A stretch of DNA of 64,000 bases from Thermosulfurimonas sp. F29 (GCF_019688735.1 NZ_JAIFYA010000001.1:558001-622000); one strand, 5' to 3'; shown: positions 1 through 64,000, counted from the stretch's first letter. Translations and numbers: made by a program. Notes: generated by a model from the sequence alone, not told the origin.

Positions 1-106
1 GGTGAGGGGGCTCGTGAGGGGGGAGCTCACCCTAGGGGGTGCTCTTCAGGGACAGGCGGTGGAAGAGGCCTTCCAGATCCGGGTGCCCTTTCCCGACGGA
101 CGATGA
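1..106 (+). CDS. 3' end of an unidentified gene (partial at window edge)
   Basis: An open frame enters from the left edge (first full codon at position 2) and stops at the TGA at 104-106, giving about 34 C-terminal residues that end in PFPDGR. The stop overlaps the ATG of the cyclo-ligase gene (ATGA), which is the arrangement of translationally coupled genes, so this is probably the upstream member of the same operon. The fragment is too short to recognise a family and no function is proposed. Confidence 0.5.
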   Translation, partial: VRGLVRGELTLGGALQGQAVEEAFQIRVPFPDGR

Positions 107-738
107 GGGACCTTCGGGAGATCAAGCAGCGTCTGCGGGAGGAGGTGTGGCGGCGGCTCACGGAGGCCGGGGTGGCCCGTTTCCCCGGGGCCTACGGGAG
201 GATTCCCAACTTCGCGGGGGCCGAGGCCGCGGCCAAAAGGGCCCTTGCCCTGGAAGAGGTGAAAAGGGCCCGGGTGGTCTTCGTCAATCCGGACAGTCCC
301 CAGTATCCCCTGCGGGCGGAACTCCTTTCGGCCGGAAAGATCCTGGTCGTGGCCGCCCCCGGTCTCCGGGGCGAGAAACCCTTCATCCTGCTACATCCCG
401 AAAGGCTCCGCCCGCACCCTCTCCGGGTGGCCACCCTCAAGGGAGCCTTCCGCTACGGGGAAAGACTCTCCCTTGCGGAGGTCCCCCCTCTCGACCTTTT
501 CGTCACCGGATGCGTGGCGGTGAGCCCCCGGGGGGAAAGACTGGGTAAAGGGGGAGGATTTGCCGACCGGGAGCACGCCCTCCTGCTTGAGGCCGGAAAG
601 ATAACCCCCGAAACGCCGATCCTCACCACCGTGCACGAGCTCCAGATCCTTTCCGAAATCCCCCGGGAGCCCCACGACCTCTCGGTGGACCTGATCGTGA
701 CCCCGGAGAGGGTGGTACGCGTTTCACGTGAAACATGA
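103..738 (+). CDS. 5-formyltetrahydrofolate cyclo-ligase family protein
   Basis: 211 residues. The family converts 5-formyl-THF to 5,10-methenyl-THF with ATP, returning a storage folate to one-carbon metabolism in the cytoplasm. Family hallmarks are in the second half: the glycine-rich loop GKGGGFADRE (about residues 148-157), followed by TTVHELQIL and PREPHDLSVDLIVTPERV. The N-terminal substrate region is the divergent, archaeal/MTHFSD-like type and not the E. coli YgfA type. The ATG overlaps the stop of the preceding gene. The last codons (V-S-R-E-T) are written in a perfect parS palindrome, so this 3' end serves both coding and chromosome segregation. Confidence 0.8.
   Translation: MRDLREIKQRLREEVWRRLTEAGVARFPGAYGRIPNFAGAEAAAKRALALEEVKRARVVFVNPDSPQYPLRAELLSAGKILVVAAPGLRGEKPFILLHPERLRPHPLRVATLKGAFRYGERLSLAEVPPLDLFVTGCVAVSPRGERLGKGGGFADREHALLLEAGKITPETPILTTVHELQILSEIPREPHDLSVDLIVTPERVVRVSRET
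721..734. promoter_or_regulatory. parS centromere-like site (ParB binding)
   Basis: GTTTCACGTGAAAC is a perfect 14-bp palindrome and matches the core of the highly conserved bacterial parS consensus (TGTTTCACGTGAAACA); the flanks here are C and A. It lies inside the last five codons of the cyclo-ligase gene, about 2.6 kb upstream of parA. Known biology: ParB/Spo0J loads at such sites as a CTP-dependent clamp and nucleates the partition complex, usually near oriC. No other copy was noticed in the window. Confidence 0.9.
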
Positions 739-778
739 GCTTGTTTCCTAAGGAGTGGAAGGCTAAAATGTTTTCGAC

Positions 779-3316
779 ATGAAAAATTGTTTTGATCCCC
801 GCGTACTGGATCTCCTTCCCGACGGGGTGATGGTGCTGGATGCCGAGGGGAGGATTCTTTACGCCAATTCCGCCATGGCCGAGATCCTGCGAAAGCCCCT
901 TCCGGAGATCCTGGGGGGATACTGCTACAAACTCGTTCACGGCACGGAGACCCGGCCCTCCTTCTGCGTTCAGATGCGCATGGAGGCAGAAATGCGGCCC
1001 ATCGTGGAGGAATTTTACGAGCCCCACCTGGGGACCTGGCTCTGGGTATATGCGGCCCCGGTAAAGAACGAAAAGGGATGTTGCGTGGCCTGTTTTCATC
1101 TCACCCGGAATATTTCCAGGGAGGAAAAGGGATTTGTTGGTAATTATCTCTTTGCCAGGATTGTGGAAACCCTTCCCGGTTTTTTCTACCTTTCGGATCG
1201 AAACTATCGCATTCTTGCGGCCAATCGTCGGTTCAAGGAATGGGTGGGGAAGGATCCCACGGGCAGACTCTGTTATGAGGTGATCTACGGGCGGAAAGTT
1301 CCCTGCGACTGGTGCCGGCAGGATGAGGTCTTTGAGGAGGGAAAGGCCCTTCAATGGGAGGCCCGCAATCCCCGGGATCACCGCTGGTATCTGGCGGTCA
1401 ATTCCCCCTTTGACTCTCCCTCCGGAGAGCGCTTCAAGATCGGCCTGATCTTTGACATCCACGAACGAAAGATCCTGGAAGAAAAGCTTTTTCGCCTCTT
1501 CGAGGACAATCCCGCCGGTCTCGCGGTGACGGATTTCGAGGGACGCATCCTTATGGTCAATCGGGCCCTGAGGGCGCTGATGGGTATTGAGGAAAAAGCT
1601 CTTCAGGGAAAAACCGTCTGGGAATATTACCTCCAGCCCGAGGATCGTCATCATTTCATGAAAACCCTGAAGAGAAAAGGAGAAATTTCCGGATACGAAC
1701 TTCAGCTGCGGGATCACCGGGGACGGATTCGGACCGTTTTGGTTTCGGCCAGGGTCTTCGGCGAGGGCGAACACCGGGAGATCTGGAGCACGGTCCAGGA
1801 CATCACCGCCCTCAAGGAGGCCGAGGCGGCCCTGGCCGAAAGCGAGGCCCGTTTCCGGACCCTGGCGGAAAACGCCCCGCTGGCGGTAATCCTCATGGAC
1901 GATGTCGGACGCATAACCTACTTCAACCCCATGGCCGAGAGGATCTTCGGCTGGATGGAGCGCGAGGTGCTGGGGAAGGAGCTTCATTTAGTTCTGGCCC
2001 CGCCCAAGTATCATCAGCGCTACCGGGAGGCCTTTGCCCGGGTGCGGGCCACGGGAAAGAGCCGTCTCTTCGGAAAACGCCTGGAGTTCGAGGCCCTCCG
2101 CAAGGACGGCTCCGTTTTTCCGGCCGAGGTGTTCTTCTCTATCATAGAGGTGAGGGGGCGGCGCCTTTACCTCGGTCTGGTTCAGGACATAAGCGAACGG
2201 AAACGCCTGGAGGAGGAACGCCTCAAGCTGGAAAAACACCGGGCTCTGGAGCTTCTCGCCGGCGGGGTGGCCCACGACTTCAACAACCTTCTCACCTCCA
2301 TCCTGGGGAATCTGGATCTTCTCGAGCGTCTGGTGGAAAACGGAAAGGCACGGGAGATCATCGAGCGCAGTCGAAAGGTGGCCCGGGAGGCCCGGGATCT
2401 GGCCCGGGATCTACTGATATTCTCCAAGGGGGACATTCCCATTCCCAAGGAGGTGGTGATCCGGGACTTCCTCAAGGATCTGGTGCGCTTCCTTACCCAT
2501 GGATCCCCGGTGCGGGTGCACTTTGAGATCCCTCCGGGGCTCCCCCCGATAAAAATCGACAGTTCACACTTCGCGCAGATGGTCCAGAATCTCGTGTTGA
2601 ACGCCCTTGAGGCCATGCCCGAGGGAGGGGATCTTTTCATCCAGGCCGAAGCCGTGGAAGAGCGAGTAATTCTTACCGTAAGGGATACCGGGCCGGGAAT
2701 TCCCCCGGAGATACTTCCCCAAATCTTTGAGCCGGGTTTTACCACCAAGAGGGCCGGCTCCGGACTGGGATTGGCCGTGGTAAAAAGCATCGTGGAAAGG
2801 TACGGGGGAAGCATTGAGGTCTTCTCCCCTCCCGGCGAAGGAGCCATGTTTCGCATTGTTCTCCCGGCGAGCAAGACGGAGCCCCTGGTCAGGCTTTCCC
2901 GGGAATTTCCTTCTTTCAAGGGAAAGGAGAAATTCTCCGGGCGTGTTCTGGTGATGGACGACGAGGAACCTATAAGGACCCTCCTTTTCGAGGCCCTGAG
3001 TCATCTGGGTGTGGAGGTGGAGACCGCGGCCTCCGGGGAGGAGGCCCTTCACAAGTACCGCAGGGCTCTTGAGGAGGGGAAACCCTTTGACCTTCTTATC
3101 CTGGATCTAACCGTACCCGGGGGCAAGGGGGCCATCTGGGTGGCCGAGCGTCTCAGGGAGGAAACCGGCCCCCGTCCCCGTCTTGTCCTTTCCACGGGAT
3201 ATGCCCTGGAGGTTTTCAGGGACAGGGATCTGGCGGCTCCCTTTGATGATGTATTGAAAAAGCCCTATACCCTGGAGGAGCTCTCCAATCTTCTCCGCAA
3301 ACACCTCGCCTCATGA
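779..3316 (+). CDS. PAS-domain hybrid sensor histidine kinase with C-terminal receiver
   Basis: 845 residues, no obvious membrane segment, so probably a cytoplasmic sensor. Several PAS/PAC modules in tandem fill roughly residues 1-485 (each ending in a QDI/FDI-H/S-ER-type PAC motif). A HisKA-like H box AHDFNNLLTSILGN follows with the phospho-accepting His near 499, then an HATPase domain (N box with Asn near 608; G1 DTGPGIPPEI; G2 GSGLGLAVVKSI). The C-terminal receiver has acidic DDEE and the phospho-acceptor Asp near 776 in LILDLTVPGG. The HDFNN type of H box is common in NtrB/PAS hybrid kinases. The stop overlaps the parA start (ATGA), an odd operon partner. The ligand is unknown; an early Cys-rich PAS (GGYCYKL, CCVACF, CDWC) could bind a metal or sense redox. 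Confidence 0.9.
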   Translation: MKNCFDPRVLDLLPDGVMVLDAEGRILYANSAMAEILRKPLPEILGGYCYKLVHGTETRPSFCVQMRMEAEMRPIVEEFYEPHLGTWLWVYAAPVKNEKGCCVACFHLTRNISREEKGFVGNYLFARIVETLPGFFYLSDRNYRILAANRRFKEWVGKDPTGRLCYEVIYGRKVPCDWCRQDEVFEEGKALQWEARNPRDHRWYLAVNSPFDSPSGERFKIGLIFDIHERKILEEKLFRLFEDNPAGLAVTDFEGRILMVNRALRALMGIEEKALQGKTVWEYYLQPEDRHHFMKTLKRKGEISGYELQLRDHRGRIRTVLVSARVFGEGEHREIWSTVQDITALKEAEAALAESEARFRTLAENAPLAVILMDDVGRITYFNPMAERIFGWMEREVLGKELHLVLAPPKYHQRYREAFARVRATGKSRLFGKRLEFEALRKDGSVFPAEVFFSIIEVRGRRLYLGLVQDISERKRLEEERLKLEKHRALELLAGGVAHDFNNLLTSILGNLDLLERLVENGKAREIIERSRKVAREARDLARDLLIFSKGDIPIPKEVVIRDFLKDLVRFLTHGSPVRVHFEIPPGLPPIKIDSSHFAQMVQNLVLNALEAMPEGGDLFIQAEAVEERVILTVRDTGPGIPPEILPQIFEPGFTTKRAGSGLGLAVVKSIVERYGGSIEVFSPPGEGAMFRIVLPASKTEPLVRLSREFPSFKGKEKFSGRVLVMDDEEPIRTLLFEALSHLGVEVETAASGEEALHKYRRALEEGKPFDLLILDLTVPGGKGAIWVAERLREETGPRPRLVLSTGYALEVFRDRDLAAPFDDVLKKPYTLEELSNLLRKHLAS

Positions 3317-4086
3317 TCTTGGCGCTCACCAATCAGAAGGGAGGAGTGGGTAAGACCACCCTGGCGATAAATCTCTCCGCGGCCCTTGCGGAAAAAGGTC
3401 TTTCGGTGCTCCTGGTGGACCTGGATCCCCAGGCCAACGCCTCAAGCGGTCTGGGCGTAAGGGTTTCGGCCTCAAGAAGCCTCTACGCGGCCCTTGCCGG
3501 AAAGCGTCCTCCCGGAGACCTGATAATTTCTACCCCTTACGGAGTCTCGCTTCTGCCCTCCTCGGTGGACCTTGCCGGGGGTGAGGTGGAGTTGCTGGAT
3601 CTTCCGGACCGGGAGTTTCTTTTACGAAACATCCTTGCGGATCTCTCCCCCCGCTACGACTTCGTTATCCTGGATTGTCCCCCTTCCTTGGGTATTCTGA
3701 CGGTGAACGCCCTCTGTGCGGCCGAGGGGGTGGTCATTCCCCTTCAGTGCGAGTACTATGCCCTGGAGGGGTTGTCCCTTCTGGTGAGGACCCTGCGGCG
3801 GGTGCGGGAGGGACTTAATTCGGGGCTTTTTCTTTTCGGGATCGTCCTCACCATGTACGACGGACGAAACCGGCTCTCCCGGGAGGTGGCCGAGGAGGTG
3901 CGGCGACACTTTCGCTGGACGGTCTTTGAGACCCTCATCCCTCGCACCGTGCGCTTGAGTGAGGCCCCCAGCCATGGTAAGCCCATAACGGCCTACGAGC
4001 CCCGGGGACGGGCGGCGGAGGCCTTCCGGAGACTGGCCGAGGAGGTGGCAAGGCGTGCCCGGCAAAAAGGTCAAGCGATTGGGTAG
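3313..4086 (+). CDS. parA: chromosome partitioning ATPase ParA (Soj)
   Basis: 257 residues, the normal chromosomal ParA size, without the long N-terminal DNA-binding domain of plasmid ParAs. The deviant Walker A motif KGGVGKTT is at residues 10-17; the Walker A' region VDLDPQANASSG and Walker B VILDCPPSLG follow. The protein forms ATP-dependent dimers on the nucleoid and is stimulated by ParB to move origins apart. It starts within the stop of the kinase gene and overlaps parB by 32 nt, so kinase, parA and parB are likely one transcript. The parS site lies upstream. Confidence 0.96.
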   Translation: MILALTNQKGGVGKTTLAINLSAALAEKGLSVLLVDLDPQANASSGLGVRVSASRSLYAALAGKRPPGDLIISTPYGVSLLPSSVDLAGGEVELLDLPDREFLLRNILADLSPRYDFVILDCPPSLGILTVNALCAAEGVVIPLQCEYYALEGLSLLVRTLRRVREGLNSGLFLFGIVLTMYDGRNRLSREVAEEVRRHFRWTVFETLIPRTVRLSEAPSHGKPITAYEPRGRAAEAFRRLAEEVARRARQKGQAIG

Positions 4087-4903
4087 GGGGCTTGCGGCGC
4101 TTCTGCCCGAGGCGGAGGGGGAACTCCGGATGGTATCTCCGGACGCCATAGTGCCCTCCCCCTTTCAGCCCCGCAGGAAGTTTTCCGAGGAGGAGCTGGC
4201 CCGGCTGGCGGATTCCATCCGGGAGAAGGGGGTCCTTCAGCCCCTTCTGGTGCGGGAGATCGCCCCCGGGACTTACGAGCTGGTGGCCGGGGAGAGACGC
4301 CTGCGGGCGGCTAAAATGGCCGGTCTTTCCGAGGTTCCGGTTCTGGTCAAGGCCCTTTCCGACGAGGAGGCCCTTTCCGTGGCCCTCATCGAGAACCTGC
4401 AGCGGGAGGACCTCAATCCTCTGGAGGAGGCGGAGGGTTACCGGCGCCTAATGGAGGAGTTCGGGTTCACCCAGGAAGAGATCGCCCGGCGGGTGGGAAA
4501 GGATCGTTCCACCGTGGCCAACGCCCTGAGGCTCCTCAGGCTGCCGGAGGAGATCCGGGAGGATCTGTGGGAGGGACGCCTCAGCGCCGGACACGCCCGG
4601 GCCCTCCTCGCCCTCGAGGATCGGGAACTCATGCTCACGGCCCGGGAGGAGATCCTCCGCCGGGGCCTTTCGGTGCGGGAGACCGAAAGACTGGTCAAAC
4701 GCCTTCGGGAGGGTTCTCCCTCCCGAAGGCGCCCCGCGCCGGATCCGGATCTCGAGGCCCTGGCTCGGGAGCTTTCCGAGATCTGCGGCGGCAGAGTTCG
4801 GGTGGAAATGGGTCGCCGCGGACCACGCTTTCGCCTCGAATTTGACGATCTTTCGACTGCGGAACGTTTTATATCCGATTTGCGTAAATTGAAGGAATTA
4901 TAA
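4055..4903 (+). CDS. parB: chromosome partitioning protein ParB (Spo0J)
   Basis: 282 residues. The N-terminal ParB/sulfiredoxin-like CTPase domain shows PFQPRRKFSEEELARLADSI and the GERRLRAAKMAG box. The ENLQREDLNPLEEAEGYRRL segment and helix-turn-helix (FTQEEIARRVGKDRSTVANALRLL) bind parS, and a C-terminal dimerisation domain ends the protein. GTG at 4055 is chosen because GGAGGT (4041-4046) sits at good spacing. It overlaps the end of parA by 32 nt. Its 3' end overlaps by a few bases the convergent DUF342 gene. Confidence 0.95.
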   Translation: MPGKKVKRLGRGLAALLPEAEGELRMVSPDAIVPSPFQPRRKFSEEELARLADSIREKGVLQPLLVREIAPGTYELVAGERRLRAAKMAGLSEVPVLVKALSDEEALSVALIENLQREDLNPLEEAEGYRRLMEEFGFTQEEIARRVGKDRSTVANALRLLRLPEEIREDLWEGRLSAGHARALLALEDRELMLTAREEILRRGLSVRETERLVKRLREGSPSRRRPAPDPDLEALARELSEICGGRVRVEMGRRGPRFRLEFDDLSTAERFISDLRKLKEL

Positions 4904-6280
4904 GGGACGCGATTTTACCTTATTTTCCTCCCAATAAAACTCCACCGGTCCCGGGATTTCCTCCTTTATCCGGTACTCGTATCGGCCTATGGCTATAATT
5001 ACCCCGGGATACACCTTCTCCAGAACCCGCAGGGTGTATTTCAGCTGCGCTTGAAGGATGTTCTCTTTCTCCTTCAATTTTTCTTGAAGATCGGCCTGAG
5101 CAAGCATTTTTTCTCCGAAAACCTTCTGAAGCTTGGCCAGGATTTTGGCCTTCTTGGGGGTGAGTTTTCCCTCCTTTTTTAACTTCAGACCCAGAGCTAT
5201 TGCTTTACGGAGTTTCTCGGTGACCTCATCAAGAAGGACCAATTCGGAACGAAGCCCATCGATTTCCTCAAGGATTCGAGGTGGACTCCCTACGCCTATT
5301 CGGGTGGGTACATAAGAGTCGTTCCCGGCCACCTTTAAGATCGCATCCTCCCCCACCGTGATTTCTCCGGCAGCCACAAGACCGCGCCCCTCCATCACCT
5401 CCAGATGCTTTCCCACCTTGAGTCGGGCCTGCAGGACATAGTCCCGCACGGTGAGATCGCCTTCCACCTCCACCCTGGCGTACTCCACGCTTCCCAGAAC
5501 GGCGTTTCCGGAGACCCGCACCACCGTACCGGCCCCGTGCACCAGACCTCCCACCGAAAGATTTCCTTCTATCTCTATCTCGGCTTCGTCCTCGACTCCG
5601 CCCTGTATTTCCACTTCTCCTTTGGCCAGGACCTTGAAGCCCCGCCGCACGGATCCGGTTACAGTGAGTTTTTCGCCGTAAAAACGCACATTCCCGGAGT
5701 CCCAGTCCACATCCCCTTCCAGGGTATAGGTGGGTTCCACGGCAAGTTTGCCCTGTTTTTCCACCAGACACCCGTCACGCTCGGCGATAAGAACCTGGTT
5801 TCCTTCATCAGGCCGGAGACCTTCTCCGTAGTTGAATTCCACATCCTTTACCGGTGGAGGGGTAAGGACCTCGCCCCAGACATTGTATCCGGGCTGACCG
5901 GGCTGGGGAGGGATGCGGCGCAGCACCGGGGTTCCGGCCTGTACGGATACCACCAGGTTCATCTCCCGGAGATCGACCCGATATTTGTCGATCTTTCGCG
6001 GGCCGTGGGAGAGGTCCACCAGGAATTCCAGACGCCCGTCCTGCCCGGGCACAGGGGGTTTCCCCCGGGCCACGATCACCCATCCATCCGGGGTCGGTTC
6101 CGGGTGTTCGAGAAGGCCGGAAAGGCCCAGTTCGGAAAGGCTCTGACGGAGCTTTGGCCATTCCTTTTCTTCAGGCATCCCTCCCTCGAGCCAGGCCTCC
6201 ATTTCGTCGGGGGAGACCCGGAGTACATAGCGGTCGTTCAGGGGATAGCCCTTCTTTCTGGCCTCTTCCCGGACTCCCAC
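4898..6280 (-). CDS. DUF342/FapA-family polymer-like beta-helix protein
   Basis: 460 residues with a GTG start. The middle part is a run of short beta-strand repeats rich in V-x-G-(N/D)-x2-V (e.g. LTVTGSVRRGFKVLAKGEVEIQG, LSVGGLVHGAGTVVRVSGNAVLG), typical of the FapA (flagellar assembly protein A, DUF342) right-handed helix domain. A C-terminal lysine/glutamate-rich coiled coil (EKLRKAIALGLKLKKEGKL onward) follows. The exact role of these cytoplasmic proteins is unsettled; some are linked to flagella or cell-division control. It starts two bases after the plsY stop, so the two are cotranscribed. No flagellar genes are in the window. Confidence 0.75.
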   Translation of the reverse strand: MGVREEARKKGYPLNDRYVLRVSPDEMEAWLEGGMPEEKEWPKLRQSLSELGLSGLLEHPEPTPDGWVIVARGKPPVPGQDGRLEFLVDLSHGPRKIDKYRVDLREMNLVVSVQAGTPVLRRIPPQPGQPGYNVWGEVLTPPPVKDVEFNYGEGLRPDEGNQVLIAERDGCLVEKQGKLAVEPTYTLEGDVDWDSGNVRFYGEKLTVTGSVRRGFKVLAKGEVEIQGGVEDEAEIEIEGNLSVGGLVHGAGTVVRVSGNAVLGSVEYARVEVEGDLTVRDYVLQARLKVGKHLEVMEGRGLVAAGEITVGEDAILKVAGNDSYVPTRIGVGSPPRILEEIDGLRSELVLLDEVTEKLRKAIALGLKLKKEGKLTPKKAKILAKLQKVFGEKMLAQADLQEKLKEKENILQAQLKYTLRVLEKVYPGVIIAIGRYEYRIKEEIPGPVEFYWEENKVKSRPL

Positions 6281-6282
6281 GG

Positions 6283-6894
6283 TCAGTTCTTCCTCCAGGA
6301 CTTTTCCTCCCCCCGAACGAGGCGCCGGAGGTTTTCCCGGTGCTTTATCCAGATGAGAAGGCTCATCAGGACGGTCATGAGGAAGTAGGCCGGTTCAGGG
6401 GAAAGAAGGCGCACCAGGAAGGGAGCCGCCGCGGCGGCGGAAAGAGAGCCCACAGATACATAACCCGAGAGGGCCACGGCGATCACGAAAAGAGGAATTA
6501 GGAGGGCTAAGGCCTTGGGACAGACCACGAGCAGCACTCCCGCGGCGCTGGCCACGCCCTTTCCACCCCGAAAACGGAGGTAAACCGGAAAAAGGTGCCC
6601 CAGGAAGGCGGCAAACCCGGCAGCCGCTATCCCCCAGGAGGCCCCCGGCATGCCCGCTAGCCACTTCTTGGCCAGCCAGACCGGAAAGACGGCTTTGCCC
6701 AGATCCAGAACCAGGGTGAGGAATCCCCATCGCTTACCCAGAAGGCGGGCCACATTGGTGGCTCCGGGATTCCCCGACCCAGCCCGGCGGGGATCCACCC
6801 CGAAGGGACGGCAGACCAGAAGGGCAAAAGGTACGGATCCCAATAAATAAGCCCCCGCTATTAAAGGTGAGGACCAGTAAATCAAATTGCTCAT
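6283..6894 (-). CDS. plsY: acyl-phosphate:glycerol-3-phosphate acyltransferase PlsY
   Basis: 203 residues from ATG 6892-6894; an upstream TTG at 6964-6966 would add 24 residues not usual for the family. PlsY transfers an acyl group from acyl-phosphate to glycerol-3-phosphate, the first step of phospholipid synthesis at the inner membrane. Five or so hydrophobic helices are visible with the three family loops: GSGNPGATNVARLLGK, HLFPVYLRFRGGKGVA and the C-terminal IKHRENLRRL. Length and motif order fit. It is first gene of a two-gene minus-strand unit with the DUF342 gene. Confidence 0.93.
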   Translation of the reverse strand: MSNLIYWSSPLIAGAYLLGSVPFALLVCRPFGVDPRRAGSGNPGATNVARLLGKRWGFLTLVLDLGKAVFPVWLAKKWLAGMPGASWGIAAAGFAAFLGHLFPVYLRFRGGKGVASAAGVLLVVCPKALALLIPLFVIAVALSGYVSVGSLSAAAAAPFLVRLLSPEPAYFLMTVLMSLLIWIKHRENLRRLVRGEEKSWRKN

Positions 6895-7323
6895 TAGAAG
6901 GAGACCCGCACCTTGAATAATTTCAAAAAAATTCTGGGATAAGGTTATCAATTTTAGGCCAGACAATCAAGGGCAGAGCCCGAAATGGAGGGCTCTTCGA
7001 GGGAGTATCCTCCCCCTTTTCAGAACTCAGAAGAAAACACAAAATTCATAGTTTAAGGTCAAAAAGCAATAATGGAGAGGATTTAAAAGTTAAGTGACGA
7101 TACAAAATCAATCCGAATCTCATAAAAAAGTGGAAATTTTTAAATACTACTTGACATGCCAGAAACTTATAGGATACTCTTACATTAAACAAGATAAGAA
7201 ACTATGAATACCTGAAAAAGAGGTTATTATCTTGAGATTGCGAGAAATAAAGTTCACCCCTTCATGGGGAAGACTGGCAAGAGGGGAGATCAGAGCAAAT
7301 AAAAACAACAAAAGGAGGGGATT
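6895..7323. other. AT-rich intergenic region between divergent plsY and cytochrome genes
   Basis: About 430 bases, clearly richer in A+T than the surroundings. It holds two short inverted repeats near plsY (AGAGCCC/GGGCTCT at 6975-6996 and GGGAG/CTCCC at 7001-7013), which could fold in the plsY leader, and a sigma-70-like promoter pointing to the cytochrome gene (annotated separately). No open frame with a ribosome-binding site was seen in it. Confidence 0.6.
7151..7178 (+). promoter_or_regulatory. candidate sigma-70 promoter for the split-Soret-type cytochrome
   Basis: Perfect -35 TTGACA at 7151-7156, then a 16-base gap to a -10-like GATACT (7173-7178). It lies in the AT-rich intergenic region, leaving an untranslated leader of about 140 bases before the cytochrome ATG. 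Inference from consensus only. Confidence 0.45.
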
Positions 7324-8085
7324 ATGAGGTTATCAAGGAGGGACTTTCTGGCCACATCGGGATTGATGATGGGGGTAATGGCGGCGGGGAAGCTCTTTGA
7401 GGGAAAGGCCTGGGCCTATCCTTACGGATCCGAGTTCGAATATGCGGAACTCGATCCGGATGAGGTGGCCTGGGAGGCGTACCGGCACTACTTCAAGAAG
7501 TGGTGTTGTTCCACGGTGCTTGAGGGGCTGGTGAGTCAGTTGCGGAAGACGGTAGGCGGGCCCTGGAACGATTTCCCCGTGGACGCCTATCGCTGGGCGC
7601 ACGGAGGTCTGGCCGGATGGGGGGCACTTTGCGGTACTCTAACAGGGGCGGGAATCGTGATCGGTCTGGTCACCAAGGATACGGATACCGCCGAGGCCAT
7701 GGTGAACGACATTGCCTTCTTCTATTCGTATACTCCTCTTCCTAAGTACGAACCGCGCAAGATTCTCAAGGCCGAGATCCAGAACATGAGCGTGGCGGGG
7801 ACTCCGGTGTGTCACATCTCCGTGGGGCGCTGGATGGCCGCCGAGGGCGTGGCCTTCCTTACCGACGAGCGGGCGGAAAGGTGTGCCCGCCTTTCGGCGG
7901 ATATAGCCCGTCAGGCGGCGCTTTACCTCAACGAGTGGTTGCGGAACGGCAAGAAGTACAAGCCGCGCAACAGGATGCTTTACAACCTTCTGCACAACGG
8001 CATAACCTCTCAGAACAACTGCATGGACTGTCACGGCCAGAATGTACCGAACCCCGAGGAGACCTACGCGACCCTTAAAAAGTAA
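7324..8085 (+). CDS. Tat-exported split-Soret-type cytochrome (C_GCAxxG_C_C family) with one CXXCH
   Basis: 253 residues; start supported by AAAGGAGGGG just upstream. A twin-arginine signal (SRRDFLATSG, residues 4-13) predicts folded export to the periplasm. The body resembles the split-Soret cytochrome c of Desulfovibrio: Cys 61/62, 103, 163 and 187 are candidates for an iron-sulfur cluster, and CMDCH at 233-237 is one heme c attachment motif near the C-terminus. It probably takes part in periplasmic electron transfer. It is followed by a stem-loop and then the YeeE-TusA-DsrE cluster on the same strand, which suggests a link to sulfur-compound conversion; that link is inferred from position only. 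Confidence 0.75.
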   Translation: MRLSRRDFLATSGLMMGVMAAGKLFEGKAWAYPYGSEFEYAELDPDEVAWEAYRHYFKKWCCSTVLEGLVSQLRKTVGGPWNDFPVDAYRWAHGGLAGWGALCGTLTGAGIVIGLVTKDTDTAEAMVNDIAFFYSYTPLPKYEPRKILKAEIQNMSVAGTPVCHISVGRWMAAEGVAFLTDERAERCARLSADIARQAALYLNEWLRNGKKYKPRNRMLYNLLHNGITSQNNCMDCHGQNVPNPEETYATLKK

Positions 8086-8113
8086 ATTTAAGTAAGTTAC
8101 ATCATTAAAAACT

Positions 8114-8148
8114 AATTAAGGGGGATCTTTTGGGGGTCCCCCTTAATT
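8114..8148 (+). terminator. stem-loop after the cytochrome gene
   Basis: Inverted repeat AATTAAGGGGG (8114-8124) and CCCCCTTAATT (8138-8148), a perfect 11-bp stem with a 13-base loop, 28 bases after the cytochrome stop. There is no long T run after it, so it may be a weak terminator or an RNA-stabilising hairpin separating the cytochrome from the next operon. Confidence 0.6.
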
Positions 8149-8247
8149 ATTGAATGTTAGAGACGATTAAACCCCAAAAAAATCTTTTTGGATCAGATTT
8201 AGAAAAAAAATTTATAAAAATGTGCTCAATTATTTAATTTATTCCAT

Positions 8248-8276
8248 TTGACAGGGAATAAGGTTTTTGCTAAAGA
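8248..8276 (+). promoter_or_regulatory. candidate promoter of the yeeE-tusA-dsrE operon
   Basis: TTGACA at 8248-8253 with a 17-base gap to TAAAGA (8271-8276). The -35 is perfect and the -10 is weak. It lies in the AT-rich gap 55 bases before the transporter ATG at 8331 and downstream of the stem-loop at 8114-8148. Confidence 0.4.
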
Positions 8277-8330
8277 GGTGGAGAAAGGTTTCCCCGTTCC
8301 GGCGGGAAAAAATTAGCAGGGAGGGGTTTT

Positions 8331-9491
8331 ATGGGTGCTCTTAAACGGACCTATGAAAATCTCTGTGCCAAACACTGGTCCCCCATGATGGGGGGGATAC
8401 TGCTGGCTTTTCTGGTGGTGGTATTGGAGGCATGGTATCGTCCGTGGGGAATTGTGGGGGGGCTTCGGAACTGGGCGGACTGGTTTTTTTATCACATAGG
8501 GCTTTATGATGAACCGCCGGCTTTACATCCCTTGTGGTCTTCCACCTCTTCCATTCTGGACATAGGTCTCATCTGGGGGGCTTTTATCTCCGCGGCTCTG
8601 GGGCGGGAGTTTGCCATTCGAATTCCCCCGCCCATCGAATTCGTTAAGGCTGTGGTGGCCGGGATCCTCATGGGCATAGGGGCTTCTCTCGCCATGGGCT
8701 GTAATGTGGGGGGCTTTTACATGGCGGTGAACAATCTCGCCGCTAACGGTTTCATCATGCTCATCGGTCTTATTTTCGGGGTCATCCTGGCCATAAAGTA
8801 TCTCTACTGGGAGCTCGAGCACTTTCCGAGTTCCGGGGGTTTTGAAATAGGTTTTCAGAAGATTGATCCCTTTCTGGGGGTAATCGCTCTGGCGGGACTT
8901 CTTGTGGCGACCCGGGCCTATTTCGGAAGTGAGCTCGATCGGGGAGAAGTGATGGGCGGCTGTCTCATTCTGGCCGCGGGTATCGGTTATGTGATGCACC
9001 GGAGTCGTTTCTGCATGGTGAACGCCCTGCGGGAGCCTTTCATGACGGGTAATGCAGAAATGGGCAGGGCCCTCACGGTGAGTATTATTCTTTCGGCCAT
9101 AGGGATTGCCATTCTCAAGTACAACGGCGTGCGCCCGGAAAGCGCCTATGTGACCCCCACCTTCATTCAGGGGGCCCTTATCGGAGGTTTCATCTTCGGC
9201 TTCGGGATGACCGTGGCCGGAGGGTGCGGTTCCGGGAGCCTGTGGCGAGTGGGCGAGGGGCAGGTCAAGCTTATGATTGTGGCTACCGTTTTTGGTCTTA
9301 GCAACTCGATTGTACGGCATATCTTCGCTGAATACGATGTTATTGAGAATGGCTATCTTGGCAAGGCTGTTTTTATGCCTGATTATCTTGGATATGCCGG
9401 GACCATCCTTCTTATTGCTTTGATAGTGCTGGTATGGTATATCGTGATCGACTGGAATGAGGAAAGCAACAGGCTGGTTCTTGAAATGTAG
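8331..9491 (+). CDS. YeeE/YedE-family sulfur (thiosulfate-type) transporter
   Basis: 386 residues, about ten hydrophobic segments, inner membrane. Two internal halves each carry the family signature GxGxxxxxGCxxG: GIGASLAMGCNVGG (Cys 124) and GFGMTVAGGCGSGS (Cys 299); Cys 228 in HRSRFCMVNA is also characteristic. In known YeeE proteins such cysteines pass thiosulfate through the pore by transient S-S-H-S interactions. The start has a strong Shine-Dalgarno (GGGAGGGG). First gene of an operon with tusA, two DsrE-type genes and a 59-codon gene. This is the layout of the yedE-tusA-dsrE (YTD) cluster reported as a marker of sulfur-disproportionating bacteria. The substrate (thiosulfate, sulfide, polysulfide or selenium compound) is not fixed by sequence. 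Confidence 0.9.
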   Translation: MGALKRTYENLCAKHWSPMMGGILLAFLVVVLEAWYRPWGIVGGLRNWADWFFYHIGLYDEPPALHPLWSSTSSILDIGLIWGAFISAALGREFAIRIPPPIEFVKAVVAGILMGIGASLAMGCNVGGFYMAVNNLAANGFIMLIGLIFGVILAIKYLYWELEHFPSSGGFEIGFQKIDPFLGVIALAGLLVATRAYFGSELDRGEVMGGCLILAAGIGYVMHRSRFCMVNALREPFMTGNAEMGRALTVSIILSAIGIAILKYNGVRPESAYVTPTFIQGALIGGFIFGFGMTVAGGCGSGSLWRVGEGQVKLMIVATVFGLSNSIVRHIFAEYDVIENGYLGKAVFMPDYLGYAGTILLIALIVLVWYIVIDWNEESNRLVLEM

Positions 9492-9547
9492 TGAAAAGGT
9501 TTGGAAAAGCGTCTTAAAAAAATAAAATACTTGAAAGGAGGTAGAAC

Positions 9548-9799
9548 ATGGGAGTCAATCTGGATGAAATCAAACCGGACATGACCATCGATTGTAAGGG
9601 GCTTTCCTGTCCTATGCCACTTCTTAAGACCAAGAAGGCCATTCAGAAGCTTCAGCCCGGGCAGATCCTCGAGGTTCTCGGCACCGACCCCGGTTCCAAG
9701 AACGACATCCCGGGCTGGTGCGAGCGGGCCGGACACGAGTATCTCGGGGTAAAAGAGGACGCCGGTTTTATGCGCTTTTACATCAAGAAAGGGCAGTAA
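9548..9799 (+). CDS. tusA: TusA-family sulfur carrier protein
   Basis: 83 residues. The diagnostic CPMP motif of TusA/SirA proteins is at residues 21-24, preceded by DCKGLS; Cys 21 would carry the persulfide. The rest (LQPGQILEVLGTDPGSKNDIPGWC) matches the family fold. TusA hands sulfane sulfur between proteins in tRNA thiolation, molybdenum cofactor synthesis or dissimilatory sulfur oxidation. Its place directly after a YeeE transporter suggests that it accepts the imported sulfur. Shine-Dalgarno AAAGGAGGT seven bases before ATG. Confidence 0.95.
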   Translation: MGVNLDEIKPDMTIDCKGLSCPMPLLKTKKAIQKLQPGQILEVLGTDPGSKNDIPGWCERAGHEYLGVKEDAGFMRFYIKKGQ

Positions 9800-9827
9800 A
9801 AGTTAATTCCATTTAAGGAGGGGAGCA

Positions 9828-10160
9828 ATGGGTAAGGATCCTGATAAGCTGGGTATATTTGTAACCACGCCTCAGTACATGCCTCATCTGGTTAAGATTG
9901 TGGAGGCCGCTCAGCGTGCCGGTAAAAAGGTAAAAGTGTTTTTCACCTTTAAGGCCATCCATCTCACGAAACAGCCCGACTTCCCGAAACTGGTTCAGAT
10001 GATCCCCGAGGACGACCTCGCCATTTGCGCGGACAGCTACACCTGCGAAGGCTTCGATGTGGAAACGGATGTTCCCGGTGGGATGTCCCCCAAGCAGATG
10101 CGCACCCAGGCCTTTCACGGAGCGATCCTGGAAGAATGCGGTAAGTATTTGGTGCTCTAA
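9828..10160 (+). CDS. DsrE/DsrF-like sulfur-transfer protein
   Basis: 110 residues. A DsrE-like alpha/beta fold is suggested by the opening beta strand (KLGIFVTTPQYMPHLVKIVEAA), the KVKVFFTFKAIHL segment and a cysteine-bearing strand (LAICADSYTC, Cys 67 and 73). Cys 104 near the C-terminus is another candidate sulfur-carrying residue. DsrE-type proteins exchange persulfide with TusA in sulfur oxidisers. Strong Shine-Dalgarno (AAGGAGGGG). It is the third gene of the operon, 28 bases after tusA. Confidence 0.8.
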   Translation: MGKDPDKLGIFVTTPQYMPHLVKIVEAAQRAGKKVKVFFTFKAIHLTKQPDFPKLVQMIPEDDLAICADSYTCEGFDVETDVPGGMSPKQMRTQAFHGAILEECGKYLVL

Positions 10161-10186
10161 AAAATTATTCACAAGGAGGGGTGAAA

Positions 10187-10546
10187 ATGTCTCTCAAGAT
10201 ATACTTTTTGATCGCCAATCGGCAGTATATCACCGATGGAATTCGTTCCACCCTGGGACAGGCGGTGGAAAACCACTACTCTCATGCTTGTGTTTTCTAC
10301 AACAAGATGCCCCGTCTCACCGAGTATGTAAAGGAAAACATTGAGTGGATTAGGGACATGGAAGGTGATGTGTTTGCGGTGGTGGACACCATGGATGAGG
10401 AGGCCAAAAAGTACAATGTAGAGGAGGCTGGACTCACTCCTATAACTCTGGAAGAGCTGGCTCAACGGTTGAAGGAAGCCGATGTTATCATTGGCTACGG
10501 GCTTCCCAAACAGAAACACGGTCCGCCTCCGGCCTGTGCGGACTAG
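10187..10546 (+). CDS. second DsrE-like protein of the sulfur cluster
   Basis: 119 residues from ATG 10187; AAGGAGGG ends six bases before it, so it is preferred over the in-frame GTG at 10181. It opens with a strand-like LKIYFLIANRQY and has a DsrE-type arrangement, but the conserved catalytic Cys pattern is weak: Cys 35 (HACVFYN) and Cys 117 in a C-terminal PPPACAD tail. It may be a partner subunit of the preceding protein or a diverged copy. The YTD clusters include conserved genes of unknown function and this is probably one of them. Confidence 0.65.
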   Translation: MSLKIYFLIANRQYITDGIRSTLGQAVENHYSHACVFYNKMPRLTEYVKENIEWIRDMEGDVFAVVDTMDEEAKKYNVEEAGLTPITLEELAQRLKEADVIIGYGLPKQKHGPPPACAD

Positions 10547-10590
10547 GCTAAGGTTTTAAAACCTCAATCTCGAAGGCAGGAGGGGAAACA

Positions 10591-10770
10591 ATGAAAATTC
10601 TTCATGTATACAGGAACGAACCCAACGAGGAAGTTCAAAAGTTGGTGTCCATCCTCAACGAGGGTAACGAGGCCATGGAGTTCAAGCTTTACGAGGCCAA
10701 GGACGACGCCGACTACGATCGGCTCATCCAGATGATCTGGGAGGCCGACAAGACCATAAGCTGGTGGTAG
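10591..10770 (+). CDS. small conserved-context protein ending the sulfur cluster (59 residues)
   Basis: Open frame from ATG 10591 to TAG 10768-10770, preceded by AGGAGGGG at ideal spacing. It encodes a 59-residue soluble, acidic protein that begins MKILHVYRNEPNEEVQKLV and ends in TISWW. It has no cysteine and no membrane segment. The beta-strand/helix start resembles the opening of the DsrE-like proteins, so it could be a short DsrE-fold relative; that is speculation. Position after dsrE genes and before the terminator shows that it belongs to the operon. Confidence 0.75.
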   Translation: MKILHVYRNEPNEEVQKLVSILNEGNEAMEFKLYEAKDDADYDRLIQMIWEADKTISWW

Positions 10771-10800
10771 TTCGGGTTTCGGGAGAATTTGTCCCTAGGG

Positions 10801-10834
10801 CTCCGGGCGTCCTCAGGGCGCCCGGAGTTTTTTT
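10801..10834 (+). terminator. rho-independent terminator of the sulfur-cluster operon
   Basis: Perfect 9-bp stem CTCCGGGCG (10801-10809) / CGCCCGGAG (10819-10827) followed by seven T (10828-10834). It is a textbook intrinsic terminator 31 bases after the last gene of the operon. The following gene's ATG begins at 10835, directly after the T run. Confidence 0.92.
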
Positions 10835-12469
10835 ATGAAACCCCAAATTCTTCTGGAGAGCCTTCCAGACCGAATTCTAGCACGGGCGAGGTCCCTGCTA
10901 GAAAGGGGAGCTATAGCCCACCTCGAAAGAGGGGAGAGCGAGCTCCTCGCCTCCGTTCAGGGCACCACCCCCGAACCTTACGAGGTCCGCATCCGGTTTT
11001 CCCGGGAGGACATAACCGACTGGAGCTGCACCTGCCCCTACGAAGGGGAGGTGTGCAAGCATGTGGCGGCGGTGGTGCTTAAGGTCTTCGGTCCCGGGAA
11101 GATCCGGCCCGGACGCCGGCGTAAAACCAAAGTGGAGCTGGCCAGGGAGATTCTCACAAAACTCAACGCCGAGGAACTCCGGGAATTCGTGGGTGAACTG
11201 GCGGAGCGGGAAAAGGCGGTCCGGGACGCCCTTCTGGCCCGTTTTTCCGCCTATGCCGATCCGGGCACCCGCAGCCTGGAGGCAAAGTACAACTTCATCT
11301 TCCGGGCCATTCTCCAGGGCTATAAGAGACAAGGGTTCGTCCACTACTGGGAGACCCTGGAGTTCGGACAGAGGGTGAGCGAGCTCGTGGAGTCGGGCCG
11401 GAAGCTCGTGGCGGAGGGAAAAACGGAGGAGGCCTTAGCCCTGGCGAAAGCCGTGCTCCAGGGCTGGATCAAGGCACTGGACGCGATGGATGACTCCGGG
11501 GGAAGTACCGGAGTGGTGCTCGCTGAAGTGCTCGATCTGATGGTGCAGATCTACCGAGCCGGGCGCACGGAGGTCTTCGAGTTCCTCCTGGAAGAAGCCC
11601 GGAAGGATCGATATCGACAGTGGGGAATAGATCTCAACCTGGCCGAGGCCCTGGTGGAAATGGCCGAGACCCGTTCGCAGGCCAAAAAACTGCGGGACTT
11701 TCTCGACCCTCATCCTTACGGCCAAGAAATCCTGGCTCGCCTCCTGGCTCGTTTCTTCCCCGAGGAATACGAAGAGTTCGTGTGGAAGGAGGAAAACCTC
11801 CTCCAGGTCTGGAAATTCCATCTGGAGCGGCTGGAAGGGGAAAAACGCCTGGAGGCGATCCTGCCTTACCTAGAGCACCTCCTTTCCTCTAAGGCTTTTC
11901 CTTCTCGCCTTAAGGCCGAAGTCCTGTGGAGAAAGGCCCGGGTTCTGCGGCTTCTCGGGCGCAACGAGGAGGCCCTTTCGGTGCTCGAGACCCTCTTCAA
12001 GAGGGAACCCTCCCTGGAGGTGGTGCGCGAAATACAGGATCTTGCCTCCCCTGAAAGGTGGCGAAAGATAAGGCCGGGGTTGGAAGGGCGCCTCCGCAAG
12101 GACGAGCTCTTCCGTTTTCTCGTGGAAGAGGAGGAGTGGGAGAGGGCGCTCGCCCTGCTTGAGAAGGAGGGCTGTCAGATCCTTTCCACCTCCTCGACCC
12201 TTGAGCGGTTGAGAGATCTTCTCCTGAGGTTTCCCGAGGGGCTCCGGGAAAGGGCCCTGAGGAAGGTGCTCGAGATTTCGGTGGACTTTTTCGAAGAGCC
12301 GGGCTCCAGGGATCGGTACCGGTATCACCTTTCCGTTATCCGTCCGGTTCTGGAGCGTCTGGAGCCGGAGGAGATACGGGATTTTCTGGACGGCCTGGTG
12401 AAGAGATATCCCCGCCGGCGGGCCCTGCGGGAGGAGGCGGAGGCCCTCGGGAGGAAGCTCATTCCCTGA
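10835..12469 (+). CDS. SWIM zinc finger protein
   Basis: 544 residues. The N-terminal SWIM motif CxC-x(n)-CxH is seen as CTCPYEGEVCKHVAAVVL (about residues 69-86). The rest is helical and repetitive, with stretches such as EALALAKAVLQGWIK and RNEEALSVLETLFKRE that look like degenerate helix-turn-helix (TPR-like) repeats. SWIM domains bind DNA or protein; many bacterial ones accompany SWF/SNF helicases, but none is present here. The ATG at 10835 abuts the T run of the preceding terminator and has no Shine-Dalgarno, so a leaderless transcript or a later start is possible. It overlaps convergent hpt by 11 bases. Confidence 0.8.
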   Translation: MKPQILLESLPDRILARARSLLERGAIAHLERGESELLASVQGTTPEPYEVRIRFSREDITDWSCTCPYEGEVCKHVAAVVLKVFGPGKIRPGRRRKTKVELAREILTKLNAEELREFVGELAEREKAVRDALLARFSAYADPGTRSLEAKYNFIFRAILQGYKRQGFVHYWETLEFGQRVSELVESGRKLVAEGKTEEALALAKAVLQGWIKALDAMDDSGGSTGVVLAEVLDLMVQIYRAGRTEVFEFLLEEARKDRYRQWGIDLNLAEALVEMAETRSQAKKLRDFLDPHPYGQEILARLLARFFPEEYEEFVWKEENLLQVWKFHLERLEGEKRLEAILPYLEHLLSSKAFPSRLKAEVLWRKARVLRLLGRNEEALSVLETLFKREPSLEVVREIQDLASPERWRKIRPGLEGRLRKDELFRFLVEEEEWERALALLEKEGCQILSTSSTLERLRDLLLRFPEGLRERALRKVLEISVDFFEEPGSRDRYRYHLSVIRPVLERLEPEEIRDFLDGLVKRYPRRRALREEAEALGRKLIP

Positions 12470-12983
12470 TCACCTCATAGAGTCCCGGAAGGTGGCGATA
12501 GCGTTCGGCGAAGTCCAGGCCGTAGCCCACCAGGAATCCCGAGGGGATCTCGAAGGCCTTGAAGTGAATGGGGACTTCCACCTTCCGGCGCTCGCTCTTG
12601 TCCACGAAACAGCACACCCGCACCGAGGCCGGTTCGTGAAGCCTCAGGTGTTCCAGGAGATAGGCCAGGGTGTAGCCGGTGTCCACGATGTCCTCCACCA
12701 CCAGGACATGTTTTCCCCGCAGGCTGAGTTCCACATCTTTGGTAATCTGGACCTCTCCCGCGGAGGTGTCCGAGAAACCGTAGCTCTTAAGCCTCACGAA
12801 GTCCACCTCCACCCGGGATAGATCCAGGGCCCGCACGAGGTCCGCCAGGAACACGAAGGCCCCCTTGAGTATTCCTATCAGAACCACCTCCTGATCTCTA
12901 TAGTAACTACTGATTTCCCGTCCAAGTTTCTGAACCCTTTTGGCAATTACTTCAGGGGACAGAAGAAGCTTCAACCTTTCCAT
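12459..12983 (-). CDS. hpt: hypoxanthine(-guanine) phosphoribosyltransferase
   Basis: 174 residues, the usual bacterial size. The PRPP-binding motif is VLVVEDIVDTGYTLAYL; the DLSRVEVDFVRLKSYG segment and C-terminal FLVGYGLDFAERYRHLPG are family signatures. The enzyme salvages hypoxanthine/guanine to IMP/GMP. The ATG is preceded by a GGGGGTAA-type ribosome site. It lies between the SWIM gene and the GGDEF gene, the latter upstream on the same strand. Confidence 0.95.
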   Translation of the reverse strand: MERLKLLLSPEVIAKRVQKLGREISSYYRDQEVVLIGILKGAFVFLADLVRALDLSRVEVDFVRLKSYGFSDTSAGEVQITKDVELSLRGKHVLVVEDIVDTGYTLAYLLEHLRLHEPASVRVCCFVDKSERRKVEVPIHFKAFEIPSGFLVGYGLDFAERYRHLPGLYEVIRE

Positions 12984-13029
12984 ACTTACCCCCTTCGGAA
13001 ATTCTCCTTTCGAAACTTTAAGTGTCCCC

Positions 13030-13863
13030 TCAGGCCCTGAAAAATACCGGTAAGGGAAGAGGTCCCCGCCGTCCCTCCTGAAGCCAGGATTTTAGAAGCA
13101 TTTTGTGTTTGTACATGGCCATGTCAGCCCTGTGAAGACAGCTTTCCAGGCTGTCGGAGGCGAGAATATCCGTAGCTCCACAGGCCAGATACTTTTTTAG
13201 ACCGTGTATCTCCACCGGCGGGGAAGACAACTTTAAAAGCATTGAGGGAACCTCCTCAAGGGTGGGTACGGCCAGAAGAAATACAAATTCGTCTCCCCCC
13301 AACCGTACGGGAACATCCTTCCCCTTGGCCCATTCCCGCAATCGTCGAGCAACTTTTAGGAGTATTTTATCACCGGCACGATGTCCGTAGAGGTCGTTAA
13401 CCTCTCGAAAATCGCAGATATCCAAAAATACGGCCAGGTATGTCTCCTTGCCCTGGGTAATCCGTCTAAGAATTTCTGGAAAGAATACCCTTAAGGCGCG
13501 ACGATTCCATAGCTTGGTGAGATCATCCCGAAGAAGCTCTTCCTTAAGATAATCCACCTCGTTTTCGATTTCAAATAGTCGCTGAGCCAGTGCTTCGATT
13601 TCGCCCAGGCGTCCCTTGCGGGCTACAACCTCCCTGAGGTCCGCCTGCGAGAGTAGCCAGGAAATAATCTCCCGGGTCTCCCGAAGAACGGTTAGAAGAG
13701 CTGCTTTCTTTTTCTCCGGGGACAAAAGCTCCGCCCGGCGAAATTCTTCGGTATATCGGGGAGGGAGAGGTAAAGAAAAATTTCGAAAAGGAGTAAGAAA
13801 AGCTACCCAACAGGTTCTAAGTCTTTCTTCCTCCTTCTCCAGGAATCTGGTCCAGAGGTCCAT
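13030..13863 (-). CDS. diguanylate cyclase (GGDEF domain) with N-terminal helical region
   Basis: 277 residues from the ATG at 13863 (a GTG 45 bases upstream is an alternative). The N-terminal 120 residues are charged and helical, possibly a sensor or coiled coil. The GGDEF domain begins at DDLTKLWNRRAL and carries an intact RLGGDEF active site, so synthesis of cyclic di-GMP is expected. No signal peptide or membrane helix is clear. It is divergent from trpE, with the starts only about 70 bases apart. Confidence 0.87.
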   Translation of the reverse strand: MDLWTRFLEKEEERLRTCWVAFLTPFRNFSLPLPPRYTEEFRRAELLSPEKKKAALLTVLRETREIISWLLSQADLREVVARKGRLGEIEALAQRLFEIENEVDYLKEELLRDDLTKLWNRRALRVFFPEILRRITQGKETYLAVFLDICDFREVNDLYGHRAGDKILLKVARRLREWAKGKDVPVRLGGDEFVFLLAVPTLEEVPSMLLKLSSPPVEIHGLKKYLACGATDILASDSLESCLHRADMAMYKHKMLLKSWLQEGRRGPLPLPVFFRA

Positions 13864-13929
13864 GCCTATTTCTATTATTATGAATATCCTCTCTTGCCAA
13901 GCCTGCACTTAAAGATTAAAAAATTCAAC

Positions 13930-15414
13930 ATGTTTCCGGAGATCCATCCCCCGGAGAAAAGGTTTAAGGAGCTGGCCGCAGAGGCCAACCTCATTCCGGT
14001 CTACACCGAGCTTCTGGTGGATCTGGAGACCCCCATATCCCTCTTCTACAAGGCCTTTTCCGGCCACTACGGTTTTCTTCTGGAGAGCCTCGAGGGCGGG
14101 GAAAAGTGGGCCCGCTACAGCTTCATCGGGCTCAATCCCTTTCTCATCTTCCGGGCCAAGGGGCGTCGGGTCACCCTTCTCGATCGGCACGGAGAGACCA
14201 CTCGAGAAGTGGAGGACCCCCTTCTGGCCTTAAGGGAGGTCCTTTGCCGTTTCAGGGCCGCGGAGGTGCCGGAGCTTCCCCGCTTTTTCGGGGGGGCGGT
14301 GGGATTCCTTTCCTACGATGTAGTGCGTTTCATCGAGAGGCTTCCGGATCTTTCCCCCGACCCCATGGGGTTTTCCGACCTTCACTTCATGTTTCCGGAG
14401 ATCCTCCTGGCCTACGATCGGCTGCGGCATGTGCTTCAGGTGATTTACAACGCCCGGGTGGAACCGGGTGTGCAGCCCGAGGCCCTTTACGAGCGGGCCC
14501 GGGCCGAAATCGCGGCCACGGTGGCCCGCGTCCGTGCCCCCCTCATCTACCCGGCGGCCACCCCGGACCGGGAGACCGTGGAGCTCCGGCCGGAAATCGA
14601 AAAGGAACGATTTCTGGAGATGGTTCGCCGGGCCAAGGACTACATCGCCGCCGGGGATGTGATCCAGGTGGTGCTTTCCCAGCGTTTCTCGGGCCGCTCC
14701 CATCTTCCGCCCTTCGCCCTTTACCGGGCCCTGCGCAAGATCAACCCCTCGCCCTACCTCTTTTTCCTGAGGCTGGCGGACGAGACCCTCATCGGCTCCT
14801 CTCCGGAGATCCTGGTGCGGGTGGAGGGCCGACGGGTGGAGACCCGTCCCATCGCCGGGACCCGCCCCCGGGGACGCACCGAGACCGAGGATCTGGCGCT
14901 GGCCGAGGACCTGGTGAACGATCCCAAGGAGCGGGCCGAGCACCTCATGCTGGTGGACCTGGGCCGGAACGACCTGGGTCGGGTCTGCACTTACGGAAGC
15001 GTCGAGGTGTACGAACTGATGGTGATCGAGCGCTACTCCCATGTGATGCACCTGGTCTCGGGAGTGAGAGGCGAACTCGCCCCGGGCAGGGACATGTTCG
15101 ATGTCTTCCGGGCGGCCTTTCCCGCGGGAACCGTTTCCGGAGCCCCCAAGATCCGGGCCATGGAGATCATCGAGGAGCTCGAGCCGGAAAAACGTGGCCC
15201 CTATGCCGGGGCGGTGGGCTACTTCGGTTTTTCCGGGAATATGGACCTCTGCATCACTATCCGGACCCTCTTTCAGAAGGGCGACCGGCTCTATCTTCAG
15301 GCCGGAGCCGGGATTGTGGCCGACTCCGATCCCGAACGGGAGTACGAGGAGACCCTCAACAAGGCCCGGGGCATGATGAAGGCCTTAGAAATGGTCAAGA
15401 AGGGGGTGGTCTGA
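13930..15414 (+). CDS. trpE: anthranilate synthase component I
   Basis: 494 residues from ATG 13930; an in-frame TTG at 13894 would add 12. TrpE makes anthranilate from chorismate with ammonia delivered by TrpG, the first step of tryptophan synthesis. The Trp feedback element LLES is present (GFLLESLEGG), as is the chorismate-binding core: QVVLSQRFS, RPIAGTRPRG, GAPKIRAMEIIEELEP and GYFGFSGNMDLCITIRT. It is followed after three bases by trpG. The other trp genes are not in the window. No attenuator was recognised upstream. Confidence 0.95.
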   Translation: MFPEIHPPEKRFKELAAEANLIPVYTELLVDLETPISLFYKAFSGHYGFLLESLEGGEKWARYSFIGLNPFLIFRAKGRRVTLLDRHGETTREVEDPLLALREVLCRFRAAEVPELPRFFGGAVGFLSYDVVRFIERLPDLSPDPMGFSDLHFMFPEILLAYDRLRHVLQVIYNARVEPGVQPEALYERARAEIAATVARVRAPLIYPAATPDRETVELRPEIEKERFLEMVRRAKDYIAAGDVIQVVLSQRFSGRSHLPPFALYRALRKINPSPYLFFLRLADETLIGSSPEILVRVEGRRVETRPIAGTRPRGRTETEDLALAEDLVNDPKERAEHLMLVDLGRNDLGRVCTYGSVEVYELMVIERYSHVMHLVSGVRGELAPGRDMFDVFRAAFPAGTVSGAPKIRAMEIIEELEPEKRGPYAGAVGYFGFSGNMDLCITIRTLFQKGDRLYLQAGAGIVADSDPEREYEETLNKARGMMKALEMVKKGVV

Positions 15415-15417
15415 GCC

Positions 15418-16080
15418 GTGCGGCTTCTCGTCATAGACAACTACGACTCCTTTACCTACAACCTGGTACAGCTCCTGGGGGTGATGTTCGACAAGCTCTT
15501 TCCCGGAGGCGAGATCCTGGTCTTCCGCAACGACGAGATCGATCTCGAGCGGGCCGAGGCCCTTGAGCCCACGCACATCCTCATCTCCCCGGGGCCCTGC
15601 GATCCTCCCAAGGCCGGTATTTCCGTGCCCCTGATCCGGCACTTCGCCGGACGCGTCCCCATCCTGGGGGTGTGCCTGGGACACCAGTGTATCGGGGAGG
15701 CCTTCGGGGGGCGCATAGTGCGGGCCCGGAGACTCATGCACGGAAAGACCTCCGAAATCACCCACGACGGAAGAGGCGTTTTCGCCGGACTTCCGAATCC
15801 CTTCGAGGCCATGCGCTATCACTCGCTGGCCATCGAGGAGGCGAGCCTTCCGGACTGTCTCGAGGTCACGGCCCGGGCCGAAGACGGCGAGATCATGGGC
15901 GTGAGACACCGGGAGTACCCCGTGGAAGGGGTCCAGTTCCATCCCGAATCCATAGGGACCTCCCTTTCCGCCTGGCGGAGGCTGAACCGCCCCCCGCGGG
16001 ACTGGGACTTCACCGGGAACGACCTTCCCGAGGGGGTCCTTCTCCTCCGGAACTTCCTGAACTTTCCGCAAAAAGCTTGA
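15418..16080 (+). CDS. trpG: anthranilate synthase glutamine amidotransferase component II
   Basis: 220 residues with a GTG start three bases after the trpE stop. A class I glutamine amidotransferase: opening [13 protein letters not shown], nucleophile Cys in [15 protein letters not shown], and catalytic His-Glu in [11 protein letters not shown]. It may also serve in p-aminobenzoate synthesis, as in several bacteria. The stop codon TGA (16078-16080) lies inside the left copy of a 43-bp direct repeat derived from the 3' end of the downstream ahbAB gene, so the native C-terminus may have been altered by that event. Confidence 0.94.
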
Positions 16081-16116
16081 GACGCACCTTCTTGTATTCC
16101 TTCAGGGTGCGGAGGG
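16074..16116. repeat. left copy of 43-bp direct repeat bounding the HicAB module
   Basis: 43 bases starting AGCTTGAGACGCACCTT that match positions 16621-16663 with one mismatch. The right copy is the 3' coding end of the siroheme decarboxylase gene (minus strand, residues [15 protein letters not shown]). The left copy overlaps the trpG stop codon. On the minus strand it still reads [15 protein letters not shown] in an open frame, so it is either a duplicated tag or a remnant of a lost ahb-like gene. Confidence 0.9.
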
Positions 16117-16137
16117 AGGGGAAGTCCCCCGGAGTTT

Positions 16138-16344
16138 TTAGAGTTCTTCCTCCTCGAGGCCCGCTATTTTCATGAAATGTTTCAGAAGACCCTTCTTGAG
16201 AGGTTTGTTTCCATGTATGGGTACCGAAATTCTGGCCGGATACCCCTCTTTCATGTAAATGTGATGACTTCCCTTCATCCTGACCAGCTTCCAGCCCTTT
16301 TTCTCCAGGAGGCGGGCGAATTCCTTTCCGCTTACGATTTTCAA
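16138..16344 (-). CDS. hicA: HicA-family mRNA interferase toxin
   Basis: 68 residues, typical HicA size. The double-stranded-RNA-binding-like fold is marked by [18 protein letters not shown] with the catalytic His at 27/28 and by [21 protein letters not shown]. HicA toxins cleave mRNA in the ribosome-independent manner. It is the second gene, overlapping the antitoxin by four bases (ATGA), which implies coupled translation. The pair lies between direct repeats in an otherwise tight trp/ahb neighbourhood. Confidence 0.92.
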
Positions 16345-16553
16345 ACGGCGATTTCCAGGACCGTAGTCTCTCCGGCGGGTTCAGGGATGGAAACGGACGG
16401 GGCTTCCACTTCAAGCCACCCTTCTATGGCCTCATAGAGGTTTTGAAGTAGTTCTTCGAAAGTTTCGCCCTGGGTGGCACATCCGGGCAGAGCCGGAACC
16501 TCGGCCCAGTATCCTCCTTCCTCGGCTTTGTGAATTACCACTTTAAGTTTCAT
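16341..16553 (-). CDS. hicB: HicB-family antitoxin
   Basis: 70 residues. The partial RNase H-like HicB fold is visible: [43 protein letters not shown]. This is the short form without an added DNA-binding domain; the C-terminal tail ([17 protein letters not shown]) probably covers the toxin. First gene of the pair, so antitoxin is made before toxin. Neighbour hicA overlaps by four bases. Confidence 0.93.
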
Positions 16554-16607
16554 ACCATTTAAATATCTCTTTTCTCTCCGGATCGCAAGCCCGGAGGAAG
16601 CCGGAGA

Positions 16608-17567
16608 TCAGCTCACAAACAGCTTGAGACGCACCTTTTTGTATTCCTTCAGGGTGCGGAGGGCCAGGTATTCGGGGATTCCGTGGGTTTCGGCGAGCCG
16701 ACGCACCCGATCCTTAAGGCCCTGCCGGGCGTGGATCATGGTGTAGAGGTTGTAGGGCCAGTCCGGATAGCTCACCCTTTCGTAGCAGTGAGTTACGCCG
16801 GGCTCCCGGGCCAGGGCCTCGCCCACCTTCACTATTTTCTCCTCCGGCACCCGCCAGGCCACCATCACATTTTCCCGGAAACCGGCACGCCGATGGCGCA
16901 CCAGCCCGGCAAACCGGCGCATAACCCCCCGCGCAAGCATCTCCCGGATCCAGGAAAGGAGCTCCTCCTCGGAAAGCCCCACCCTTTCGGCCACCTCCCG
17001 GAAAGGCCTGGGCACCAGGGGCAAAGGCTCCTGAACCGCCCGGACCAGCCGGACGGTCTCCGCGTCGGGCGGCAAAATCTCCCGCACGGTCTCGAAGCTC
17101 CCGTTCCCGGCGGTGCCCTCCTCGAGATCAAAGATCACGGCTATACGGAACACCCGTTTTATGGGAAGAAGCAGGAGGCGGACGGCTCCGGCCCCGCGGG
17201 CCAGACCCTGCACCTCGTCCTCCAGAGAGGTTCCCGGAGGCACGGCAATGGTGAACCAGAAGTTGAAACGATGGTCGCGAAGGTAGTTGTGGCTTACTCC
17301 GGGGTGAGCGTTTATAATCCCGGCCGCCCGGGCGCAAAGATCCTCCGGCACCTCGAAGGCCACCAGGCTGGTCCGATACCCCAGGGCCGGGGGATTGAAG
17401 ATGCCCCCGATCTGGCGCAGGATGCCTTCCCGGGAGAGCCGCCCCAGGCGTTCTATTACCTCTTCCTCGGGAAGCCCCAGCCTTCGCCCCACCTCGGCGT
17501 AGGGCCTGGAGACCAGCGGAAAATCCCTCTGTATAATATTTAGAAGCTTGCGATTCCGCTCGTCCAT
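16608..17567 (-). CDS. siroheme decarboxylase, fused AhbA-AhbB
   Basis: 319 residues made of two Lrp/AsnC-like halves. Residues 1 to about 155 form the first unit (winged helix LLNIIQRDFPLVSRPYAEVG; ligand region HNYLRDHRFNFWFT). The rest is the second unit (PLPLVPRPFREVAERVGLSEEEL; HCYERVSYPDWPYNLYTMIHA). AhbA and AhbB together decarboxylate siroheme to didecarboxysiroheme in the alternative heme pathway of sulfate reducers and archaea and in heme d1 synthesis (NirDLGH). In most sulfate reducers they are separate genes, so this is a fusion. Its 3' 43 bases are duplicated next to trpG. It is divergent from the DUF362 gene. Confidence 0.85.
   Translation of the reverse strand: MDERNRKLLNIIQRDFPLVSRPYAEVGRRLGLPEEEVIERLGRLSREGILRQIGGIFNPPALGYRTSLVAFEVPEDLCARAAGIINAHPGVSHNYLRDHRFNFWFTIAVPPGTSLEDEVQGLARGAGAVRLLLLPIKRVFRIAVIFDLEEGTAGNGSFETVREILPPDAETVRLVRAVQEPLPLVPRPFREVAERVGLSEEELLSWIREMLARGVMRRFAGLVRHRRAGFRENVMVAWRVPEEKIVKVGEALAREPGVTHCYERVSYPDWPYNLYTMIHARQGLKDRVRRLAETHGIPEYLALRTLKEYKKVRLKLFVS
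16621..16663. repeat. right copy of 43-bp direct repeat (3' end of ahbAB)
   Basis: Matches 16074-16116 in 42 of 43 positions (C/T difference at the 18th base). It lies inside the coding end of the siroheme decarboxylase fusion and is therefore the likely source copy. The two copies enclose the hicBA operon and about 500 bases in total. Confidence 0.9.
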
Positions 17568-17601
17568 GTCTTAAAGTAGAGGTTAAAGGAGAGAGCGCAA
17601 A

Positions 17602-18723
17602 ATGGCAAGCAGGGTCTATTTTGTGGATCTCCATTTAAAGAAAAAGACCACGCTTCTGGACAAGGTGTCGGCGTTGCTCGAGGCGGTGGGGGTTTCCGGG
17701 CGTTTCAGGAAGGGGGCTCTGGTGGCGGTGAAGCTCCACTTCGGTGAGGCCGGGAACCTGGCTCACCTTCGGCCCCAGTGGGTGCGCCGGGTGGTGGAGG
17801 AGCTCCGCCGGGCGGGGGCCAGACCCTTTCTCACCGACACCAACACCCTTTATCGAGGAAGTCGTTCGGATGCGGTGGTGCACCTCGAGACGGCCATCCG
17901 GAACGGCTTCGACTTCGCCGTGGTGGGCGCCCCGATCGTGATCGCCGACGGTCTGCGGGGCAACACCTACGAACGGGTGGAGATGGACCTTCCGGTGCTC
18001 AAGGAGTTCTATGTGGCCAAGGAGATTGCCCGGGCCGACGGTCTGGTGGTGCTCACCCACTTCAAGGGGCACGAGCTTTCGGCCTTCGGAGGGGCGATCA
18101 AGAATGTGGGCATGGGGTGTGCGGCCCGGAAGGGAAAGCTCGAGCAGCACTCCACCGTGGCCCCCAAAATAGACAAGAAGCGCTGCGTGGCCTGCGGGAC
18201 CTGTGCGGAGTTCTGTCCGGTGGGGGCCCCGGAGCCGGCCAAAGGGGTGAAGAAACCCCGCTACCGCATAAACGAGAAACGCTGTATCGGCTGCGGGGAA
18301 TGTATCGCGGTTTGCCCTCAAGAGGCCATCAGGGTCCAGTGGAACGAGAAGGCCGAACTTTTCATGCGCAAGATGGCCGAATACGCCGCAGCGGTGCTCC
18401 GGGACAAAAAGGGACGGACGGTCTTCCTGAACTTCGTGCTTCAGGTCTCCCCGGCCTGCGACTGTTATCCCTTTAACGACTATCCCCTGGTGCGGGACCT
18501 CGGGATCCTGGCCTCGGAGGATCCGGTGGCCATAGACCAGGCCTCGGTGGACCTGGTGAACCGGGAGGCGGGACTTCCCGGATCAAAGACCGAGGCGGCG
18601 GGGCCCGGAGAGGACAAGTTCCGGGCCCTTTATCCCGGGCTCAACTGGGAGATCACCCTGGAGCACGCCGAAAGGATCGGCCTGGGAACCAGAGAATACG
18701 AGCTGATAAGGCTTGAGGTCTGA
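17602..18723 (+). CDS. DUF362 protein with two [4Fe-4S] ferredoxin motifs
   Basis: 373 residues. The N-terminal DUF362 domain (VYFVDLHLKKKTTLLDKVSALL; VAVKLHFGEAGN; THFKGHELSAFGGAIKNVGMGC) is followed by two CxxCxxCxxxCP motifs: CVACGTCAEFCP and CIGCGECIAVCP (around residues 195-240). After that DUF362 resumes (DYPLVRDLGILASEDPVAIDQ). The function of this widespread anaerobe family is unknown, but an electron-transfer or cofactor-related role is likely. Start ATG has GGAGAGAG upstream. A four-base gap separates it from the nucleotidyltransferase gene. Confidence 0.85.
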   Translation: MASRVYFVDLHLKKKTTLLDKVSALLEAVGVSGRFRKGALVAVKLHFGEAGNLAHLRPQWVRRVVEELRRAGARPFLTDTNTLYRGSRSDAVVHLETAIRNGFDFAVVGAPIVIADGLRGNTYERVEMDLPVLKEFYVAKEIARADGLVVLTHFKGHELSAFGGAIKNVGMGCAARKGKLEQHSTVAPKIDKKRCVACGTCAEFCPVGAPEPAKGVKKPRYRINEKRCIGCGECIAVCPQEAIRVQWNEKAELFMRKMAEYAAAVLRDKKGRTVFLNFVLQVSPACDCYPFNDYPLVRDLGILASEDPVAIDQASVDLVNREAGLPGSKTEAAGPGEDKFRALYPGLNWEITLEHAERIGLGTREYELIRLEV

Positions 18724-18726
18724 GGA

Positions 18727-19017
18727 ATGAGGCTTTCGGAGCACTATCGCCGGGTCATCAGGGAGACGGCGGAAAAAATCTTCGGCCCCGGAACGGAAGT
18801 CTATCTTTTCGGAAGCCGGGTGGACGACAGCCGGCGGGGAGGGGACATAGATCTATACATCGTTCCCGGGGAAAGGACGGAACTTTTCGAAAAAAAGGGG
18901 CGTTTCCTGGCCCGACTGTGGAGCCTTCTGGGGGAACAGAAGATCGATGTGGTGATAGCTAAAGATCCCGAACGGCCCATAGAAAAGATAGCCCGCAGGG
19001 AAGGGATAAGACTGTGA
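18727..19017 (+). CDS. mntA: MNT-type nucleotidyltransferase, probable MntA antitoxin
   Basis: 96 residues. Minimal nucleotidyltransferase fold with YLFGSRVDDSRRGGDIDLYI: Gly 29-Ser 30 and the metal-binding Asp 40 and Asp 42. MntA proteins AMPylate the paired HepT toxin on a Tyr and so neutralise it. Stop overlaps the HepT start by four bases. Here it sits directly behind the DUF362 gene, with no separate promoter visible. Confidence 0.85.
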   Translation: MRLSEHYRRVIRETAEKIFGPGTEVYLFGSRVDDSRRGGDIDLYIVPGERTELFEKKGRFLARLWSLLGEQKIDVVIAKDPERPIEKIARREGIRL

Positions 19018-19487
19018 ACGGCCTGCGGCTGAAGTTTCAGAAAAAGCGGGAAGAGGTTAGAAAACACCTCGGAGTCCTGGAGAGGGCCTTTCGGGCTCTG
19101 CACGAAAAGCTGGGGCCTTCCTTCAATGAGGAGACGATGGAAAGGGCGCGGGAGGATCCGATTCTTCTTCCTTATCTGGATCAAGTCGCCTACCGTTTTT
19201 CCAGACTTCAGGATAGTCTGGGGGATCTCCTTCGCCTCTATCTTTTGATCAAGGGGGAGAGCGTGGAAAATTTACCCATGCTGGATCTGGTTAATCTGGC
19301 GGAAAAGCGGGGTCTTTCCGTTAACGGGGAGAGGTGGTGGCACCTTCGGCGACTGCGAAACATCCTGGTCCACGAGTATCCGGAGGAGGACGAAGAGGTG
19401 GCCCGGGCTTTGAGAGAGATAGAGTCCGAACTTTCCGGGGTGAGAAAACTTCTTGCGGAGATGGAGGATGGGCTTTCGACCCTTTGA
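19014..19487 (+). CDS. hepT: HEPN-domain protein, probable HepT-like toxin
   Basis: 157 residues, GTG start overlapping mntA. The HEPN RNase motif RX4HXY is clear near the C-terminal third: R115-N-I-L-V-H120-E-Y122. Family: HepT ribonuclease, silenced by MntA AMPylation of the Tyr. The N-terminal half is longer than in minimal HepT proteins and is helical (PYLDQVAYRFSRLQDSLGDLL), as is usual in this family. Possible cellular defence or stress role by analogy only. Confidence 0.82.
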   Translation: MNGLRLKFQKKREEVRKHLGVLERAFRALHEKLGPSFNEETMERAREDPILLPYLDQVAYRFSRLQDSLGDLLRLYLLIKGESVENLPMLDLVNLAEKRGLSVNGERWWHLRRLRNILVHEYPEEDEEVARALREIESELSGVRKLLAEMEDGLSTL

Positions 19488-20055
19488 GATCCTGAGGGAG
19501 AGGGTGGCCAGGGACCGTCTTCCGGCGGGGCCGGAGCGGCCCCTCTGTGAGGAGGATCCGGAGGAATTTTTCCGGAAGGTTCGGCCCCTTGAGGATCGGA
19601 ATTTCTTCTGGGCCCCGTGTCCGCGGTCTCCCCGGAGGGAGGAGGAAAGGGACTGGCCTCCGGAACCCCTTCGGGTGCGGGTGTGGCAGACCTCGGAATA
19701 TATGGAGGGGCGGGCTCCGGGGGTGACTAAAGAGCTCCTGCGCCGTCTTCGCGAGGGACGCATCGCCTACAGCCGGGTGCTCGACCTCCACGGGTTAACC
19801 GTGGCCGAGGCGGAGGTGGTCTTCCACCGGTTTTTGCGGGAATGTCTCTTTCGCGGGGATCGGTGCGTGCTGGTGGTTCACGGCCGGGGGCTTTCCTCGC
19901 CCCGGGGTCCGGTGTTAAAAGAGAAGGTGAGGTTCTGGCTTGAGCGCGGGCCTTTAAGACGCCACATACTGGCCTACGCCAGCGCCCGACCCTGTGACGG
20001 TGGTCCGGGGGCCACCTATGTGTTGCTTACCCGGAAGGGGTGGAGGAAGAAATGA
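19468..20055 (+). CDS. Smr-domain protein
   Basis: 195 residues from ATG 19468 (GGAGATGGAGG upstream). It overlaps the HepT gene by 20 bases. The C-terminal Smr domain shows LDLHGLTVAEAEVVFHRFL, VVHGRGLSSPRG and GGPGATYVLLTR; the LDxHG and HGxG motifs are the hallmarks. Smr domains are nucleic-acid endonucleases; stand-alone YdaL-like forms in Proteobacteria have been linked to RNA or ribosome rescue. The first 85 residues are a variable Pro/Glu-rich region. Stop overlaps the next start (ATGA). Confidence 0.88.
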   Translation: MGFRPFEILRERVARDRLPAGPERPLCEEDPEEFFRKVRPLEDRNFFWAPCPRSPRREEERDWPPEPLRVRVWQTSEYMEGRAPGVTKELLRRLREGRIAYSRVLDLHGLTVAEAEVVFHRFLRECLFRGDRCVLVVHGRGLSSPRGPVLKEKVRFWLERGPLRRHILAYASARPCDGGPGATYVLLTRKGWRKK

Positions 20056-21173
20056 AGGCTCCGGCCCACGGACGGAACAAGGTTCTGGTGCACGGGCTTC
20101 CGGGCTCGGGCAAGACCACCCTGATCGAGAGGGTAGCGGGCGGGATCCCGGGTCCGAAGAGGGGGTTCGTCACCCGGGAGGTGCGGGAGGGGGGGCGCCG
20201 GATAGGGTTCAAGATCCACACCCTAGACGGACGGGAGGCCTGGCTGGCCAAAAAAGGCCGGGGCTGGCCCCAGGTGGGAAAGTACAAGGTCTTCCTTGAA
20301 ACCTTTGAAAAACTGGCCCTTTCGGCTCTCGCCCCGGCCGAGCCCGACACCCTCTATGTGGTGGACGAGATCGGCAAGATGGAGATCTTCTCCGAGGCCT
20401 TTCGCGAGCGTATCCGGGAGCTTCTTTCCGGGCCGGATCCCGTTCTGGCCTCGGTGGGCTACGGGCAGATCCCCTTCCTGGAGGAGATTTTCAGGCTCAA
20501 AGGCCCCGTCTTCTGCGAGATTACCCCGGACAATCGGGATTACCTGGTGGAGAGAATAACCGTGGAATTCGAACGCCCCGGGCGTCTTATCGTGTTCGAG
20601 GGGATAGACGGCTCCGGCAAGAGCACCCTGGCCCGGGAGGTTTACCGGGCCCTCAGGAAGGAGGGGCTTCCCGTGCTGCTTACCCGGGAGCCCTCCGAGG
20701 GAGAATGGGGGCGCAAGGTCAGGGAACATCTGGCCAAGGGAACCCCGCTCTCCCCGCAGGCCTACGCCGAGCTCTTCCTCCGTGACCGGAGAGAGCACGC
20801 GGAAAAGGTCCTCACCCCTTCGCTTAAGGCTGGAAAGGTCGTTCTCTGTGATCGCTACTATCCGTCCACCCTGGCCTATCAGGGAAGCGAAGGGCTGGAG
20901 GTGGAGGAACTCCTTCGCCGCAACGAGACCGTGGCCCCGGTACCGGATCTGGTGGTGTTCGTGGATGTGCCGGTGGAGGTGGCCTTGGAACGGGTGCGGC
21001 AGAGGAAAAAGATCCGAGAGCTTTTCGAGACCCGGGAAAAACTCACGAACATCAGGAAACTGTACCTGGAGATCCTTCCGCGTTTCCGGCACCTGTGCCT
21101 TCCCGGGGACAAACCGGTGGCGGAACTCTGTGAGGAGGTCCTGAATGCCCTACCCCATCCGGATCACCATTGA
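20052..21173 (+). CDS. tmk: fused THEP1-type nucleoside triphosphatase and thymidylate kinase
   Basis: 373 residues from ATG 20052, which overlaps the smr stop. Residues 1 to about 172 form a THEP1/NTPase domain: P-loop GLPGSGKT (15-22), LDGREAW, and Walker B VVDEIGKME (103-111), a THEP1 signature. Residues from about 178 on form a dTMP kinase: P-loop FEGIDGSGKSTL (182-193), REPSEGEWG, RDRREHAEKVL and CDRYYPSTLAYQG. Tmk makes dTDP; THEP1 proteins hydrolyse NTPs with unclear purpose. The two are not normally one polypeptide, and the join (ERITVEFERPGRLIVFEG) is seamless, so the fusion is real and not a frameshift. Confidence 0.9.
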   Translation: MKAPAHGRNKVLVHGLPGSGKTTLIERVAGGIPGPKRGFVTREVREGGRRIGFKIHTLDGREAWLAKKGRGWPQVGKYKVFLETFEKLALSALAPAEPDTLYVVDEIGKMEIFSEAFRERIRELLSGPDPVLASVGYGQIPFLEEIFRLKGPVFCEITPDNRDYLVERITVEFERPGRLIVFEGIDGSGKSTLAREVYRALRKEGLPVLLTREPSEGEWGRKVREHLAKGTPLSPQAYAELFLRDRREHAEKVLTPSLKAGKVVLCDRYYPSTLAYQGSEGLEVEELLRRNETVAPVPDLVVFVDVPVEVALERVRQRKKIRELFETREKLTNIRKLYLEILPRFRHLCLPGDKPVAELCEEVLNALPHPDHH

Positions 21174-21519
21174 GGACCTGGTCCTTCGGGCCGAGCTTTT
21201 CGAGACCGAATGTGGCCGCCGGATCTACGAGAGCCTTCCGCTTGAGGCGGAGATTCAGGAATGGGGGGACGAATTCTACTTCAGGGTACCGGTGGACTGC
21301 GAGCCCGACGAAACCTACACCCTGGAGGTCAGGGTCGGAGACATAGGCTACTGGCCTCCGGGACGGGCCCTGGCCATCTTCTTCGGCCCCACCCCGGCCT
21401 CTACCGGCCCGGATCCGGTCCCGGCCAGCGAGGTCAACCTGGTGGGCCGTCTCCTCGACGATCCCTCTCACCTTAAAAAAGTAAAAGGCGCCCGTCTCCT
21501 TCGCCTCGAGCCCGTTTAA
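21145..21519 (+). CDS. cyclophilin-like fold protein (TM1367 family)
   Basis: 124 residues. Matches the cyclophilin-like family represented by Thermotoga TM1367: DYxL-type beta core EWGDEFYFRVPVDCEPDE and the conserved VGDIGYWPPGRALAIFFGPTPAS, then SEVNLVGRL. The biochemical role is unknown; peptidyl-prolyl isomerase residues are not conserved in this family. ATG lies 29 bases inside the 3' end of the thymidylate kinase gene. It is the last gene before the TetR promoter region. Confidence 0.75.
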   Translation: MPYPIRITIEDLVLRAELFETECGRRIYESLPLEAEIQEWGDEFYFRVPVDCEPDETYTLEVRVGDIGYWPPGRALAIFFGPTPASTGPDPVPASEVNLVGRLLDDPSHLKKVKGARLLRLEPV

Positions 21520-21533
21520 TCCTCTCCTCGGCC

Positions 21534-21567
21534 TTGACTCCGGATTTTTGTTTGAATTAAAATTCAA
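21534..21567 (+). promoter_or_regulatory. promoter and palindromic operator of the efflux operon
   Basis: -35 TTGACT (21534-21539), 18-base gap, -10 TAAAAT (21558-21563). The palindrome TTGAAT-TAAA-ATTCAA (21552-21567) covers the -10. Transcription would start almost at the TetR ATG (21571), and no Shine-Dalgarno is present, which suggests a leaderless mRNA. A repressor bound to this palindrome would block the -10, so negative autoregulation by the TetR protein is inferred. Confidence 0.65.
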
Positions 21568-21570
21568 CTT

Positions 21571-22176
21571 ATGAACACCCGTTCAAAAAGAAAAATCTGG
21601 CGCGAGGAGGTTAAAAGGGAGATCCTTGCGGCTGCGCTTTCGGTCTTCTCGGAAAGGGGCTTTCATCGAGCCAAAATGACTGAAATTGCCGAAAGGGCCG
21701 GAGTGGCGGTGGGGACCCTTTATCAGTATTTCCCGAGCAAAAAGGCCCTTTACGAAACCCTTCTTTTTGAGGCCGCCTCAAGGATACACGAAAGGGTAAT
21801 AAAGGTTCTTTCCCGGGAGGGCCCTCCGGAGGAAATTTTAATGAAGTTCCTGGAAGTAAAGCTGGAGACCCTTCGCGAAAACGAAACTCTGCTCAAGCTT
21901 CACCTTCGGGAACTCTGGGAGGCGAGATTCCGCGGGGTGCATACGGAAAAGATCCGGGCCCTTTTTGAGGACTATCTGGAAAGACTGGCCGGAATACTCA
22001 AAAAGTTACCCTCTCCTCTTTCCAAGAATCCTAGATTTTATGCCGCTTTAGTGGACGGAGTGATCGCCACCGCGGTGGTGGAGGCCCTGGAGGGAAGAAT
22101 CCCTTTCCCCGGCCCGAAGGATCTGTGGGAAGTTCTCAGTCAGGCCCTTATCCCCGGGGAGAGAGCCCATGAATAG
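21571..22176 (+). CDS. TetR/AcrR-family transcriptional repressor
   Basis: 201 residues. The N-terminal helix-turn-helix is classic: REILAAALSVFSERGFHRAKMTEIAERAGVAVGTLYQYFPSKKALYETL is read across residues 14-62 (key residues AxxxFxxxG, T/xxIAxxAGVxxGTLYxYFxxKxxL). The ligand-binding C-terminal domain is variable. It opens an operon with an EmrA-like, an EmrB-like and a TolC-like gene and overlaps the next gene by eight bases, so it very likely controls this pump. A palindrome over its own -10 element is the candidate operator. Confidence 0.92.
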   Translation: MNTRSKRKIWREEVKREILAAALSVFSERGFHRAKMTEIAERAGVAVGTLYQYFPSKKALYETLLFEAASRIHERVIKVLSREGPPEEILMKFLEVKLETLRENETLLKLHLRELWEARFRGVHTEKIRALFEDYLERLAGILKKLPSPLSKNPRFYAALVDGVIATAVVEALEGRIPFPGPKDLWEVLSQALIPGERAHE

Positions 22177-23305
22177 CAAACACCGGAGACTGGCGTTATT
22201 TATCCTTCTCGCCATTTTTCTTGCCCTCCTGGTCTTCCTGGCCAGGTTCCTCTGGCATCGTCACCTCTACGCCGTAACCAACGCCGTTTTCGTGGAGACC
22301 GACGCCCTGGTGTTTACCTCCTTCGATCAGGTGAACGGACGGATCGTAAAACTTTACCGCCGGGAGGGGGACAGGGTGCGGAAGGGCGAGCCGCTGGCCG
22401 AGATCGACAACTCCACCTATGCCCTGCGGGTAAGGGAGCTTGAGGCCGGCCTTTCGGCGTTGAGGGAGCGGGCGCGGGCCCTTTCCATCGAGATAAAGAG
22501 ACTCCGTAGGGAGATCACCCTCCGGGAGGCCCGGGCGGAAAACGAAATCCGGAGGATCGAGGCCGAAAGAAGGGCCCTGATAGGCGAACGGAAAGCCCTG
22601 CGGGAGGAACTGGCCCAGGCCGAACGGGATTTCCGGAGATTTTCCAGACTCTACCGGGAGAATCTAATTCCCCGTCACCGGCTGGAGGAAGCGGAGTTGC
22701 GTTTTCGAACCCTGCGGGCCAGGGAGGAGGCGCTTTCGGCCCGGGTGGAGTCCCTTTCCGCGGCCCTTGAGGCCGCCCGGAAGGAAAAACGCCTGGTGCA
22801 GAACAGCCGCAAACTCGTGCGGGAGAAAGAAAAGGAGCTCTCGGCTCTCAGGGCCCGGATCGAGGCCCGCGAACAGGCCCTCGCCGAGGCCCGTCTTCTC
22901 CTGGCCCGCTGCCGGCTCACCAGTCCGGTTTCCGGCTACATCGCCAAGCGCTTCCACGCCGAAGGCGATGTGGTGGGCCCCGGAGAACCGGTTTACGCGG
23001 TGGTGGATTTTTCTAAACTGTATGTCCTGGTTCTTCTTGAGGAAACCAAGCTTCGGGGCGTAAAACCCGGCTGTGAGGCCAGAATAAAAATAGACGCCTA
23101 CCCCGACCGGGTGTACCGGGGGGTGGTAACGGCCGTTCTTCCGGCCACCGCCGCCAAATTCGCCCTGGTGCCCCGGGACATCTCCGCGGGAGAGTTTACC
23201 AAGGTGGCCCAGAGGGTTCCGGTCAAGATCCGAATCACCCAGGGAGATCTCTCCCTCCTTCGGGTGGGACTCGGGGGAGAGGTGGAGATCCGCAGGAAGT
23301 TCTGA
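22169..23305 (+). CDS. HlyD/EmrA-type membrane fusion protein
   Basis: 378 residues. One N-terminal membrane helix (LALFILLAIFLALLVFLARFLW), then a lipoyl-like half (VNGRIVKLYRREGDRVRKGEPLAEID). A long alpha-helical hairpin rich in Arg/Glu/Ala spans about residues 88-245, the second lipoyl half (TSPVSGYIAKRFHAEGDVVGPGEPVYAVVD) follows, and a beta-barrel end. It would sit in the periplasm and join the MFS pump to the outer-membrane channel. Overlaps tetR by eight bases, and its stop overlaps the next ATG (TGATG). Confidence 0.92.
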   Translation: MNSKHRRLALFILLAIFLALLVFLARFLWHRHLYAVTNAVFVETDALVFTSFDQVNGRIVKLYRREGDRVRKGEPLAEIDNSTYALRVRELEAGLSALRERARALSIEIKRLRREITLREARAENEIRRIEAERRALIGERKALREELAQAERDFRRFSRLYRENLIPRHRLEEAELRFRTLRAREEALSARVESLSAALEAARKEKRLVQNSRKLVREKEKELSALRARIEAREQALAEARLLLARCRLTSPVSGYIAKRFHAEGDVVGPGEPVYAVVDFSKLYVLVLLEETKLRGVKPGCEARIKIDAYPDRVYRGVVTAVLPATAAKFALVPRDISAGEFTKVAQRVPVKIRITQGDLSLLRVGLGGEVEIRRKF

Positions 23306-24879
23306 TGGCCGAGGCCCCGGTCTCCCAGAGCTTCTACTATCCCGTCTCCCGCTTCGACCGGGCGCTGATCACCTTCATCGTCATGATCGGTTTTTTTATG
23401 GCCATTCTGGATACCACCATCGTGGACATCGTGGTGCCCAAGATGATGGGTCCGCTTTCCACGGACCTTTACGGCATCCAGTGGGTGGTCACCGCCTACA
23501 TGACCGCGGCCGCGGCCGGTCTCATCTTCGTGGTCTCGCTCGCCCCGAAGATCGGCTACGCCTGGACCTTTCTCTCCGGGCTCACCCTCTTCACCTTTTC
23601 CTCGGCCATGTGCGGAATGAGCGGAAGCCTCCCCTCCATGGTCTTCTGGCGGGTTTGTCAGGGGCTGGGGGAGGCCTTCATCGCCGCCTCCGCCCAGACC
23701 ATACTCCTTGCGGTCTATCCCCCGGAGCGGCAAGGGCTCGCCATGGGCATCTTCGGGCTGGGGGTAAGCTTCGCCCCGGCCCTGGGGCCGACCCTGGGAG
23801 GTTTCCTCACCGATCACCTCTCCTGGCGCTGGGTCTTCTACATCAACCTCCCGGTGGGTCTCCTGAACCTCACCGCCGGGCTATTCTTCCTTCCCCGGGA
23901 CCTGGGACGCACCGGACGCTTCGAATTCAACCTGAGAAGCTACCTCTTCCTGACCTCCTTCACGGTTTCCCTCCTGGTTCTCCTCTCCAAGGGACAGCAG
24001 CTCGGCTGGTTCCAGTCCCGCACCATAGGGCTCCTTGCCTTCGTGTCGGCTCTCTCGCTGACCGCCTATCTGGCCAGCGAGCTCCTCTCCCGCCGCCCGC
24101 TTCTCGACCTCTCCATCTACCTGATCCCCACCTTCGGGCTCACCATGGCCTATCACTTTTTCGTACTGGGATTCTCCATGTATCAGGTCTTCTACCTCCT
24201 TCCGCTTTACTACGAGAACCTGAAGGGCCTCACCACCTTTCAGGCCGGAGTCCACATGCTGGCCTTTGCCAGTTTCATCGGTCTTTTTTCCGTTATCTCG
24301 GGGAGCCTTAGCGATCGGGTGCGTCCTCAGTACATCCTGGTGGTCAGTTTTCTGCTCTATTCCGTGGCCTCCCTCTTTCTCCTTCCCCGGCTCAATTACT
24401 ACACCCCCGCCCTCACCGCGGCCCTTTACACCATCCCCGTGGGCATGGCCATCGGGACCTTTTTCCCGCCGCTTACCCGGATCACCCTTTCCGGGCTCGG
24501 TCCCCGCACCGGCCTGGGGGTGGTGCTTCTCCACTACCAGAGGTTCATCGGGGGCTCCTTCGGCACCGCCATCGCCACCAACACCCTCACCTACCGCACC
24601 GACTTCCACTTTCAGGAGATGACCGCCCTCCAAAACCCCGTGCTGGTGAAAAAAATGCTGGCGAAGGGACGGCACTTTCTGGACCTTTTTTTCCCCTCCT
24701 CCACGGCCCTACACAAGGCCAAGGCCCTTCTTTTCAAGGTGGAGACCCTTTACGCCGCAAGTTACGCCTTTCAGGACACCTTCCGCCGCACCTACTACTG
24801 GGCCCTCCTGGGAGCGTTCTTCCTCTTCCTCCTCTTTTTACGGGAATGGCACCACAAATGGGTCCTGAGGAGGAGGTAA
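23305..24879 (+). CDS. DHA2-family (EmrB-type) 14-TM multidrug efflux transporter
   Basis: 524 residues with about 14 hydrophobic segments, the size of EmrB/DHA2 pumps. Motifs: opening FMAILDTTIVDIVVPKM (TM1, D-T-T-I-V signature), motif C-like GLGVSFAPALGPTLGGFLTDHLSWRWVFYINLPVG, and SLSDRV loop. It exports lipophilic or toxic compounds by proton antiport. Together with the preceding fusion protein and the following TolC-like channel it makes a complete tripartite pump. The start overlaps the preceding stop by one base. Confidence 0.93.
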   Translation: MAEAPVSQSFYYPVSRFDRALITFIVMIGFFMAILDTTIVDIVVPKMMGPLSTDLYGIQWVVTAYMTAAAAGLIFVVSLAPKIGYAWTFLSGLTLFTFSSAMCGMSGSLPSMVFWRVCQGLGEAFIAASAQTILLAVYPPERQGLAMGIFGLGVSFAPALGPTLGGFLTDHLSWRWVFYINLPVGLLNLTAGLFFLPRDLGRTGRFEFNLRSYLFLTSFTVSLLVLLSKGQQLGWFQSRTIGLLAFVSALSLTAYLASELLSRRPLLDLSIYLIPTFGLTMAYHFFVLGFSMYQVFYLLPLYYENLKGLTTFQAGVHMLAFASFIGLFSVISGSLSDRVRPQYILVVSFLLYSVASLFLLPRLNYYTPALTAALYTIPVGMAIGTFFPPLTRITLSGLGPRTGLGVVLLHYQRFIGGSFGTAIATNTLTYRTDFHFQEMTALQNPVLVKKMLAKGRHFLDLFFPSSTALHKAKALLFKVETLYAASYAFQDTFRRTYYWALLGAFFLFLLFLREWHHKWVLRRR

Positions 24880-24882
24880 AAA

Positions 24883-26187
24883 ATGAGGCGGATCTGGTGG
24901 ATTTTTTTCGTTCTTATTCTTTCAAGTCCCGGTTTTTCGGCCGGGGACCGGGTTTTCACCCTTGAGGAATGTCTGAGGCTTGCTCTTTCCCGGTATCCGG
25001 CCTTAAAGGCCGCTCTGGCCCGGAAGCGGGCCGCAGAGGAGAGGGAAAGGGCCGCTTTTCGGGAACACCTCCCGAAACTCTACGCCGGTTACGAATATCG
25101 CCGTTATCGGGATCAGGAGACCTTCAAGACCCCCTTCGGGACCTATCCCCTCAGGGGACGGGAGGAGGCCTTTTTTGCCGTAACGGTAAAGCTTCCCGTG
25201 TTTCACGGGCTGGCCATCTCCACCCGGCACGCTCTCCGCAGGCTTGCGATTAAAGTCTCCGAGGTGGAGGAGGCCCGGGTAAGACAGGAGCTCATCTTCC
25301 GGGTAAAAGAGGCCTACTTCCGTCTGGTTCAGGCGGAACGCGAGATCGAGCTTGCCCGCAAATCCCTCGAAAGACGCAGGGCTCACCTCAGGGATGTTCG
25401 GGGATTCTTCCGGGAGGGGTTGGTGGCGGAAAATCAGGTCCTTCAGGCCGAGGCCGAGACCCGGGAGGCCGAGTATCGACTCCTTTCGGCCGAAAACCGG
25501 TTAAAGGTGGCCCGGGCCCGTTTGAATATGTTGCTTCAGCGGCCCCTCACCGCTCCACTGAGGGTGGAGCCCCGGTTTCCCGGGAGACCCGTCAGGGAAT
25601 CCTACGAGAAGCTGCTCAGGCTGGCTCTCCGGAATCGGCCGGAGGTCAAGGCGGCGCTTCTGGCCGTAAGATCCAAGCGGGAGGAGCTCAAGCTGGTCCG
25701 GAGCCGTTACTTCCCCTGGGTGGATCTGGAGGCGCAGTACTACAAACGGGGGGATACCCTGGACCTTTCGGAAAACCCTTACGGAGATCGGGAAAACGCC
25801 TGGGTGGGTCTTTCCCTGAACTGGGAGTTGTGGGACTGGGGGATCCGGGGCAGGGAGATGGCGGCGGTCCGGGCCGAGATCCTGGCTCGCAGAGAGGCGC
25901 TGCGGGAGATAGAGGATCGGGTGCGGCTCGAGGTGCGGGAGGCCTATCTGGATCTGGAAGCCGCCCGGAAGAAGGTGAGCGTAGCCCGGGCGGCCCTTTC
26001 CGCGGCCCGGGAGAACTTTCGACTGGTAAAGGCCCGTTTCCGGGAGGGACTCGCGGACACCACCGATGTGATTGACGCCGAAACCCTGCTTACCCGGGCC
26101 CGGTCCGAGGAGATCGCCGCCCGGGCCGACTTCGAGATCGCCCGGGCCCGCCTGGCCTACGCCGTGGGGCTGACGGAGCTTCCCTGA
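24883..26187 (+). CDS. TolC-family outer membrane efflux channel
   Basis: 434 residues. Signal peptide [20 protein letters not shown]. Two related outer-membrane-efflux repeats: the first with [20 protein letters not shown], the second with [27 protein letters not shown]; long charged helices form the periplasmic tunnel. Four bases after the transporter stop, with a GGAGGAGG ribosome site overlapping that gene's end. Its last 31 bases overlap the convergent queF gene. Confidence 0.92.
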
Positions 26188-26558
26188 CGGCGTTCCACGG
26201 TGATCACGGTGTGCACATTGCCCCTGGGATTAAAGTCCCCCACCACGCGAAGCTCCCTGGGCTCGAGAAGTTTCCAGAGAGCGTCGAAGATCTCGTTGGT
26301 GGCGGCCTCGTGCGAGATGTAACGCCCCCGGAACTTGTTCAGCCAGAGCTTAAGGGAGCGGAGCTCCACGATTTTTTTATCCGGTATGTAGGAAATCTTG
26401 ATGGTGGCGAAGTCCGGATAGCCCGAACGAGGGCACAGACAGGTAAACTCCGGAAAGGTGATGTCTATACGATAGTCCCGGTCGGGATAGGGATTGGGCC
26501 AGGCCTCAAGCTCGGCCTCCTCAATAGCCCTCTCGCCGTAGCGTTTTTCCTCGTTCAT
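26157..26558 (-). CDS. queF: NADPH-dependent 7-cyano-7-deazaguanine reductase
   Basis: 133 residues, the short (YkvM-like) QueF type. Catalytic Cys in [16 protein letters not shown], then the QueF signature [27 protein letters not shown]. The enzyme reduces preQ0 to preQ1 in queuosine tRNA modification. The C-terminal tail ([11 protein letters not shown]) is encoded within the overlap with tolC. Other queuosine genes are not nearby. Confidence 0.93.
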
Positions 26559-26566
26559 GGTCCACT

Positions 26567-26905
26567 TTAAGCAAATAATTTCTCTAAAACTTCTTTTATA
26601 ATCTCACAGATCTCTTTTACACTCAAGGGCTCGATTTTCTTGTGCTCTTCAGGATTTTCAAGAGGATGCTCATGCCATCCTCTCATATTGTCGAAATCTA
26701 CCCCCCAAACCCTTACTTCATTTTTAATCAATGCAAAACATCTTGTTTTTGTTTGAGAATTGTAGTAAATCTGCAGAAAATAGTTTTCTTTAAAAGTAAT
26801 TCTTGCTTTTAATATGAAAACTTCAGTTTTTAAATCAATATCTTTTACATAAGGAAGCTCCACGACACACTCAATAAGCTCATTTGCAAGACTGATTACA
26901 TCCAT
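26567..26905 (-). CDS. TumE-like toxin (DUF6516 type)
   Basis: 112 residues. The pattern [35 protein letters not shown] and [12 protein letters not shown] matches the TumE toxin family, where the C-terminal WHxHP segment is conserved. Base composition is distinctly AT-rich compared with both neighbours, a sign of transfer. It starts ten bases inside the preceding small gene, the arrangement of a two-gene toxin-antitoxin operon. Family assignment is by memory of motifs and has not been searched. Confidence 0.6.
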
Positions 26906-27183
26906 GAATTTTTAATCTCCATATAGTATTTCTTGAGACTTTCTGCTTCTTCCCACTCCCAGAAATCTTTTTCTACTTCATAACTGTACTCTGACTTGGT
27001 CTTTTTTCTGAAGCTTTCGAAATCCATGCCCCATTTTTCTTCAAAATATTTGATGGTTTCGTTCAGGTATTTTAGTTTCAAGTCAATGTAGTCGCGAAAT
27101 ATCTTGCTGAAAGCAGCTTCAATATCCGCAGTCTTTGTAGTTTCTATCAAAAATTTGCACAGCCTGGGAGATATAGTTAGCAT
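26896..27183 (-). CDS. small helical protein, probable antitoxin partner of the TumE-like protein
   Basis: 95 residues from ATG 27181-27183, chosen because GCGGAGGC lies seven bases upstream; a longer frame reaches 27216 without a ribosome site. All-helical, acidic and Lys-rich (AAFSKIFRDYIDLKLKYLNE; EEKWGMDFESFRKKTK), with no recognisable DNA-binding motif. Classical TumA antitoxins are HTH proteins, so this partner is of another type. It overlaps the toxin gene by ten bases and shares its AT-rich composition. Confidence 0.6.
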   Translation of the reverse strand: MLTISPRLCKFLIETTKTADIEAAFSKIFRDYIDLKLKYLNETIKYFEEKWGMDFESFRKKTKSEYSYEVEKDFWEWEEAESLKKYYMEIKNSWM

Positions 27184-27263
27184 TTTTTGCCTCCGCTCTT
27201 CAAAAATTCTCATCAATTTTAATTTCCGGTAAAGTTTAAATATACACTACAAACGATATATGG

Positions 27264-27329
27264 GGGAGGGTGCGGCCCTCCCGTTCCTGATTCCCGGCCA
27301 TCCGTGGGGACGGGCCCGGATTTCCGGGC
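27264..27329. other. pair of GC-rich hairpins between the toxin pair and the lipoprotein gene
   Basis: GGGAGGG/CCCTCCC (27264-27270 and 27276-27282) and GCCCGGA/TCCGGGC (27314-27320 and 27323-27329). Both stems are perfect over seven pairs. No T run follows either, so the role (terminator, leader structure, or old island boundary) is open. They mark the abrupt change from AT-rich to GC-rich DNA. Confidence 0.4.
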
Positions 27330-27378
27330 AAGTCCGGCTTCCCTCAAAAAATTTTTAAGTTTGTGCTATAGAAAGGAC

Positions 27379-28098
27379 ATGAAACGGTGGGTCGGGTTGT
27401 TGATTCTGATAATTCTCGTCTCCTGCGGGCGCAAGGGGCCTCCGCTTCCTCCGGAGGCGGTCCGTCCGGAGGTTCCCCGGGATTTCAGGCTCACCCTTCA
27501 TCCCCTTTTTGCGGAGCTTTCGGTAAGGGTTCCGGTGGAGGACATCCGGGGAGAGGCCCTTCGCCGAATTAAGGCCTTTGAGATAGAGAGGGTGATGCGG
27601 CGTCCGGGGGGGGAGGGACCGGAACTCCGGAAGGTTTTACGGGTCCCCTTCGGGGGCTCCCCGGCCCGGAGCCCCCGATTTTACTGGCGGGATCGGGATC
27701 TACATCCGGGATGGTGCTATCGCTACCGCGTGCGGGCGGTAAAGGGATGGCGATCGGTAAGCCCCTGGACCCCGGCCCGGAAATTCTGCTGGTCCACCCC
27801 GCCCCGCACGCCGGAGGGCTTCGAGGTCCACCGGATTCTTCCTCACACCGTCTTTCTTTCCTGGTGGCCCTCCCGCACGGATCTCCACGGTCTCCCCCTC
27901 CCCGGGCCGGTGCTTTACCGGATACGGCGCCGCTCCGCCGGAGAAGAGATCACCTTCCCGCCCCTCCGGGCCACCTCCTTTTTCGATTCCTCGGCCCGGG
28001 CGGGAACCCGGTATTGCTACTCCGTGGAGCCTCTTTTATCATACTACGGCACCCTGGTTCCGGGGTTCCGGACGCCGGAAATCTGCATTATCCCCTGA
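27379..28098 (+). CDS. lipoprotein with fibronectin-III-like repeats
   Basis: 239 residues from ATG 27379 (an upstream in-frame start at 27304 lacks a signal). Type II signal: MKRWVGLLILIILVSC with lipobox LVSC, then GRKGPPLPPE, which is the proline-rich motif seen after the lipidated Cys in LptM-like and related lipoproteins. Two beta-rich units follow (RDFRLTLHPLFAELSVRVPVED; PEGFEVHRILPHTVFLSWWPS), resembling fibronectin type III modules. It precedes lysA by 13 bases, as lptM-like lipoprotein genes do in many bacteria. Function unknown. Confidence 0.7.
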   Translation: MKRWVGLLILIILVSCGRKGPPLPPEAVRPEVPRDFRLTLHPLFAELSVRVPVEDIRGEALRRIKAFEIERVMRRPGGEGPELRKVLRVPFGGSPARSPRFYWRDRDLHPGWCYRYRVRAVKGWRSVSPWTPARKFCWSTPPRTPEGFEVHRILPHTVFLSWWPSRTDLHGLPLPGPVLYRIRRRSAGEEITFPPLRATSFFDSSARAGTRYCYSVEPLLSYYGTLVPGFRTPEICIIP

Positions 28099-28111
28099 GC
28101 GAGGAGGGCTT

Positions 28112-29392
28112 ATGCACCATTTCGTTTATCGGCAAGGGGAGCTTTTCGCCGAAGAGGTGCCGGTGAGCCGGATCGCCGAGGAGGTGGGTACGCCGGTCTA
28201 CATCTACTCCGCCGCCACCCTCAGGCGCCACTATCGCGTCTTCGACGAGGCCTTCTCCGACCTGCCGCATCTGGTCTGCTATTCGGTCAAGGCCAATTCC
28301 AATCTGGCGGTCCTGAGGTTGCTCGCCCGGGAGGGTGCCGGGGCGGACATCGTCTCCGGAGGGGAACTCTTTCGGGCCCTCCGGGCCGGGATTCCCCCGG
28401 AAAGGATCGTTTTCTCCGGGGTGGGGAAGACCGAACGGGAAATGGAGGAGGCCCTCTCGGCCGGGATCCTCATGTTCAATGTGGAAAGCCTGGGGGAACT
28501 GGAGGCCCTCTCCCGGGTGGCCCGCCGGCTCGGAAGACCCGCCCCCTTCAGCATCCGGGTAAATCCGGATGTGGATCCCCGCACCCACCCCTACATTTCC
28601 ACCGGGCTCAAGAAGAACAAGTTCGGACTGCCCGAGGAGGTGGCCTATCGGGCCTACCTCCGGGCGAAGGAGGACCCCTATCTCCGTCCGGTGGGGGTGG
28701 ACTGCCACATAGGTTCCCAGCTCACGGAGCTTTCCCCCTTCGTGGAGGCCCTGAGGAGGCTTAAAGGGCTCTACCTGCGTCTTCGGGAGGAGGGCTTTGA
28801 GGAACTCCGGTATCTGGATCTCGGAGGGGGGCTCGGCATTGTTTACGGGGAGGAGGAGCCTCCGCCCCCGGCGGCCTACGCCGAGGCCATTAAGCGCGAG
28901 TTCCGGGATCTGGACGCCGTTCTCGTTCTTGAGCCCGGACGGGTGATCGCCGGAAACGCCGGCATCCTGGTGACCCGCGTGCTCTATGTAAAGACCAACC
29001 CGCCCTCGGGGGAATCCTCCGAGGGGCGCACCTTCGTGATCGTGGACGCCGGCATGAACGACCTCATCCGTCCCACCCTTTACCAGGCCTACCACCGGAT
29101 CTCGCCGGTGAGGGAAAGGCCCGGAATCGAGAGTATCAGGGCCGATGTGGTGGGCCCCATCTGTGAGAGCGGGGATTTCCTGGCCCGGGAGAGGCGTTTG
29201 CCCCCGGTATCCCCTGGGGATCTCCTGTGTGTCTTCAGTGCCGGGGCCTACGGCTTCGTGATGGCCTCCAACTACAACTCCCGTCCCCGGGCCGCGGAGG
29301 TCCTGGTGGACGGAGAACGCTATTTCGTGGTAAGGAAAAGGGAGGACTATGAGGACCTGGTGCGCCTGGAAGAAATCCCCGACGAACTTTAG
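28112..29392 (+). CDS. lysA: diaminopimelate decarboxylase
   Basis: 426 residues, usual size. A PLP enzyme of fold type III: the PLP Lys is in CYSVKANSN; the LDLGGGLGIVYGEE loop and the EPGRVIAGNAG motif bind phosphate; GPICESGDFLA carries the conserved Cys from the partner subunit. It makes L-lysine from meso-diaminopimelate. Start ATG follows GAGGAGGG. It is flanked by the lipoprotein gene and the purine fusion gene. Confidence 0.96.
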   Translation: MHHFVYRQGELFAEEVPVSRIAEEVGTPVYIYSAATLRRHYRVFDEAFSDLPHLVCYSVKANSNLAVLRLLAREGAGADIVSGGELFRALRAGIPPERIVFSGVGKTEREMEEALSAGILMFNVESLGELEALSRVARRLGRPAPFSIRVNPDVDPRTHPYISTGLKKNKFGLPEEVAYRAYLRAKEDPYLRPVGVDCHIGSQLTELSPFVEALRRLKGLYLRLREEGFEELRYLDLGGGLGIVYGEEEPPPPAAYAEAIKREFRDLDAVLVLEPGRVIAGNAGILVTRVLYVKTNPPSGESSEGRTFVIVDAGMNDLIRPTLYQAYHRISPVRERPGIESIRADVVGPICESGDFLARERRLPPVSPGDLLCVFSAGAYGFVMASNYNSRPRAAEVLVDGERYFVVRKREDYEDLVRLEEIPDEL

Positions 29393-29410
29393 GTATGCAG
29401 GAGGGAGACC

Positions 29411-31144
29411 ATGAGGATCCTGGTAATAGGAGGGGGCGGTCGCGAGCACGCCCTTTGCTGGAAGCTGGCTCAGAGTCCGCGGGTGGAGAGGGTTTACTGC
29501 GCTCCGGGCAACGCCGGTATAGCCATGGAGGAGAAGTGTGAGTGCGTATCCATTGACCCCTTCGATTTCGAGGCTCTGGCCCGGTTTGCCGAGGAAAAGG
29601 GGGTGGCTTTCACGGTGGTGGGTCCCGAGGACCCCCTGGCCCGGGGCGTTGCGGATTATTTCGAGGAACGGGGGCTTCGGGTTTTCGGGCCCTCGGCGGC
29701 CGCGGCCCGGATCGAGGCCAGCAAGGTCTTCACCAAGGAGTTGCTGGCCCGGCACGGAATTCCCACCGCGTCCTTTGAGGTCTTCGACGATCCCGGAGCC
29801 GCCAGGCGTTACATAGAAAAGAAAGGGGCTCCCATCGTGGTCAAGGCCGACGGACTGGCCGCGGGCAAAGGAGTGGTCGTGGCCCGCACGGTGGAGGAGG
29901 CCCTCTCCGCCGTGGATCGGATCATGGTGGAAAAGGTCTTCGGGGAGGCCGGAAACCGCGTGATCATCGAGGAGTGTCTCACCGGCGAGGAGGCCTCCTT
30001 CATGGTCATCACCGACGGCGAGACCGTGCTTCCTCTCCCCACCTCCCAGGATCACAAACCCCTTCTCGACGGAGATCGGGGGCCGAACACCGGGGGCATG
30101 GGAGCCTATTCTCCGGCTCCGGTGGTCACCCCGGAGCTCGCGGAGGAGATCCTGGAGACCATCATGAAGCCCACCATTCGGGCCCTGGCCAGGGAGGGAC
30201 TTCCCTACCGGGGGGTCCTTTACGGAGGGTTAATGATAAGTAACGGGCGGCCCTATGTGCTCGAGTTCAACTGTCGCTTCGGCGACCCGGAGGCCCAGCC
30301 GGTCCTCATGCGACTTGAGACCGATCTCGTGGAACTCATCGAGGCCGCCTTTGAGGGAAGGCTTGCGGAGGTGGAGGTGCGGGAGAGGCCCGAGGCCGCG
30401 GTCTGCGTGGTGCTGGCCTCCGGAGGTTATCCCGGAAAGTACGAAAAGGGGAAGGAGATCCGGGGGATCTCCGAGGCGGAGGCCCTTCCCGGGGTCAAGG
30501 TCTTTCACGCCGGAACCGCCCTTCGCGACGGCCGGCTCGTTACCGCCGGCGGAAGGGTACTGGGGGTGACGGCCCTCGGACCGGACATTCCCTCGGCCAT
30601 CCGCCGGGCCTACGAGGCCGTGGAGAAGATCCGCTTCGAGAACATGCACTATCGCCGGGACATCGGGGCCAAGGCCTTAAAACACCTCCGTCAACCCCTG
30701 GTGGGGATCCTGGTGGGTAGCAAGAGCGATCTTCCCCAGGTGGAGGCCGCGGAGAGGGTCCTGCGGGAGTTCGGGATCCCCTACGAGGTGGAGGTGGCTT
30801 CGGCGCATCGGCAGCCGGATAGGGTGAGACGGTATGCGGAGGAAGCCGAGAAACGAGGGCTCAGGGTGATCATCGCCGGGGCGGGGCTTGCGGCCCATCT
30901 GCCGGGGGTCATAGCGGCCCACACCACCCTCCCGGTGATAGGGGTTCCGGTTCCGGCCGGGCCGCTGAAGGGTATGGACGCCCTGCTTTCCATCGTGCAG
31001 ATGCCCCGGGGGGTGCCGGTGGCCGCGGTGGGCATCGGCAACATGGCCAACGCCGCCCTTCTCGCCGTGGAGATCCTGGCCGTTGCCGATCCGGATCTCC
31101 GGGAGAGGCTCAGAAGGTATCGGGAAAGGCTCGCTCAGGGATGA
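29411..31144 (+). CDS. fused phosphoribosylamine-glycine ligase and N5-CAIR mutase (PurD-PurE)
   Basis: 577 residues. Residues 1 to about 425 are Pur[30 protein letters not shown]-grasp elements [15 protein letters not shown] and [15 protein letters not shown]. Residues from about 432 are class I Pur[23 protein letters not shown] and IGVPVPAG. PurD makes GAR; PurE moves the carboxyl of N5-CAIR to C4. The two steps are not consecutive in the pathway, and they are usually separate genes. Single frame, seamless linker. It is followed by tsaC with ATGA overlap. Confidence 0.94.
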
Positions 31145-31758
31145 GGATCCTCCGGGCCGAAGAGGAAGAGGCCTTAAGCGAGGCCCTCCGGGTGCTTTCG
31201 GAGGGCGGGGTGGTGGCCCTTCCCACGGAGACCTTTTACGGTCTTGCGGTGGATCCCTTTTCGGAGCTTGCGGTGAAACGCCTTTACGAGGTCAAGCGGC
31301 GCCGGCGGGACAAGCCCGTGCTCCTACTTGTCGGGGATGCCGGCGAGGTGGAAAGGTTTGCGGCCGAGGTCCCGGAGGCGGCCAGGGAGTTGATGGCCAG
31401 GTTCTGGCCGGGTCCCCTCACGCTGGTCTTTCGGGCCCGGCCGGAGGTGCCTCCTTGGGTGACCGCGGAGACCGGCACCGTGGCCCTCAGGGTCTCCTCG
31501 CATCCCCTGGCCCGGGAGATACCCCGTCTTTTCGGGACCGCCGTCACCGGAACCAGCGCCAACCTTTCCGAGGAACCCCCGGCCCGCACCGCCGAGGAGG
31601 TGGCCCATTACTTCCCGGACATAGATCTCGTGCTCGACGGCGGCCCCACTCCGGGACGAAAACCCTCCACCCTGGTCTCGGTGGTCTCCGGCAAACCCGA
31701 GCTCCTGCGACCGGGCGAGATCCCCTGGGAAACCATTGAAAAGGTGTTAGAATCTTAA
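31141..31758 (+). CDS. L-threonylcarbamoyladenylate synthase (Sua5/YrdC/YwlC)
   Basis: 205 residues, the YrdC-only form without the Sua5 C-terminal domain. Motifs: [62 protein letters not shown] and [11 protein letters not shown]. It makes threonylcarbamoyl-AMP for the universal tRNA t6A37 modification. The ATG overlaps the purD-purE stop. Followed after two bases by the CooC-like ATPase gene. Confidence 0.93.
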
Positions 31759-31760
31759 CC

Positions 31761-32516
31761 ATGAAGATCGCCTTTTGTGGCAAGGGCGGGGTGGGCAAAA
31801 GCACGATTGCGGCCCTGTTGTGTGCGGGGCTGCGGGAGGAGGGTTATCAGGTCCTGGCCATCGACGCCGATCCCAGCCCGCACCTGGGTCGGCTCCTGGG
31901 TTTTGAGGATTCGGAGAAGCTGACCCCCCTTTCCGAGATGCGGGATCTTCTGGCCGAGCGGGCCCAGAAGCAGGGCCCCTATTACACCCTGAATCCCCGC
32001 ATCGAAGACCTCCCCGAAAGGTTCATGCTCACCCGGGACGGGCTTCGACTCATGGTGCTGGGGGCCATTAGGGAGGCCGGTGGGGGCTGTGCCTGCCCGG
32101 AACAGACCGTCCTGCGCCGTCTTCTCTCTCACCTGATCCTTACCGCCCGGGAGGCCGTGGTGGTGGACATGGAGGCCGGGGTGGAACACTTCGGCCGGGC
32201 CACGGTGGTGCCCATGGACTTCATCCTGGTGGTCACCCAGCCCTACCGGGGAAGCCTCGAGACCGCAAGACAGATCCTGCGCCTGGCCCGGGAGCTCAGG
32301 ATGGAACGGGTTTTCGTGGTGGGGAATGCCGTGCGCAACGAGGAGGACGAGGCCTTCATCGCCGAAAGCCTCGGGGTGAAGCCGGTAATTTCCTTTCCCG
32401 AGGACGAAGAAGTCCTGCGGGCCGAAAGACAGGGGCGCAGTCTTCTCGAGGTGAGGGGGCCGTGCCGGGAGAGGGCCCGCGAACTGGTGAGATACCTCAA
32501 GACTCATGGAGCTTAA
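31761..32516 (+). CDS. CooC-like P-loop ATPase (nickel/CODH maturation type)
   Basis: 251 residues of the SIMIBI class. Deviant Walker A GKGGVGKST (8-16), IDADPSPHLGR, a two-Cys element AGGGCACPEQTVLRRLLSHL that is typical of CooC dimers, and VVVDMEAGVEHFGRATV. CooC proteins load nickel into the C cluster of carbon monoxide dehydrogenase, used in CO oxidation or in the Wood-Ljungdahl pathway. No CODH gene is in this window. The gene sits in a housekeeping operon and overlaps folE2 by 11 bases. Confidence 0.8.
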   Translation: MKIAFCGKGGVGKSTIAALLCAGLREEGYQVLAIDADPSPHLGRLLGFEDSEKLTPLSEMRDLLAERAQKQGPYYTLNPRIEDLPERFMLTRDGLRLMVLGAIREAGGGCACPEQTVLRRLLSHLILTAREAVVVDMEAGVEHFGRATVVPMDFILVVTQPYRGSLETARQILRLARELRMERVFVVGNAVRNEEDEAFIAESLGVKPVISFPEDEEVLRAERQGRSLLEVRGPCRERARELVRYLKTHGA

Positions 32517-33306
32517 GGACATCCAGAGTCTTTACGACCCCCGCGAGATCCCCATCGACAAGGTAGGTATCAAGGGGATCCGCTATCCGGTTTCGGTGCT
32601 GGACCGACGCCGCGGGGTTCAGCACACCGTGGCCGAGGTCAACATGTTCGTGGATCTGCCCCGGGAGTTCAAGGGCACCCACATGAGCCGTTTCATCGAG
32701 GTTCTCAACGAATTCCGGGAGGAGATTCACATCAAAAACATTCCCTTTATCCTGGAGCGCATGCGGGAGAAGCTTTCCGCCCGGGCCGCCCATCTGGAGA
32801 TCTCCTTCCCCTACTTTCTCAAGAAGGAGGCCCCGGTCACCGGCTCCCCCTCCCTCATGGAGTATCAGTGTCTTATCGCCGGGGCCAAGACGGAGGATCG
32901 GCTGGACATCGTTCTGGGGGTGAAGGTGCCGGTGATGACGGTGTGCCCCTGCTCCCAGGCCATAAGCGAGATCGGGGCCCACAATCAGAGGGGAGAGGTG
33001 ACCCTCCGCGTGCGTTTTCGGCGCTTCGTGTGGATCGAGGACCTCATCGAGATCGTGGAGGAGTCGGCCTCAAGTCCGGTCTATCCCCTCCTCAAGAGGC
33101 CGGACGAGAAGCATGTCACCGAGACCGCCCATCGCCGTCCCCGGTTCGTGGAGGATGTAGTGCGGGAGGTGGCACGGCGACTGCTGGAGCACCCCGAGAT
33201 TACCTGGTTCGCGGTCTCGGCGGAGAACTTCGAATCCATCCACGCCCACAACGCCTACGCCTACATCGAGAGACACCGCGGGACCATACGCATACAGGCT
33301 GAATAA
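32506..33306 (+). CDS. folE2: GTP cyclohydrolase FolE2 (type IB)
   Basis: 266 residues. COG1469 signatures: SPSLMEYQCLIAGA, MTVCPCSQAISEIGAHNQRG with the metal-binding Cys and His, EKHVTETAHRRPRFVEDVVRE and AENFESIHAHNAYAYIERHRG. It converts GTP to 7,8-dihydroneopterin triphosphate for folate or queuosine, using a metal other than zinc in some species. It overlaps the CooC-like gene and is the last gene of this plus-strand operon; the HD-GYP gene converges on it. Confidence 0.94.
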   Translation: MELKDIQSLYDPREIPIDKVGIKGIRYPVSVLDRRRGVQHTVAEVNMFVDLPREFKGTHMSRFIEVLNEFREEIHIKNIPFILERMREKLSARAAHLEISFPYFLKKEAPVTGSPSLMEYQCLIAGAKTEDRLDIVLGVKVPVMTVCPCSQAISEIGAHNQRGEVTLRVRFRRFVWIEDLIEIVEESASSPVYPLLKRPDEKHVTETAHRRPRFVEDVVREVARRLLEHPEITWFAVSAENFESIHAHNAYAYIERHRGTIRIQAE

Positions 33307-33328
33307 GCCTTTCAGCTTCTTCGGTGGC

Positions 33329-34585
33329 TCAACTCGGGGGGATATAGCCCCAGATTTCAAAACGCTCAAGACGGGTTCGGCGTACCTCGCGAATCAATTC
33401 CCGCACATGATCCAGGTTTTCCGATACCAGGGCGGTCAGTTCCGGATCGAGGGCGTGGCCGGAGAGCTTCTGGAGTACCTTTCGGGCCTCTCGGAGGGAC
33501 ATACCGGCACGGTATGGACGATCCTCGAGAATGGCCGTGGTCACATCCGCCACCGCCATAACCCGGGCCCCCAGGGAGAGGTCTCCGGCGGAGAGCCTTG
33601 CCGGATAACCCCTGCCGTCGAGCCTCTCGTGATGGGAGGAGGCCCAGGCGTTGATGGTCTCGAAGTGGGGAATCCTCTCCAGGATACGGTAGGTGATGAA
33701 GGGATGGGCCTTCATCACGGCCCACTCCTCCTCGGTAAGGCGCCCGGGCTTGTTGAGGATGCTATCCGGTACGGCGAGCTTTCCCAGATCGTGAAGATAA
33801 CCGGCCACCCGCAGCGAACTCAAAAGATAGGGGGAAAACCCCAGGGCCTCGCCCAGCCAGGTGGCCACCTCCGCCACCCCGGCGGAGTGGACCCGGGTGA
33901 AGGGACTCTTCAGGTCCACCACCAGGGAAAACAGGGCCGCCAGGGACTCCATCTCCCCGCAGGGAAGGTAGGTGGAGTGCTCCACCTGGAAGACGAGCTC
34001 GGTCTCTTTTTCGAACCGCTCCAGGCGGAGCCAGAAAAGCTCGGCCTCGGACACCCTGCGCAGGGCCTCGAGGACCTCCGGGGCGAACCGGGCTGATAGA
34101 GTTCTGACCTCCCCCGTAATCTCCGAAGTGTGAAGTAACAAAGGGGACCTTCCTCGCAGTCTGGTCTCCAGGGTGTCGGCCAGGTGGAGGATATTCCCCC
34201 CGAGGGCCACCCACGGATCCTCCACTTCGTCTCGAAGCGTCTCCCAGGGGGTGTGGTGGTGGAGGATGAACTCCGCGGCCCGACGCAGGTAGGGGAATTC
34301 CCGCAGCATGAGGTAGCCGATCCGGGTGTGTTTTTCCAGGATCCGGGAATCCTCCTCCAGGGCCCGGGTGCGCTCCTCCGCGGTGAAAAGACCTATGTCG
34401 TGGAGGGCCCCGGCCACCACCAGGGACTCAAGCTCTCTTCCCCGGAAGCCCAGCTCCCGCCCCACCATGCGGGAGATGTAGGAGACCCGCAGCTGGTGGT
34501 TCACCAGGTGAGGGTCCGCACTGTCCAGGGCCTCGGAAAGGGCGAAGACCACGCTCTCGAGGGGGATGAGGGGATAGTTGGGCAT
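33329..34585 (-). CDS. tandem HD-domain phosphohydrolase (HD-GYP, cyclic di-GMP phosphodiesterase type)
   Basis: 418 residues. The N-terminal HD domain shows HLVNHQLRVSYISRM and VAGALHDIGLF; the C-terminal HD-GYP domain shows GYLHDLGKLAVPDSILNKPG, HP and HHERLDGRGYP, the diagnostic HHE-x-LDG-x-GYP. Both HD pairs look intact. No sensor domain or membrane helix, so cytoplasmic. Likely to degrade cyclic di-GMP. It is the last gene of a six-gene minus-strand operon that begins with rplM, so its expression may follow growth rate. Confidence 0.9.
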   Translation of the reverse strand: MPNYPLIPLESVVFALSEALDSADPHLVNHQLRVSYISRMVGRELGFRGRELESLVVAGALHDIGLFTAEERTRALEEDSRILEKHTRIGYLMLREFPYLRRAAEFILHHHTPWETLRDEVEDPWVALGGNILHLADTLETRLRGRSPLLLHTSEITGEVRTLSARFAPEVLEALRRVSEAELFWLRLERFEKETELVFQVEHSTYLPCGEMESLAALFSLVVDLKSPFTRVHSAGVAEVATWLGEALGFSPYLLSSLRVAGYLHDLGKLAVPDSILNKPGRLTEEEWAVMKAHPFITYRILERIPHFETINAWASSHHERLDGRGYPARLSAGDLSLGARVMAVADVTTAILEDRPYRAGMSLREARKVLQKLSGHALDPELTALVSENLDHVRELIREVRRTRLERFEIWGYIPPS

Positions 34586-34591
34586 AGTCGT

Positions 34592-35788
34592 TCACTCCAG
34601 ACGCGCCAGCGCCCTCTTCAGGCGTTCCGCGGCCTCGGCCAGGGTCTCCATCCCCTGGGCGAACGAAAGCCTGAGGAACCGGTCGTCGCCGAAGGCCACT
34701 CCCGGCACCGTGGCCACCCGGCCCTCCTCCAGCAGGTATTCGGCCAGGCTCACGGAATCCCGAATTTCCCCGCCGATCGGGGACCTCCGGCCATAAAACA
34801 CGGAAAAATCCGCAAAAAGATAAAAGGTCCCCTGAGGGCGCACGGATTTCACCCCCGGAATCTCTGAAAGGGCCCGGTGGAGGAAGGCGGCCCTTTCGGC
34901 GAAGGCCCGCTTCATCTCCTCCACGCAGTCCTGCGGGCCGGTAAGCGCAGCCACCGCGGCCTTCTGGGCGAAGGCCGTGGCGTTGGAGGTGCTCTGTCCC
35001 TGGAGCTTGGCCGCAGCCCGGATGACCTCCTCCGGCCCCACCGCCCAGCCGATGCGCCAGCCGGTCATGGCGTAGGCCTTGGAAACCCCGTTGACCAGGA
35101 TGACCCTTTCCCGGAGGTCCGGAGCCACGGAGAGGATGTTCTCCGGGCCCTGACCGTCGAAACGCAAACGGTCGTATATGTCGTCGCTTATCACCCACAG
35201 GTCGTGGTTCCGGACTATCTCCGCCACCGCGGAAAGGAACTCGCGCGAGTACACGCAACCGGTGGGGTTTGAGGGGCTGTTCAGGATGATGCCCCGGGTG
35301 CGGGGGGAGATCCGGGTCCGGATCTCCTCGGGATCCGGCTCGAAGTTTCGCTCCGCCTCGGAGGGCACGATCACCGGCACCCCGCCGGCCAGTTCCACGA
35401 TGGGAGGGTAGGACACCCAGTAAGGAGACAGAACGAGCACCTCGTCTCCCGGGTCGAGCAGGGCCTGGGCCAGGTTGAAAAGGGCCTGCTTGGCCCCGCA
35501 GGTGACGAGGACCTCCTCGGGCCGGTACGCGAATCCGTAGTCCTCCTTCAGGCGGAAGCAGACCGCCTCGCGCAGCTCCGGAAGCCCCACCGCGGGAAGA
35601 TAGCGGGTAAATCCCTCGTCCAGGGCCCGCTTGGCCGCCTCCCTGATGTGGGGAGGGGTGTCAAAGTCGGGCTCCCCGGCGGAAAGGTTGATCACATCCA
35701 CCCCCCGGGCCCTGAGGGCCTTGGCCTTGGCGTCCACGGCGAGCGTGGCCGAGGGTTTGAGCCGTCTGATCCTCTCCGAAAGCTTCAT
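34592..35788 (-). CDS. class I pyridoxal-phosphate aminotransferase (aspartate aminotransferase type)
   Basis: 398 residues. Subgroup I-gamma features: INLSAGEPDFDTPPHI, SPSNPTGCVYSREFL and the PLP Lys in NGVSKAYAMTGWRIGW, then STSNATAFAQKAAVAAL. This type moves the amino group of aspartate (and sometimes prephenate or glutamate) to 2-oxoglutarate. Located between truA (four-base overlap) and the HD-GYP gene, it may work with argC and lysA, but the substrate cannot be settled by sequence alone. Confidence 0.93.
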   Translation of the reverse strand: MKLSERIRRLKPSATLAVDAKAKALRARGVDVINLSAGEPDFDTPPHIREAAKRALDEGFTRYLPAVGLPELREAVCFRLKEDYGFAYRPEEVLVTCGAKQALFNLAQALLDPGDEVLVLSPYWVSYPPIVELAGGVPVIVPSEAERNFEPDPEEIRTRISPRTRGIILNSPSNPTGCVYSREFLSAVAEIVRNHDLWVISDDIYDRLRFDGQGPENILSVAPDLRERVILVNGVSKAYAMTGWRIGWAVGPEEVIRAAAKLQGQSTSNATAFAQKAAVAALTGPQDCVEEMKRAFAERAAFLHRALSEIPGVKSVRPQGTFYLFADFSVFYGRRSPIGGEIRDSVSLAEYLLEEGRVATVPGVAFGDDRFLRLSFAQGMETLAEAAERLKRALARLE

Positions 35789-36576
35789 CGGCGCACTCCT
35801 CTGGGGGCATAATCCTTCGCTCTTCCCTTTTTACCGTAATAGACCTCCTTAAGGAAGAGCCCCTGCGGAGGAGCCGGAGGCGGGGCTACGGAGCGATCCC
35901 GGGCCTCGAGGATCCGCTGAAAGTCCTCGGGGGTAAGGCGGCCCCGACCCACCTCCACCAGGGCCCCCACGATGTTCCGCACCATGTAGCGCATAAACCC
36001 CCGCCCGGTGATCTCGAAACGGATCACATGCGCCATGCCCACGGCGCGTTTGAGCGTGGCCTCGTAAACCGTGCGTACCGTGCTCTTGAGGTCCGTCCCG
36101 GATTTTCGGAAACTGGCAAAGTCCTTCTCCCCGATGATGAGGGGAAGACAGGCCCGCATGGCCTCGAGATCCAGAGGCTCAGGTACCCACCAGGAGTAAA
36201 GCCTCAGGAGGGGATTGCGCACCGGGTGATTGTAGATCTGGTAGAAGTAGGTCTTGCGCAGGGCGTCGTGCTGAGCGTGAAAGCGGAAGTCCACCTCCTC
36301 CACCCGGATCACGGAGATGTCCCTGGGCAGAAGGGCGTTCAGGGCCCGGAAAAGGGTTTCGAGGTCCCTTTTGGAGGTGGTGTGAAAGTGGGCCACCTGC
36401 CCCAGGGCGTGTACGCCGGCGTCGGTGCGTCCGGCGGCCCGGAGCTTCACCCTGTGCCCCACGATCTGGCGCAGGGTGTCCTCCAGCACGCCCTGAATGG
36501 TGGGCCCCTGCTTCTGCCGTTGCCAGCCCAAATAGTTGGTCCCGTCGTAGGCGATGATGAGCTTAATGTTGCGCAT
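35785..36576 (-). CDS. truA: tRNA pseudouridine(38-40) synthase TruA
   Basis: 263 residues. Catalytic Asp in GRTDAGVHALGQVAHF; opening IAYDGTNYLGWQRQ; and the later motif RGFMRYMVRNIVGALVEVGRG. The enzyme modifies the anticodon arm of tRNAs. It overlaps the aminotransferase by four bases and follows argC by three bases. Confidence 0.96.
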   Translation of the reverse strand: MRNIKLIIAYDGTNYLGWQRQKQGPTIQGVLEDTLRQIVGHRVKLRAAGRTDAGVHALGQVAHFHTTSKRDLETLFRALNALLPRDISVIRVEEVDFRFHAQHDALRKTYFYQIYNHPVRNPLLRLYSWWVPEPLDLEAMRACLPLIIGEKDFASFRKSGTDLKSTVRTVYEATLKRAVGMAHVIRFEITGRGFMRYMVRNIVGALVEVGRGRLTPEDFQRILEARDRSVAPPPAPPQGLFLKEVYYGKKGRAKDYAPRGVRR

Positions 36577-36579
36577 CTC

Positions 36580-37623
36580 TTACGGGAAGACCGGGGCTCG
36601 CGGAAGGCCCAGGTCCTCGGGCCATCCCTGCACGAGGTTAAGGTTCTGCAGGGCCTGGCCGCTGGCTCCCTTGACCAGGTTGTCGATCACCGAAAGGAGG
36701 ACGAGGCGCCCGGTGCGGTGATCCAGGCGGAGACCGATGCGACAGAGGTTGGTGCCCCGCACCTCGGCCACCCGGGGCACCCTCCCCGGCGGCAGGACCT
36801 CCACGAAGGGACTTTCCGCGTAAAAGTCCCGCAGGGCTTCGTGAATCTCCCCTTCACCGGTGCGGGGATACGCATATATCGTGGCGAAGATCCCCCGCTG
36901 CATGGGGGTGAGGTGAGGGGTAAAGAGCACGCGGACCTCGCTTCCGGCGGCCCGGGTTAGCTCGGCCTCCATCTCCGGGGTGTGTCGATGGGCGGCCACC
37001 CTGTAGGCCCGGAAGTCCTCGTTCACCTCACAGAAGGAGAGGGAGACCTCGGCCTTGCGGCCCGCTCCGGAGACCCCGCTCTTGGCGTCGATGAGGATGT
37101 CCCGGGGCTCCACCAGCCCCTCCCGCACAAGGGGCACCAGCGGCAAAAGCGCCGCGGTGGGATAACAGCCGGGATTGGCCACGAGACGGGCCCTCCGAAT
37201 CTCCTCCCGGTGAATCTCCGAAAGACCGTAAACCGCCTCGGAAAGGAGCCCGGGGAAACGGTGCGGGGTCTCGTACCAGCGCTGATAGACCTCCGGATCC
37301 GGAATTCGAAAGTCCGCCGAAAGGTCAATGACCTTAATGCCCCGGGAAAGGAGCTCCGCCGCCATTTCCTGGGCCGTCCCGTGAGGCACGCACAGGAAGG
37401 CCACCTCGGCCTCCGCAGCCAGGTGATCCGGGTCCGGAGAAGTGATGCGCACCTCGTACGGAAGGGGAGAGAAGCCCCAGTATTCGGAGAGGGTCTTTCC
37501 GGCCTCACGGCGGGAGGTGGCCACCGTGACCCGAATCTCCGGGTGGCCGGCGGCAAGCCTCAGTAGTTCAAGCCCCGTATACCCCGTGGCCCCCACCACG
37601 GCCACCCGCACCACGGTCACCAC
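36580..37623 (-). CDS. argC: N-acetyl-gamma-glutamyl-phosphate reductase
   Basis: 347 residues. NADP-binding GATGYTGLELLRL at the N-terminus and the active-site Cys in NPGCYPTAALLPL, followed by HRHTPEMEAEL. Third step of arginine synthesis. The start is one of two adjacent GTG codons (37623 or 37620) after GGAGG. It follows rpsI, an unusual linkage of ribosomal protein and arginine genes. Confidence 0.95.
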   Translation of the reverse strand: MVTVVRVAVVGATGYTGLELLRLAAGHPEIRVTVATSRREAGKTLSEYWGFSPLPYEVRITSPDPDHLAAEAEVAFLCVPHGTAQEMAAELLSRGIKVIDLSADFRIPDPEVYQRWYETPHRFPGLLSEAVYGLSEIHREEIRRARLVANPGCYPTAALLPLVPLVREGLVEPRDILIDAKSGVSGAGRKAEVSLSFCEVNEDFRAYRVAAHRHTPEMEAELTRAAGSEVRVLFTPHLTPMQRGIFATIYAYPRTGEGEIHEALRDFYAESPFVEVLPPGRVPRVAEVRGTNLCRIGLRLDHRTGRLVLLSVIDNLVKGASGQALQNLNLVQGWPEDLGLPRAPVFP

Positions 37624-37641
37624 CTCCGGGGAAAAGACGGG

Positions 37642-38043
37642 TTACCGCTTGGAGTACTGCTGCCCGCGACGGGCCCCGCGCAGACCGTACTTCTTCCGTT
37701 CCTTGACCCGGGCATCCCGGGTGAGCAGCCCCGCCTTCTTGAGCGGGGGACGAAAGTCGGGATGATACTCGAGGAGGGCCTTGGCAATGCCGTGACGGAT
37801 GGCCTCGGCCTGGGCGTTTTTACCCCCGCCCTTGACCGTGCAGTAGACATCGAACTTGCCCTCGGTCCCGGTGAGCCGGAAGGGCTGCTCCACTATGTAA
37901 CGGGCCACCAGGTGATCGTAAAAGTACTCGTCAAAGTCCTTCTTGTTCACGACGATGCGCCCGCTTCCCGGGGTGAGCCACACCCGGGCGATGGCGGTCT
38001 TTCTCTTTCCCGTGGCGTAATATCTCTCCTGGGATTCAGCCAT
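37642..38043 (-). CDS. rpsI: 30S ribosomal protein S9
   Basis: 133 residues. Family signatures: [40 protein letters not shown] and the basic tail [20 protein letters not shown]. The C-terminal SKR reaches the P-site tRNA in the ribosome. It lies 13 bases after rplM, the universal rplM-rpsI pair. Confidence 0.98.
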
Positions 38044-38056
38044 GTTCGTTCACCTC

Positions 38057-38500
38057 CTAAAGGTCAAGCGGCCTGGGATTCTGGGCCTTATGGGGATGTT
38101 CGGGACCGGCATAGACCTTGAGTTTCCTGAGGAGCTTGCGCCCCAGCCGGTTCTTGGGAAGCATCCGCTTCACCGCCAGCCGGATTAGCTCCTCGGGTTT
38201 TTCCTGAAGCATCTGCCGGGCCGTGCGCAACTTAAGCCCGCCCATGTAGCCCGAGTGCCGCCAGTAGACCTTCTGATCCCACTTCTTTCCGGTGAGACGC
38301 ACCTTGTCGGCGTTCACCACCACGATGAAGTCCCCCACATCCACATGAGGGGCGAAATAGGGACGATGTTTACCCCGGAGACGCTTGGCGATCTCCGAGG
38401 CCAGACGCCCGAGCACCTTTCCCGAGGCGTCCACCACATACCACTCGCGCTCGACCTCTTCCTTCCTGGGCATGGGTGTCTGCGGCGTAAAGATGTCCAT
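38057..38500 (-). CDS. rplM: 50S ribosomal protein L13
   Basis: 147 residues. Signatures: [25 protein letters not shown] and [19 protein letters not shown], then [15 protein letters not shown]-type segment and [14 protein letters not shown] near the end. First gene of the operon rplM-rpsI-argC-truA-aminotransferase-HD-GYP. The start ATG follows an AAAGGGG-type ribosome site, with a promoter about 40-60 bases upstream. Confidence 0.98.
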
Positions 38501-38536
38501 CCTGTCAACCCCTTTCCCCGAAATTCCGGACCCTTA

Positions 38537-38565
38537 ACTAAAAAACACTCCCCCCTTTTTGTCAA
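38537..38565 (-). promoter_or_regulatory. promoter of the rplM operon
   Basis: On the minus strand, TTGACA (38565-38560), 17-base gap, TTTAGT (38542-38537), 37 bases before the rplM ATG. Consensus -35 with a good -10. It shares the divergent intergenic region with the PAS-GGDEF-EAL gene. Confidence 0.65.
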
Positions 38566-38612
38566 GAAGGAGCCTCTGGCCTTTTCACGATACAATAATT
38601 AACATTAGAGCC

Positions 38613-40682
38613 ATGATCAACTTTTCGCTGGAACCAACCTGCGAGAAGTATTTGGTCGGTATTCCCGCCGGGGTCTATCTCCTGGAGGCTCGCCGGGAGG
38701 GAGACGAACTCCTTCCGGTAAGGGTCCTCTTCGCCAGTCCCAGATTGAGAGAGATTCTGGGACCCGCCGCACCGGAAAACATGTGGGATCCGGAGCACAT
38801 CCATCCGGAGGATCGGGCTTCCTTCCTGGAGGACGCCCGGTCTCTTCTGGAGACTCCGGGGGAGAGCTGGCGTCTCTTCCGGTTTCGGAAGGAAGACGGG
38901 GGCTTTCTCTGGATCAAAGAAGGGATCGCCGTGCTGGAGAAAGAATCCGACCGCTGGCTCCTCCTGGGGCTCTGGGTGGATCTTACGGAAGAGAAGACGG
39001 GGACGGGCACCTTCGCCCTGGACTCCGTGTTCTGGCAGAGCCTTTTCGGAAAGGCTCCGGTGGGATTGATCGTGTACGACCTGGAGGACGGTCGCATCCT
39101 CCACGCCAATCCCTACACCCTTCGGGTGCTGGGCTACACCCTGAATGAACTCCGGGAGAAACGGGTGTGGGAGGTGGTGCATCCGCGTTTCCATTGGGAG
39201 ATCCGAGAAAACCTGGCCCGCCGGATTCGGGGTGAGATATCGTCTCATACCTACAGGGACCTTGTCCTGGTTACCAAGGATGGAAGGGAACGGGTCATCA
39301 ACCTCGTCACCGATAGTCTCGAATGGGAGGGACGGCGGGTGGGCGTGGGGCTGGGAGTGGACACCACCCCCCAGCGTCTCCTGGAGCGACGGTTAATTGA
39401 GGTGGCCTTCTTCGACACCCTTACCGGACTCCCCAACCGGCACCTTTTCCTGGAAAAACTCCGGGCCCTCACCCTGCGAGGGGCCCGTCGGAGGGAACAG
39501 CTCCTGGTGGCCGTTATCGACCTGGTAGACTTCCGCGAGGTGAACGCCACCTTCGGATACGAGGCCGGAAATCGCATCCTCTCCGAGGTGGCCCGCCGGC
39601 TTCAGGAGGGACTCCGCCGGGACGATGTCAAAAGCCGCTTCTTTGCGGACAAGTTCGGGATCATTTTTACCGACATTCGGGGTACCTACAGCCTGCAGGT
39701 GGTTCTGAACAAGGTGCAGCGCCTACTGCAGAAGCCCTTCCGGATCGAGGGGCAGGATCTCATCCTTTCGGTGCGGATCGGGGGAGCCCTGTTTCCCCGG
39801 GACGGGGAGAGCCCCGAGGATCTTCTCAGCAAGGCCGAGGCCGCTCTAAAACGGGCCAAGGAAAACGACGAGACCGTGGCCCTCTATTCCCCGGAGATCG
39901 AGAAGCACCTTTCCGAGGAGGCCTTTCTGCGCACGGCCATGGTGGAGGGGCTCAAACGGGGGGAATTTTTCCCCGTTTATCAACCCATCGTGAGGCTTTC
40001 GGACCGAGGCCTGGTCGGGGCCGAGGCCCTGATCCGCTGGAGACATCCCCAGCTGGGGCTCCTTTCCCCGATCAAGTTCATCGGCCTGGCCGAAAAGACC
40101 GGGTTCATAAACGAACTGGGGGAGTTCGTCCTTCACCGGGCCCTGACCGATCTCGCTCCCCTGGTGAAACGAAAGGGACTATTCCTGTGCCTTAACTTCT
40201 CCGCCCGGCAGTTCCGCGAGGCTTCGCTCCCCCAAAGGATAGAAAAAGTCCTCTCCGAGACGGGGTTTCCTCCGGAGAGGTTTCACCTGGAGATCACCGA
40301 GACCACGGCCATGGAGAAGGCGGAAAGGACGCTGGCCATCCTGGAAAAACTCCGTCACCTGGGTATAAAGATCGTGCTCGACGACTTCGGTATGGGGTAC
40401 TCCTCCATGCGGTACCTGGTGGAATTCGAGGTGGACAAGATCAAGATCGACCGTTTTTTCGTGAGCAACATGCTCAGGGAGGACAAGACCCGCTTCGTGG
40501 TCCGGACCATCGTGGGGCTGGCCCGCAATGTGGGGGCCCGGTGCCTGGCCGAGGGGATCGAGAGGGAGGAGGAACTTCGGCTTCTCAGGGAGATGGGCTG
40601 TGAGGAGGGGCAGGGGTTTCTCTTCTCTCCGCCCCTGGGGCTGGAGGAATTTATGGAGTTCGCGGAAAGATGCGCGCGGTAA
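38613..40682 (+). CDS. PAS-GGDEF-EAL protein: likely cyclic di-GMP phosphodiesterase with degenerate GGDEF
   Basis: 689 residues from ATG 38613. Two PAS regions (about 1-130 and 135-260), then GGDEF (DTLTGLPNRHLFLEKL) and EAL domains. The GGDEF active site is replaced by FFADKFGI near residue 345, so cyclase activity is unlikely and the domain may instead bind GTP. The EAL domain keeps AEALIRWRHP, LEITETTAME, DDFGMGYSSM and KIDRFFV, so it should hydrolyse cyclic di-GMP. It forms a signalling pair with the nearby HD-GYP protein and the GGDEF protein at 13 kb. Overlaps dtd by 13 bases. Confidence 0.9.
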   Translation: MINFSLEPTCEKYLVGIPAGVYLLEARREGDELLPVRVLFASPRLREILGPAAPENMWDPEHIHPEDRASFLEDARSLLETPGESWRLFRFRKEDGGFLWIKEGIAVLEKESDRWLLLGLWVDLTEEKTGTGTFALDSVFWQSLFGKAPVGLIVYDLEDGRILHANPYTLRVLGYTLNELREKRVWEVVHPRFHWEIRENLARRIRGEISSHTYRDLVLVTKDGRERVINLVTDSLEWEGRRVGVGLGVDTTPQRLLERRLIEVAFFDTLTGLPNRHLFLEKLRALTLRGARRREQLLVAVIDLVDFREVNATFGYEAGNRILSEVARRLQEGLRRDDVKSRFFADKFGIIFTDIRGTYSLQVVLNKVQRLLQKPFRIEGQDLILSVRIGGALFPRDGESPEDLLSKAEAALKRAKENDETVALYSPEIEKHLSEEAFLRTAMVEGLKRGEFFPVYQPIVRLSDRGLVGAEALIRWRHPQLGLLSPIKFIGLAEKTGFINELGEFVLHRALTDLAPLVKRKGLFLCLNFSARQFREASLPQRIEKVLSETGFPPERFHLEITETTAMEKAERTLAILEKLRHLGIKIVLDDFGMGYSSMRYLVEFEVDKIKIDRFFVSNMLREDKTRFVVRTIVGLARNVGARCLAEGIEREEELRLLREMGCEEGQGFLFSPPLGLEEFMEFAERCAR

Positions 40683-41119
40683 TCCAGCGGGTAAAGGAAG
40701 CGACGGTGCGGGTGGAGGGAAAGGAGGTGGCCCGGATCGGACGGGGTTTTCTGGTTCTCGTGGGGGTGGAGAAGGGCGACGGACCGGGGGACCTCGACTG
40801 GATGGCCGGAAAGATCGCGGGGCTTCGCCTTTTCGAGGACGAGGCCGGCAGGATGAACCACGATCTCTCGCAGGTGGGGGGCGAGGTGCTTCTCGTCTCC
40901 AACTTTACCCTGTGCGGGGACTGTCGAAAGGGAAAACGCCCGTCCTTTGATCCCGCGGAACGCCCGGAAAGGGCCCGCGAGCTCTGCGAGGCCTTAGTAA
41001 AGGCCCTCTCCCAAAAGGGGCTTTCCGTGAAGACCGGGGTCTTCGGAGCCTACATGCAGGTGGAACTGATAAACGACGGACCGGTCACGGTAATCCTGGA
41101 CTCCCGCAAGAGGCTGTGA
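40670..41119 (+). CDS. dtd: D-aminoacyl-tRNA deacylase
   Basis: 149 residues. Signatures: MRAVIQRVKEATVRVEG, GFLVLVGVEKGD, LLVSNFTLCGDCRKGKRPSF (the SQFTL-like motif is here SNFTL) and the Gly-Pro element NDGPVTVILDS. It removes D-amino acids mischarged on tRNA. The start lies inside the end of the EAL gene, and its stop overlaps prmA (GTGA). Confidence 0.95.
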   Translation: MRAVIQRVKEATVRVEGKEVARIGRGFLVLVGVEKGDGPGDLDWMAGKIAGLRLFEDEAGRMNHDLSQVGGEVLLVSNFTLCGDCRKGKRPSFDPAERPERARELCEALVKALSQKGLSVKTGVFGAYMQVELINDGPVTVILDSRKRL

Positions 41120-41919
41120 AGGACTACCTTCGGGTCAAAATCCGCACGGCGCATCCCGGGAGGGTGCTGGAGAGACTCCGGGCGGCGGGTCTGTCTCCCC
41201 TTGCCGAGACCTTCTTCCCGGATACCGGGCTTCTGGTGCTGGGCTATCCGGCGGAGGGAGTCCACGAACGCCTGCGAGCGCTGGCCCGGACCCTTCCCGG
41301 GGTGGAGATCGAGGAAACGGAACTGGCCGAAAGCCCCCGCCCGGTACCCAGGCGGTTCCGGGTGGGACCCTTTCACTTCTTTTCCCCTCTCGGGGTGGAG
41401 AGACCGGAGCCGGGAGAGATCTACCTCCGGGCGGACCTCTCCTTCGGAAGCGGAAGTCACCCCACCACGGTGCTGTGCCTGAGGGCCCTTTCGATCCTGT
41501 GCGAAGACGGCCCACCCGGACGGGTGCTGGATCTGGGGTGCGGAAGCGGTATTCTGGCCCTGGCCGCGGCCCGGCTCGGAGCCAAACGGGTGCTGGCGGT
41601 GGACATAGATCCCCGGGCCTGCCGGGAGGCCCTGCACAATGTGAAAACGAACGGGCTTTCCGGGCGCATCCTCGTGATACGGGGAAGCGCGGAGGTGGCC
41701 CGGAGGGGAAGGTTCGATCTGGTGCTGGCCAACCTGACCATCGGGACCATTCTGGCCCTGGCGCCGGAGATACGAAAGGCCCTGCGGCCGGGAGGCCGGG
41801 CCGTTCTTTCGGGGTTTTCCGAGGCTCAGGCCCCCGAGGTGCTCCGCCGACTCACCGGAGCCCGGGTCTTCTCCCGCCTAACCCTTGAGGGCTGGCTGGC
41901 CCTGGTTCTCGGCTTCTAG
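41116..41919 (+). CDS. prmA: ribosomal protein L11 methyltransferase
   Basis: 267 residues, GTG start overlapping dtd. The family's SAM-binding domain is clear: FGSGSHPTT, LDLGCGSGILALAAARLGAKRVLAVDIDPRA and VLANLTIGTI. PrmA trimethylates ribosomal protein L11. The N-terminal substrate-binding domain is diverged. Its 3' end overlaps by 42 bases the convergent gene for DIP synthesis. Confidence 0.88.
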   Translation: MKDYLRVKIRTAHPGRVLERLRAAGLSPLAETFFPDTGLLVLGYPAEGVHERLRALARTLPGVEIEETELAESPRPVPRRFRVGPFHFFSPLGVERPEPGEIYLRADLSFGSGSHPTTVLCLRALSILCEDGPPGRVLDLGCGSGILALAAARLGAKRVLAVDIDPRACREALHNVKTNGLSGRILVIRGSAEVARRGRFDLVLANLTIGTILALAPEIRKALRPGGRAVLSGFSEAQAPEVLRRLTGARVFSRLTLEGWLALVLGF

Positions 41920-43200
41920 CCCGGTCCGGCCGTGCCAGAAGACCGCAAGCGTGAAGGCAATCTTGCCCTGGGTGAGAAGAGCCAGCACCGGAAAGAGCTC
42001 CCTCGTCCAGCCCATAACGCAGAAGAAAAAGATGAGAAAGATCCTTTCGTCGCGTTTGCCGGGAAAATAATGGAGGACGGGAAAGACCGCGTAGGCGTCC
42101 CTGCCGTAAGCTCCCTTGAAGCGTTCGGTCACATAGCTGACCATCACGGTGCCGAGAAGGGCGAGAAGAGCCACGGCCAGTTCAAATCCCTCCGGACGCA
42201 ACCGGAGAAGAAGGACCGAAAGAAAGACGAAATCCACATACCGATCGAGCACGGAGTCCAGAAGCCCGCCGAACCGGGAGCGTTTCAGCGCGGCCCGGGC
42301 GATCTCGCCGTCCACCCCGTCGAGCACGGAGTGGATCTGATACAGCACGGCCCCGAGGGAAGCGTTAAACCAGGCCAGAAGGGCGGCTAGAAGCCCGAGA
42401 AAAAAACTCAGTACCGTGGCCTGATTAGGAGAGAGTCTTTCACAAAGGTAGGGGGAAATGGCGGTGGAAAGACGGCGATTGAGGAGTCTCGAGATCCAGC
42501 CATCCCCGGCTCCCTTTACGCTCGCCCGCACCAGGGCCCTTCCGGCCCGGCCGAGGTCCTCCGGGGTGTCCACATCCGTCCAGAAAAGGCCGGAAACTTC
42601 GGTCACCGTAAGTTCCGCTTCCCGAACGATTTCTGAAAGGGTGACCTCACCCGGATTACGCCTCACCACCTCCCCGGCCACGGCAAAGATCTCCGGATCG
42701 AGAACGAAAAAACCCGTGTCAAATCCGTGGTAGTCCGAGAGGTCCTTTCCGATCTCCCGGACCCGCCCGGCGGCGACCCGAACCTTGGTGGCCTCCTCCG
42801 GATCGATGTAACGCCCCTGCCGATCCATTATCAGCCCTCGTCCGGCGAGGGCACGCTCCACGAAGTCCTCTTCGTAAAGGTGGTCGGACATGGTGAGCAC
42901 GAAGGGCCCCCGGACCGCCTCCCGCGCACACCACAGGGAATAACCGTTGCCCCGTTCCGGATGGGGATTATCCACCAGGACCACCCGGTAGTCGGGATGC
43001 CGGGAGAGGAACTCCTCGAAAAGCCGCCGGTTTCGGGGATTTACTACCAGGACGAACTCGCGGATCCCCCGGTGGGAAAGGAGTATAAGATGGCGCAGGA
43101 GGAGCTCCCGACCGGCCACCCGGAGAAGCCCCTTGGGATAACCGGTGCGAGCGAGCCCCATGCGGCTTCCCAGCCCGGCCGCAAGGATTACCGCCTGCAC
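41878..43200 (-). CDS. bifunctional inositol-1-phosphate cytidylyltransferase / di-myo-inositol phosphate phosphate synthase
   Basis: 440 residues from GTG 43200 (AAGGAGGT six bases before it). Residues 1 to about 235 form a sugar-nucleotidyltransferase domain: VILAAGLGSRMG, PKGLLRVAGRELL and GNGYSLW, the last typical of IPCT. From about 235, a membrane CDP-alcohol phosphatidyltransferase with LDGVDGEIARAALK and DSVLDRYVD; conserved Asp near 294, 297, 315 and 319; and about six hydrophobic helices. IPCT-DIPPS makes CDP-inositol and joins it to inositol-1-phosphate to give the precursor of di-myo-inositol phosphate, a thermoprotectant of hyperthermophiles. The inositol phosphate synthase gene is not in the window. 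Confidence 0.88.
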   Translation of the reverse strand: MQAVILAAGLGSRMGLARTGYPKGLLRVAGRELLLRHLILLSHRGIREFVLVVNPRNRRLFEEFLSRHPDYRVVLVDNPHPERGNGYSLWCAREAVRGPFVLTMSDHLYEEDFVERALAGRGLIMDRQGRYIDPEEATKVRVAAGRVREIGKDLSDYHGFDTGFFVLDPEIFAVAGEVVRRNPGEVTLSEIVREAELTVTEVSGLFWTDVDTPEDLGRAGRALVRASVKGAGDGWISRLLNRRLSTAISPYLCERLSPNQATVLSFFLGLLAALLAWFNASLGAVLYQIHSVLDGVDGEIARAALKRSRFGGLLDSVLDRYVDFVFLSVLLLRLRPEGFELAVALLALLGTVMVSYVTERFKGAYGRDAYAVFPVLHYFPGKRDERIFLIFFFCVMGWTRELFPVLALLTQGKIAFTLAVFWHGRTGLEAENQGQPALKG

Positions 43201-43234
43201 CGCCCCTACCTCCTTTCCGTGGTACACTAAACAC

Positions 43235-44050
43235 ATGAGCATCGGCACGGTCTCTTTCAACCCCTGGATCGAGGGAGAGGTAAACTTTTTTCAGTTTACC
43301 GCCCTCACGGAGGAGGTTATCGCCGCCCTCCGAAGGGCCCGGGCCGTCTTTCTCCCCCAGACCGTGAGCCCGGAGCTCTACTTCTTCGTCCGCAGGCTCG
43401 GAAAACGCGTGTTTCCCAACTACGACCTGCGCTTCGCCTTCCCGGGAAAGATAGGACAGATCCTCCTTTTCCGGGTCCTGGGACTTCCCCATCCCCGTAC
43501 GATTTGCGTGCCGAGGATCTGCGCCCTGGGTCCGCACCCCGGAACGGTGGAAGTCTCCCTCCCCCCCTACCCCTTCGTGGTCAAGGGCAACCACGGCCAC
43601 GAGGGCCGGGAGGTCTTCCTGGTGCGGAACGCCGGGGAATGGGAGGAGGCCCTGAAGATCCTCCGCACCTTCGAGGCCTCGGGGCGTTACGGTTTCCTCG
43701 TCCAGGAGTACCTCCCCTGGGAATACGACCTGCGGGTGGTGGTGATCGGGAACCGAAGGCTTCCCTTCTGGCGAAAGGGCCGTTTCCTGAAGAACCTGGT
43801 TCAGGAAGGAGAGGTGGTGGCCTGCCCCGATCCCGGGCTCGAGGCCCGGGCCCTGGAAGTGGTGGCGGAGCTCTGCGAGAAGACCGGCTTCAACCTGATG
43901 GCCGTGGATTTCCTCTTCCGTCCGGAAAGGGGCGAGGTCCTTATCAACGAAATAAACTTCGTCTTCGGCCTGCGACTCCTCGGGGGCGAGGAACGCTTCC
44001 GGACCTACCTCCGGGAAGCGGGAGAGGCCTTCCTGAGGGCAAATTCGTAA
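43235..44050 (+). CDS. RimK-like ATP-grasp protein
   Basis: 271 residues from ATG 43235. ATP-grasp features: YPFVVKGNHGHEGREVFLV (ATP loop), FLVQEYLPWEYDLRVVVIGNR, AVDFLFRPERGEVLINEINFVFGL (metal-binding E-x-N). These enzymes ligate an amino acid or other amine to a carboxylate via an acyl-phosphate. It is divergent from the DIP synthesis gene, with 34 bases between their starts, and overlaps korC by 46 bases at its 3' end. Substrate unknown; RimK, LysX and glutathione-synthase-like roles are all possible. Confidence 0.78.
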   Translation: MSIGTVSFNPWIEGEVNFFQFTALTEEVIAALRRARAVFLPQTVSPELYFFVRRLGKRVFPNYDLRFAFPGKIGQILLFRVLGLPHPRTICVPRICALGPHPGTVEVSLPPYPFVVKGNHGHEGREVFLVRNAGEWEEALKILRTFEASGRYGFLVQEYLPWEYDLRVVVIGNRRLPFWRKGRFLKNLVQEGEVVACPDPGLEARALEVVAELCEKTGFNLMAVDFLFRPERGEVLINEINFVFGLRLLGGEERFRTYLREAGEAFLRANS

Positions 44051-44574
44051 CCCCGCCGGAATACCCTCCGGTTGGGCTCGAGAAGGTGTTTTCTTTCCGG
44101 GGGGAGGAGGTGTTTCAGCCCCGAGAGCACCTTTTCCGGGGAGACGATTCCGGAAGCGGCCACCAGGGCCCCGAGAGCGGCCATGTTTCCCAGACCGGGA
44201 CATCCCTCCTCCTCGGCCAGTTCGTCCGCGGGAACGAAGACGAACCGGCGCCCCGGCTGTCTCTCCGCCAGTTCCCAGGGAACCAGGCTGGCGTTTACCA
44301 CGGCAAGCCCTCCGGGTTTGAGTCGCGGAACGAACTTTTCGAAGGAGGGCCGGTTCATGATGAGAAGGGCCGAGGGGCGGGTGACCACCGGGGAGGCGAT
44401 CTCCCTGTCCGAAAGAACCACGGTGCAATTGCAGGTGCCCCCGCGCATCTCCGGACCGTAAACTGGAAGATAGGTCACCTCCAAGCCCGCCTCCATACCG
44501 GCCTGGGCCAGGAGGTTCCCGGCAAAGAGGATGCCCTGCCCCCCGAAACCGGCCAGAATCACTTCAAACTTCAC
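44005..44574 (-). CDS. korC: 2-oxoacid:ferredoxin oxidoreductase, gamma subunit
   Basis: 189 residues, GTG start. Gamma family features: FEVILAGFGGQGILFAGNLLAQAG at the N-terminus and VYGPEMRGGTCNCTVVLSDREI. It completes the heterotetrameric enzyme that oxidises 2-oxoglutarate (or another 2-oxoacid) to an acyl-CoA with ferredoxin, or the reverse in autotrophic carbon fixation. Separated from korB by two tiny membrane-protein genes, which is unusual. Confidence 0.92.
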   Translation of the reverse strand: MKFEVILAGFGGQGILFAGNLLAQAGMEAGLEVTYLPVYGPEMRGGTCNCTVVLSDREIASPVVTRPSALLIMNRPSFEKFVPRLKPGGLAVVNASLVPWELAERQPGRRFVFVPADELAEEEGCPGLGNMAALGALVAASGIVSPEKVLSGLKHLLPPERKHLLEPNRRVFRRGYEFALRKASPASRR

Positions 44575-44686
44575 GGGCCCGCGTCTTTTCCCGTTTCTCC
44601 AGCCAGTCGCTCACCTTGAGCATGACCAGGGCAAAGATAACGAAAACTACGCCCATCAATAGCAGGTTAAGGGTGAAAGGATCCAT
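44564..44686 (-). CDS. 40-residue single-span membrane protein in the kor operon
   Basis: ATG 44686-44684 with GGGAGGAAG upstream; TGA at 44566-44564 overlaps the korC start by 11 bases. 40 residues: one hydrophobic helix (LNLLLMGVVFVIFALVMLKV), then a charged cytoplasmic tail (EKREKTRAREV). It resembles in layout the small OadG-like subunits but is not assigned. It overlaps the preceding 68-residue gene by 20 bases; such tight coupling argues that it is real. Confidence 0.7.
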   Translation of the reverse strand: MDPFTLNLLLMGVVFVIFALVMLKVSDWLEKREKTRAREV

Positions 44687-44873
44687 TTTTCTTCCTCCCT
44701 ACCTTAATCAAAAAGAATCCACACAGGAGAAATATCAGGGCTAAACCAGAACTCACCCCAAAAGAATACCAGGAAAACCCTTTTTCCAAAAGCGGTCTCA
44801 CTATCCCGGCCACCACCACGGCCAGGGCCAGGTGATAGAACCATTTCCCCAGTTCGACGAGCTCTTCCCTCAC
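44667..44873 (-). CDS. 68-residue two-span membrane protein in the kor operon
   Basis: GTG 44873-44871 overlaps the korB stop (TCGTGA). 68 residues with two predicted helices (FYHLALAVVVAGIVRPLLEKG and SSGLALIFLLCGFFLIKV) and a basic tail (GRKKNGSFHP). No family recognised. Together with the next 40-residue protein it may anchor the soluble oxidoreductase at the membrane or be a quinone/ion partner; this is an inference from position. Confidence 0.7.
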   Translation of the reverse strand: MREELVELGKWFYHLALAVVVAGIVRPLLEKGFSWYSFGVSSGLALIFLLCGFFLIKVGRKKNGSFHP

Positions 44874-45619
44874 GATAGATCCCTGAATACCCCCAGGGGG
44901 AAGGTCTCGGCCAGTTCGTCCACCTTTTCGGCGGCCCGCACCGGATCCAGCTTCCAGTTCACCGGACAGGCGGAAAGAAACTCCACATAACCGAAACCCC
45001 GGTCCTCGATCTGGGCCAGAAAGGCCTTGCGCAGGGCCTCCCTGGCCTCGAGCACCCTTTTGGGCCGATTCACCGCCACCCGGGCGCAGAAGGCCACCCC
45101 GGGAAAGGCGGCCAGTATTTCGGCCACCTTCAGGGGATATCCGTAGATCCTGGGATCCCGGCCCTCGGGGGTGGTGGTGGTGCGCTGGCCGGGAAGGGTG
45201 GTGGGGGAGAGCTGGCCCCCGGTCATGCCGTAAACGGTGTTGTTGATCATGATGGCGGTGATGCGTTCCCCCCGGGCGGCGGCGTGCAGGCTTTCCGTAA
45301 GCCCGATGGCGGCGAAGTCGCCGTCGCCCTGGTAGGTGAAGACCACCAGTTCCGGCCGGGCCCGTTTGGCTCCGGTGGCGGCGGCGCAGGCCCGGCCGTG
45401 CGGGGCCTCGCAGATGTCCACATCGAAGTAGTGGTAGAGAAAACAGGCGCAACCGATGGAGGCCACCCCGTAGGCCCGCTCCCGCACGCCCAGTTCCTCA
45501 ATGACCTCGGCCAGCAACCGGTGGGCGATGCCGTGATGACATCCGGGACAATAGTGAAAGGTCCGCTCGGTGAGGACCCGGGGAAAGGTAAAGGCCTTTA
45601 CCTCTTTCGCACGAGGCAC
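44870..45619 (-). CDS. korB: 2-oxoacid:ferredoxin oxidoreductase, beta subunit (TPP-binding)
   Basis: 249 residues from GTG 45619, overlapping korA by 22 bases. TPP motif GDGDFAAIGL and NNTVYGMTGGQ; Cys-containing HYCPGCHHG near the N-terminus and SIGCACFLYHYFD. Family: 2-oxoglutarate (or related) ferredoxin oxidoreductase beta. The GMTGGQ-S-PTT motif is common in the 2-oxoglutarate-type group. The subunit binds thiamine diphosphate. Confidence 0.93.
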   Translation of the reverse strand: MPRAKEVKAFTFPRVLTERTFHYCPGCHHGIAHRLLAEVIEELGVRERAYGVASIGCACFLYHYFDVDICEAPHGRACAAATGAKRARPELVVFTYQGDGDFAAIGLTESLHAAARGERITAIMINNTVYGMTGGQLSPTTLPGQRTTTTPEGRDPRIYGYPLKVAEILAAFPGVAFCARVAVNRPKRVLEAREALRKAFLAQIEDRGFGYVEFLSACPVNWKLDPVRAAEKVDELAETFPLGVFRDLS

Positions 45620-46650
45620 CGTTTGATCCTCCGATAAATGTCCTCCGGGGCCGGAAGGTCGCTGGGGGGAAGCGCAAGAGATTCCACCTCGGACCTCCCG
45701 CACACGGAAAGTTTTACATCCTCCACCATCTGGCCGCAGTTCAGTTCCACCACCAGAAAACGGACCCCGGCGCGGGAGAGCTTCCGGAAGGTCGTTTCCG
45801 GGAAGGGGAAGAGGGTGACGGGGCGCACGAAGGCCACCGGATAACCTTTTTCCCGGGCCACATCCACGGCCTCCTTCACGATCCGGGCCATGGACCCGAA
45901 GGCCACCACGAAAAGGTCCGCCTCCTCGGCGTAGAGGACCTCGGCCCGGACCTCCCGGCGCATGGCCCGATACTTGCGCTGGAGGAGTTCGTTCCGGGCC
46001 CGCAGTTCCCCCGGCCCCAGGAAAAGACTGCGCAGGGTGCGTCCCGGCCGACCCCGGGCTCCGGTAAGCGCCCAATCCTTGGGATACTCCCGCACCCTTA
46101 TCTTTTTCGGACGCAGGGGTTCCTTCATCTGGCCCAGCAGGGCGTCGGTGAGGATCATGGCCGGCTGGCGATACTTTTCGGCCAGCTCGAAGGCCTTGGC
46201 CGTAAGCTCGTAGGCCTCCTGAATGCTGGACGGAGCCAGAACCAGGAAGTGATAATCGCCGTGACCGGCCCCGCGGGTGGCCTGAAAGTAATCGCCCTGA
46301 GAGGCCTCGATTCCCCCGAGGCCCGGACCGCCCCGGGAGACATTTACGATCACCGCGGGAAGCTCCAGGGCCGCAAGGTAAGAAAAAGTCTCGGCCATCA
46401 GGGAAATGCCCGGGCTTGAGGAGGAGGTCATGGCCCGCACCCCGGTGGAGGCGGCCCCGAGGAGCATGTTCACCGCCGCCAGTTCGCTTTCCGCCTGAAG
46501 AAACACCCCCCCGCGTTTGGGAAGCTCCCGGGCCATGAGCTCGGGGATCTCGTTCTGGGGGGTGATGGGATAACCGAAATAGCAGCGACACCCCGCCGCC
46601 AGCGCCCCTAGGGCAATGGCCTCGGAACCCTTGACCAGAATCGGTCTCAC
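45598..46650 (-). CDS. korA: 2-oxoacid:ferredoxin oxidoreductase, alpha subunit
   Basis: 350 residues from GTG 46648-46650; a longer frame to 46866 is not used because it would overlap korD. Features: GSEAIALGALAAGCRCYFGYPITPQNEIPE, ESELAAVNMLLGAASTG, TSSSSPGISLMAETFSYLAALELP and SRGGPGLG. Length fits the alpha subunit. It follows the ferredoxin subunit gene by two bases and overlaps korB. Confidence 0.93.
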   Translation of the reverse strand: MRPILVKGSEAIALGALAAGCRCYFGYPITPQNEIPELMARELPKRGGVFLQAESELAAVNMLLGAASTGVRAMTSSSSPGISLMAETFSYLAALELPAVIVNVSRGGPGLGGIEASQGDYFQATRGAGHGDYHFLVLAPSSIQEAYELTAKAFELAEKYRQPAMILTDALLGQMKEPLRPKKIRVREYPKDWALTGARGRPGRTLRSLFLGPGELRARNELLQRKYRAMRREVRAEVLYAEEADLFVVAFGSMARIVKEAVDVAREKGYPVAFVRPVTLFPFPETTFRKLSRAGVRFLVVELNCGQMVEDVKLSVCGRSEVESLALPPSDLPAPEDIYRRIKRCLVRKR

Positions 46651-46652
46651 CC

Positions 46653-46862
46653 TCAGGCTACCTCCAGCACCACATCCGGACACATAAGATAGCACACCCC
46701 GCAACCGGTGCACTTCCCCGGGGCCGTAATTTCCACTATCCGGTAGCCCAGAAGGTTGCGTCGATTCCCCACGGAAAGGACCTTTTTGGGACAGAAGTGA
46801 ACGCAGAGCCCGCAGCCCTTGCAGCGTTCCGGAAAGGACACCCGCACCCTCACCCGGGTCAC
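46653..46862 (-). CDS. korD: 2-oxoacid:ferredoxin oxidoreductase, delta (ferredoxin) subunit
   Basis: 69 residues, GTG start with GGGGAGG upstream. Two [4Fe-4S] motifs: CKGCGLCVHFCP and CTGCGVCYLMCP. A small 8-Fe ferredoxin that passes electrons out of the TPP enzyme. The start overlaps the fabD stop by four bases (GTGA), so fatty acid and oxidoreductase genes are in one unit. Confidence 0.94.
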   Translation of the reverse strand: MTRVRVRVSFPERCKGCGLCVHFCPKKVLSVGNRRNLLGYRIVEITAPGKCTGCGVCYLMCPDVVLEVA

Positions 46863-47794
46863 TCAAACCTCCCCAGTCCCTCGAGGGCCTTGTCCATCTC
46901 CTCCGGGGTTTCGGCCTGAAGGATCCGGACCTCTTTCCCGGAAAGAATCCGTTTTATGAGCCCGGAAAGGACCCTCTTAGGGCCGGCTTCGAGGAAGTTC
47001 CGCACTCCCTGGTGATACATGAAAAGCACGCTTTCCACCCAGCGCACCGGGGAGAGCATCTGGCGACTCAGGGCCTCGCGGATCCTTTCCGGATCGGTCT
47101 CCGCCCGGGCGGTAACATTGAGCACCACCGGCACGGAGGCCCTGCGCATGGGCACCTTCCATAGAGCCTCGGTGAAACTTTCGGCCGCTTCCTTCATCAG
47201 GGGGGAATGAAAGGCTCCGGAAACGGCCAGGCGCACCACCCTTCTGGCCCCGGCGGCCCGGGCCCTTTCGGCGGCCTCCGAAGCCGCCTTCTCCTCCCCG
47301 CTGATCACGATCTGTTCCGGAGAATTGTGGTTGGCCAGATAGACCTGTCCCGGAACCTCCGCCAGGACCTCCTCCAGCCTTTCTCGGGCAAGCCCGATCA
47401 CCGCGTACATGGCCCCCGGAGCTGTCTCCCCGGCCTGCGCCATGAGTTCTCCGCGGAGCTTCACCAACCTGAAGGTGTCTTCCAGAGAAATAACCCCCGC
47501 AGCACACAGGGCCGAAAACTCCCCCAGGCTGTGCCCGGCGACGAAGACCGGACTCACCCCCTTTTTCGCGAGAACCCTCCATACGGCCAGGTTTACCGCC
47601 GTGAGGGCCGGCTGAAGATTTTCCGTCCGGGTAAGCTCGTCCTCGGGCCCCTCAAAGCAAAGTCTACCCAGGGGAAGACCGGTCACCTCCTCGGCCAGGA
47701 GAAACACTTCCCGGGCCTCGGGGAACCCCTCCACCAGGGCCCGCCCCATTCCCACATACTGAGACCCCTGGCCGGGGAAAACCACCGCCAGCAC
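46859..47794 (-). CDS. fabD: malonyl CoA-acyl carrier protein transacylase
   Basis: 311 residues, GTG start. Active-site Ser in FVAGHSLGEFSALCAAG, opening VVFPGQGSQYVGMG and the Gln loop; catalytic His in VSGAFHSPLM. It loads malonyl onto ACP for fatty acid synthesis. No other fab gene is adjacent; the neighbours are the GcvH-like gene upstream and korD downstream. Confidence 0.96.
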   Translation of the reverse strand: MLAVVFPGQGSQYVGMGRALVEGFPEAREVFLLAEEVTGLPLGRLCFEGPEDELTRTENLQPALTAVNLAVWRVLAKKGVSPVFVAGHSLGEFSALCAAGVISLEDTFRLVKLRGELMAQAGETAPGAMYAVIGLARERLEEVLAEVPGQVYLANHNSPEQIVISGEEKAASEAAERARAAGARRVVRLAVSGAFHSPLMKEAAESFTEALWKVPMRRASVPVVLNVTARAETDPERIREALSRQMLSPVRWVESVLFMYHQGVRNFLEAGPKRVLSGLIKRILSGKEVRILQAETPEEMDKALEGLGRFE

Positions 47795-48235
47795 CTATTC
47801 CTCCTCCTCACCGAAGTCGAATTCCTCCTCTTCCTCGAAGACCTCCTCGGCCTCCTCCTCAAGGTAGTCCTCGTACTCGTCGGCACTCATCAGTTCCTCG
47901 AGCTCGTCCGGGTCCTCCAGCTTGACCCGCAGAAGCCAGCCGTCCCCGTAGGCGTCCTCGCTCACCAGTTCCGGATCCTCCAGCACCTCCTCGTTTACCT
48001 CCAGCACCTCTCCGGTGACCGGCGCCACCAGCTCCTCCACACCCCGGGGGGTCTCCACGGTGCCGAAAACCTCTCCCTTCTCGAGTTCCTCTCCCTCCTC
48101 GGGAAGCTCAAGGTCTATGATCTCACCGAAACGCCGACAGGCAAAGTTCGAAAGCCCCACCACAACCCGCCCCCCTCGTTCTCTTTTAATCCACAGATGC
48201 TCCTCGGAATAAAGCCGGTCTTCGGGAATGCTCAT
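47795..48235 (-). CDS. glycine cleavage H-like protein lacking the lipoyl lysine, with acidic tail
   Basis: 146 residues from ATG 48233-48235 (GGAGGTGGA upstream). GcvH fold: SEEHLWIKRERGGRVVVGLSNFACRRFGEIIDLELPEEG and APVTGEVLEVNEEV. At the lipoylation position (E. coli Lys 64 in VESVKAA) this protein has VETPRGVEE with Arg 64, so it cannot be lipoylated in the normal way. The last 40 residues are almost all Glu and Asp (EYEDYLEEEAEEVFEEEEEF). It is the first gene of the fabD-kor unit. No other gcv gene is present, so a role outside glycine cleavage is likely. Confidence 0.8.
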   Translation of the reverse strand: MSIPEDRLYSEEHLWIKRERGGRVVVGLSNFACRRFGEIIDLELPEEGEELEKGEVFGTVETPRGVEELVAPVTGEVLEVNEEVLEDPELVSEDAYGDGWLLRVKLEDPDELEELMSADEYEDYLEEEAEEVFEEEEEFDFGEEEE

Positions 48236-48395
48236 TACTCCACCTCCGCCACGATTTAACTCCACCGATTAGCCGAAAACCCACCGTTTGACAAGGGGGA
48301 AAGGAAGAGGGTTGTCTCACCCTCAAAAAGGTTTATGGTTAACCATGAAAGAAAAAGATCGAGGGCGAAAAACAGAGATCGCAAGGAGGTAAGCC

Positions 48396-49151
48396 ATGAG
48401 GAAGGGAATGGCTATAATGGTGGGATTGGTGGTGTGGTTGGCGGCCACGCTGGCCTGGGCGGTGCCCACCCGCATCGTGGTGGGGGTTAGGGCCCGGGAC
48501 GCCAAGTTCATCGGCACCTCCATGGGTGGCGTCCTGGTGACCATTCAGGATACGGAAACGGGAGAGGTCCTGGCCCGGGGGATAGCCCGGGGAAGCACCG
48601 GGGATACCCGGCTTCTCATGAAGACCCCGAAGGGCCGCTACACGCAACTCCTCGTGGGGAACACCGCCCGATTCGAGGCCGTGCTGGATCTGGAAGAACC
48701 CCGGAGGGTACGGATCGTGGCCCGGGGGCCTCTCGGGCAGATTCAGGCCATGCAGGAGGTCTCGGTGACCACCTGGGTGGTGCCGGGCAAGGACATAAAC
48801 GAACTGGTGCTGGAGATGCCGGGACTGGTGGTGCGGGCCCTTTCCCCGGTGCCGCATTCCATGATCAAGGGACCGGCCCGGGTGGAGGTACGGGCCTCGG
48901 TAACCCCCATGTGCGGCTGCCCCGTGGACCCGCGCTTCTTCTGGCCGCCCAAAAACTACGAGGTGGCGGTGATGGTCAGGAGAAACGGAAGGTTCCTCAA
49001 GACGGTGCCGCTCACCTTCACCGGGAAGACCAGTCTCTTTGCCACCACGCTGGATCTTCCCGAAAAGGGCGCCTACGAGTTAATCATTTACGCCTATGAT
49101 AAGCTTACCGGAAACACCGGGGTGGATCGCACCACCGTGGTGATACGCTAA
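48396..49151 (+). CDS. secreted protein of unknown function upstream of the split YeeE pair
   Basis: 251 residues with a signal peptide (MRKGMAIMVGLVVWLAATLAWA), so periplasmic. Mostly beta, with regular strands (RIVVGVRARDAKFIG, VLVTIQDTETGEVLARGIA, YELIIYAYDKLTG). A CGCP motif (ASVTPMCGCPVDPRFFWPP, about residues 168-186) could bind sulfur or a metal. AGGAGGTAA precedes the ATG. Followed after 22 bases by the first YeeE half, suggesting a periplasmic sulfur-binding or delivery role; family not recognised. Confidence 0.7.
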   Translation: MRKGMAIMVGLVVWLAATLAWAVPTRIVVGVRARDAKFIGTSMGGVLVTIQDTETGEVLARGIARGSTGDTRLLMKTPKGRYTQLLVGNTARFEAVLDLEEPRRVRIVARGPLGQIQAMQEVSVTTWVVPGKDINELVLEMPGLVVRALSPVPHSMIKGPARVEVRASVTPMCGCPVDPRFFWPPKNYEVAVMVRRNGRFLKTVPLTFTGKTSLFATTLDLPEKGAYELIIYAYDKLTGNTGVDRTTVVIR

Positions 49152-49173
49152 TCCCTTAAGGAGGTGAGCAAAA

Positions 49174-49698
49174 ATGAGAAACGGATGGTCTCCCTATCTC
49201 GGAGGGGCCCTTACCGGACTCCTCCTGGTGCTTTCGGTGCTGGTGACCTATCAGCTTTTCGGTCACCCCCGTTATCTCGGGACCTCCACGGCCTATGTGC
49301 GGGTCTCCGGAATGATCGAAAAGACGATCTCGCCGGAGGCTGTAACGCGGAACGAGTACTACCGTGAAGAGGGGACGGGGATCGACTGGAAGGTCATGCT
49401 GGTGCTGGGGGTGCCGCTGGGTGTCCTCATCGCGGCCCTCAGGAACGGCGAGTTCCGTCCCCGCTGGGTCCCCGGGGTGTGGCGGGAGCGTTTCGGGGAT
49501 TCTCCGGTAGTGCGGGCCCTGGGGGCCTTCGTGGGGGGATTCCTCCTCATTTACGGCGCCAGACTGGCCGGAGGATGCCCCAGCGGGCACGGTCTTTCGG
49601 GAATGAGTCAGCTTGCGGCCAGTGCCTTCATCGTGGTGGCCGGGTTCTTCGCCGGAGGCATTCCCCTGGCCCTAATCCTTTACGGAAGAAGGAGGTAA
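49174..49698 (+). CDS. half-size YeeE/YedE-family membrane protein (first of a pair)
   Basis: 174 residues, about four hydrophobic helices. It has a single family motif: GARLAGGCPSGHGLSG near residues 128-143. A large loop (residues 30-70) lies between the first two helices. Half-size YeeE proteins work in pairs, together equal to one full-length transporter such as the one at 8.3 kb. Strong Shine-Dalgarno (AAGGAGGTGAG). Three bases from the next gene. Confidence 0.82.
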   Translation: MRNGWSPYLGGALTGLLLVLSVLVTYQLFGHPRYLGTSTAYVRVSGMIEKTISPEAVTRNEYYREEGTGIDWKVMLVLGVPLGVLIAALRNGEFRPRWVPGVWRERFGDSPVVRALGAFVGGFLLIYGARLAGGCPSGHGLSGMSQLAASAFIVVAGFFAGGIPLALILYGRRR

Positions 49699-49701
49699 GC
49701 C

Positions 49702-50226
49702 ATGGAACTCTTGGTGGGACTCGTAACCGGCATAATCTGGGGATACATCTTTCAGCGGGCCCGGATCGTGCGTTTTGAAAAACACGCCGGGCTCCTCACC
49801 CTTACCGATCTTACGGTGCTCAAGTTTCTCCTTTCCGGAGTGGTGGTGGGGGCCATCGGGATCCAGCTTCTCACCACCCTGGGGCTGGCCCCCTATCACC
49901 TCAAGCCCACCCATGTGGCGGCCAACTTCGTGGGCGGGGTGATCTACGGCCTGGGCTGGGCCTTCCTGGGTTACTGCCCGGGGACCATGCCCGGCGCCGT
50001 GGGCGAAGGGTCCTTCGACGCCCTGTTCGGAATTCTGGGGGGACTTCTCGGGGCCATGGCCTACGCCCACACCTATCCCTTCTGGAAGAAGACCCTCCTC
50101 GGGATCGGCGCCTACGGAAAGGTCTCGCTCCCCATGCTGCTTCACCTTCCTCCGCTTCTGGTAGCGGTGGTGTTCGCAGGCCTCCTCTTGGCCTTCATCG
50201 TTTTTCTTGAGAAAATGGGCTGGTGA
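49702..50226 (+). CDS. half-size YeeE/YedE-family membrane protein (second of a pair)
   Basis: 174 residues, about four or five helices. Family motif GGVIYGLGWAFLGYCPGT, with the Cys followed by PGTMPGAVGEG. The preceding gene has CPSGHG and this one CPGTMPG; together they provide the two pore cysteines. The stop overlaps pyrK (GTGA), so the sulfur pair is cotranscribed with pyrimidine genes, probably by chance fusion of operons. Confidence 0.82.
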   Translation: MELLVGLVTGIIWGYIFQRARIVRFEKHAGLLTLTDLTVLKFLLSGVVVGAIGIQLLTTLGLAPYHLKPTHVAANFVGGVIYGLGWAFLGYCPGTMPGAVGEGSFDALFGILGGLLGAMAYAHTYPFWKKTLLGIGAYGKVSLPMLLHLPPLLVAVVFAGLLLAFIVFLEKMGW

Positions 50227-50993
50227 TCCGGGTCAGGGTAAAGGGCCAGAGGAGACTAAGCCCGGGCTATCTGCTTCTGGATCTCGAAGCCCCGGAGGTG
50301 GCCGAGAGGGCCCGTCCGGGGCAATTCGTGCGGGTTAAGGCCTGGTGGGGACGGGATCCGCTGCTCCCCCGTCCCTTTTCGGTGCACGAGGTCCTCGGGG
50401 GACGGATCCGCCTTCTTTACGGGGTGCGGGGCCCGGGCACGGAGACCCTTTCGAGGCTTTCGCGGGGCGATGTACTCCTTCTGGACGGCCCCCTGGGACG
50501 CCCCTTTCCCCTGCCGGAGCGGGGACCGGTGTGGCTCGTGGCTGGGGGAATCGGGGTGGCTCCCTTTCTTTTCTACCTTTCGGAACTCAGAAACCGGGGA
50601 CTTCCCACCCGGCTCTTTTACGGGGGACGGAGCCGTGGGGACCTCCTGCGGGTGGACCGGCTCCGGGAGCTTTCCGGGGCGCTGGTACTTACCACCGAAG
50701 ACGGCTCCAGGGGACGGAAGGGGCTCGTCACCGACCCCCTTTCCAGGGCCCTCGGGAGGGAGAGACCGGCCCTAATGGTGGCCTGCGGCCCGCCGGGACT
50801 GCTCAAGGCGGTGGGGCGTCTTGCGGAGGCCCGGGGAATTCCGGCCTACCTCTCCCTGGAGGCTCTTATGGCCTGCGGGAGAGGGCTCTGCCTAGGCTGC
50901 GCGGTGGCCAGACGCGGTGGAGGCACGCTCAAGGTCTGCGTGGAGGGGCCGGCGGTGGATTCCCGGGAGGTGGATCTTGAGACCCTGGTCTGA
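50223..50993 (+). CDS. pyrK: dihydroorotate dehydrogenase electron transfer subunit
   Basis: 256 residues. An FAD/NAD-binding ferredoxin-reductase fold (PLLPRPFSVHEV, GPLGRPFPLP, VWLVAGGIGVAPFLF) with a C-terminal [2Fe-2S] site: ACGRGLCLGCAVARRGGGTLKVC. PyrK passes electrons from dihydroorotate dehydrogenase (type 1B) to NAD. GTG start overlapping the preceding stop; its 3' end overlaps pyrD by 17 bases. Confidence 0.95.
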   Translation: MIRVRVKGQRRLSPGYLLLDLEAPEVAERARPGQFVRVKAWWGRDPLLPRPFSVHEVLGGRIRLLYGVRGPGTETLSRLSRGDVLLLDGPLGRPFPLPERGPVWLVAGGIGVAPFLFYLSELRNRGLPTRLFYGGRSRGDLLRVDRLRELSGALVLTTEDGSRGRKGLVTDPLSRALGRERPALMVACGPPGLLKAVGRLAEARGIPAYLSLEALMACGRGLCLGCAVARRGGGTLKVCVEGPAVDSREVDLETLV

Positions 50994-51840
50994 AATCCCC
51001 CATCTTTCCCTCAGGAATCCCCTCTTTCTGGCCTCGGGCACCTGGGGCTTCGGGGAAACGCTTCCACCGCGGGTAATCTCCGCCGCCGGGGCCCTGGTGA
51101 CCAAGGGCGTATCCCTGAACCCCCGAACGGGAAATCCTCCGCCCCGGCTCTCCGAGACCCCCTGCGGCCTCATCAACTCCATAGGGCTTGAAAATCCGGG
51201 ACTTTCCACCTTTCGCGAGAGGATCCTACCGCGTCTTCTCTCCCACGGGCCACCGGTGGTGGTGAACATCCTGGGGGAATCCGAGGAGGAATTTCTGGAT
51301 CTGGTGCGAGGCCTCGCGGAAAGCGGCGTGGCGGGTTTCGAGGTCAACATCTCCTGTCCCAATGTAAAGAAAGGGGGCATCGCCTTTGCCGGGGATCCGG
51401 AGGGGGTGTTTCGTCTGGTGCGGAGGCTGCGGGAGGAGTGGAAGGGATTTCTGGCGGTGAAACTTTCCCCGGTGGGACCGGTGCTGGAGGTGGCCCGGGC
51501 GGCGGAGGAGGCCGGAGCCAGCGCCCTCACCTGCGCCAACACCTATCCGGCCCTTTCGGTAGATCTCTCCCGGGGGCGGCCCCGTTTTCATCAGGGAGGA
51601 CTTTCCGGTCCGGCCATAAAACCCCTCACCCTCCGCCTGGTCTACGAGCTTTCCCGAAAGGTAAAGGTTCCTCTCATCGCCTCCGGGGGGATAATCACCG
51701 GACGCGACGCCTACGAGTATTTCCTCTGCGGAGCCCGGGCCTTTCAGGTGGGCACGGCCACCCTGATCGATCCCGAGGCCCCCCTGCGCATCCTCTCGGA
51801 GCTTGACGCTTTCCTCAAATCCGACTTTAGCCACGGGTAA
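50977..51840 (+). CDS. pyrD: dihydroorotate dehydrogenase, class 1B catalytic subunit
   Basis: 287 residues from TTG 50977, chosen because GGGAGGT is at proper spacing and the family begins with a short LRNPLFLASGTWGFG. Motifs: NSIGLENPG, FEVNISCPNVKKGG with the active-site Cys-bearing loop, ALTCANTYPALSVD and ASGGIITGRDAYEYFLCGARAFQVGTA. It oxidises dihydroorotate to orotate in pyrimidine synthesis. The last gene before the att site of the integrated element. Confidence 0.95.
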   Translation: MRPWSEIPHLSLRNPLFLASGTWGFGETLPPRVISAAGALVTKGVSLNPRTGNPPPRLSETPCGLINSIGLENPGLSTFRERILPRLLSHGPPVVVNILGESEEEFLDLVRGLAESGVAGFEVNISCPNVKKGGIAFAGDPEGVFRLVRRLREEWKGFLAVKLSPVGPVLEVARAAEEAGASALTCANTYPALSVDLSRGRPRFHQGGLSGPAIKPLTLRLVYELSRKVKVPLIASGGIITGRDAYEYFLCGARAFQVGTATLIDPEAPLRILSELDAFLKSDFSHG

Positions 51841-52166
51841 AAATGGGAATGCTTGAACTCCTGACCGGCAAGCGCCCCCGGGAGGACTCGAACCTCCGAC
51901 TCCAGGATTAGGAAGTATCTCTGAACCTTTCAATCTTTATCAATCTCATTTTTTCTTTTGATTTTAGCAAATCTTTTTTGTTCAAACCCAACTTTGACAC
52001 CCCGGGCAAAAAAATTCTCTTGTATCAACGGTTTTCGGGCACACTACCTCCACGTTCCACAACACCTTCTTCCTCTCCTGCCTCCAGCACCCTTCCCGGC
52101 ACCCTCATACCCACCGCCCTGAACGCCTCATACGCCCTCCCCTCAAGCTCCGTCCTCACCAAATAC
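51841..52166. other. gap between pyrD and the IS, containing the left att site and a degraded frame
   Basis: 326 bases. It holds the left copy of the tRNA-derived direct repeat, then an AT-rich stretch, then a minus-strand frame that runs into the IS left end (VRTELEGRAYEAFRAVGMRVPGRVLEAGEEE). A second minus-strand frame with LWNVEVVCPKTVDTREFF and CPGC follows after a shift. Together they look like the truncated 3' end of a gene cut by the insertion sequence. No family could be named. Confidence 0.5.
51872..51914. repeat. left attachment-site repeat (3' part of tRNA-Arg)
   Basis: 43 bases that match 54780-54822 with one mismatch (A at 51904 against G at 54812). The sequence is the 3' half of the tRNA-Arg gene from the anticodon loop to the discriminator, without the 5' half. 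It marks the left end of an element integrated into the tRNA gene. Confidence 0.9.
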
Positions 52167-52218
52167 TGAAGTGGACCCCATCTTTTGGACAGGTCAACCC
52201 CTAAATTGAGGTGATGCC

Positions 52219-53085
52219 TCATGCCGCAACTCTCTCCCGAACCCCTGGCAAATTGCCCCCAAAATAAACCTCATCCGGTGTCCTCCCTCCTAACCCAAAA
52301 TGCGGCCTCTCCCCATTGTAGCTCCCAATCCACCTCCCTATCGCCTCCCGAGCTTCCTTCCCTCCCTCAAATTCCAGTAAATATACGCACTCGTACTTCA
52401 GCGACCTCCAAAAACGCTCCACCATTCGGTTGTCTTGCCATCGCCCACGACCGTCCATCGAAATCGCTACCCCTGCCTCCTCTAATACCTCCAAAAACTC
52501 CCTGCTCGTGTATTGACTCCCTTGATCCGTGTTGAATATCGCCGGCCTCCCGTACTTCTCCAACGCCTCCTCCAGTACCTGGCGGCAAAATCCAGCCTCC
52601 ATCGTGTTCGATAACCCCCACGAAAGCACCTTCCGACTGTACCAGTCTAGCACTACCACCAGATAAAGATAGCCTCCCCTTACGGGAATGTATGTAATGT
52701 CCGAACACCATACCTCATTGGGCCTCTCCACCTTCCGATCCCTCAACAAATAAGGATAAGTCCGATGATCTTTCGCTTTTTCACTGGTCCTCCTGGGCCT
52801 GGGATAAAATACCTTGAGCCCCATAAGCCGCATCAGACGCTGCACCCTCTTGCGGTTCACCCTGTACCCTTCTTGCCTCAAAACCTCCGTCATCCTCCGG
52901 CTCCCATAGTAAGGCTTCTTAAGATAAATCTGGTCGATCCTCCGCATCAGCTCAAGGTTCTCCGGTCTCTCTCCTCGACCTCGATAGTAATAACCGGAAC
53001 GACTGAAACCCAATAGCTCGCACTGCCGACTAACGCTTATCTCCTCTTCCTTAGAGATCGCCCCCTTCTTCTCCTCCAGGCTCAA
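52219..53085 (-). CDS. IS3-family transposase OrfB (DDE integrase)
   Basis: 288 residues, TTG start. DDE catalytic triad visible: Asp in WCSDITYIPVRGG, Asp in FNTDQGSQYTS, and Glu in NRMVERFWRSLKYE, 35 residues later as in the D-35-E family. N-terminal HTH_21 region SVSRQCELLGFSRSGYYYR. Full length with no stop, so the IS may be active. Its start overlaps orfA by four bases, and the upstream in-phase codons allow fusion by -1 frameshifting. Confidence 0.95.
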   Translation of the reverse strand: MSLEEKKGAISKEEEISVSRQCELLGFSRSGYYYRGRGERPENLELMRRIDQIYLKKPYYGSRRMTEVLRQEGYRVNRKRVQRLMRLMGLKVFYPRPRRTSEKAKDHRTYPYLLRDRKVERPNEVWCSDITYIPVRGGYLYLVVVLDWYSRKVLSWGLSNTMEAGFCRQVLEEALEKYGRPAIFNTDQGSQYTSREFLEVLEEAGVAISMDGRGRWQDNRMVERFWRSLKYECVYLLEFEGGKEAREAIGRWIGSYNGERPHFGLGGRTPDEVYFGGNLPGVRERVAA

Positions 53086-53372
53086 CTTCTCCTGGAGATT
53101 CCGGCTAAAAAATCGCGTTCCACCACCAGCTCCCCGATCTTGGCCTGTAGCCTTCGTATCTCTTCCTTATACCCCCTGGTATCCGAAGACTTGCCCCGGG
53201 CAAAAACTGATACCAGCCCCTCCTGGGCCTGCCTTTTCCATTTCGAGATCATATTGGGATGAAGATCAAATTGCGCAGCCAGCTCCGCAAGGGACTTCTC
53301 TTCCCTCAGAGCCTCAAGGGCTACCTTGGCCTTGAATTCCGGAGAATACCTCTTGGACTTTTTCCTGGACAT
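53082..53372 (-). CDS. IS3-family transposase OrfA (HTH)
   Basis: 96 residues. HTH_Tnp_1 domain: YSPEFKAKVALEALREEKSL and LAAQFDLHPNMISKWKRQ, then a leucine-zipper-like tail (YKEEIRRLQAKIGELVVERDFLA). It binds the IS ends. A T-TTT-TTA heptamer near its end (53112-53106 on the minus strand) matches the -1 slip site type used by this family to make the OrfAB transposase. Confidence 0.93.
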   Translation of the reverse strand: MSRKKSKRYSPEFKAKVALEALREEKSLAELAAQFDLHPNMISKWKRQAQEGLVSVFARGKSSDTRGYKEEIRRLQAKIGELVVERDFLAGISRRS

Positions 53373-53550
53373 TGGACCCCTCCTTTGTCTGATTTTTTCA
53401 CCTTACCACACTGTCCAAATTTCGGGGTCCACTTCAAACATCCCAGGTGGTTCGAAAAATGGAGAGCAGGTCAGTTTTCCGAATCTTCCTGATGCTCGTG
53501 GGAGTGAGTAGCTTGATGAAAGCTGTACTGGCAGACGCCTCGTCTCTCAA

Positions 53551-54620
53551 CTAAATCTTCTCCAGCACCCCTCTGAGAGTCTCCGGGTTCAGGTGCGCGT
53601 ATTTCAAAGTGGTGCTGATTTGCCGGTGCCCTAGAAGAGCCTGTATCTGTTGAAGAGGAACTCCGCGCATAGCCAACCAGCTTGCGAAGGTGTGGCGGAG
53701 GTCGTGGATGCGGATGGTGGTGGGGAAACCGGCTTTCTTGAGGGCCTTCTTGAAAGCTGTCTGAAACCACTTCTTGCTGAGCGGGAAGACGCGTTCTTCC
53801 TGGGGGACGCCGGAACCGTTCCAGCGCGAGGCTCTCTCCCGAAGAACGCGCAGGGCTCGGGGGTGGAGGGGAAAGCCAAAGGTTCTTCCCGACTTGTTGC
53901 GGGAACCACGGAGGAAGAGAACGCCGCGGTCGAAGTCCACGTCGCGCCACCGGAGTTCCAAAGCTTCTCCGAGCCTGCGTCCGGAGTAGAGCAGAAACTC
54001 CACGAACTGGCGATAATCCGGGTTCTCCACATTTTTCAGGAGTCTTTCCGCCTCTTCCTCGGTGAGGTAAGTCCACCGGTCGTCGTTTTTTTCGGGGAGG
54101 TTCCCCAACCCGGCGAGCGGGTTCTGAAGGAGAAGTCCCCACCGTACGGCCATGGTAAGCATGTGTCTTAACAAGCTGGTTTCACGATTCACCGTGGACG
54201 GTCTCGCGCCCTCGGAGAGACGCTTCTGCCGATAAGTCTCCACCAGGGGAATGGTGATTTCGGAGAGTCTGCGCTTCCCGAAAGCGGGTTCCAGGTGCTT
54301 CTTCCAGCGCTGGACTTTGTGTTCCACGTCCCGGTTGTGAATGCGGCACCATGCGAGTATCTTACCCACAGCGACTCCAGGGTGAGGCCGTCGTCTTCCC
54401 CCAGGACTTTCCTGCGGGCGTGCGCTTTCCGGAACTCCAGCTCGGCAAGCTCTGCGGCTTTCCTGTCGGGACCAATGCGCTTCCGGACGCGTATTCCGTT
54501 GAAGTGAAGGTCTACCCACCAGACCACGGAAGCTCCCAGCTCTCGCCCGCACTTCCTGCACCTGCGGGCTTTAGCCGGGTTTCGGTATTTGCACTCCGGG
54601 CACTCTTTCTTGAGCGCCAC
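53551..54620 (-). pseudogene. tyrosine recombinase/integrase, frameshifted
   Basis: Two overlapping frames make one integrase. The first (GTG 54620) has a zinc-ribbon start CPECKYRNPAKARRCRKC and runs to LTLESLWVRYS. The second picks up at WCRIHNRDVEHKVQRWKKH and continues to the stop at 53551. The join is near 54355-54362 and needs one extra base. The catalytic residues are all intact: Arg in YSGRRLGEAL, HDLRHTFASWL, LGHRQISTTLKYAHL (R-H-R-H-Y). So the domain is sound but the gene is broken by a one-base loss, or needs a programmed frameshift or sequencing check. Confidence 0.85.
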
Positions 54621-54779
54621 CGGGACTCCTCTCCGCGTCCTTTTCTCCCTTTTGACTGCCAGGGCTGGACAGAAAAAGTCAAATCTGATTAGGATTGATT
54701 AAACCGAAAGGAAAAAGTCCGGAGTTTGGACACCTATATGGACACCAGGAAAGGAGAGGTTCTGAAAACCTTGACAGAT

Positions 54780-54822
54780 GCGCCCCCGGGAGGACTCGAA
54801 CCTCCGACTCCGGGATTAGGAA
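54780..54822. repeat. right attachment-site repeat within tRNA-Arg
   Basis: 43 bases matching 51872-51914. It lies in the 3' half of the intact tRNA gene, from the anticodon loop through the T arm to one base beyond the discriminator. The integrase gene starts 160 bases away, the usual layout for integrases that target tRNA genes. Confidence 0.9.
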
Positions 54823-54854
54823 TCCCGTGCTCTATCCGCCTGAGCTACGGGGGC
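54781..54854 (-). tRNA. tRNA-Arg (anticodon CCT)
   Basis: 74 bases on the minus strand. Cloverleaf: acceptor GCCCCCG/CGGGGGC, D stem GCTC/GAGC, anticodon stem CGGGA/TCCCG around loop TTCCTAA (anticodon CCT, reads AGG), variable GAGTC, T stem GGAGG/CCTCC around TTCGAGT, discriminator G. The 3' CCA is not encoded. It is the target gene of the integrated element. Confidence 0.97.
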
Positions 54855-54940
54855 AAAGTGCCGAAATTGAAAACCTTTTAAAAAATTCTATTTTGTTGTG
54901 TTGATTTTATCAAAACTGATTTCCGGCTTCAAGCCCTCGA

Positions 54941-56259
54941 ATTGCCTCATTAAAAATCTACTCGAACCCCATATCGTTGCCTCATTTAAAAATCTGCTCG
55001 AAAACCTTTAACCTCCTCCCCAGATCATCTTCCAAGGGAGGAGAATTATGCCCAATAAGGAAGTTTGACCTTATGACCCGTAAGAAGCTTGTCCTCTCTT
55101 ACGCCAAAAATACTAGACGAATTCATTCAATTGACTAACCACAACCGCTCTTATGCCTCCTGGCTACTGCGTCACGCCGGACGAAAAATCCACCTCAAAA
55201 CCCCAAACGGTACTAAAGTCATCCTCGTGGCCGATCCCAACCGCAAAATCAAACGCAAACGAAAAAAGATCTACGACCAAGAGGTCCTAAAACCTCTCCG
55301 AAAGATCTGGGCCATCCTCGATTACCCTTCAAGCCTAAGACTTAAAGCCATTCTCCCTAAAATCATCCCTAAACTCGAAAAACACGGCGAAATCCAATTG
55401 ACCACAACCGTAAGGAATAAGCTCCTGCGTATCTCAAAAGCTACCATAGACCGCCTGCTGGCCCCGGAAAGGAAACGCCTGGACCTTAAACCCAAAGCCA
55501 GGACCAAGCCCGGAACCCTCCTCAAAAAAGACATCCCTATCCGCACTCATGCCGACTGGAAAGAAAGTGAGCCGGGTTTCGTAGAGATGGATCTCGTAAG
55601 TCACGATGGAGGCCTGGCCAAAGGAGATCACGCCTGGTCTCTGATGGTGGTCGATTTTTGTACCCAATGGACCGAGACCGCTCCCCTTAAAAATCGGGCC
55701 CAAAAGTGGACTTTTGAGGCCTTGCAAAAGATCTCCCGAAGGATGCCCTTTCCGCTCAAAGGTATAGATTGCGACAATGATGGCGCTTTTATCAATCATC
55801 ATCTTCTCAAGTGGTCTCAGGAAAAAGGGATCGTTTTCACGCGCTCAAGACCTTACCGAAAGAACGATAATTGTCGGGTGGGAGAAGCACCGGACGGTAG
55901 CCCGAAGATATTTTGGCTATTTTCGGTATGATACGGAGGAAGCCCTGGAGGTTCTTGAGGAGCTTAGCGAGGTCTTGAGTCTTTACATAAATTTCTTTCA
56001 GCCTTAGGTGAAGCTGATTGAGAAGAGGCGTATAGGGAGCAACGTTAAGAAGATTTACGAGGAGCCGAAGACGCCGTACGAGAGGGTACCGGAGCATCCG
56101 GCCATCCCGGAGGACACCAAAGAGGAGTTGAGGCAGAAATACGAGGAGCTGAACCCCGCAGAGCTTAGAAGGAAGATTCTTCGGCTACAACGGAGGCTAT
56201 TTGGTCTAGCCACACCTGTCAAAGGAGTAACCTATGAATAGATTTTCTCATGAGGCAAT
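54941..56259 (+). mobile_element. decayed insertion sequence with ATTGCCTCAT ends
   Basis: Inverted ends: ATTGCCTCAT followed by AAAAATCTA at the left (54941-54960) and the complement ATGAGGCAAT with TAGATTTT at the right (56240-56259). An imperfect second copy of the left end (GTTGCCTCATTTAAAAATCT, 54976-54995) follows it. The inside is a broken transposase gene. The boundaries are read by eye and may shift by a few bases. Confidence 0.65.
55074..56241 (+). pseudogene. DDE-type integrase-core transposase, degenerate
   Basis: Three broken pieces of one transposase. An N-terminal piece from ATG 55074 (MTRKKLVLSYAK) shifts frame near 55113 into ILDEFIQLTNHNRSYASWLLRHAG. This runs on with integrase-core motifs (EMDLVSHDGG, DCDNDGAFINHHLL, SRPYRKNDN) to about 55870. 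After a second shift comes RTVARRYFGYFRYDTEEALEVL, which ends at a TAG (56005-56007), and the C-terminal piece (KKIYEEPKTPYERVPEHPAI) runs to 56241. At least two frameshifts and one stop, so inactive. Confidence 0.85.
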
Positions 56260-56601
56260 TAGGCCCTGCATCTCCATCCGGGAAAAACCCTCCTCGGTCT
56301 TAAAACTTTACGAAATCGTATTATTTTTTGAAAAGTCCGGCCAGTGTTCCCCTTCATACAAGAGCAGGCTCGTTTCCCTCTTCATGAATTTCGGGATCTT
56401 TTGTTCGAGATTCAAAAACCGGATAGTGAAGGATGGTCTTTCAAGTATGGTGGAAGAGGTAAAAATAGCTGATTCGGCATAAAAGGCATCGGTAGCATAT
56501 CTCCGGCGGAACATAAAGAGCGGTAACGCGGAAAATACACGAATGATAGACCGGCAAAAAACCAAAACTTATTTCGAAAAAATGTCTTCTTCACGAAACG
56601 A
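56260..56601. other. gap after the decayed IS with no supported gene
   Basis: 342 bases, moderately AT-rich. Short frames on both strands (up to 85 codons) lack ribosome sites and any recognisable family. Nothing else is seen except the inverted end of the IS at its left border. It probably is decayed or mobile-derived DNA. Confidence 0.5.
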
Positions 56602-58032
56602 TCAGGGGACAGGTCTTTCGATGATGACTCGAATCGTAAATCGGAGAAGCTTGTCGGGAGAGAGCCTGAGACGCCAGAGGATCTTGCCCTGGGGAGTGCG
56701 TTCATCCCAGGGTGGGTCCGCGGAGGCCTGAATCTTTATCTCCTCCCGACGGCTTACGGGGATTCGATCGTAAAGGACCGCCGGAATGGTCCGGGGATGA
56801 GCGCTCTTTACGGTAAGACGCCATTCCAGTGTCCGCCGGAGACGCCGCTTTACCACCCCCACCCTTTCTTTGTAGTCCCTGAGCACCTCCCTTTCCACCT
56901 TCACCCAGGGATCCTCGCCCAGGTAAAGGTTCACCTCGGCTCCGGGATTGAGGGCGGGAATATTCCGCGCGGGGAGTTCTCTTTTGCCCAGGAAGATGCG
57001 GGTTCGACCTCCGGGAAGGTAGGTGTCCGGTCGAAGGGAAAGACTCAGGAAGGCCCGAGGGAGGCGATAGGCCGGGATTTCCACCCGCAGCTTTGCCGGG
57101 AAACTCCTCTCTTCGAGAAGGAGGAAGCGAGGGACCCCGGGAGGAAGTTCGGCAAGACGGAGGTGATAGCTCTTGCCCCGAAAAGTGGGCTCCACCACGG
57201 TCTCCCGGACTTTCGGGAGTTTTATCGTGGCCCGCAGGACTTTCTTCAGCGGAGCGTCCACATACCAGGGCTGGAAGGGCGGGGGAGCCAGGATGGTGAA
57301 CCTTCGAGGATAGGTCTCGTATACCACGGACAAGGGAGGCCACTTGCGCCCCAGGCGCTGGATCAGACGCAGGCCCAGTTCTACTCGAACCCGATCCTCC
57401 CCGGGGGTAACGAAAATTAGGCGTTCCTCCCGGAACTCCACCGCCGGGAGGGGATAACGCACCCGCACCACATACCCGGATTGAGGAGCGGGGCATTCCA
57501 CATAGGGAGTGAAGAAGGAGACCCTCTTCAGGGCCAGACTTTCCCCGAGCACCGTCAGCCGGGCCCGTATCCCGGCCAGCTCCCCCTTCAGGGTGGCCCG
57601 GCGTTCCCCTATCCGGCGGAGACTTTCGGAGATCCGGGAAAGGGCACCCCAGGGATCCTTCCCCAGGTCCCCGGGACGGAGGGCCCGTAGCCAGCTTTCC
57701 TCAAACTTTAGGACTTCCAGTTCCCTCTCCAGGGCCTCTTCACGCTTCCGAAGGGTCTTCCGTTTCTCAGCGATCTCCCCCTCCGGCTCCCCCTCGCCGC
57801 GGAACTCCCAGGTGACCACGCATCCGGGAGGAGCCAGAAGGGTTTCCAGGTCCCCGGCCCGGTGGGAACCGGGAAAGGGGATACGGGGAGCCTCCCTAGC
57901 GGAGAACCGGATCTCCTCGGTCAGATAAGCTCCCTCCGGAGAGAGCGTCAGCACCAGAGGCTTTCTCTCCAGGGAGAACCCCGCGGAAGACAGCAGGACG
58001 AACCCGATAAGACTCAGCAAAAAACATCGCAT
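56602..58032 (-). CDS. secreted DUF4139-domain protein
   Basis: 476 residues with an N-terminal signal peptide (MRCFLLSLIGFVLLSSAGFS). A coiled-coil section with Arg/Glu repeats (IAEKRKTLRKREEALERELEVL) spans about residues 85-165. The DUF4139 region has the typical YDRIPVSRREEIKI and GKILWRLRLSPDK near the end. The function of these envelope proteins is not known. Its C-terminal codons end at the gap left by mobile DNA, but the domain is complete. Confidence 0.82.
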   Translation of the reverse strand: MRCFLLSLIGFVLLSSAGFSLERKPLVLTLSPEGAYLTEEIRFSAREAPRIPFPGSHRAGDLETLLAPPGCVVTWEFRGEGEPEGEIAEKRKTLRKREEALERELEVLKFEESWLRALRPGDLGKDPWGALSRISESLRRIGERRATLKGELAGIRARLTVLGESLALKRVSFFTPYVECPAPQSGYVVRVRYPLPAVEFREERLIFVTPGEDRVRVELGLRLIQRLGRKWPPLSVVYETYPRRFTILAPPPFQPWYVDAPLKKVLRATIKLPKVRETVVEPTFRGKSYHLRLAELPPGVPRFLLLEERSFPAKLRVEIPAYRLPRAFLSLSLRPDTYLPGGRTRIFLGKRELPARNIPALNPGAEVNLYLGEDPWVKVEREVLRDYKERVGVVKRRLRRTLEWRLTVKSAHPRTIPAVLYDRIPVSRREEIKIQASADPPWDERTPQGKILWRLRLSPDKLLRFTIRVIIERPVP

Positions 58033-58070
58033 AGTTTCCTTTTACGCGAGGGGGACTTAAAATTCAACCC

Positions 58071-58346
58071 GTGGCCCGTATAAGAAAGGAAGAGGCCCTG
58101 CGCTGGCTCGCGGAGAGACTGGGAAAACTCTCCCCCGGCGAGTGCCTGGACTTTCTGTGTAAGAAACGGAACCGCCTGGTGCGGGTGATCCGGGGCCTCG
58201 AGGGGTTCAGAGTGGAAGAGAGGGGCTTTTTTCGGGAGGACTTTCAGACCCGCGACGAGAGGGAGACCGTGAAGATCTGTGAGCGTCTTTTCGCCAGGGA
58301 GTTTCCCCGCAGCCACATGCTCTGGGCCCACCGCCGCCGTGCCTGA
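58071..58346 (+). CDS. small basic protein of unknown function
   Basis: 91 residues with a GTG start and no clear ribosome site; basic and Arg-rich (FLCKKRNRLVRVIRGLEGF, ending AHRRRA). It lies divergent from the DUF4139 gene and convergent with the nuclease-like gene. No homology recognised. It could be a real small gene, or chance coding in GC-rich DNA. Confidence 0.45.
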   Translation: MARIRKEEALRWLAERLGKLSPGECLDFLCKKRNRLVRVIRGLEGFRVEERGFFREDFQTRDERETVKICERLFAREFPRSHMLWAHRRRA

Positions 58347-58356
58347 GGGGAGAGGG

Positions 58357-59073
58357 CTACCCCTCGGTTCCCCCCGAACCCGGAAGGACCTCCGGATTCA
58401 GGGCCTCGAGGTAGTCTCCTCCCATCCTCACCAGAAGGACGCCCCGCCTGCTGGCCGGGGCCACCAGATCCTGCGGAATACGCAGGGCCGCCAGGATGGG
58501 TACCAGGGGCTTCTCCCTCCACTCCGGCTCGTAATGGAAAAGATTTTCCAGCTTGGCCCGGAACTCATCAAAGTGTTCGGCCCTGAGCTGACTCTTCACC
58601 TCCGCCACAAAGAGGATCTCCCGCCCCCCTTCGTCCTCGGCAAGCACTATGGCGTCGTACTGGTTATAACGACCGTCCTTCCGGTATTCCACATCGAGCA
58701 TCCGCTTTTTTACCTTAAAGCCCAGTCTTTCGGCCAGATAGGGAAGCCCCGGAGCGAAAATGTCCTCGGTAAGGGTCCCCAGACGATTGGCCAGATCTCC
58801 CCACTTCCTGTTCATCTCGTCCTTAAAGGCCCTCATCTCCTCCTTAAAAGCCCTCATCTCGTCCTTAAAGGCTCTCATCTCGTCCTTAAAGGAGCGGAAC
58901 TCCTGAGAAAGGGTCTCCATGGACTTGCGCAGCTCCAGCACGGCTATGAGGTTGTCGGTGGAGATCTGCTTGAGGATCTCGAGCTCCCAGGAGACACCTT
59001 CTATCCTTTTTTCGTGTCTTTCCACCCTCTCCCTGAGGCGTTCTATCTCCTCGAGAAGCCGGGCTTCGTTCAC
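58357..59073 (-). CDS. coiled-coil protein with a restriction-nuclease-like C-terminal domain (DUF3782-type)
   Basis: 238 residues from GTG 59073 (GGAGGGAGG upstream). N-terminal 110 residues: a coiled coil with four perfect heptads reading FKDEMRA, then KWGDLANRLGTLTEDIFAPGL. The C-terminal half has a PD-(D/E)XK-like core: YNQYDAIVLAEDEGGREILFVAEVKSQL, with Asp before the strand and E-V-K. This resembles the DUF3782 family found in many thermophiles. Function unknown, possibly DNA-processing. Confidence 0.75.
   Translation of the reverse strand: MNEARLLEEIERLRERVERHEKRIEGVSWELEILKQISTDNLIAVLELRKSMETLSQEFRSFKDEMRAFKDEMRAFKEEMRAFKDEMNRKWGDLANRLGTLTEDIFAPGLPYLAERLGFKVKKRMLDVEYRKDGRYNQYDAIVLAEDEGGREILFVAEVKSQLRAEHFDEFRAKLENLFHYEPEWREKPLVPILAALRIPQDLVAPASRRGVLLVRMGGDYLEALNPEVLPGSGGTEG
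58812..58895. repeat. four tandem 21-base repeats in the coiled-coil gene
   Basis: Four copies of TCATCTCGTCCTTAAAGGC plus two bases, in frame, each coding one heptad (FKDEMRA on the minus strand, with one Lys-Glu variant). Copies differ by one to three bases. It is a candidate slippage region that could change the length of the coiled coil. Confidence 0.85.
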
Positions 59074-59109
59074 GATCCTCCCTCCATCGTTGGGGACGAA
59101 GCCCCCAGA

Positions 59110-59130
59110 CCCCCACGGTGTCTGTGGGGG
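59110..59130. other. short hairpin upstream of dut and the coiled-coil gene
   Basis: CCCCCAC (59110-59116) / GTGGGGG (59124-59130), perfect 7-bp stem with a 7-base loop, in the divergent region. A T run follows after about 20 bases (59151-59157). It may be a terminator for a minor transcript or a leader structure; the role is not clear. Confidence 0.45.
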
Positions 59131-59197
59131 CACCCTTGAGGTCTTACCAATTTTTTTCTATCATGAAAGTCCATCCGGGAAAAGGAGGCGTATTTTC

Positions 59198-59641
59198 GTG
59201 AAGATCAGGGTGTGGCGCAGGGACCCTCGGGCCCGGCTTCCGGAACGGGCCTCGGAGGGAGCGGTGGGGTTCGACCTCTTCGCCCTCGAGGACCAGGAGA
59301 TCCCTCCCGGGGAGCCCACCTTCGTCCGCACCGGGCTCGTCATCCAGACCGAACCTCCCTACGCCCTATTCCTCTTTCCCCGCTCGAGCCTCTTTCGCCA
59401 AAAGGGCCTGATCTTTCCCCATTCGGCCGGGGTCATCGACTTCGATTACTGCGGGGAGGAGGACGAGCTCAAGATCCTGGTTTTGAATCTGAAAGAGCGC
59501 CCGGTACGGGTGGCCGCCGGCGAGAGGCTGGCCCAGATGGTTCTGCTTCCGGTGGCCACGGAGGTGGAGGTGGAGGTGGTTTCCTCACCCCTGGCAAGGA
59601 ACTCCAGGGGCGGGTTCGGAAGCACCGGAGGCTATCGTTGA
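59198..59641 (+). CDS. dut: dUTP diphosphatase family protein
   Basis: 147 residues from GTG 59198 (AAAGGAGGC upstream). dUTPase motifs: SEGAVGFDLFA (motif 1), FPRSSLFRQKG (2), AGVIDFDYCGEED (3), GERLAQMVLLP (4) and RNSRGGFGSTGG (5, with the mobile Phe-Gly end). It hydrolyses dUTP to dUMP, giving the substrate for ThyX, encoded next with overlapping stop. The two make a dedicated dTMP route. Confidence 0.93.
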   Translation: MKIRVWRRDPRARLPERASEGAVGFDLFALEDQEIPPGEPTFVRTGLVIQTEPPYALFLFPRSSLFRQKGLIFPHSAGVIDFDYCGEEDELKILVLNLKERPVRVAAGERLAQMVLLPVATEVEVEVVSSPLARNSRGGFGSTGGYR

Positions 59642-60600
59642 AGGACCTGCGGGACACTTACCGGAGACACCAGAGGGCCTTTCTTTATCGCCTTTTCGAA
59701 GAGCTCGGCGGGGAGGCCTTCCGGCAAACCCTGTTTCTGAGTTTCCTGGGAGCCCGGATCTGCTACGCCGACACCCCACCCCTTTCCCTCTTTGCCGAGG
59801 AGAGGTTTCGCGATCCCGAAAAACTCGGTGCCTTTCTGGTGCGCCTTAAGGCCGCGGGACACGGAAGCGTCTTCGCCCACTCTCCTCTGGTGGTAAAGCC
59901 GGAGGAGCCCTCCCCGGCCCTCCTTGCCTCCTTATACAAGGCCTGGTTTGACCCGGAGACCGGAAGCCTTCAGCTCAACCTCCGGCACTTTGCCGAGATC
60001 CTGGAGCCTTCGGACTTCGAGGCCCTGATCGCCCCCGGGGTGGCCGACCGCACCTTTCTGGATTTCGAGGCTGTTCTCTTTGAAGGCCCGGAGCTCTCTT
60101 TGAACTACTCTGGCCCCCTACGGGACCTCCTCCCCCGCTTCGAAGAGCCCCAGGAGGAGAGTCTCTGGGCTCGCTCCCGGGTTGCGGTCATCCGGGTCCC
60201 CGGGCAGGAGCCCTTCGGCTGGCTGGCGGTCATCGTGGAGGGATTCTCCCGGATATTCTCTCACCAGTTCGTGCGCCACACCTGGCTGAACTTCAACCAG
60301 CGTTCCCACCGCTACACCGCGGTGGATCAGTTCGTGCGCCCCCCCTCCTTTGAAGAGGTCCCGGAGGCCACCCGGCTCTACGGAGAGGAGGTGGAAAGGG
60401 GGCTTTCCGCCTATCGGAAACTGGTCAAGGCCGGGGTGCGCAAGGAGGACGCCCGCTTCCTCACCCCTCAGGGGGCCGCCACCACGGTCCTGGCCACCGG
60501 CCCCTGGTTCGTGTGGAAGGACTTCGTGGAAAAACGCGCCCACCCCAAAGCCCAGTGGGAAATACGAACCCTCGCCCGCGCCCTGAGCAAACTCCTCTAA
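59638..60600 (+). CDS. thyX: FAD-dependent thymidylate synthase ThyX
   Basis: 320 residues from TTG 59638 (GGAGG seven bases before; overlaps dut stop). ThyX motif in FSHQFVRHTWLNFNQRSHRYTAV: the usual RHR-x3-S-x-N-x2-S-x-RY is here RHT-x2-N-x-N-x2-S-x-RY, so the third motif residue and one Ser are changed while the last Arg and Tyr stay. Longer than the common 220-260 residues, as in other thermophile forms. It makes dTMP from dUMP with FAD and methylene-THF. Fits with dut and the cyclo-ligase. Confidence 0.88.
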   Translation: MKDLRDTYRRHQRAFLYRLFEELGGEAFRQTLFLSFLGARICYADTPPLSLFAEERFRDPEKLGAFLVRLKAAGHGSVFAHSPLVVKPEEPSPALLASLYKAWFDPETGSLQLNLRHFAEILEPSDFEALIAPGVADRTFLDFEAVLFEGPELSLNYSGPLRDLLPRFEEPQEESLWARSRVAVIRVPGQEPFGWLAVIVEGFSRIFSHQFVRHTWLNFNQRSHRYTAVDQFVRPPSFEEVPEATRLYGEEVERGLSAYRKLVKAGVRKEDARFLTPQGAATTVLATGPWFVWKDFVEKRAHPKAQWEIRTLARALSKLL

Positions 60601-60649
60601 TTATTTGCGTCGTCTATTTCTTTACCCGGATTGCATCAATAAAAACTCT

Positions 60650-60678
60650 TTGACAGGGCCTATAAAACCCCTTAGTTA
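60650..60678 (+). promoter_or_regulatory. candidate promoter of the molybdoenzyme gene
   Basis: TTGACA (60650-60655) in an AT-rich gap 53 bases before the molybdoenzyme ATG. The -10 is weak (TAGTTA at 17-base gap). Only the -35 is convincing. Confidence 0.35.
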
Positions 60679-60707
60679 TCTCGATAAATTTTGTCGGGGA
60701 GGGGGAG

Positions 60708-63700
60708 ATGCCCGCGAGGAGGGACTTCCTTAAAATGATGGGCATGCTCGGGGTGATGGTCGGGTTTCCGGGGGTTGCGGAGGGATTTCGGCGGGCCGGG
60801 GGTGAATTCGCGGCCCGGCGCTGTATTGGTTGTCAGGCCTGCGTGGTGGCCTGTGCGGAGACCCGGGGGCTCCCCGCAGACCGGTTCCTGCACCGGATCG
60901 TTTTTGCGGAGAGGGGACATTTTCCGGAGGTGAAGGGGGGCTTCCGCCGGGAGGTTACGGGGTGCGATCTGTGTGCCGGGCGCGCCGAGGGCCCGGTCTG
61001 CGTGCGGGTATGTCCCACGGGAGCCCTCAGAATCCCCGGGGCCGTCAAAACACGCCCCCTCCCCGGAGAACGGGTGGTGCACACGGTATGCCTGGCCTGT
61101 AACGCCCGGTGCGGATTGCGGGTGCGGGTCCGGGGAGAACGCCCGGTTTTCTTCGAGGGCAATCCCTACCATCCCTACAACCGCGCCGGAGAACCCTTAC
61201 CCTACGATACTCCGGTGGCGGAAAGTCTCGCGCAATCCGCGGCCACCTGCGGCAAACCCCAGTGCGATGGGGACTATCTGGAGAATCCCTACCGGGTGCT
61301 CGTGCCCCTGAAACGCAACGGCCCCCGGGGCTCGGGGCGGTTCGTGCCCATCCCCTGGAGTCAGCTTATCCGGGAAATCGCCGAGGGCGGAAAGCTCTTT
61401 GCCCATTTGGGGGACGAACGCCACTATCCGGGTCTCAGAGAGATCCTTTCCGACGAGCCTCTGGACCCCTCGGCGCCGGAGCTGAGTCCTAAACGCAACC
61501 AGCTGGTCTGGATCACCGGGCGGTCCCAGGCCGGGCGCAAGCACTTTATAAACCGGTTCGTGAGCCAGGCCGTGGGCTCGATAAATCACATCGGACACAC
61601 CGACATCTGCGGCCTGGGGTTTCGGATGGGGAACTTCATCCTCACCGACGGCACCGAGGTGGAGCTCAAGGCCGACTTCAAACGGGCGCGCTACATCATA
61701 GCCTTCGGAGCCAACTTCTTTGCCGCGGGTCAGCCCGGACCGAGCACCGCCGGAGCCATTATGGCCCGTCGGGTGGCCGCCGGGGATCTCCGGGTGGTAG
61801 TGGTGGATCCCCGGGGCCACGAGGGGCTCTCCATTGCGCACGAGTGGCTGCCGGTGCGCCCCGGAGAGGACGGGGCGCTAGCCATGGGGATGCTCCGGGT
61901 GATGCTCGAGGAAGGACTCTACGACCGGGAGTTCCTGGAACGGCCCTCGGAGAGGGCCGCGCGGAAGGCCGGACGCAACCTCTACACCAACGCCACGCAC
62001 CTCGTGGTGGTGGAGGAGGGACACGCCCTTTACGGCCGCATCCTGCGGGTCGGGGATCTTGCGCTCCCCGGTCCGGCGGAAGAACCGGTGGTCGTCGATC
62101 CGGAAACAGAAAGGCCCGTTCCGGCCTCGAAAGTCCTCCGGGCAAAGCTCCTCTGGGAGGGGCGGCTCGGGCTTTCCGATGGTTCTTCCGTGCGGGTCAA
62201 GACCGCCTTTTCTCTTTTCCGCGAGGCCGTGTTCGAGCACGCGCTTGATTTTTACGCCGAACGGGCCGGCGTTCCGGTGGAAAAGATCCGAAAGGTGGCC
62301 CGGGAATTCGCCGCGGCGGCCCCTTACGCCGCGGCCTACGCCTATCACGGAGGAGGCAACTATCCGGGCGGGGCCTACGCCAGCTTCGCCATAGCCCTCT
62401 TGAACCTTTTGGTGGGCAATGTGAATCGTCGCGGAGGCTACCTTCCCGCCGGAGGCGGAGCCGCGGACTGGCAGCGGGGCCCCTACGATCTAAGACACTT
62501 TCCCGGGGCCCTTCGCCCCCGCGGGGTAAAAATCTCCCGCGAAAAGGCCTCTTACGAAAACACCGCGGAGTTCCGCCGGCGCGGCTATCCGGCGAGGCTC
62601 CCCTGGTTCCCCTTCACCAGGGGAGGGCTTTCGGTCTCGGCCCTGGAGGGCATCGCCGCCGGTTATCCCTATCCCGTAAAGATCCTCTTCACCTACTTCT
62701 TCAATCCCCTTTACAGCATTCCGGGAGGGACGCGGTTTGCGGAGGCCCTTTCCGATCCGGAAAGGGTGCCCCTTCATGTCTCCGTGGATGTCACCGTGAA
62801 CGAGACCAATGTTTACGCCGACTACATCGTGCCGGATGTGACCTATCTCGAGGGTCACTACGGATTTCTCACCCCCCACGCCCCGGGGGAGCGTTTCACC
62901 GCGGTGCGCACCCCGGTGGTGGAACCCCGCACCGGACGCACCCCGGACGGAAGACCCTTCTCGCTGGAGACCTTTCTCGTTGACCTGGCCGAGCATCTCG
63001 GGCTTCCCGGTTTCGGGAAAAACGCCATCCCCGGGAGGGACGGCCGGCTTCACCCCCTGCACCGGGCCGAGGACTTTTACCTGCGGGGAATCGCGAACCT
63101 TGCGGAAAACGCCGGCGTGCCCGAAGCCCCGGAGGAGGAAAGGCGTTTTGTAGAGGAGAACTATCCCGTGGCCCGCTACCGAAAGATTCTTGAGCCCGGA
63201 CAGTGGCGCAGGTGCTGCACGGTGCTCGCCCGGGGCGGGGTCTTTCTCCGGGAGGAAAGGGCCTTCGATTCCCGGGGGAATCTCCGTTCCCGGCTTGAGG
63301 GGCGCTGTCTCTGCCTGTGGAACGAGAGGCTTGCGGCCTCCGGAGACGGGCTCTCCCCCCGCAGATTCCACGGCACCCTGCGCTATCCCTATCGCCGGTC
63401 GAAGGACAGGGGAGAGTTCCCCTTCTTCCTCATCACCCACAAAATGGCCCTTCACACCCAGTCGCGGACCATCTGTTACGAAAGGGCACTGGCCCTCTCC
63501 CCGGATCCGCCGCTTCTCATGAATCCCGGGGATGCCTCCGCCCTCGGCCTTCGGGAGGGAGATCGGGTGCGCGTGGTCTCAGGAGCCCGTCCCGAGGCAG
63601 TGGTGGCCCGGGTGTCCCTTTCGGAAAGGGTGCGACCGGGATGCGTGGTCCTTCCTCATCACTACGGACACTGGCAGCACGGGGCCGGAAGGCTCCTCGT

Positions 63701-63881
63701 CCCCGGGGCCGAAAGGGTCTTTCTGGGAGGCCGCAGGGTGAGCCGGGGCGAAGAGGTGATCGCCGACCCGCAAAGGGCCGCCGGGGTCTCTCCGAACCTC
63801 CTCTACGGGGTGCGGGTGGATCCCCTGGGAGGCATACCGGACTTCAGCGGCGAGCGGGTGCGGGTGGAAAAGCTTTCCTGA
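60708..63881 (+). CDS. tetrathionate-reductase-like molybdopterin oxidoreductase with N-terminal ferredoxin domain
   Basis: 1057 residues. Tat signal ARRDFLKMMG at the start, so periplasmic. Residues 39-102 form a short ferredoxin-like domain with two [4Fe-4S] sites (Cys 39, 42, 45, 49 and 86, 89, 98, 102; GCQACVVAC and CDLCAGR..CVRVCPTGAL). From 128 comes the molybdoenzyme proper: Cys 128, 131, 135 and 181 for the next cluster, then GHTDICGLGFRMGN with Cys 301 as the likely Mo ligand. The closest known type is TtrA. TtrA normally pairs with a separate TtrB ferredoxin subunit, so the fusion may replace it. Strong GGGAGGGGGAG before the ATG. Confidence 0.85.
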   Translation: MPARRDFLKMMGMLGVMVGFPGVAEGFRRAGGEFAARRCIGCQACVVACAETRGLPADRFLHRIVFAERGHFPEVKGGFRREVTGCDLCAGRAEGPVCVRVCPTGALRIPGAVKTRPLPGERVVHTVCLACNARCGLRVRVRGERPVFFEGNPYHPYNRAGEPLPYDTPVAESLAQSAATCGKPQCDGDYLENPYRVLVPLKRNGPRGSGRFVPIPWSQLIREIAEGGKLFAHLGDERHYPGLREILSDEPLDPSAPELSPKRNQLVWITGRSQAGRKHFINRFVSQAVGSINHIGHTDICGLGFRMGNFILTDGTEVELKADFKRARYIIAFGANFFAAGQPGPSTAGAIMARRVAAGDLRVVVVDPRGHEGLSIAHEWLPVRPGEDGALAMGMLRVMLEEGLYDREFLERPSERAARKAGRNLYTNATHLVVVEEGHALYGRILRVGDLALPGPAEEPVVVDPETERPVPASKVLRAKLLWEGRLGLSDGSSVRVKTAFSLFREAVFEHALDFYAERAGVPVEKIRKVAREFAAAAPYAAAYAYHGGGNYPGGAYASFAIALLNLLVGNVNRRGGYLPAGGGAADWQRGPYDLRHFPGALRPRGVKISREKASYENTAEFRRRGYPARLPWFPFTRGGLSVSALEGIAAGYPYPVKILFTYFFNPLYSIPGGTRFAEALSDPERVPLHVSVDVTVNETNVYADYIVPDVTYLEGHYGFLTPHAPGERFTAVRTPVVEPRTGRTPDGRPFSLETFLVDLAEHLGLPGFGKNAIPGRDGRLHPLHRAEDFYLRGIANLAENAGVPEAPEEERRFVEENYPVARYRKILEPGQWRRCCTVLARGGVFLREERAFDSRGNLRSRLEGRCLCLWNERLAASGDGLSPRRFHGTLRYPYRRSKDRGEFPFFLITHKMALHTQSRTICYERALALSPDPPLLMNPGDASALGLREGDRVRVVSGARPEAVVARVSLSERVRPGCVVLPHHYGHWQHGAGRLLVPGAERVFLGGRRVSRGEEVIADPQRAAGVSPNLLYGVRVDPLGGIPDFSGERVRVEKLS

Positions 63882-63894
63882 GGAGGAAGCCTCC

Positions 63895-64000
63895 ATGCTC
63901 AGAAAGGCAGTGATCCCGGTTTTTATCCTTCTGTGGCTGGCCGGGACGGTCCGGGCCGCGCGGGAGGTCTCGGGAAAGGTGACCTGGCACCTCCTGCTAC
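63895..64000 (+). CDS. start of a secreted protein (partial at window edge)
   Basis: ATG 63895 with AGGAGGAAG upstream; 35 codons before the edge. Signal peptide MLRKAVIPVFILLWLAGTVRAA, then REVSGKVTWHL. It follows the molybdoenzyme by 13 bases and is probably its electron-transfer partner or a related cytochrome, but no heme motif is reached. Confidence 0.7.
   Translation, partial: MLRKAVIPVFILLWLAGTVRAAREVSGKVTWHLLL

Follow-up and report, generated by a model that had tools for sequence, protein, structure and literature searches.

Does the cytochrome that lies directly upstream of a set of sulfur genes in Thermosulfurimonas sp. F29 belong with them, and do those genes mark their carrier as a sulfur disproportionator? 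A sequence-only reading of the window, which is the whole stretch of 64,000 nucleotides analysed here (C1:558001-622000 in a nine-contig genome of 2,345,565 bases), had described a complete YeeE-TusA-DsrE-DsrE-like cluster beside a Tat-exported cytochrome, had noted that such clusters are reported as a genetic marker of sulfur-disproportionating bacteria, and had proposed that sulfur import, persulfide relay, and periplasmic electron transfer are linked at this place.

Genes of the locus

Six genes lie on the plus strand in the order cytochrome, yeeE, tusA, a dsrE-like gene, a second small gene, and a 59-codon gene. The features of the locus are as follows.

7151..7178, plus strand: promoter-like TTGACA-16-GATACT upstream of the cytochrome (consensus match only)
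7324..8085, plus strand: Tat-type, one-haem split-Soret-like cytochrome (TIGR01409, one CXXCH, NF047622, PDB 1H21)
8113..8149, plus strand: 17-bp hairpin behind the cytochrome, probable terminator (predicted; -24 kcal/mol, z=-3.8)
8248..8276, plus strand: promoter-like TTGACA-17-TAAAGA with extended -10 TG, yeeE operon (from conservation; putative function)
8331..9491, plus strand: YeeE/YedE family sulfur-compound transporter, 386 aa (PF04143, 3.7e-53)
9548..9799, plus strand: TusA sulfurtransferase, 83 aa, CPMP active-site motif (PF01206, 5.3e-29; 61% to E. aureum TusA)
9828..10160, plus strand: DsrE type II, 110 aa (64% to the DsrE-II of E. aureum GS; catalytic Cys67 present in each of 30 homologues)
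10187..10546, plus strand: DsrF type II, 119 aa (predicted DsrE/F fold; 53% to E. aureum GS DsrF-II)
10591..10770, plus strand: DsrH type II, 59 aa (54% to E. aureum GS DsrH-II)
10797..10835, plus strand: strong intrinsic terminator, 16-bp hairpin and T7 (predicted; -28.6 kcal/mol, z=-4.8)

Gene calls and Pfam/NCBIfam matches put all six genes where the sequence-only reading had them. Its strong ribosome sites were recovered as a GGAGG-type site before each start, its cytochrome with a single CXXCH and its own stem-loop as the SRRDFL and CMDCH motifs and the 17-bp hairpin, and its closing terminator as the 16-bp hairpin with T7. The best start of the second small gene is the ATG at 10187, not the GTG at 10181.

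A published cluster of type II

In the five sulfur genes we recognize the YTD cluster of the literature, now classed as yeeE-tusA-dsrEFH type II; there is nothing new in the cluster itself. The YTD cluster (yedE-tusA-dsrE-chp) was described in Desulfobacterota and Nitrospirota (PMC12998232), and a second paper assigned the dsrE-like gene and the two hypothetical ones to DsrEFH type II (PMC13293266). All of its members (yeeE/yedE, tusA, dsrE, and the two conserved small genes) are present together in the window, with the same genes and order as in PMC12998232. Against the locus of Candidatus Electronema aureum GS (L171), from which type II was defined and characterized biochemically, identities of the window proteins are 61% for TusA, 64% for DsrE, 53% for DsrF, and 54% for DsrH (E 2e-21 to 3e-55), and Cys67 of DsrE, whose numbering is identical to that in PMC13293266, is kept. 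The strand of yeeE differs: it is opposite in E. aureum and in most Desulfobulbaceae-type loci, whereas in the window yeeE comes first and shares the strand of the other four genes.

The earlier description of two DsrE-like products was right in kind. The first matches DsrE sequence models weakly (E=0.04-0.12), and the predicted fold of the second matches YchN and DsrE/F-like structures (6e-5 and 5.6e-4), which indicates that this protein probably belongs to the DsrE/F superfamily. The 59-codon gene is, by sequence, the putative DsrH-II; because its structural model is confident and has no significant fold match (best Foldseek 0.33), the name rests on homology. Compared with DsrE of Allochromatium vinosum (2hy5_A), the model gave a Z of 4.4, level with unrelated folds. 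DsrEFH type I of A. vinosum (PDB 2HY5) has, according to PMC13293266, the fold superfamily and the place in the relay in common with type II; it goes with oxidative DsrAB, and a profile of the window DsrE found nothing significant among PDB sequences.

Three side observations concern transporters and mobile genes. Two half-size genes of 174 aa each, both PF04143, form a second YeeE-type transporter at 49174-50226; behind them come a pyrK-like gene for electron transfer and a pyrD-like one (the latter assigned by eye). At 52219-53085 on the minus strand lies an IS3-type transposase-like ORF, recognized by eye only. Within the genus, the yeeE of the cluster (8331-9491) occurs in two variants, 89% identical to the window in G275 and G277 and 67-68% in G273, G274, and G276 (L075, L077, L078, L079, L112); because the flanking genes are mostly 85-95% identical within the genus, replacement of yeeE alone is suggested.

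Distribution and the marker question

Among 395 sampled genomes of the phylum, a DsrE-II match was found in 73 (40 of them strong), and in 25 of the 41 genomes of the order. In 79 of the 80 named loci the genes run tusA-dsrE-dsrF-dsrH, the remaining one (L192) stopping at dsrE; yeeE is a same-strand leader in about half of the 80 and divergent in most others. The named YTD loci include cable bacteria and cultured Desulfobulbus; Thermosulfurimonas entries are the named relatives nearest to the window.

The cluster was reported in all S0 disproportionators among the Desulfobacterota and Nitrospirota of PMC12998232, a list that includes T. dismutans, T. marina, and Thermosulfurimonas sp. F29 (the latter with S0 and thiosulfate), and also in strains with negative evidence. 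Another survey recorded it in just 25 of the 63 cultured disproportionators, and also in many sulfate reducers unable to disproportionate (PMC13293266). Both papers conclude that, taken alone, the cluster does not serve as a marker of disproportionation. By these published surveys the YTD cluster is not specific to disproportionators, and the marker claim stands insofar as the genes are the reported cluster, but not as to specificity, to which the cable bacteria in our own sample also speak.

The cytochrome and its clade

The cytochrome carries the Tat motif SRRDFL (TIGR01409 above cut-off) and one CXXCH (CMDCH at residues 233-237). Its closest solved structure is the split-Soret cytochrome c of Desulfovibrio desulfuricans ATCC 27774 (PDB 1H21, E=3.4e-24), with which it has in common a CHIS motif and the four C-GCAxxG-C-C cysteines (C61, C103, C163, and C187). 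By this homology and these cysteines, it belongs to the split-Soret superfamily in the broad sense. It is evidently not a classical split-Soret cytochrome: its match to NF047622 (E=1.7e-35, 122.8 bits) fails the equivalog cut-off of 400 bits, and it has one C-terminal CXXCH where the classical homologues inspected have two.

In our phylogenetic analysis, a one-haem clade of split-Soret homologues (support 98/93) stood apart from the classical class, whose members have two CXXCH motifs. One CXXCH is present in 33 of 34 members of the one-haem clade; the motif is lost in the other (L063), while L074 is a single-motif sequence, yet placed among the two-haem class. C61, C103, C163, C187, and H164 are conserved at 96-100% in both classes alike. 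In G145 we noted four split-Soret-like copies (L063, L094), of which one in the one-haem clade has CMQCD instead of CXXCH. In another genome (L212, G287/G330), a fragment of 57 C-terminal residues with 62% identity to the window cytochrome is probably a decayed or broken copy. The portions of the split-Soret literature available to us contain no link to disproportionation, and PMC12998232 makes no mention of a split-Soret protein or a cytochrome, whereas the window cluster has a cytochrome as its neighbor.

Transcription units and adjacency

A strong hairpin, differing in sequence, stands between the cytochrome and yeeE in all genus genomes with the cytochrome (the window and four others). The TTGACA before yeeE is invariant in six genus genomes, 3' of the hairpin where the cytochrome is present, and occurs also in T. 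dismutans S95 and in all five Thermodesulfatator-group genomes checked. Upstream of the cytochrome, a promoter-like site is present in some genus members only, its TTGACA also in two other genus genomes. A simple terminator scan missed both the hairpin after the cytochrome and that after the last gene, and gave two unrelated sites. Because a terminator and a yeeE promoter-like site, the latter conserved beyond the genus, lie between them, we conclude that the cytochrome and the yeeE operon form separate transcription units, with promoters and terminators that are predicted. A single operon of cytochrome and cluster was rejected, since a terminator and a promoter-like site lie between the two and they are not found side by side beyond the genus.

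In the genus, five genomes out of six (the window and four of the five others) have the cytochrome next to yeeE, with strand and order unchanged; in two of these four, a contig end truncates yeeE. The sixth, a 90%-complete assembly, has another gene before yeeE and gave no cytochrome match. Outside the genus, the comparison of gene neighborhoods gave the cytochrome beside the cluster in no genome found. The two are apart on one contig in G128, G204, G101, and G195, and on different contigs in G066, G145, and G240; in a comparison of seven other genomes (eight loci), no neighbor of the cytochrome is conserved at a constant place. In G247 a cytochrome 70% identical to that of the window lies apart from the cluster and adjoins an ammonium-transporter-like gene. 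No cytochrome was found in the flanks of the 80 named YTD loci, save in the one genus member with sufficient flank, and the disproportionator T. dismutans S95 has the cluster and no cytochrome match (in G272 and in the named record).

Co-occurrence with DsrE-II

A tie of another kind emerged from the genome survey. The one-haem clade is carried by 17 genomes of the 395-genome sample, and all 17 have a strong DsrE-II match, whereas the sample as a whole has a DsrE-II match in 73 of 395 (Fisher p=6e-14, a value that ignores shared ancestry). Other split-Soret matches occur in 32 genomes, classed by haem motifs in the fetched loci and by low similarity in the rest, and any DsrE match accompanies them in one. 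Within the order, all 12 carriers fall among the 25 DsrE-II genomes of 41 (one-sided p=7e-4, again ignoring shared ancestry), and all nine families with the one-haem clade are DsrE-II families. The genome with the C-terminal fragment (G330) has DsrE-II as well, and the clade is also present in E. aureum GS, a cable bacterium with sulfide oxidation under study. The relation is one-way: a cytochrome match was found in 17 of 50 cluster-bearing genomes (one weak, one a fragment). The contrast between one and two haems was first noticed in a smaller sample and then checked on the 395 genomes, which contain that sample, so that the second test depends in part on the first. Because the tests ignore shared ancestry, common descent in a few lineages is the main alternative to a functional tie. 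This co-occurrence appears to be unreported and is a modest, testable addition; the restriction of the one-haem clade, within the phylum sample, to cluster-bearing genomes suggests, but does not prove, a shared role in periplasmic electron transfer.

These observations bear on how the cytochrome is to be understood. If it formed one module with the cluster, it would accept the electrons released as sulfur is oxidized in the periplasm, and YeeE would import the product; the constant strand and order in the genus and the complete nesting of carriers and families within DsrE-II speak for this, but with adjacency confined to one genus, a terminator and a separate promoter-like site between the units, no cytochrome in T. 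dismutans S95 or most other YTD genomes, and p-values blind to ancestry, we regard it as rather doubtful. The proposed link between cytochrome and cluster is thereby reduced from one of position to the weaker one of co-occurrence. That the cytochrome works in some other process (e.g., nitrate or nitrite respiration, or redox buffering), its place next to yeeE being a chance arrangement from the ancestor of the genus, has a slightly less than even chance of being correct: elsewhere the gene is solitary or, in G247, beside the ammonium-transporter-like gene, and split-Soret mutants of Desulfovibrio alaskensis, which concern the classical family and not the one-haem clade, had no phenotype under the energetic conditions studied (PMC4215793). 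The strict nesting of the one-haem clade within YTD genomes argues against such an unrelated role. A bolder version, in which the clade would be a dedicated periplasmic carrier for the DsrEFH-II/reverse-DsrAB sulfur-oxidizing branch, its tie to the cluster functional across Desulfobacterota and its adjacency a matter of one genus, seems to us unlikely.

The sulfur relay

For the cluster itself, in vitro work on homologues gives good support to the claim of sulfur import and persulfide relay, which would hold for this organism by analogy. With E. aureum proteins, TusA was shown to persulfidate DsrE at Cys67, a Cys67Ser variant failing to react, and sulfur transfer from DsrEFH-II to DsrC was one-way (PMC13293266). 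In the genome of F29, a pair of neighboring NIR_SIR genes would fit dsrAB, and there is a DsrC that ends ...GACKMAGLPKPTGCV, with both C-terminal cysteines present; with TusA and DsrEFH-II, no gene of the relay is therefore missing.

We consider it very probable that the window cluster is a yeeE-tusA-dsrEFH type II operon for import of sulfane sulfur and persulfide relay to DsrC and reverse DsrAB, with the cytochrome as a separate unit. YeeE would import sulfane sulfur, presumably polysulfide or thiosulfate, into the cytoplasm, where TusA would accept it as a persulfide and pass it to Cys67 of DsrE in the DsrEFH-II heterotrimer. DsrEFH-II would hand the persulfide over to DsrC, and DsrC would deliver it to a reductive-type DsrAB, which may run in reverse in this organism and yield sulfite. 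Such a route would serve as the oxidative branch of disproportionation or of sulfur oxidation. Sulfur might also flow in another direction, because the transfer between TusA and DsrE is bidirectional in vitro, and the finding that the cable-bacterial proteins are not persulfidated by thiosulfate counts against this explanation (PMC13293266).

The YeeE and TusA families also have members in sulfur assimilation and thiolation (cf. YeeE-YeeD and TusA of E. coli), and the cluster might serve these rather than energy metabolism. We think this very improbable: scores of the TsuA/YeeE and selenium YedE models against the window YeeE are far below cut-off, dsrEFH-II accompanies reductive dsrAB in 74% of genomes (PMC13293266), and the cluster was reportedly overexpressed during thiosulfate disproportionation in Desulfolithobacter (PMC12998232).

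Beside this preferred reading of the cluster as an energy-related relay, the cytochrome would be an exported electron carrier of the one-haem split-Soret clade in its own transcription unit, and a role in the same sulfur metabolism is possible. The one-haem clade offers a concrete, testable candidate for the electron-transfer partner in the oxidative half of sulfur disproportionation.
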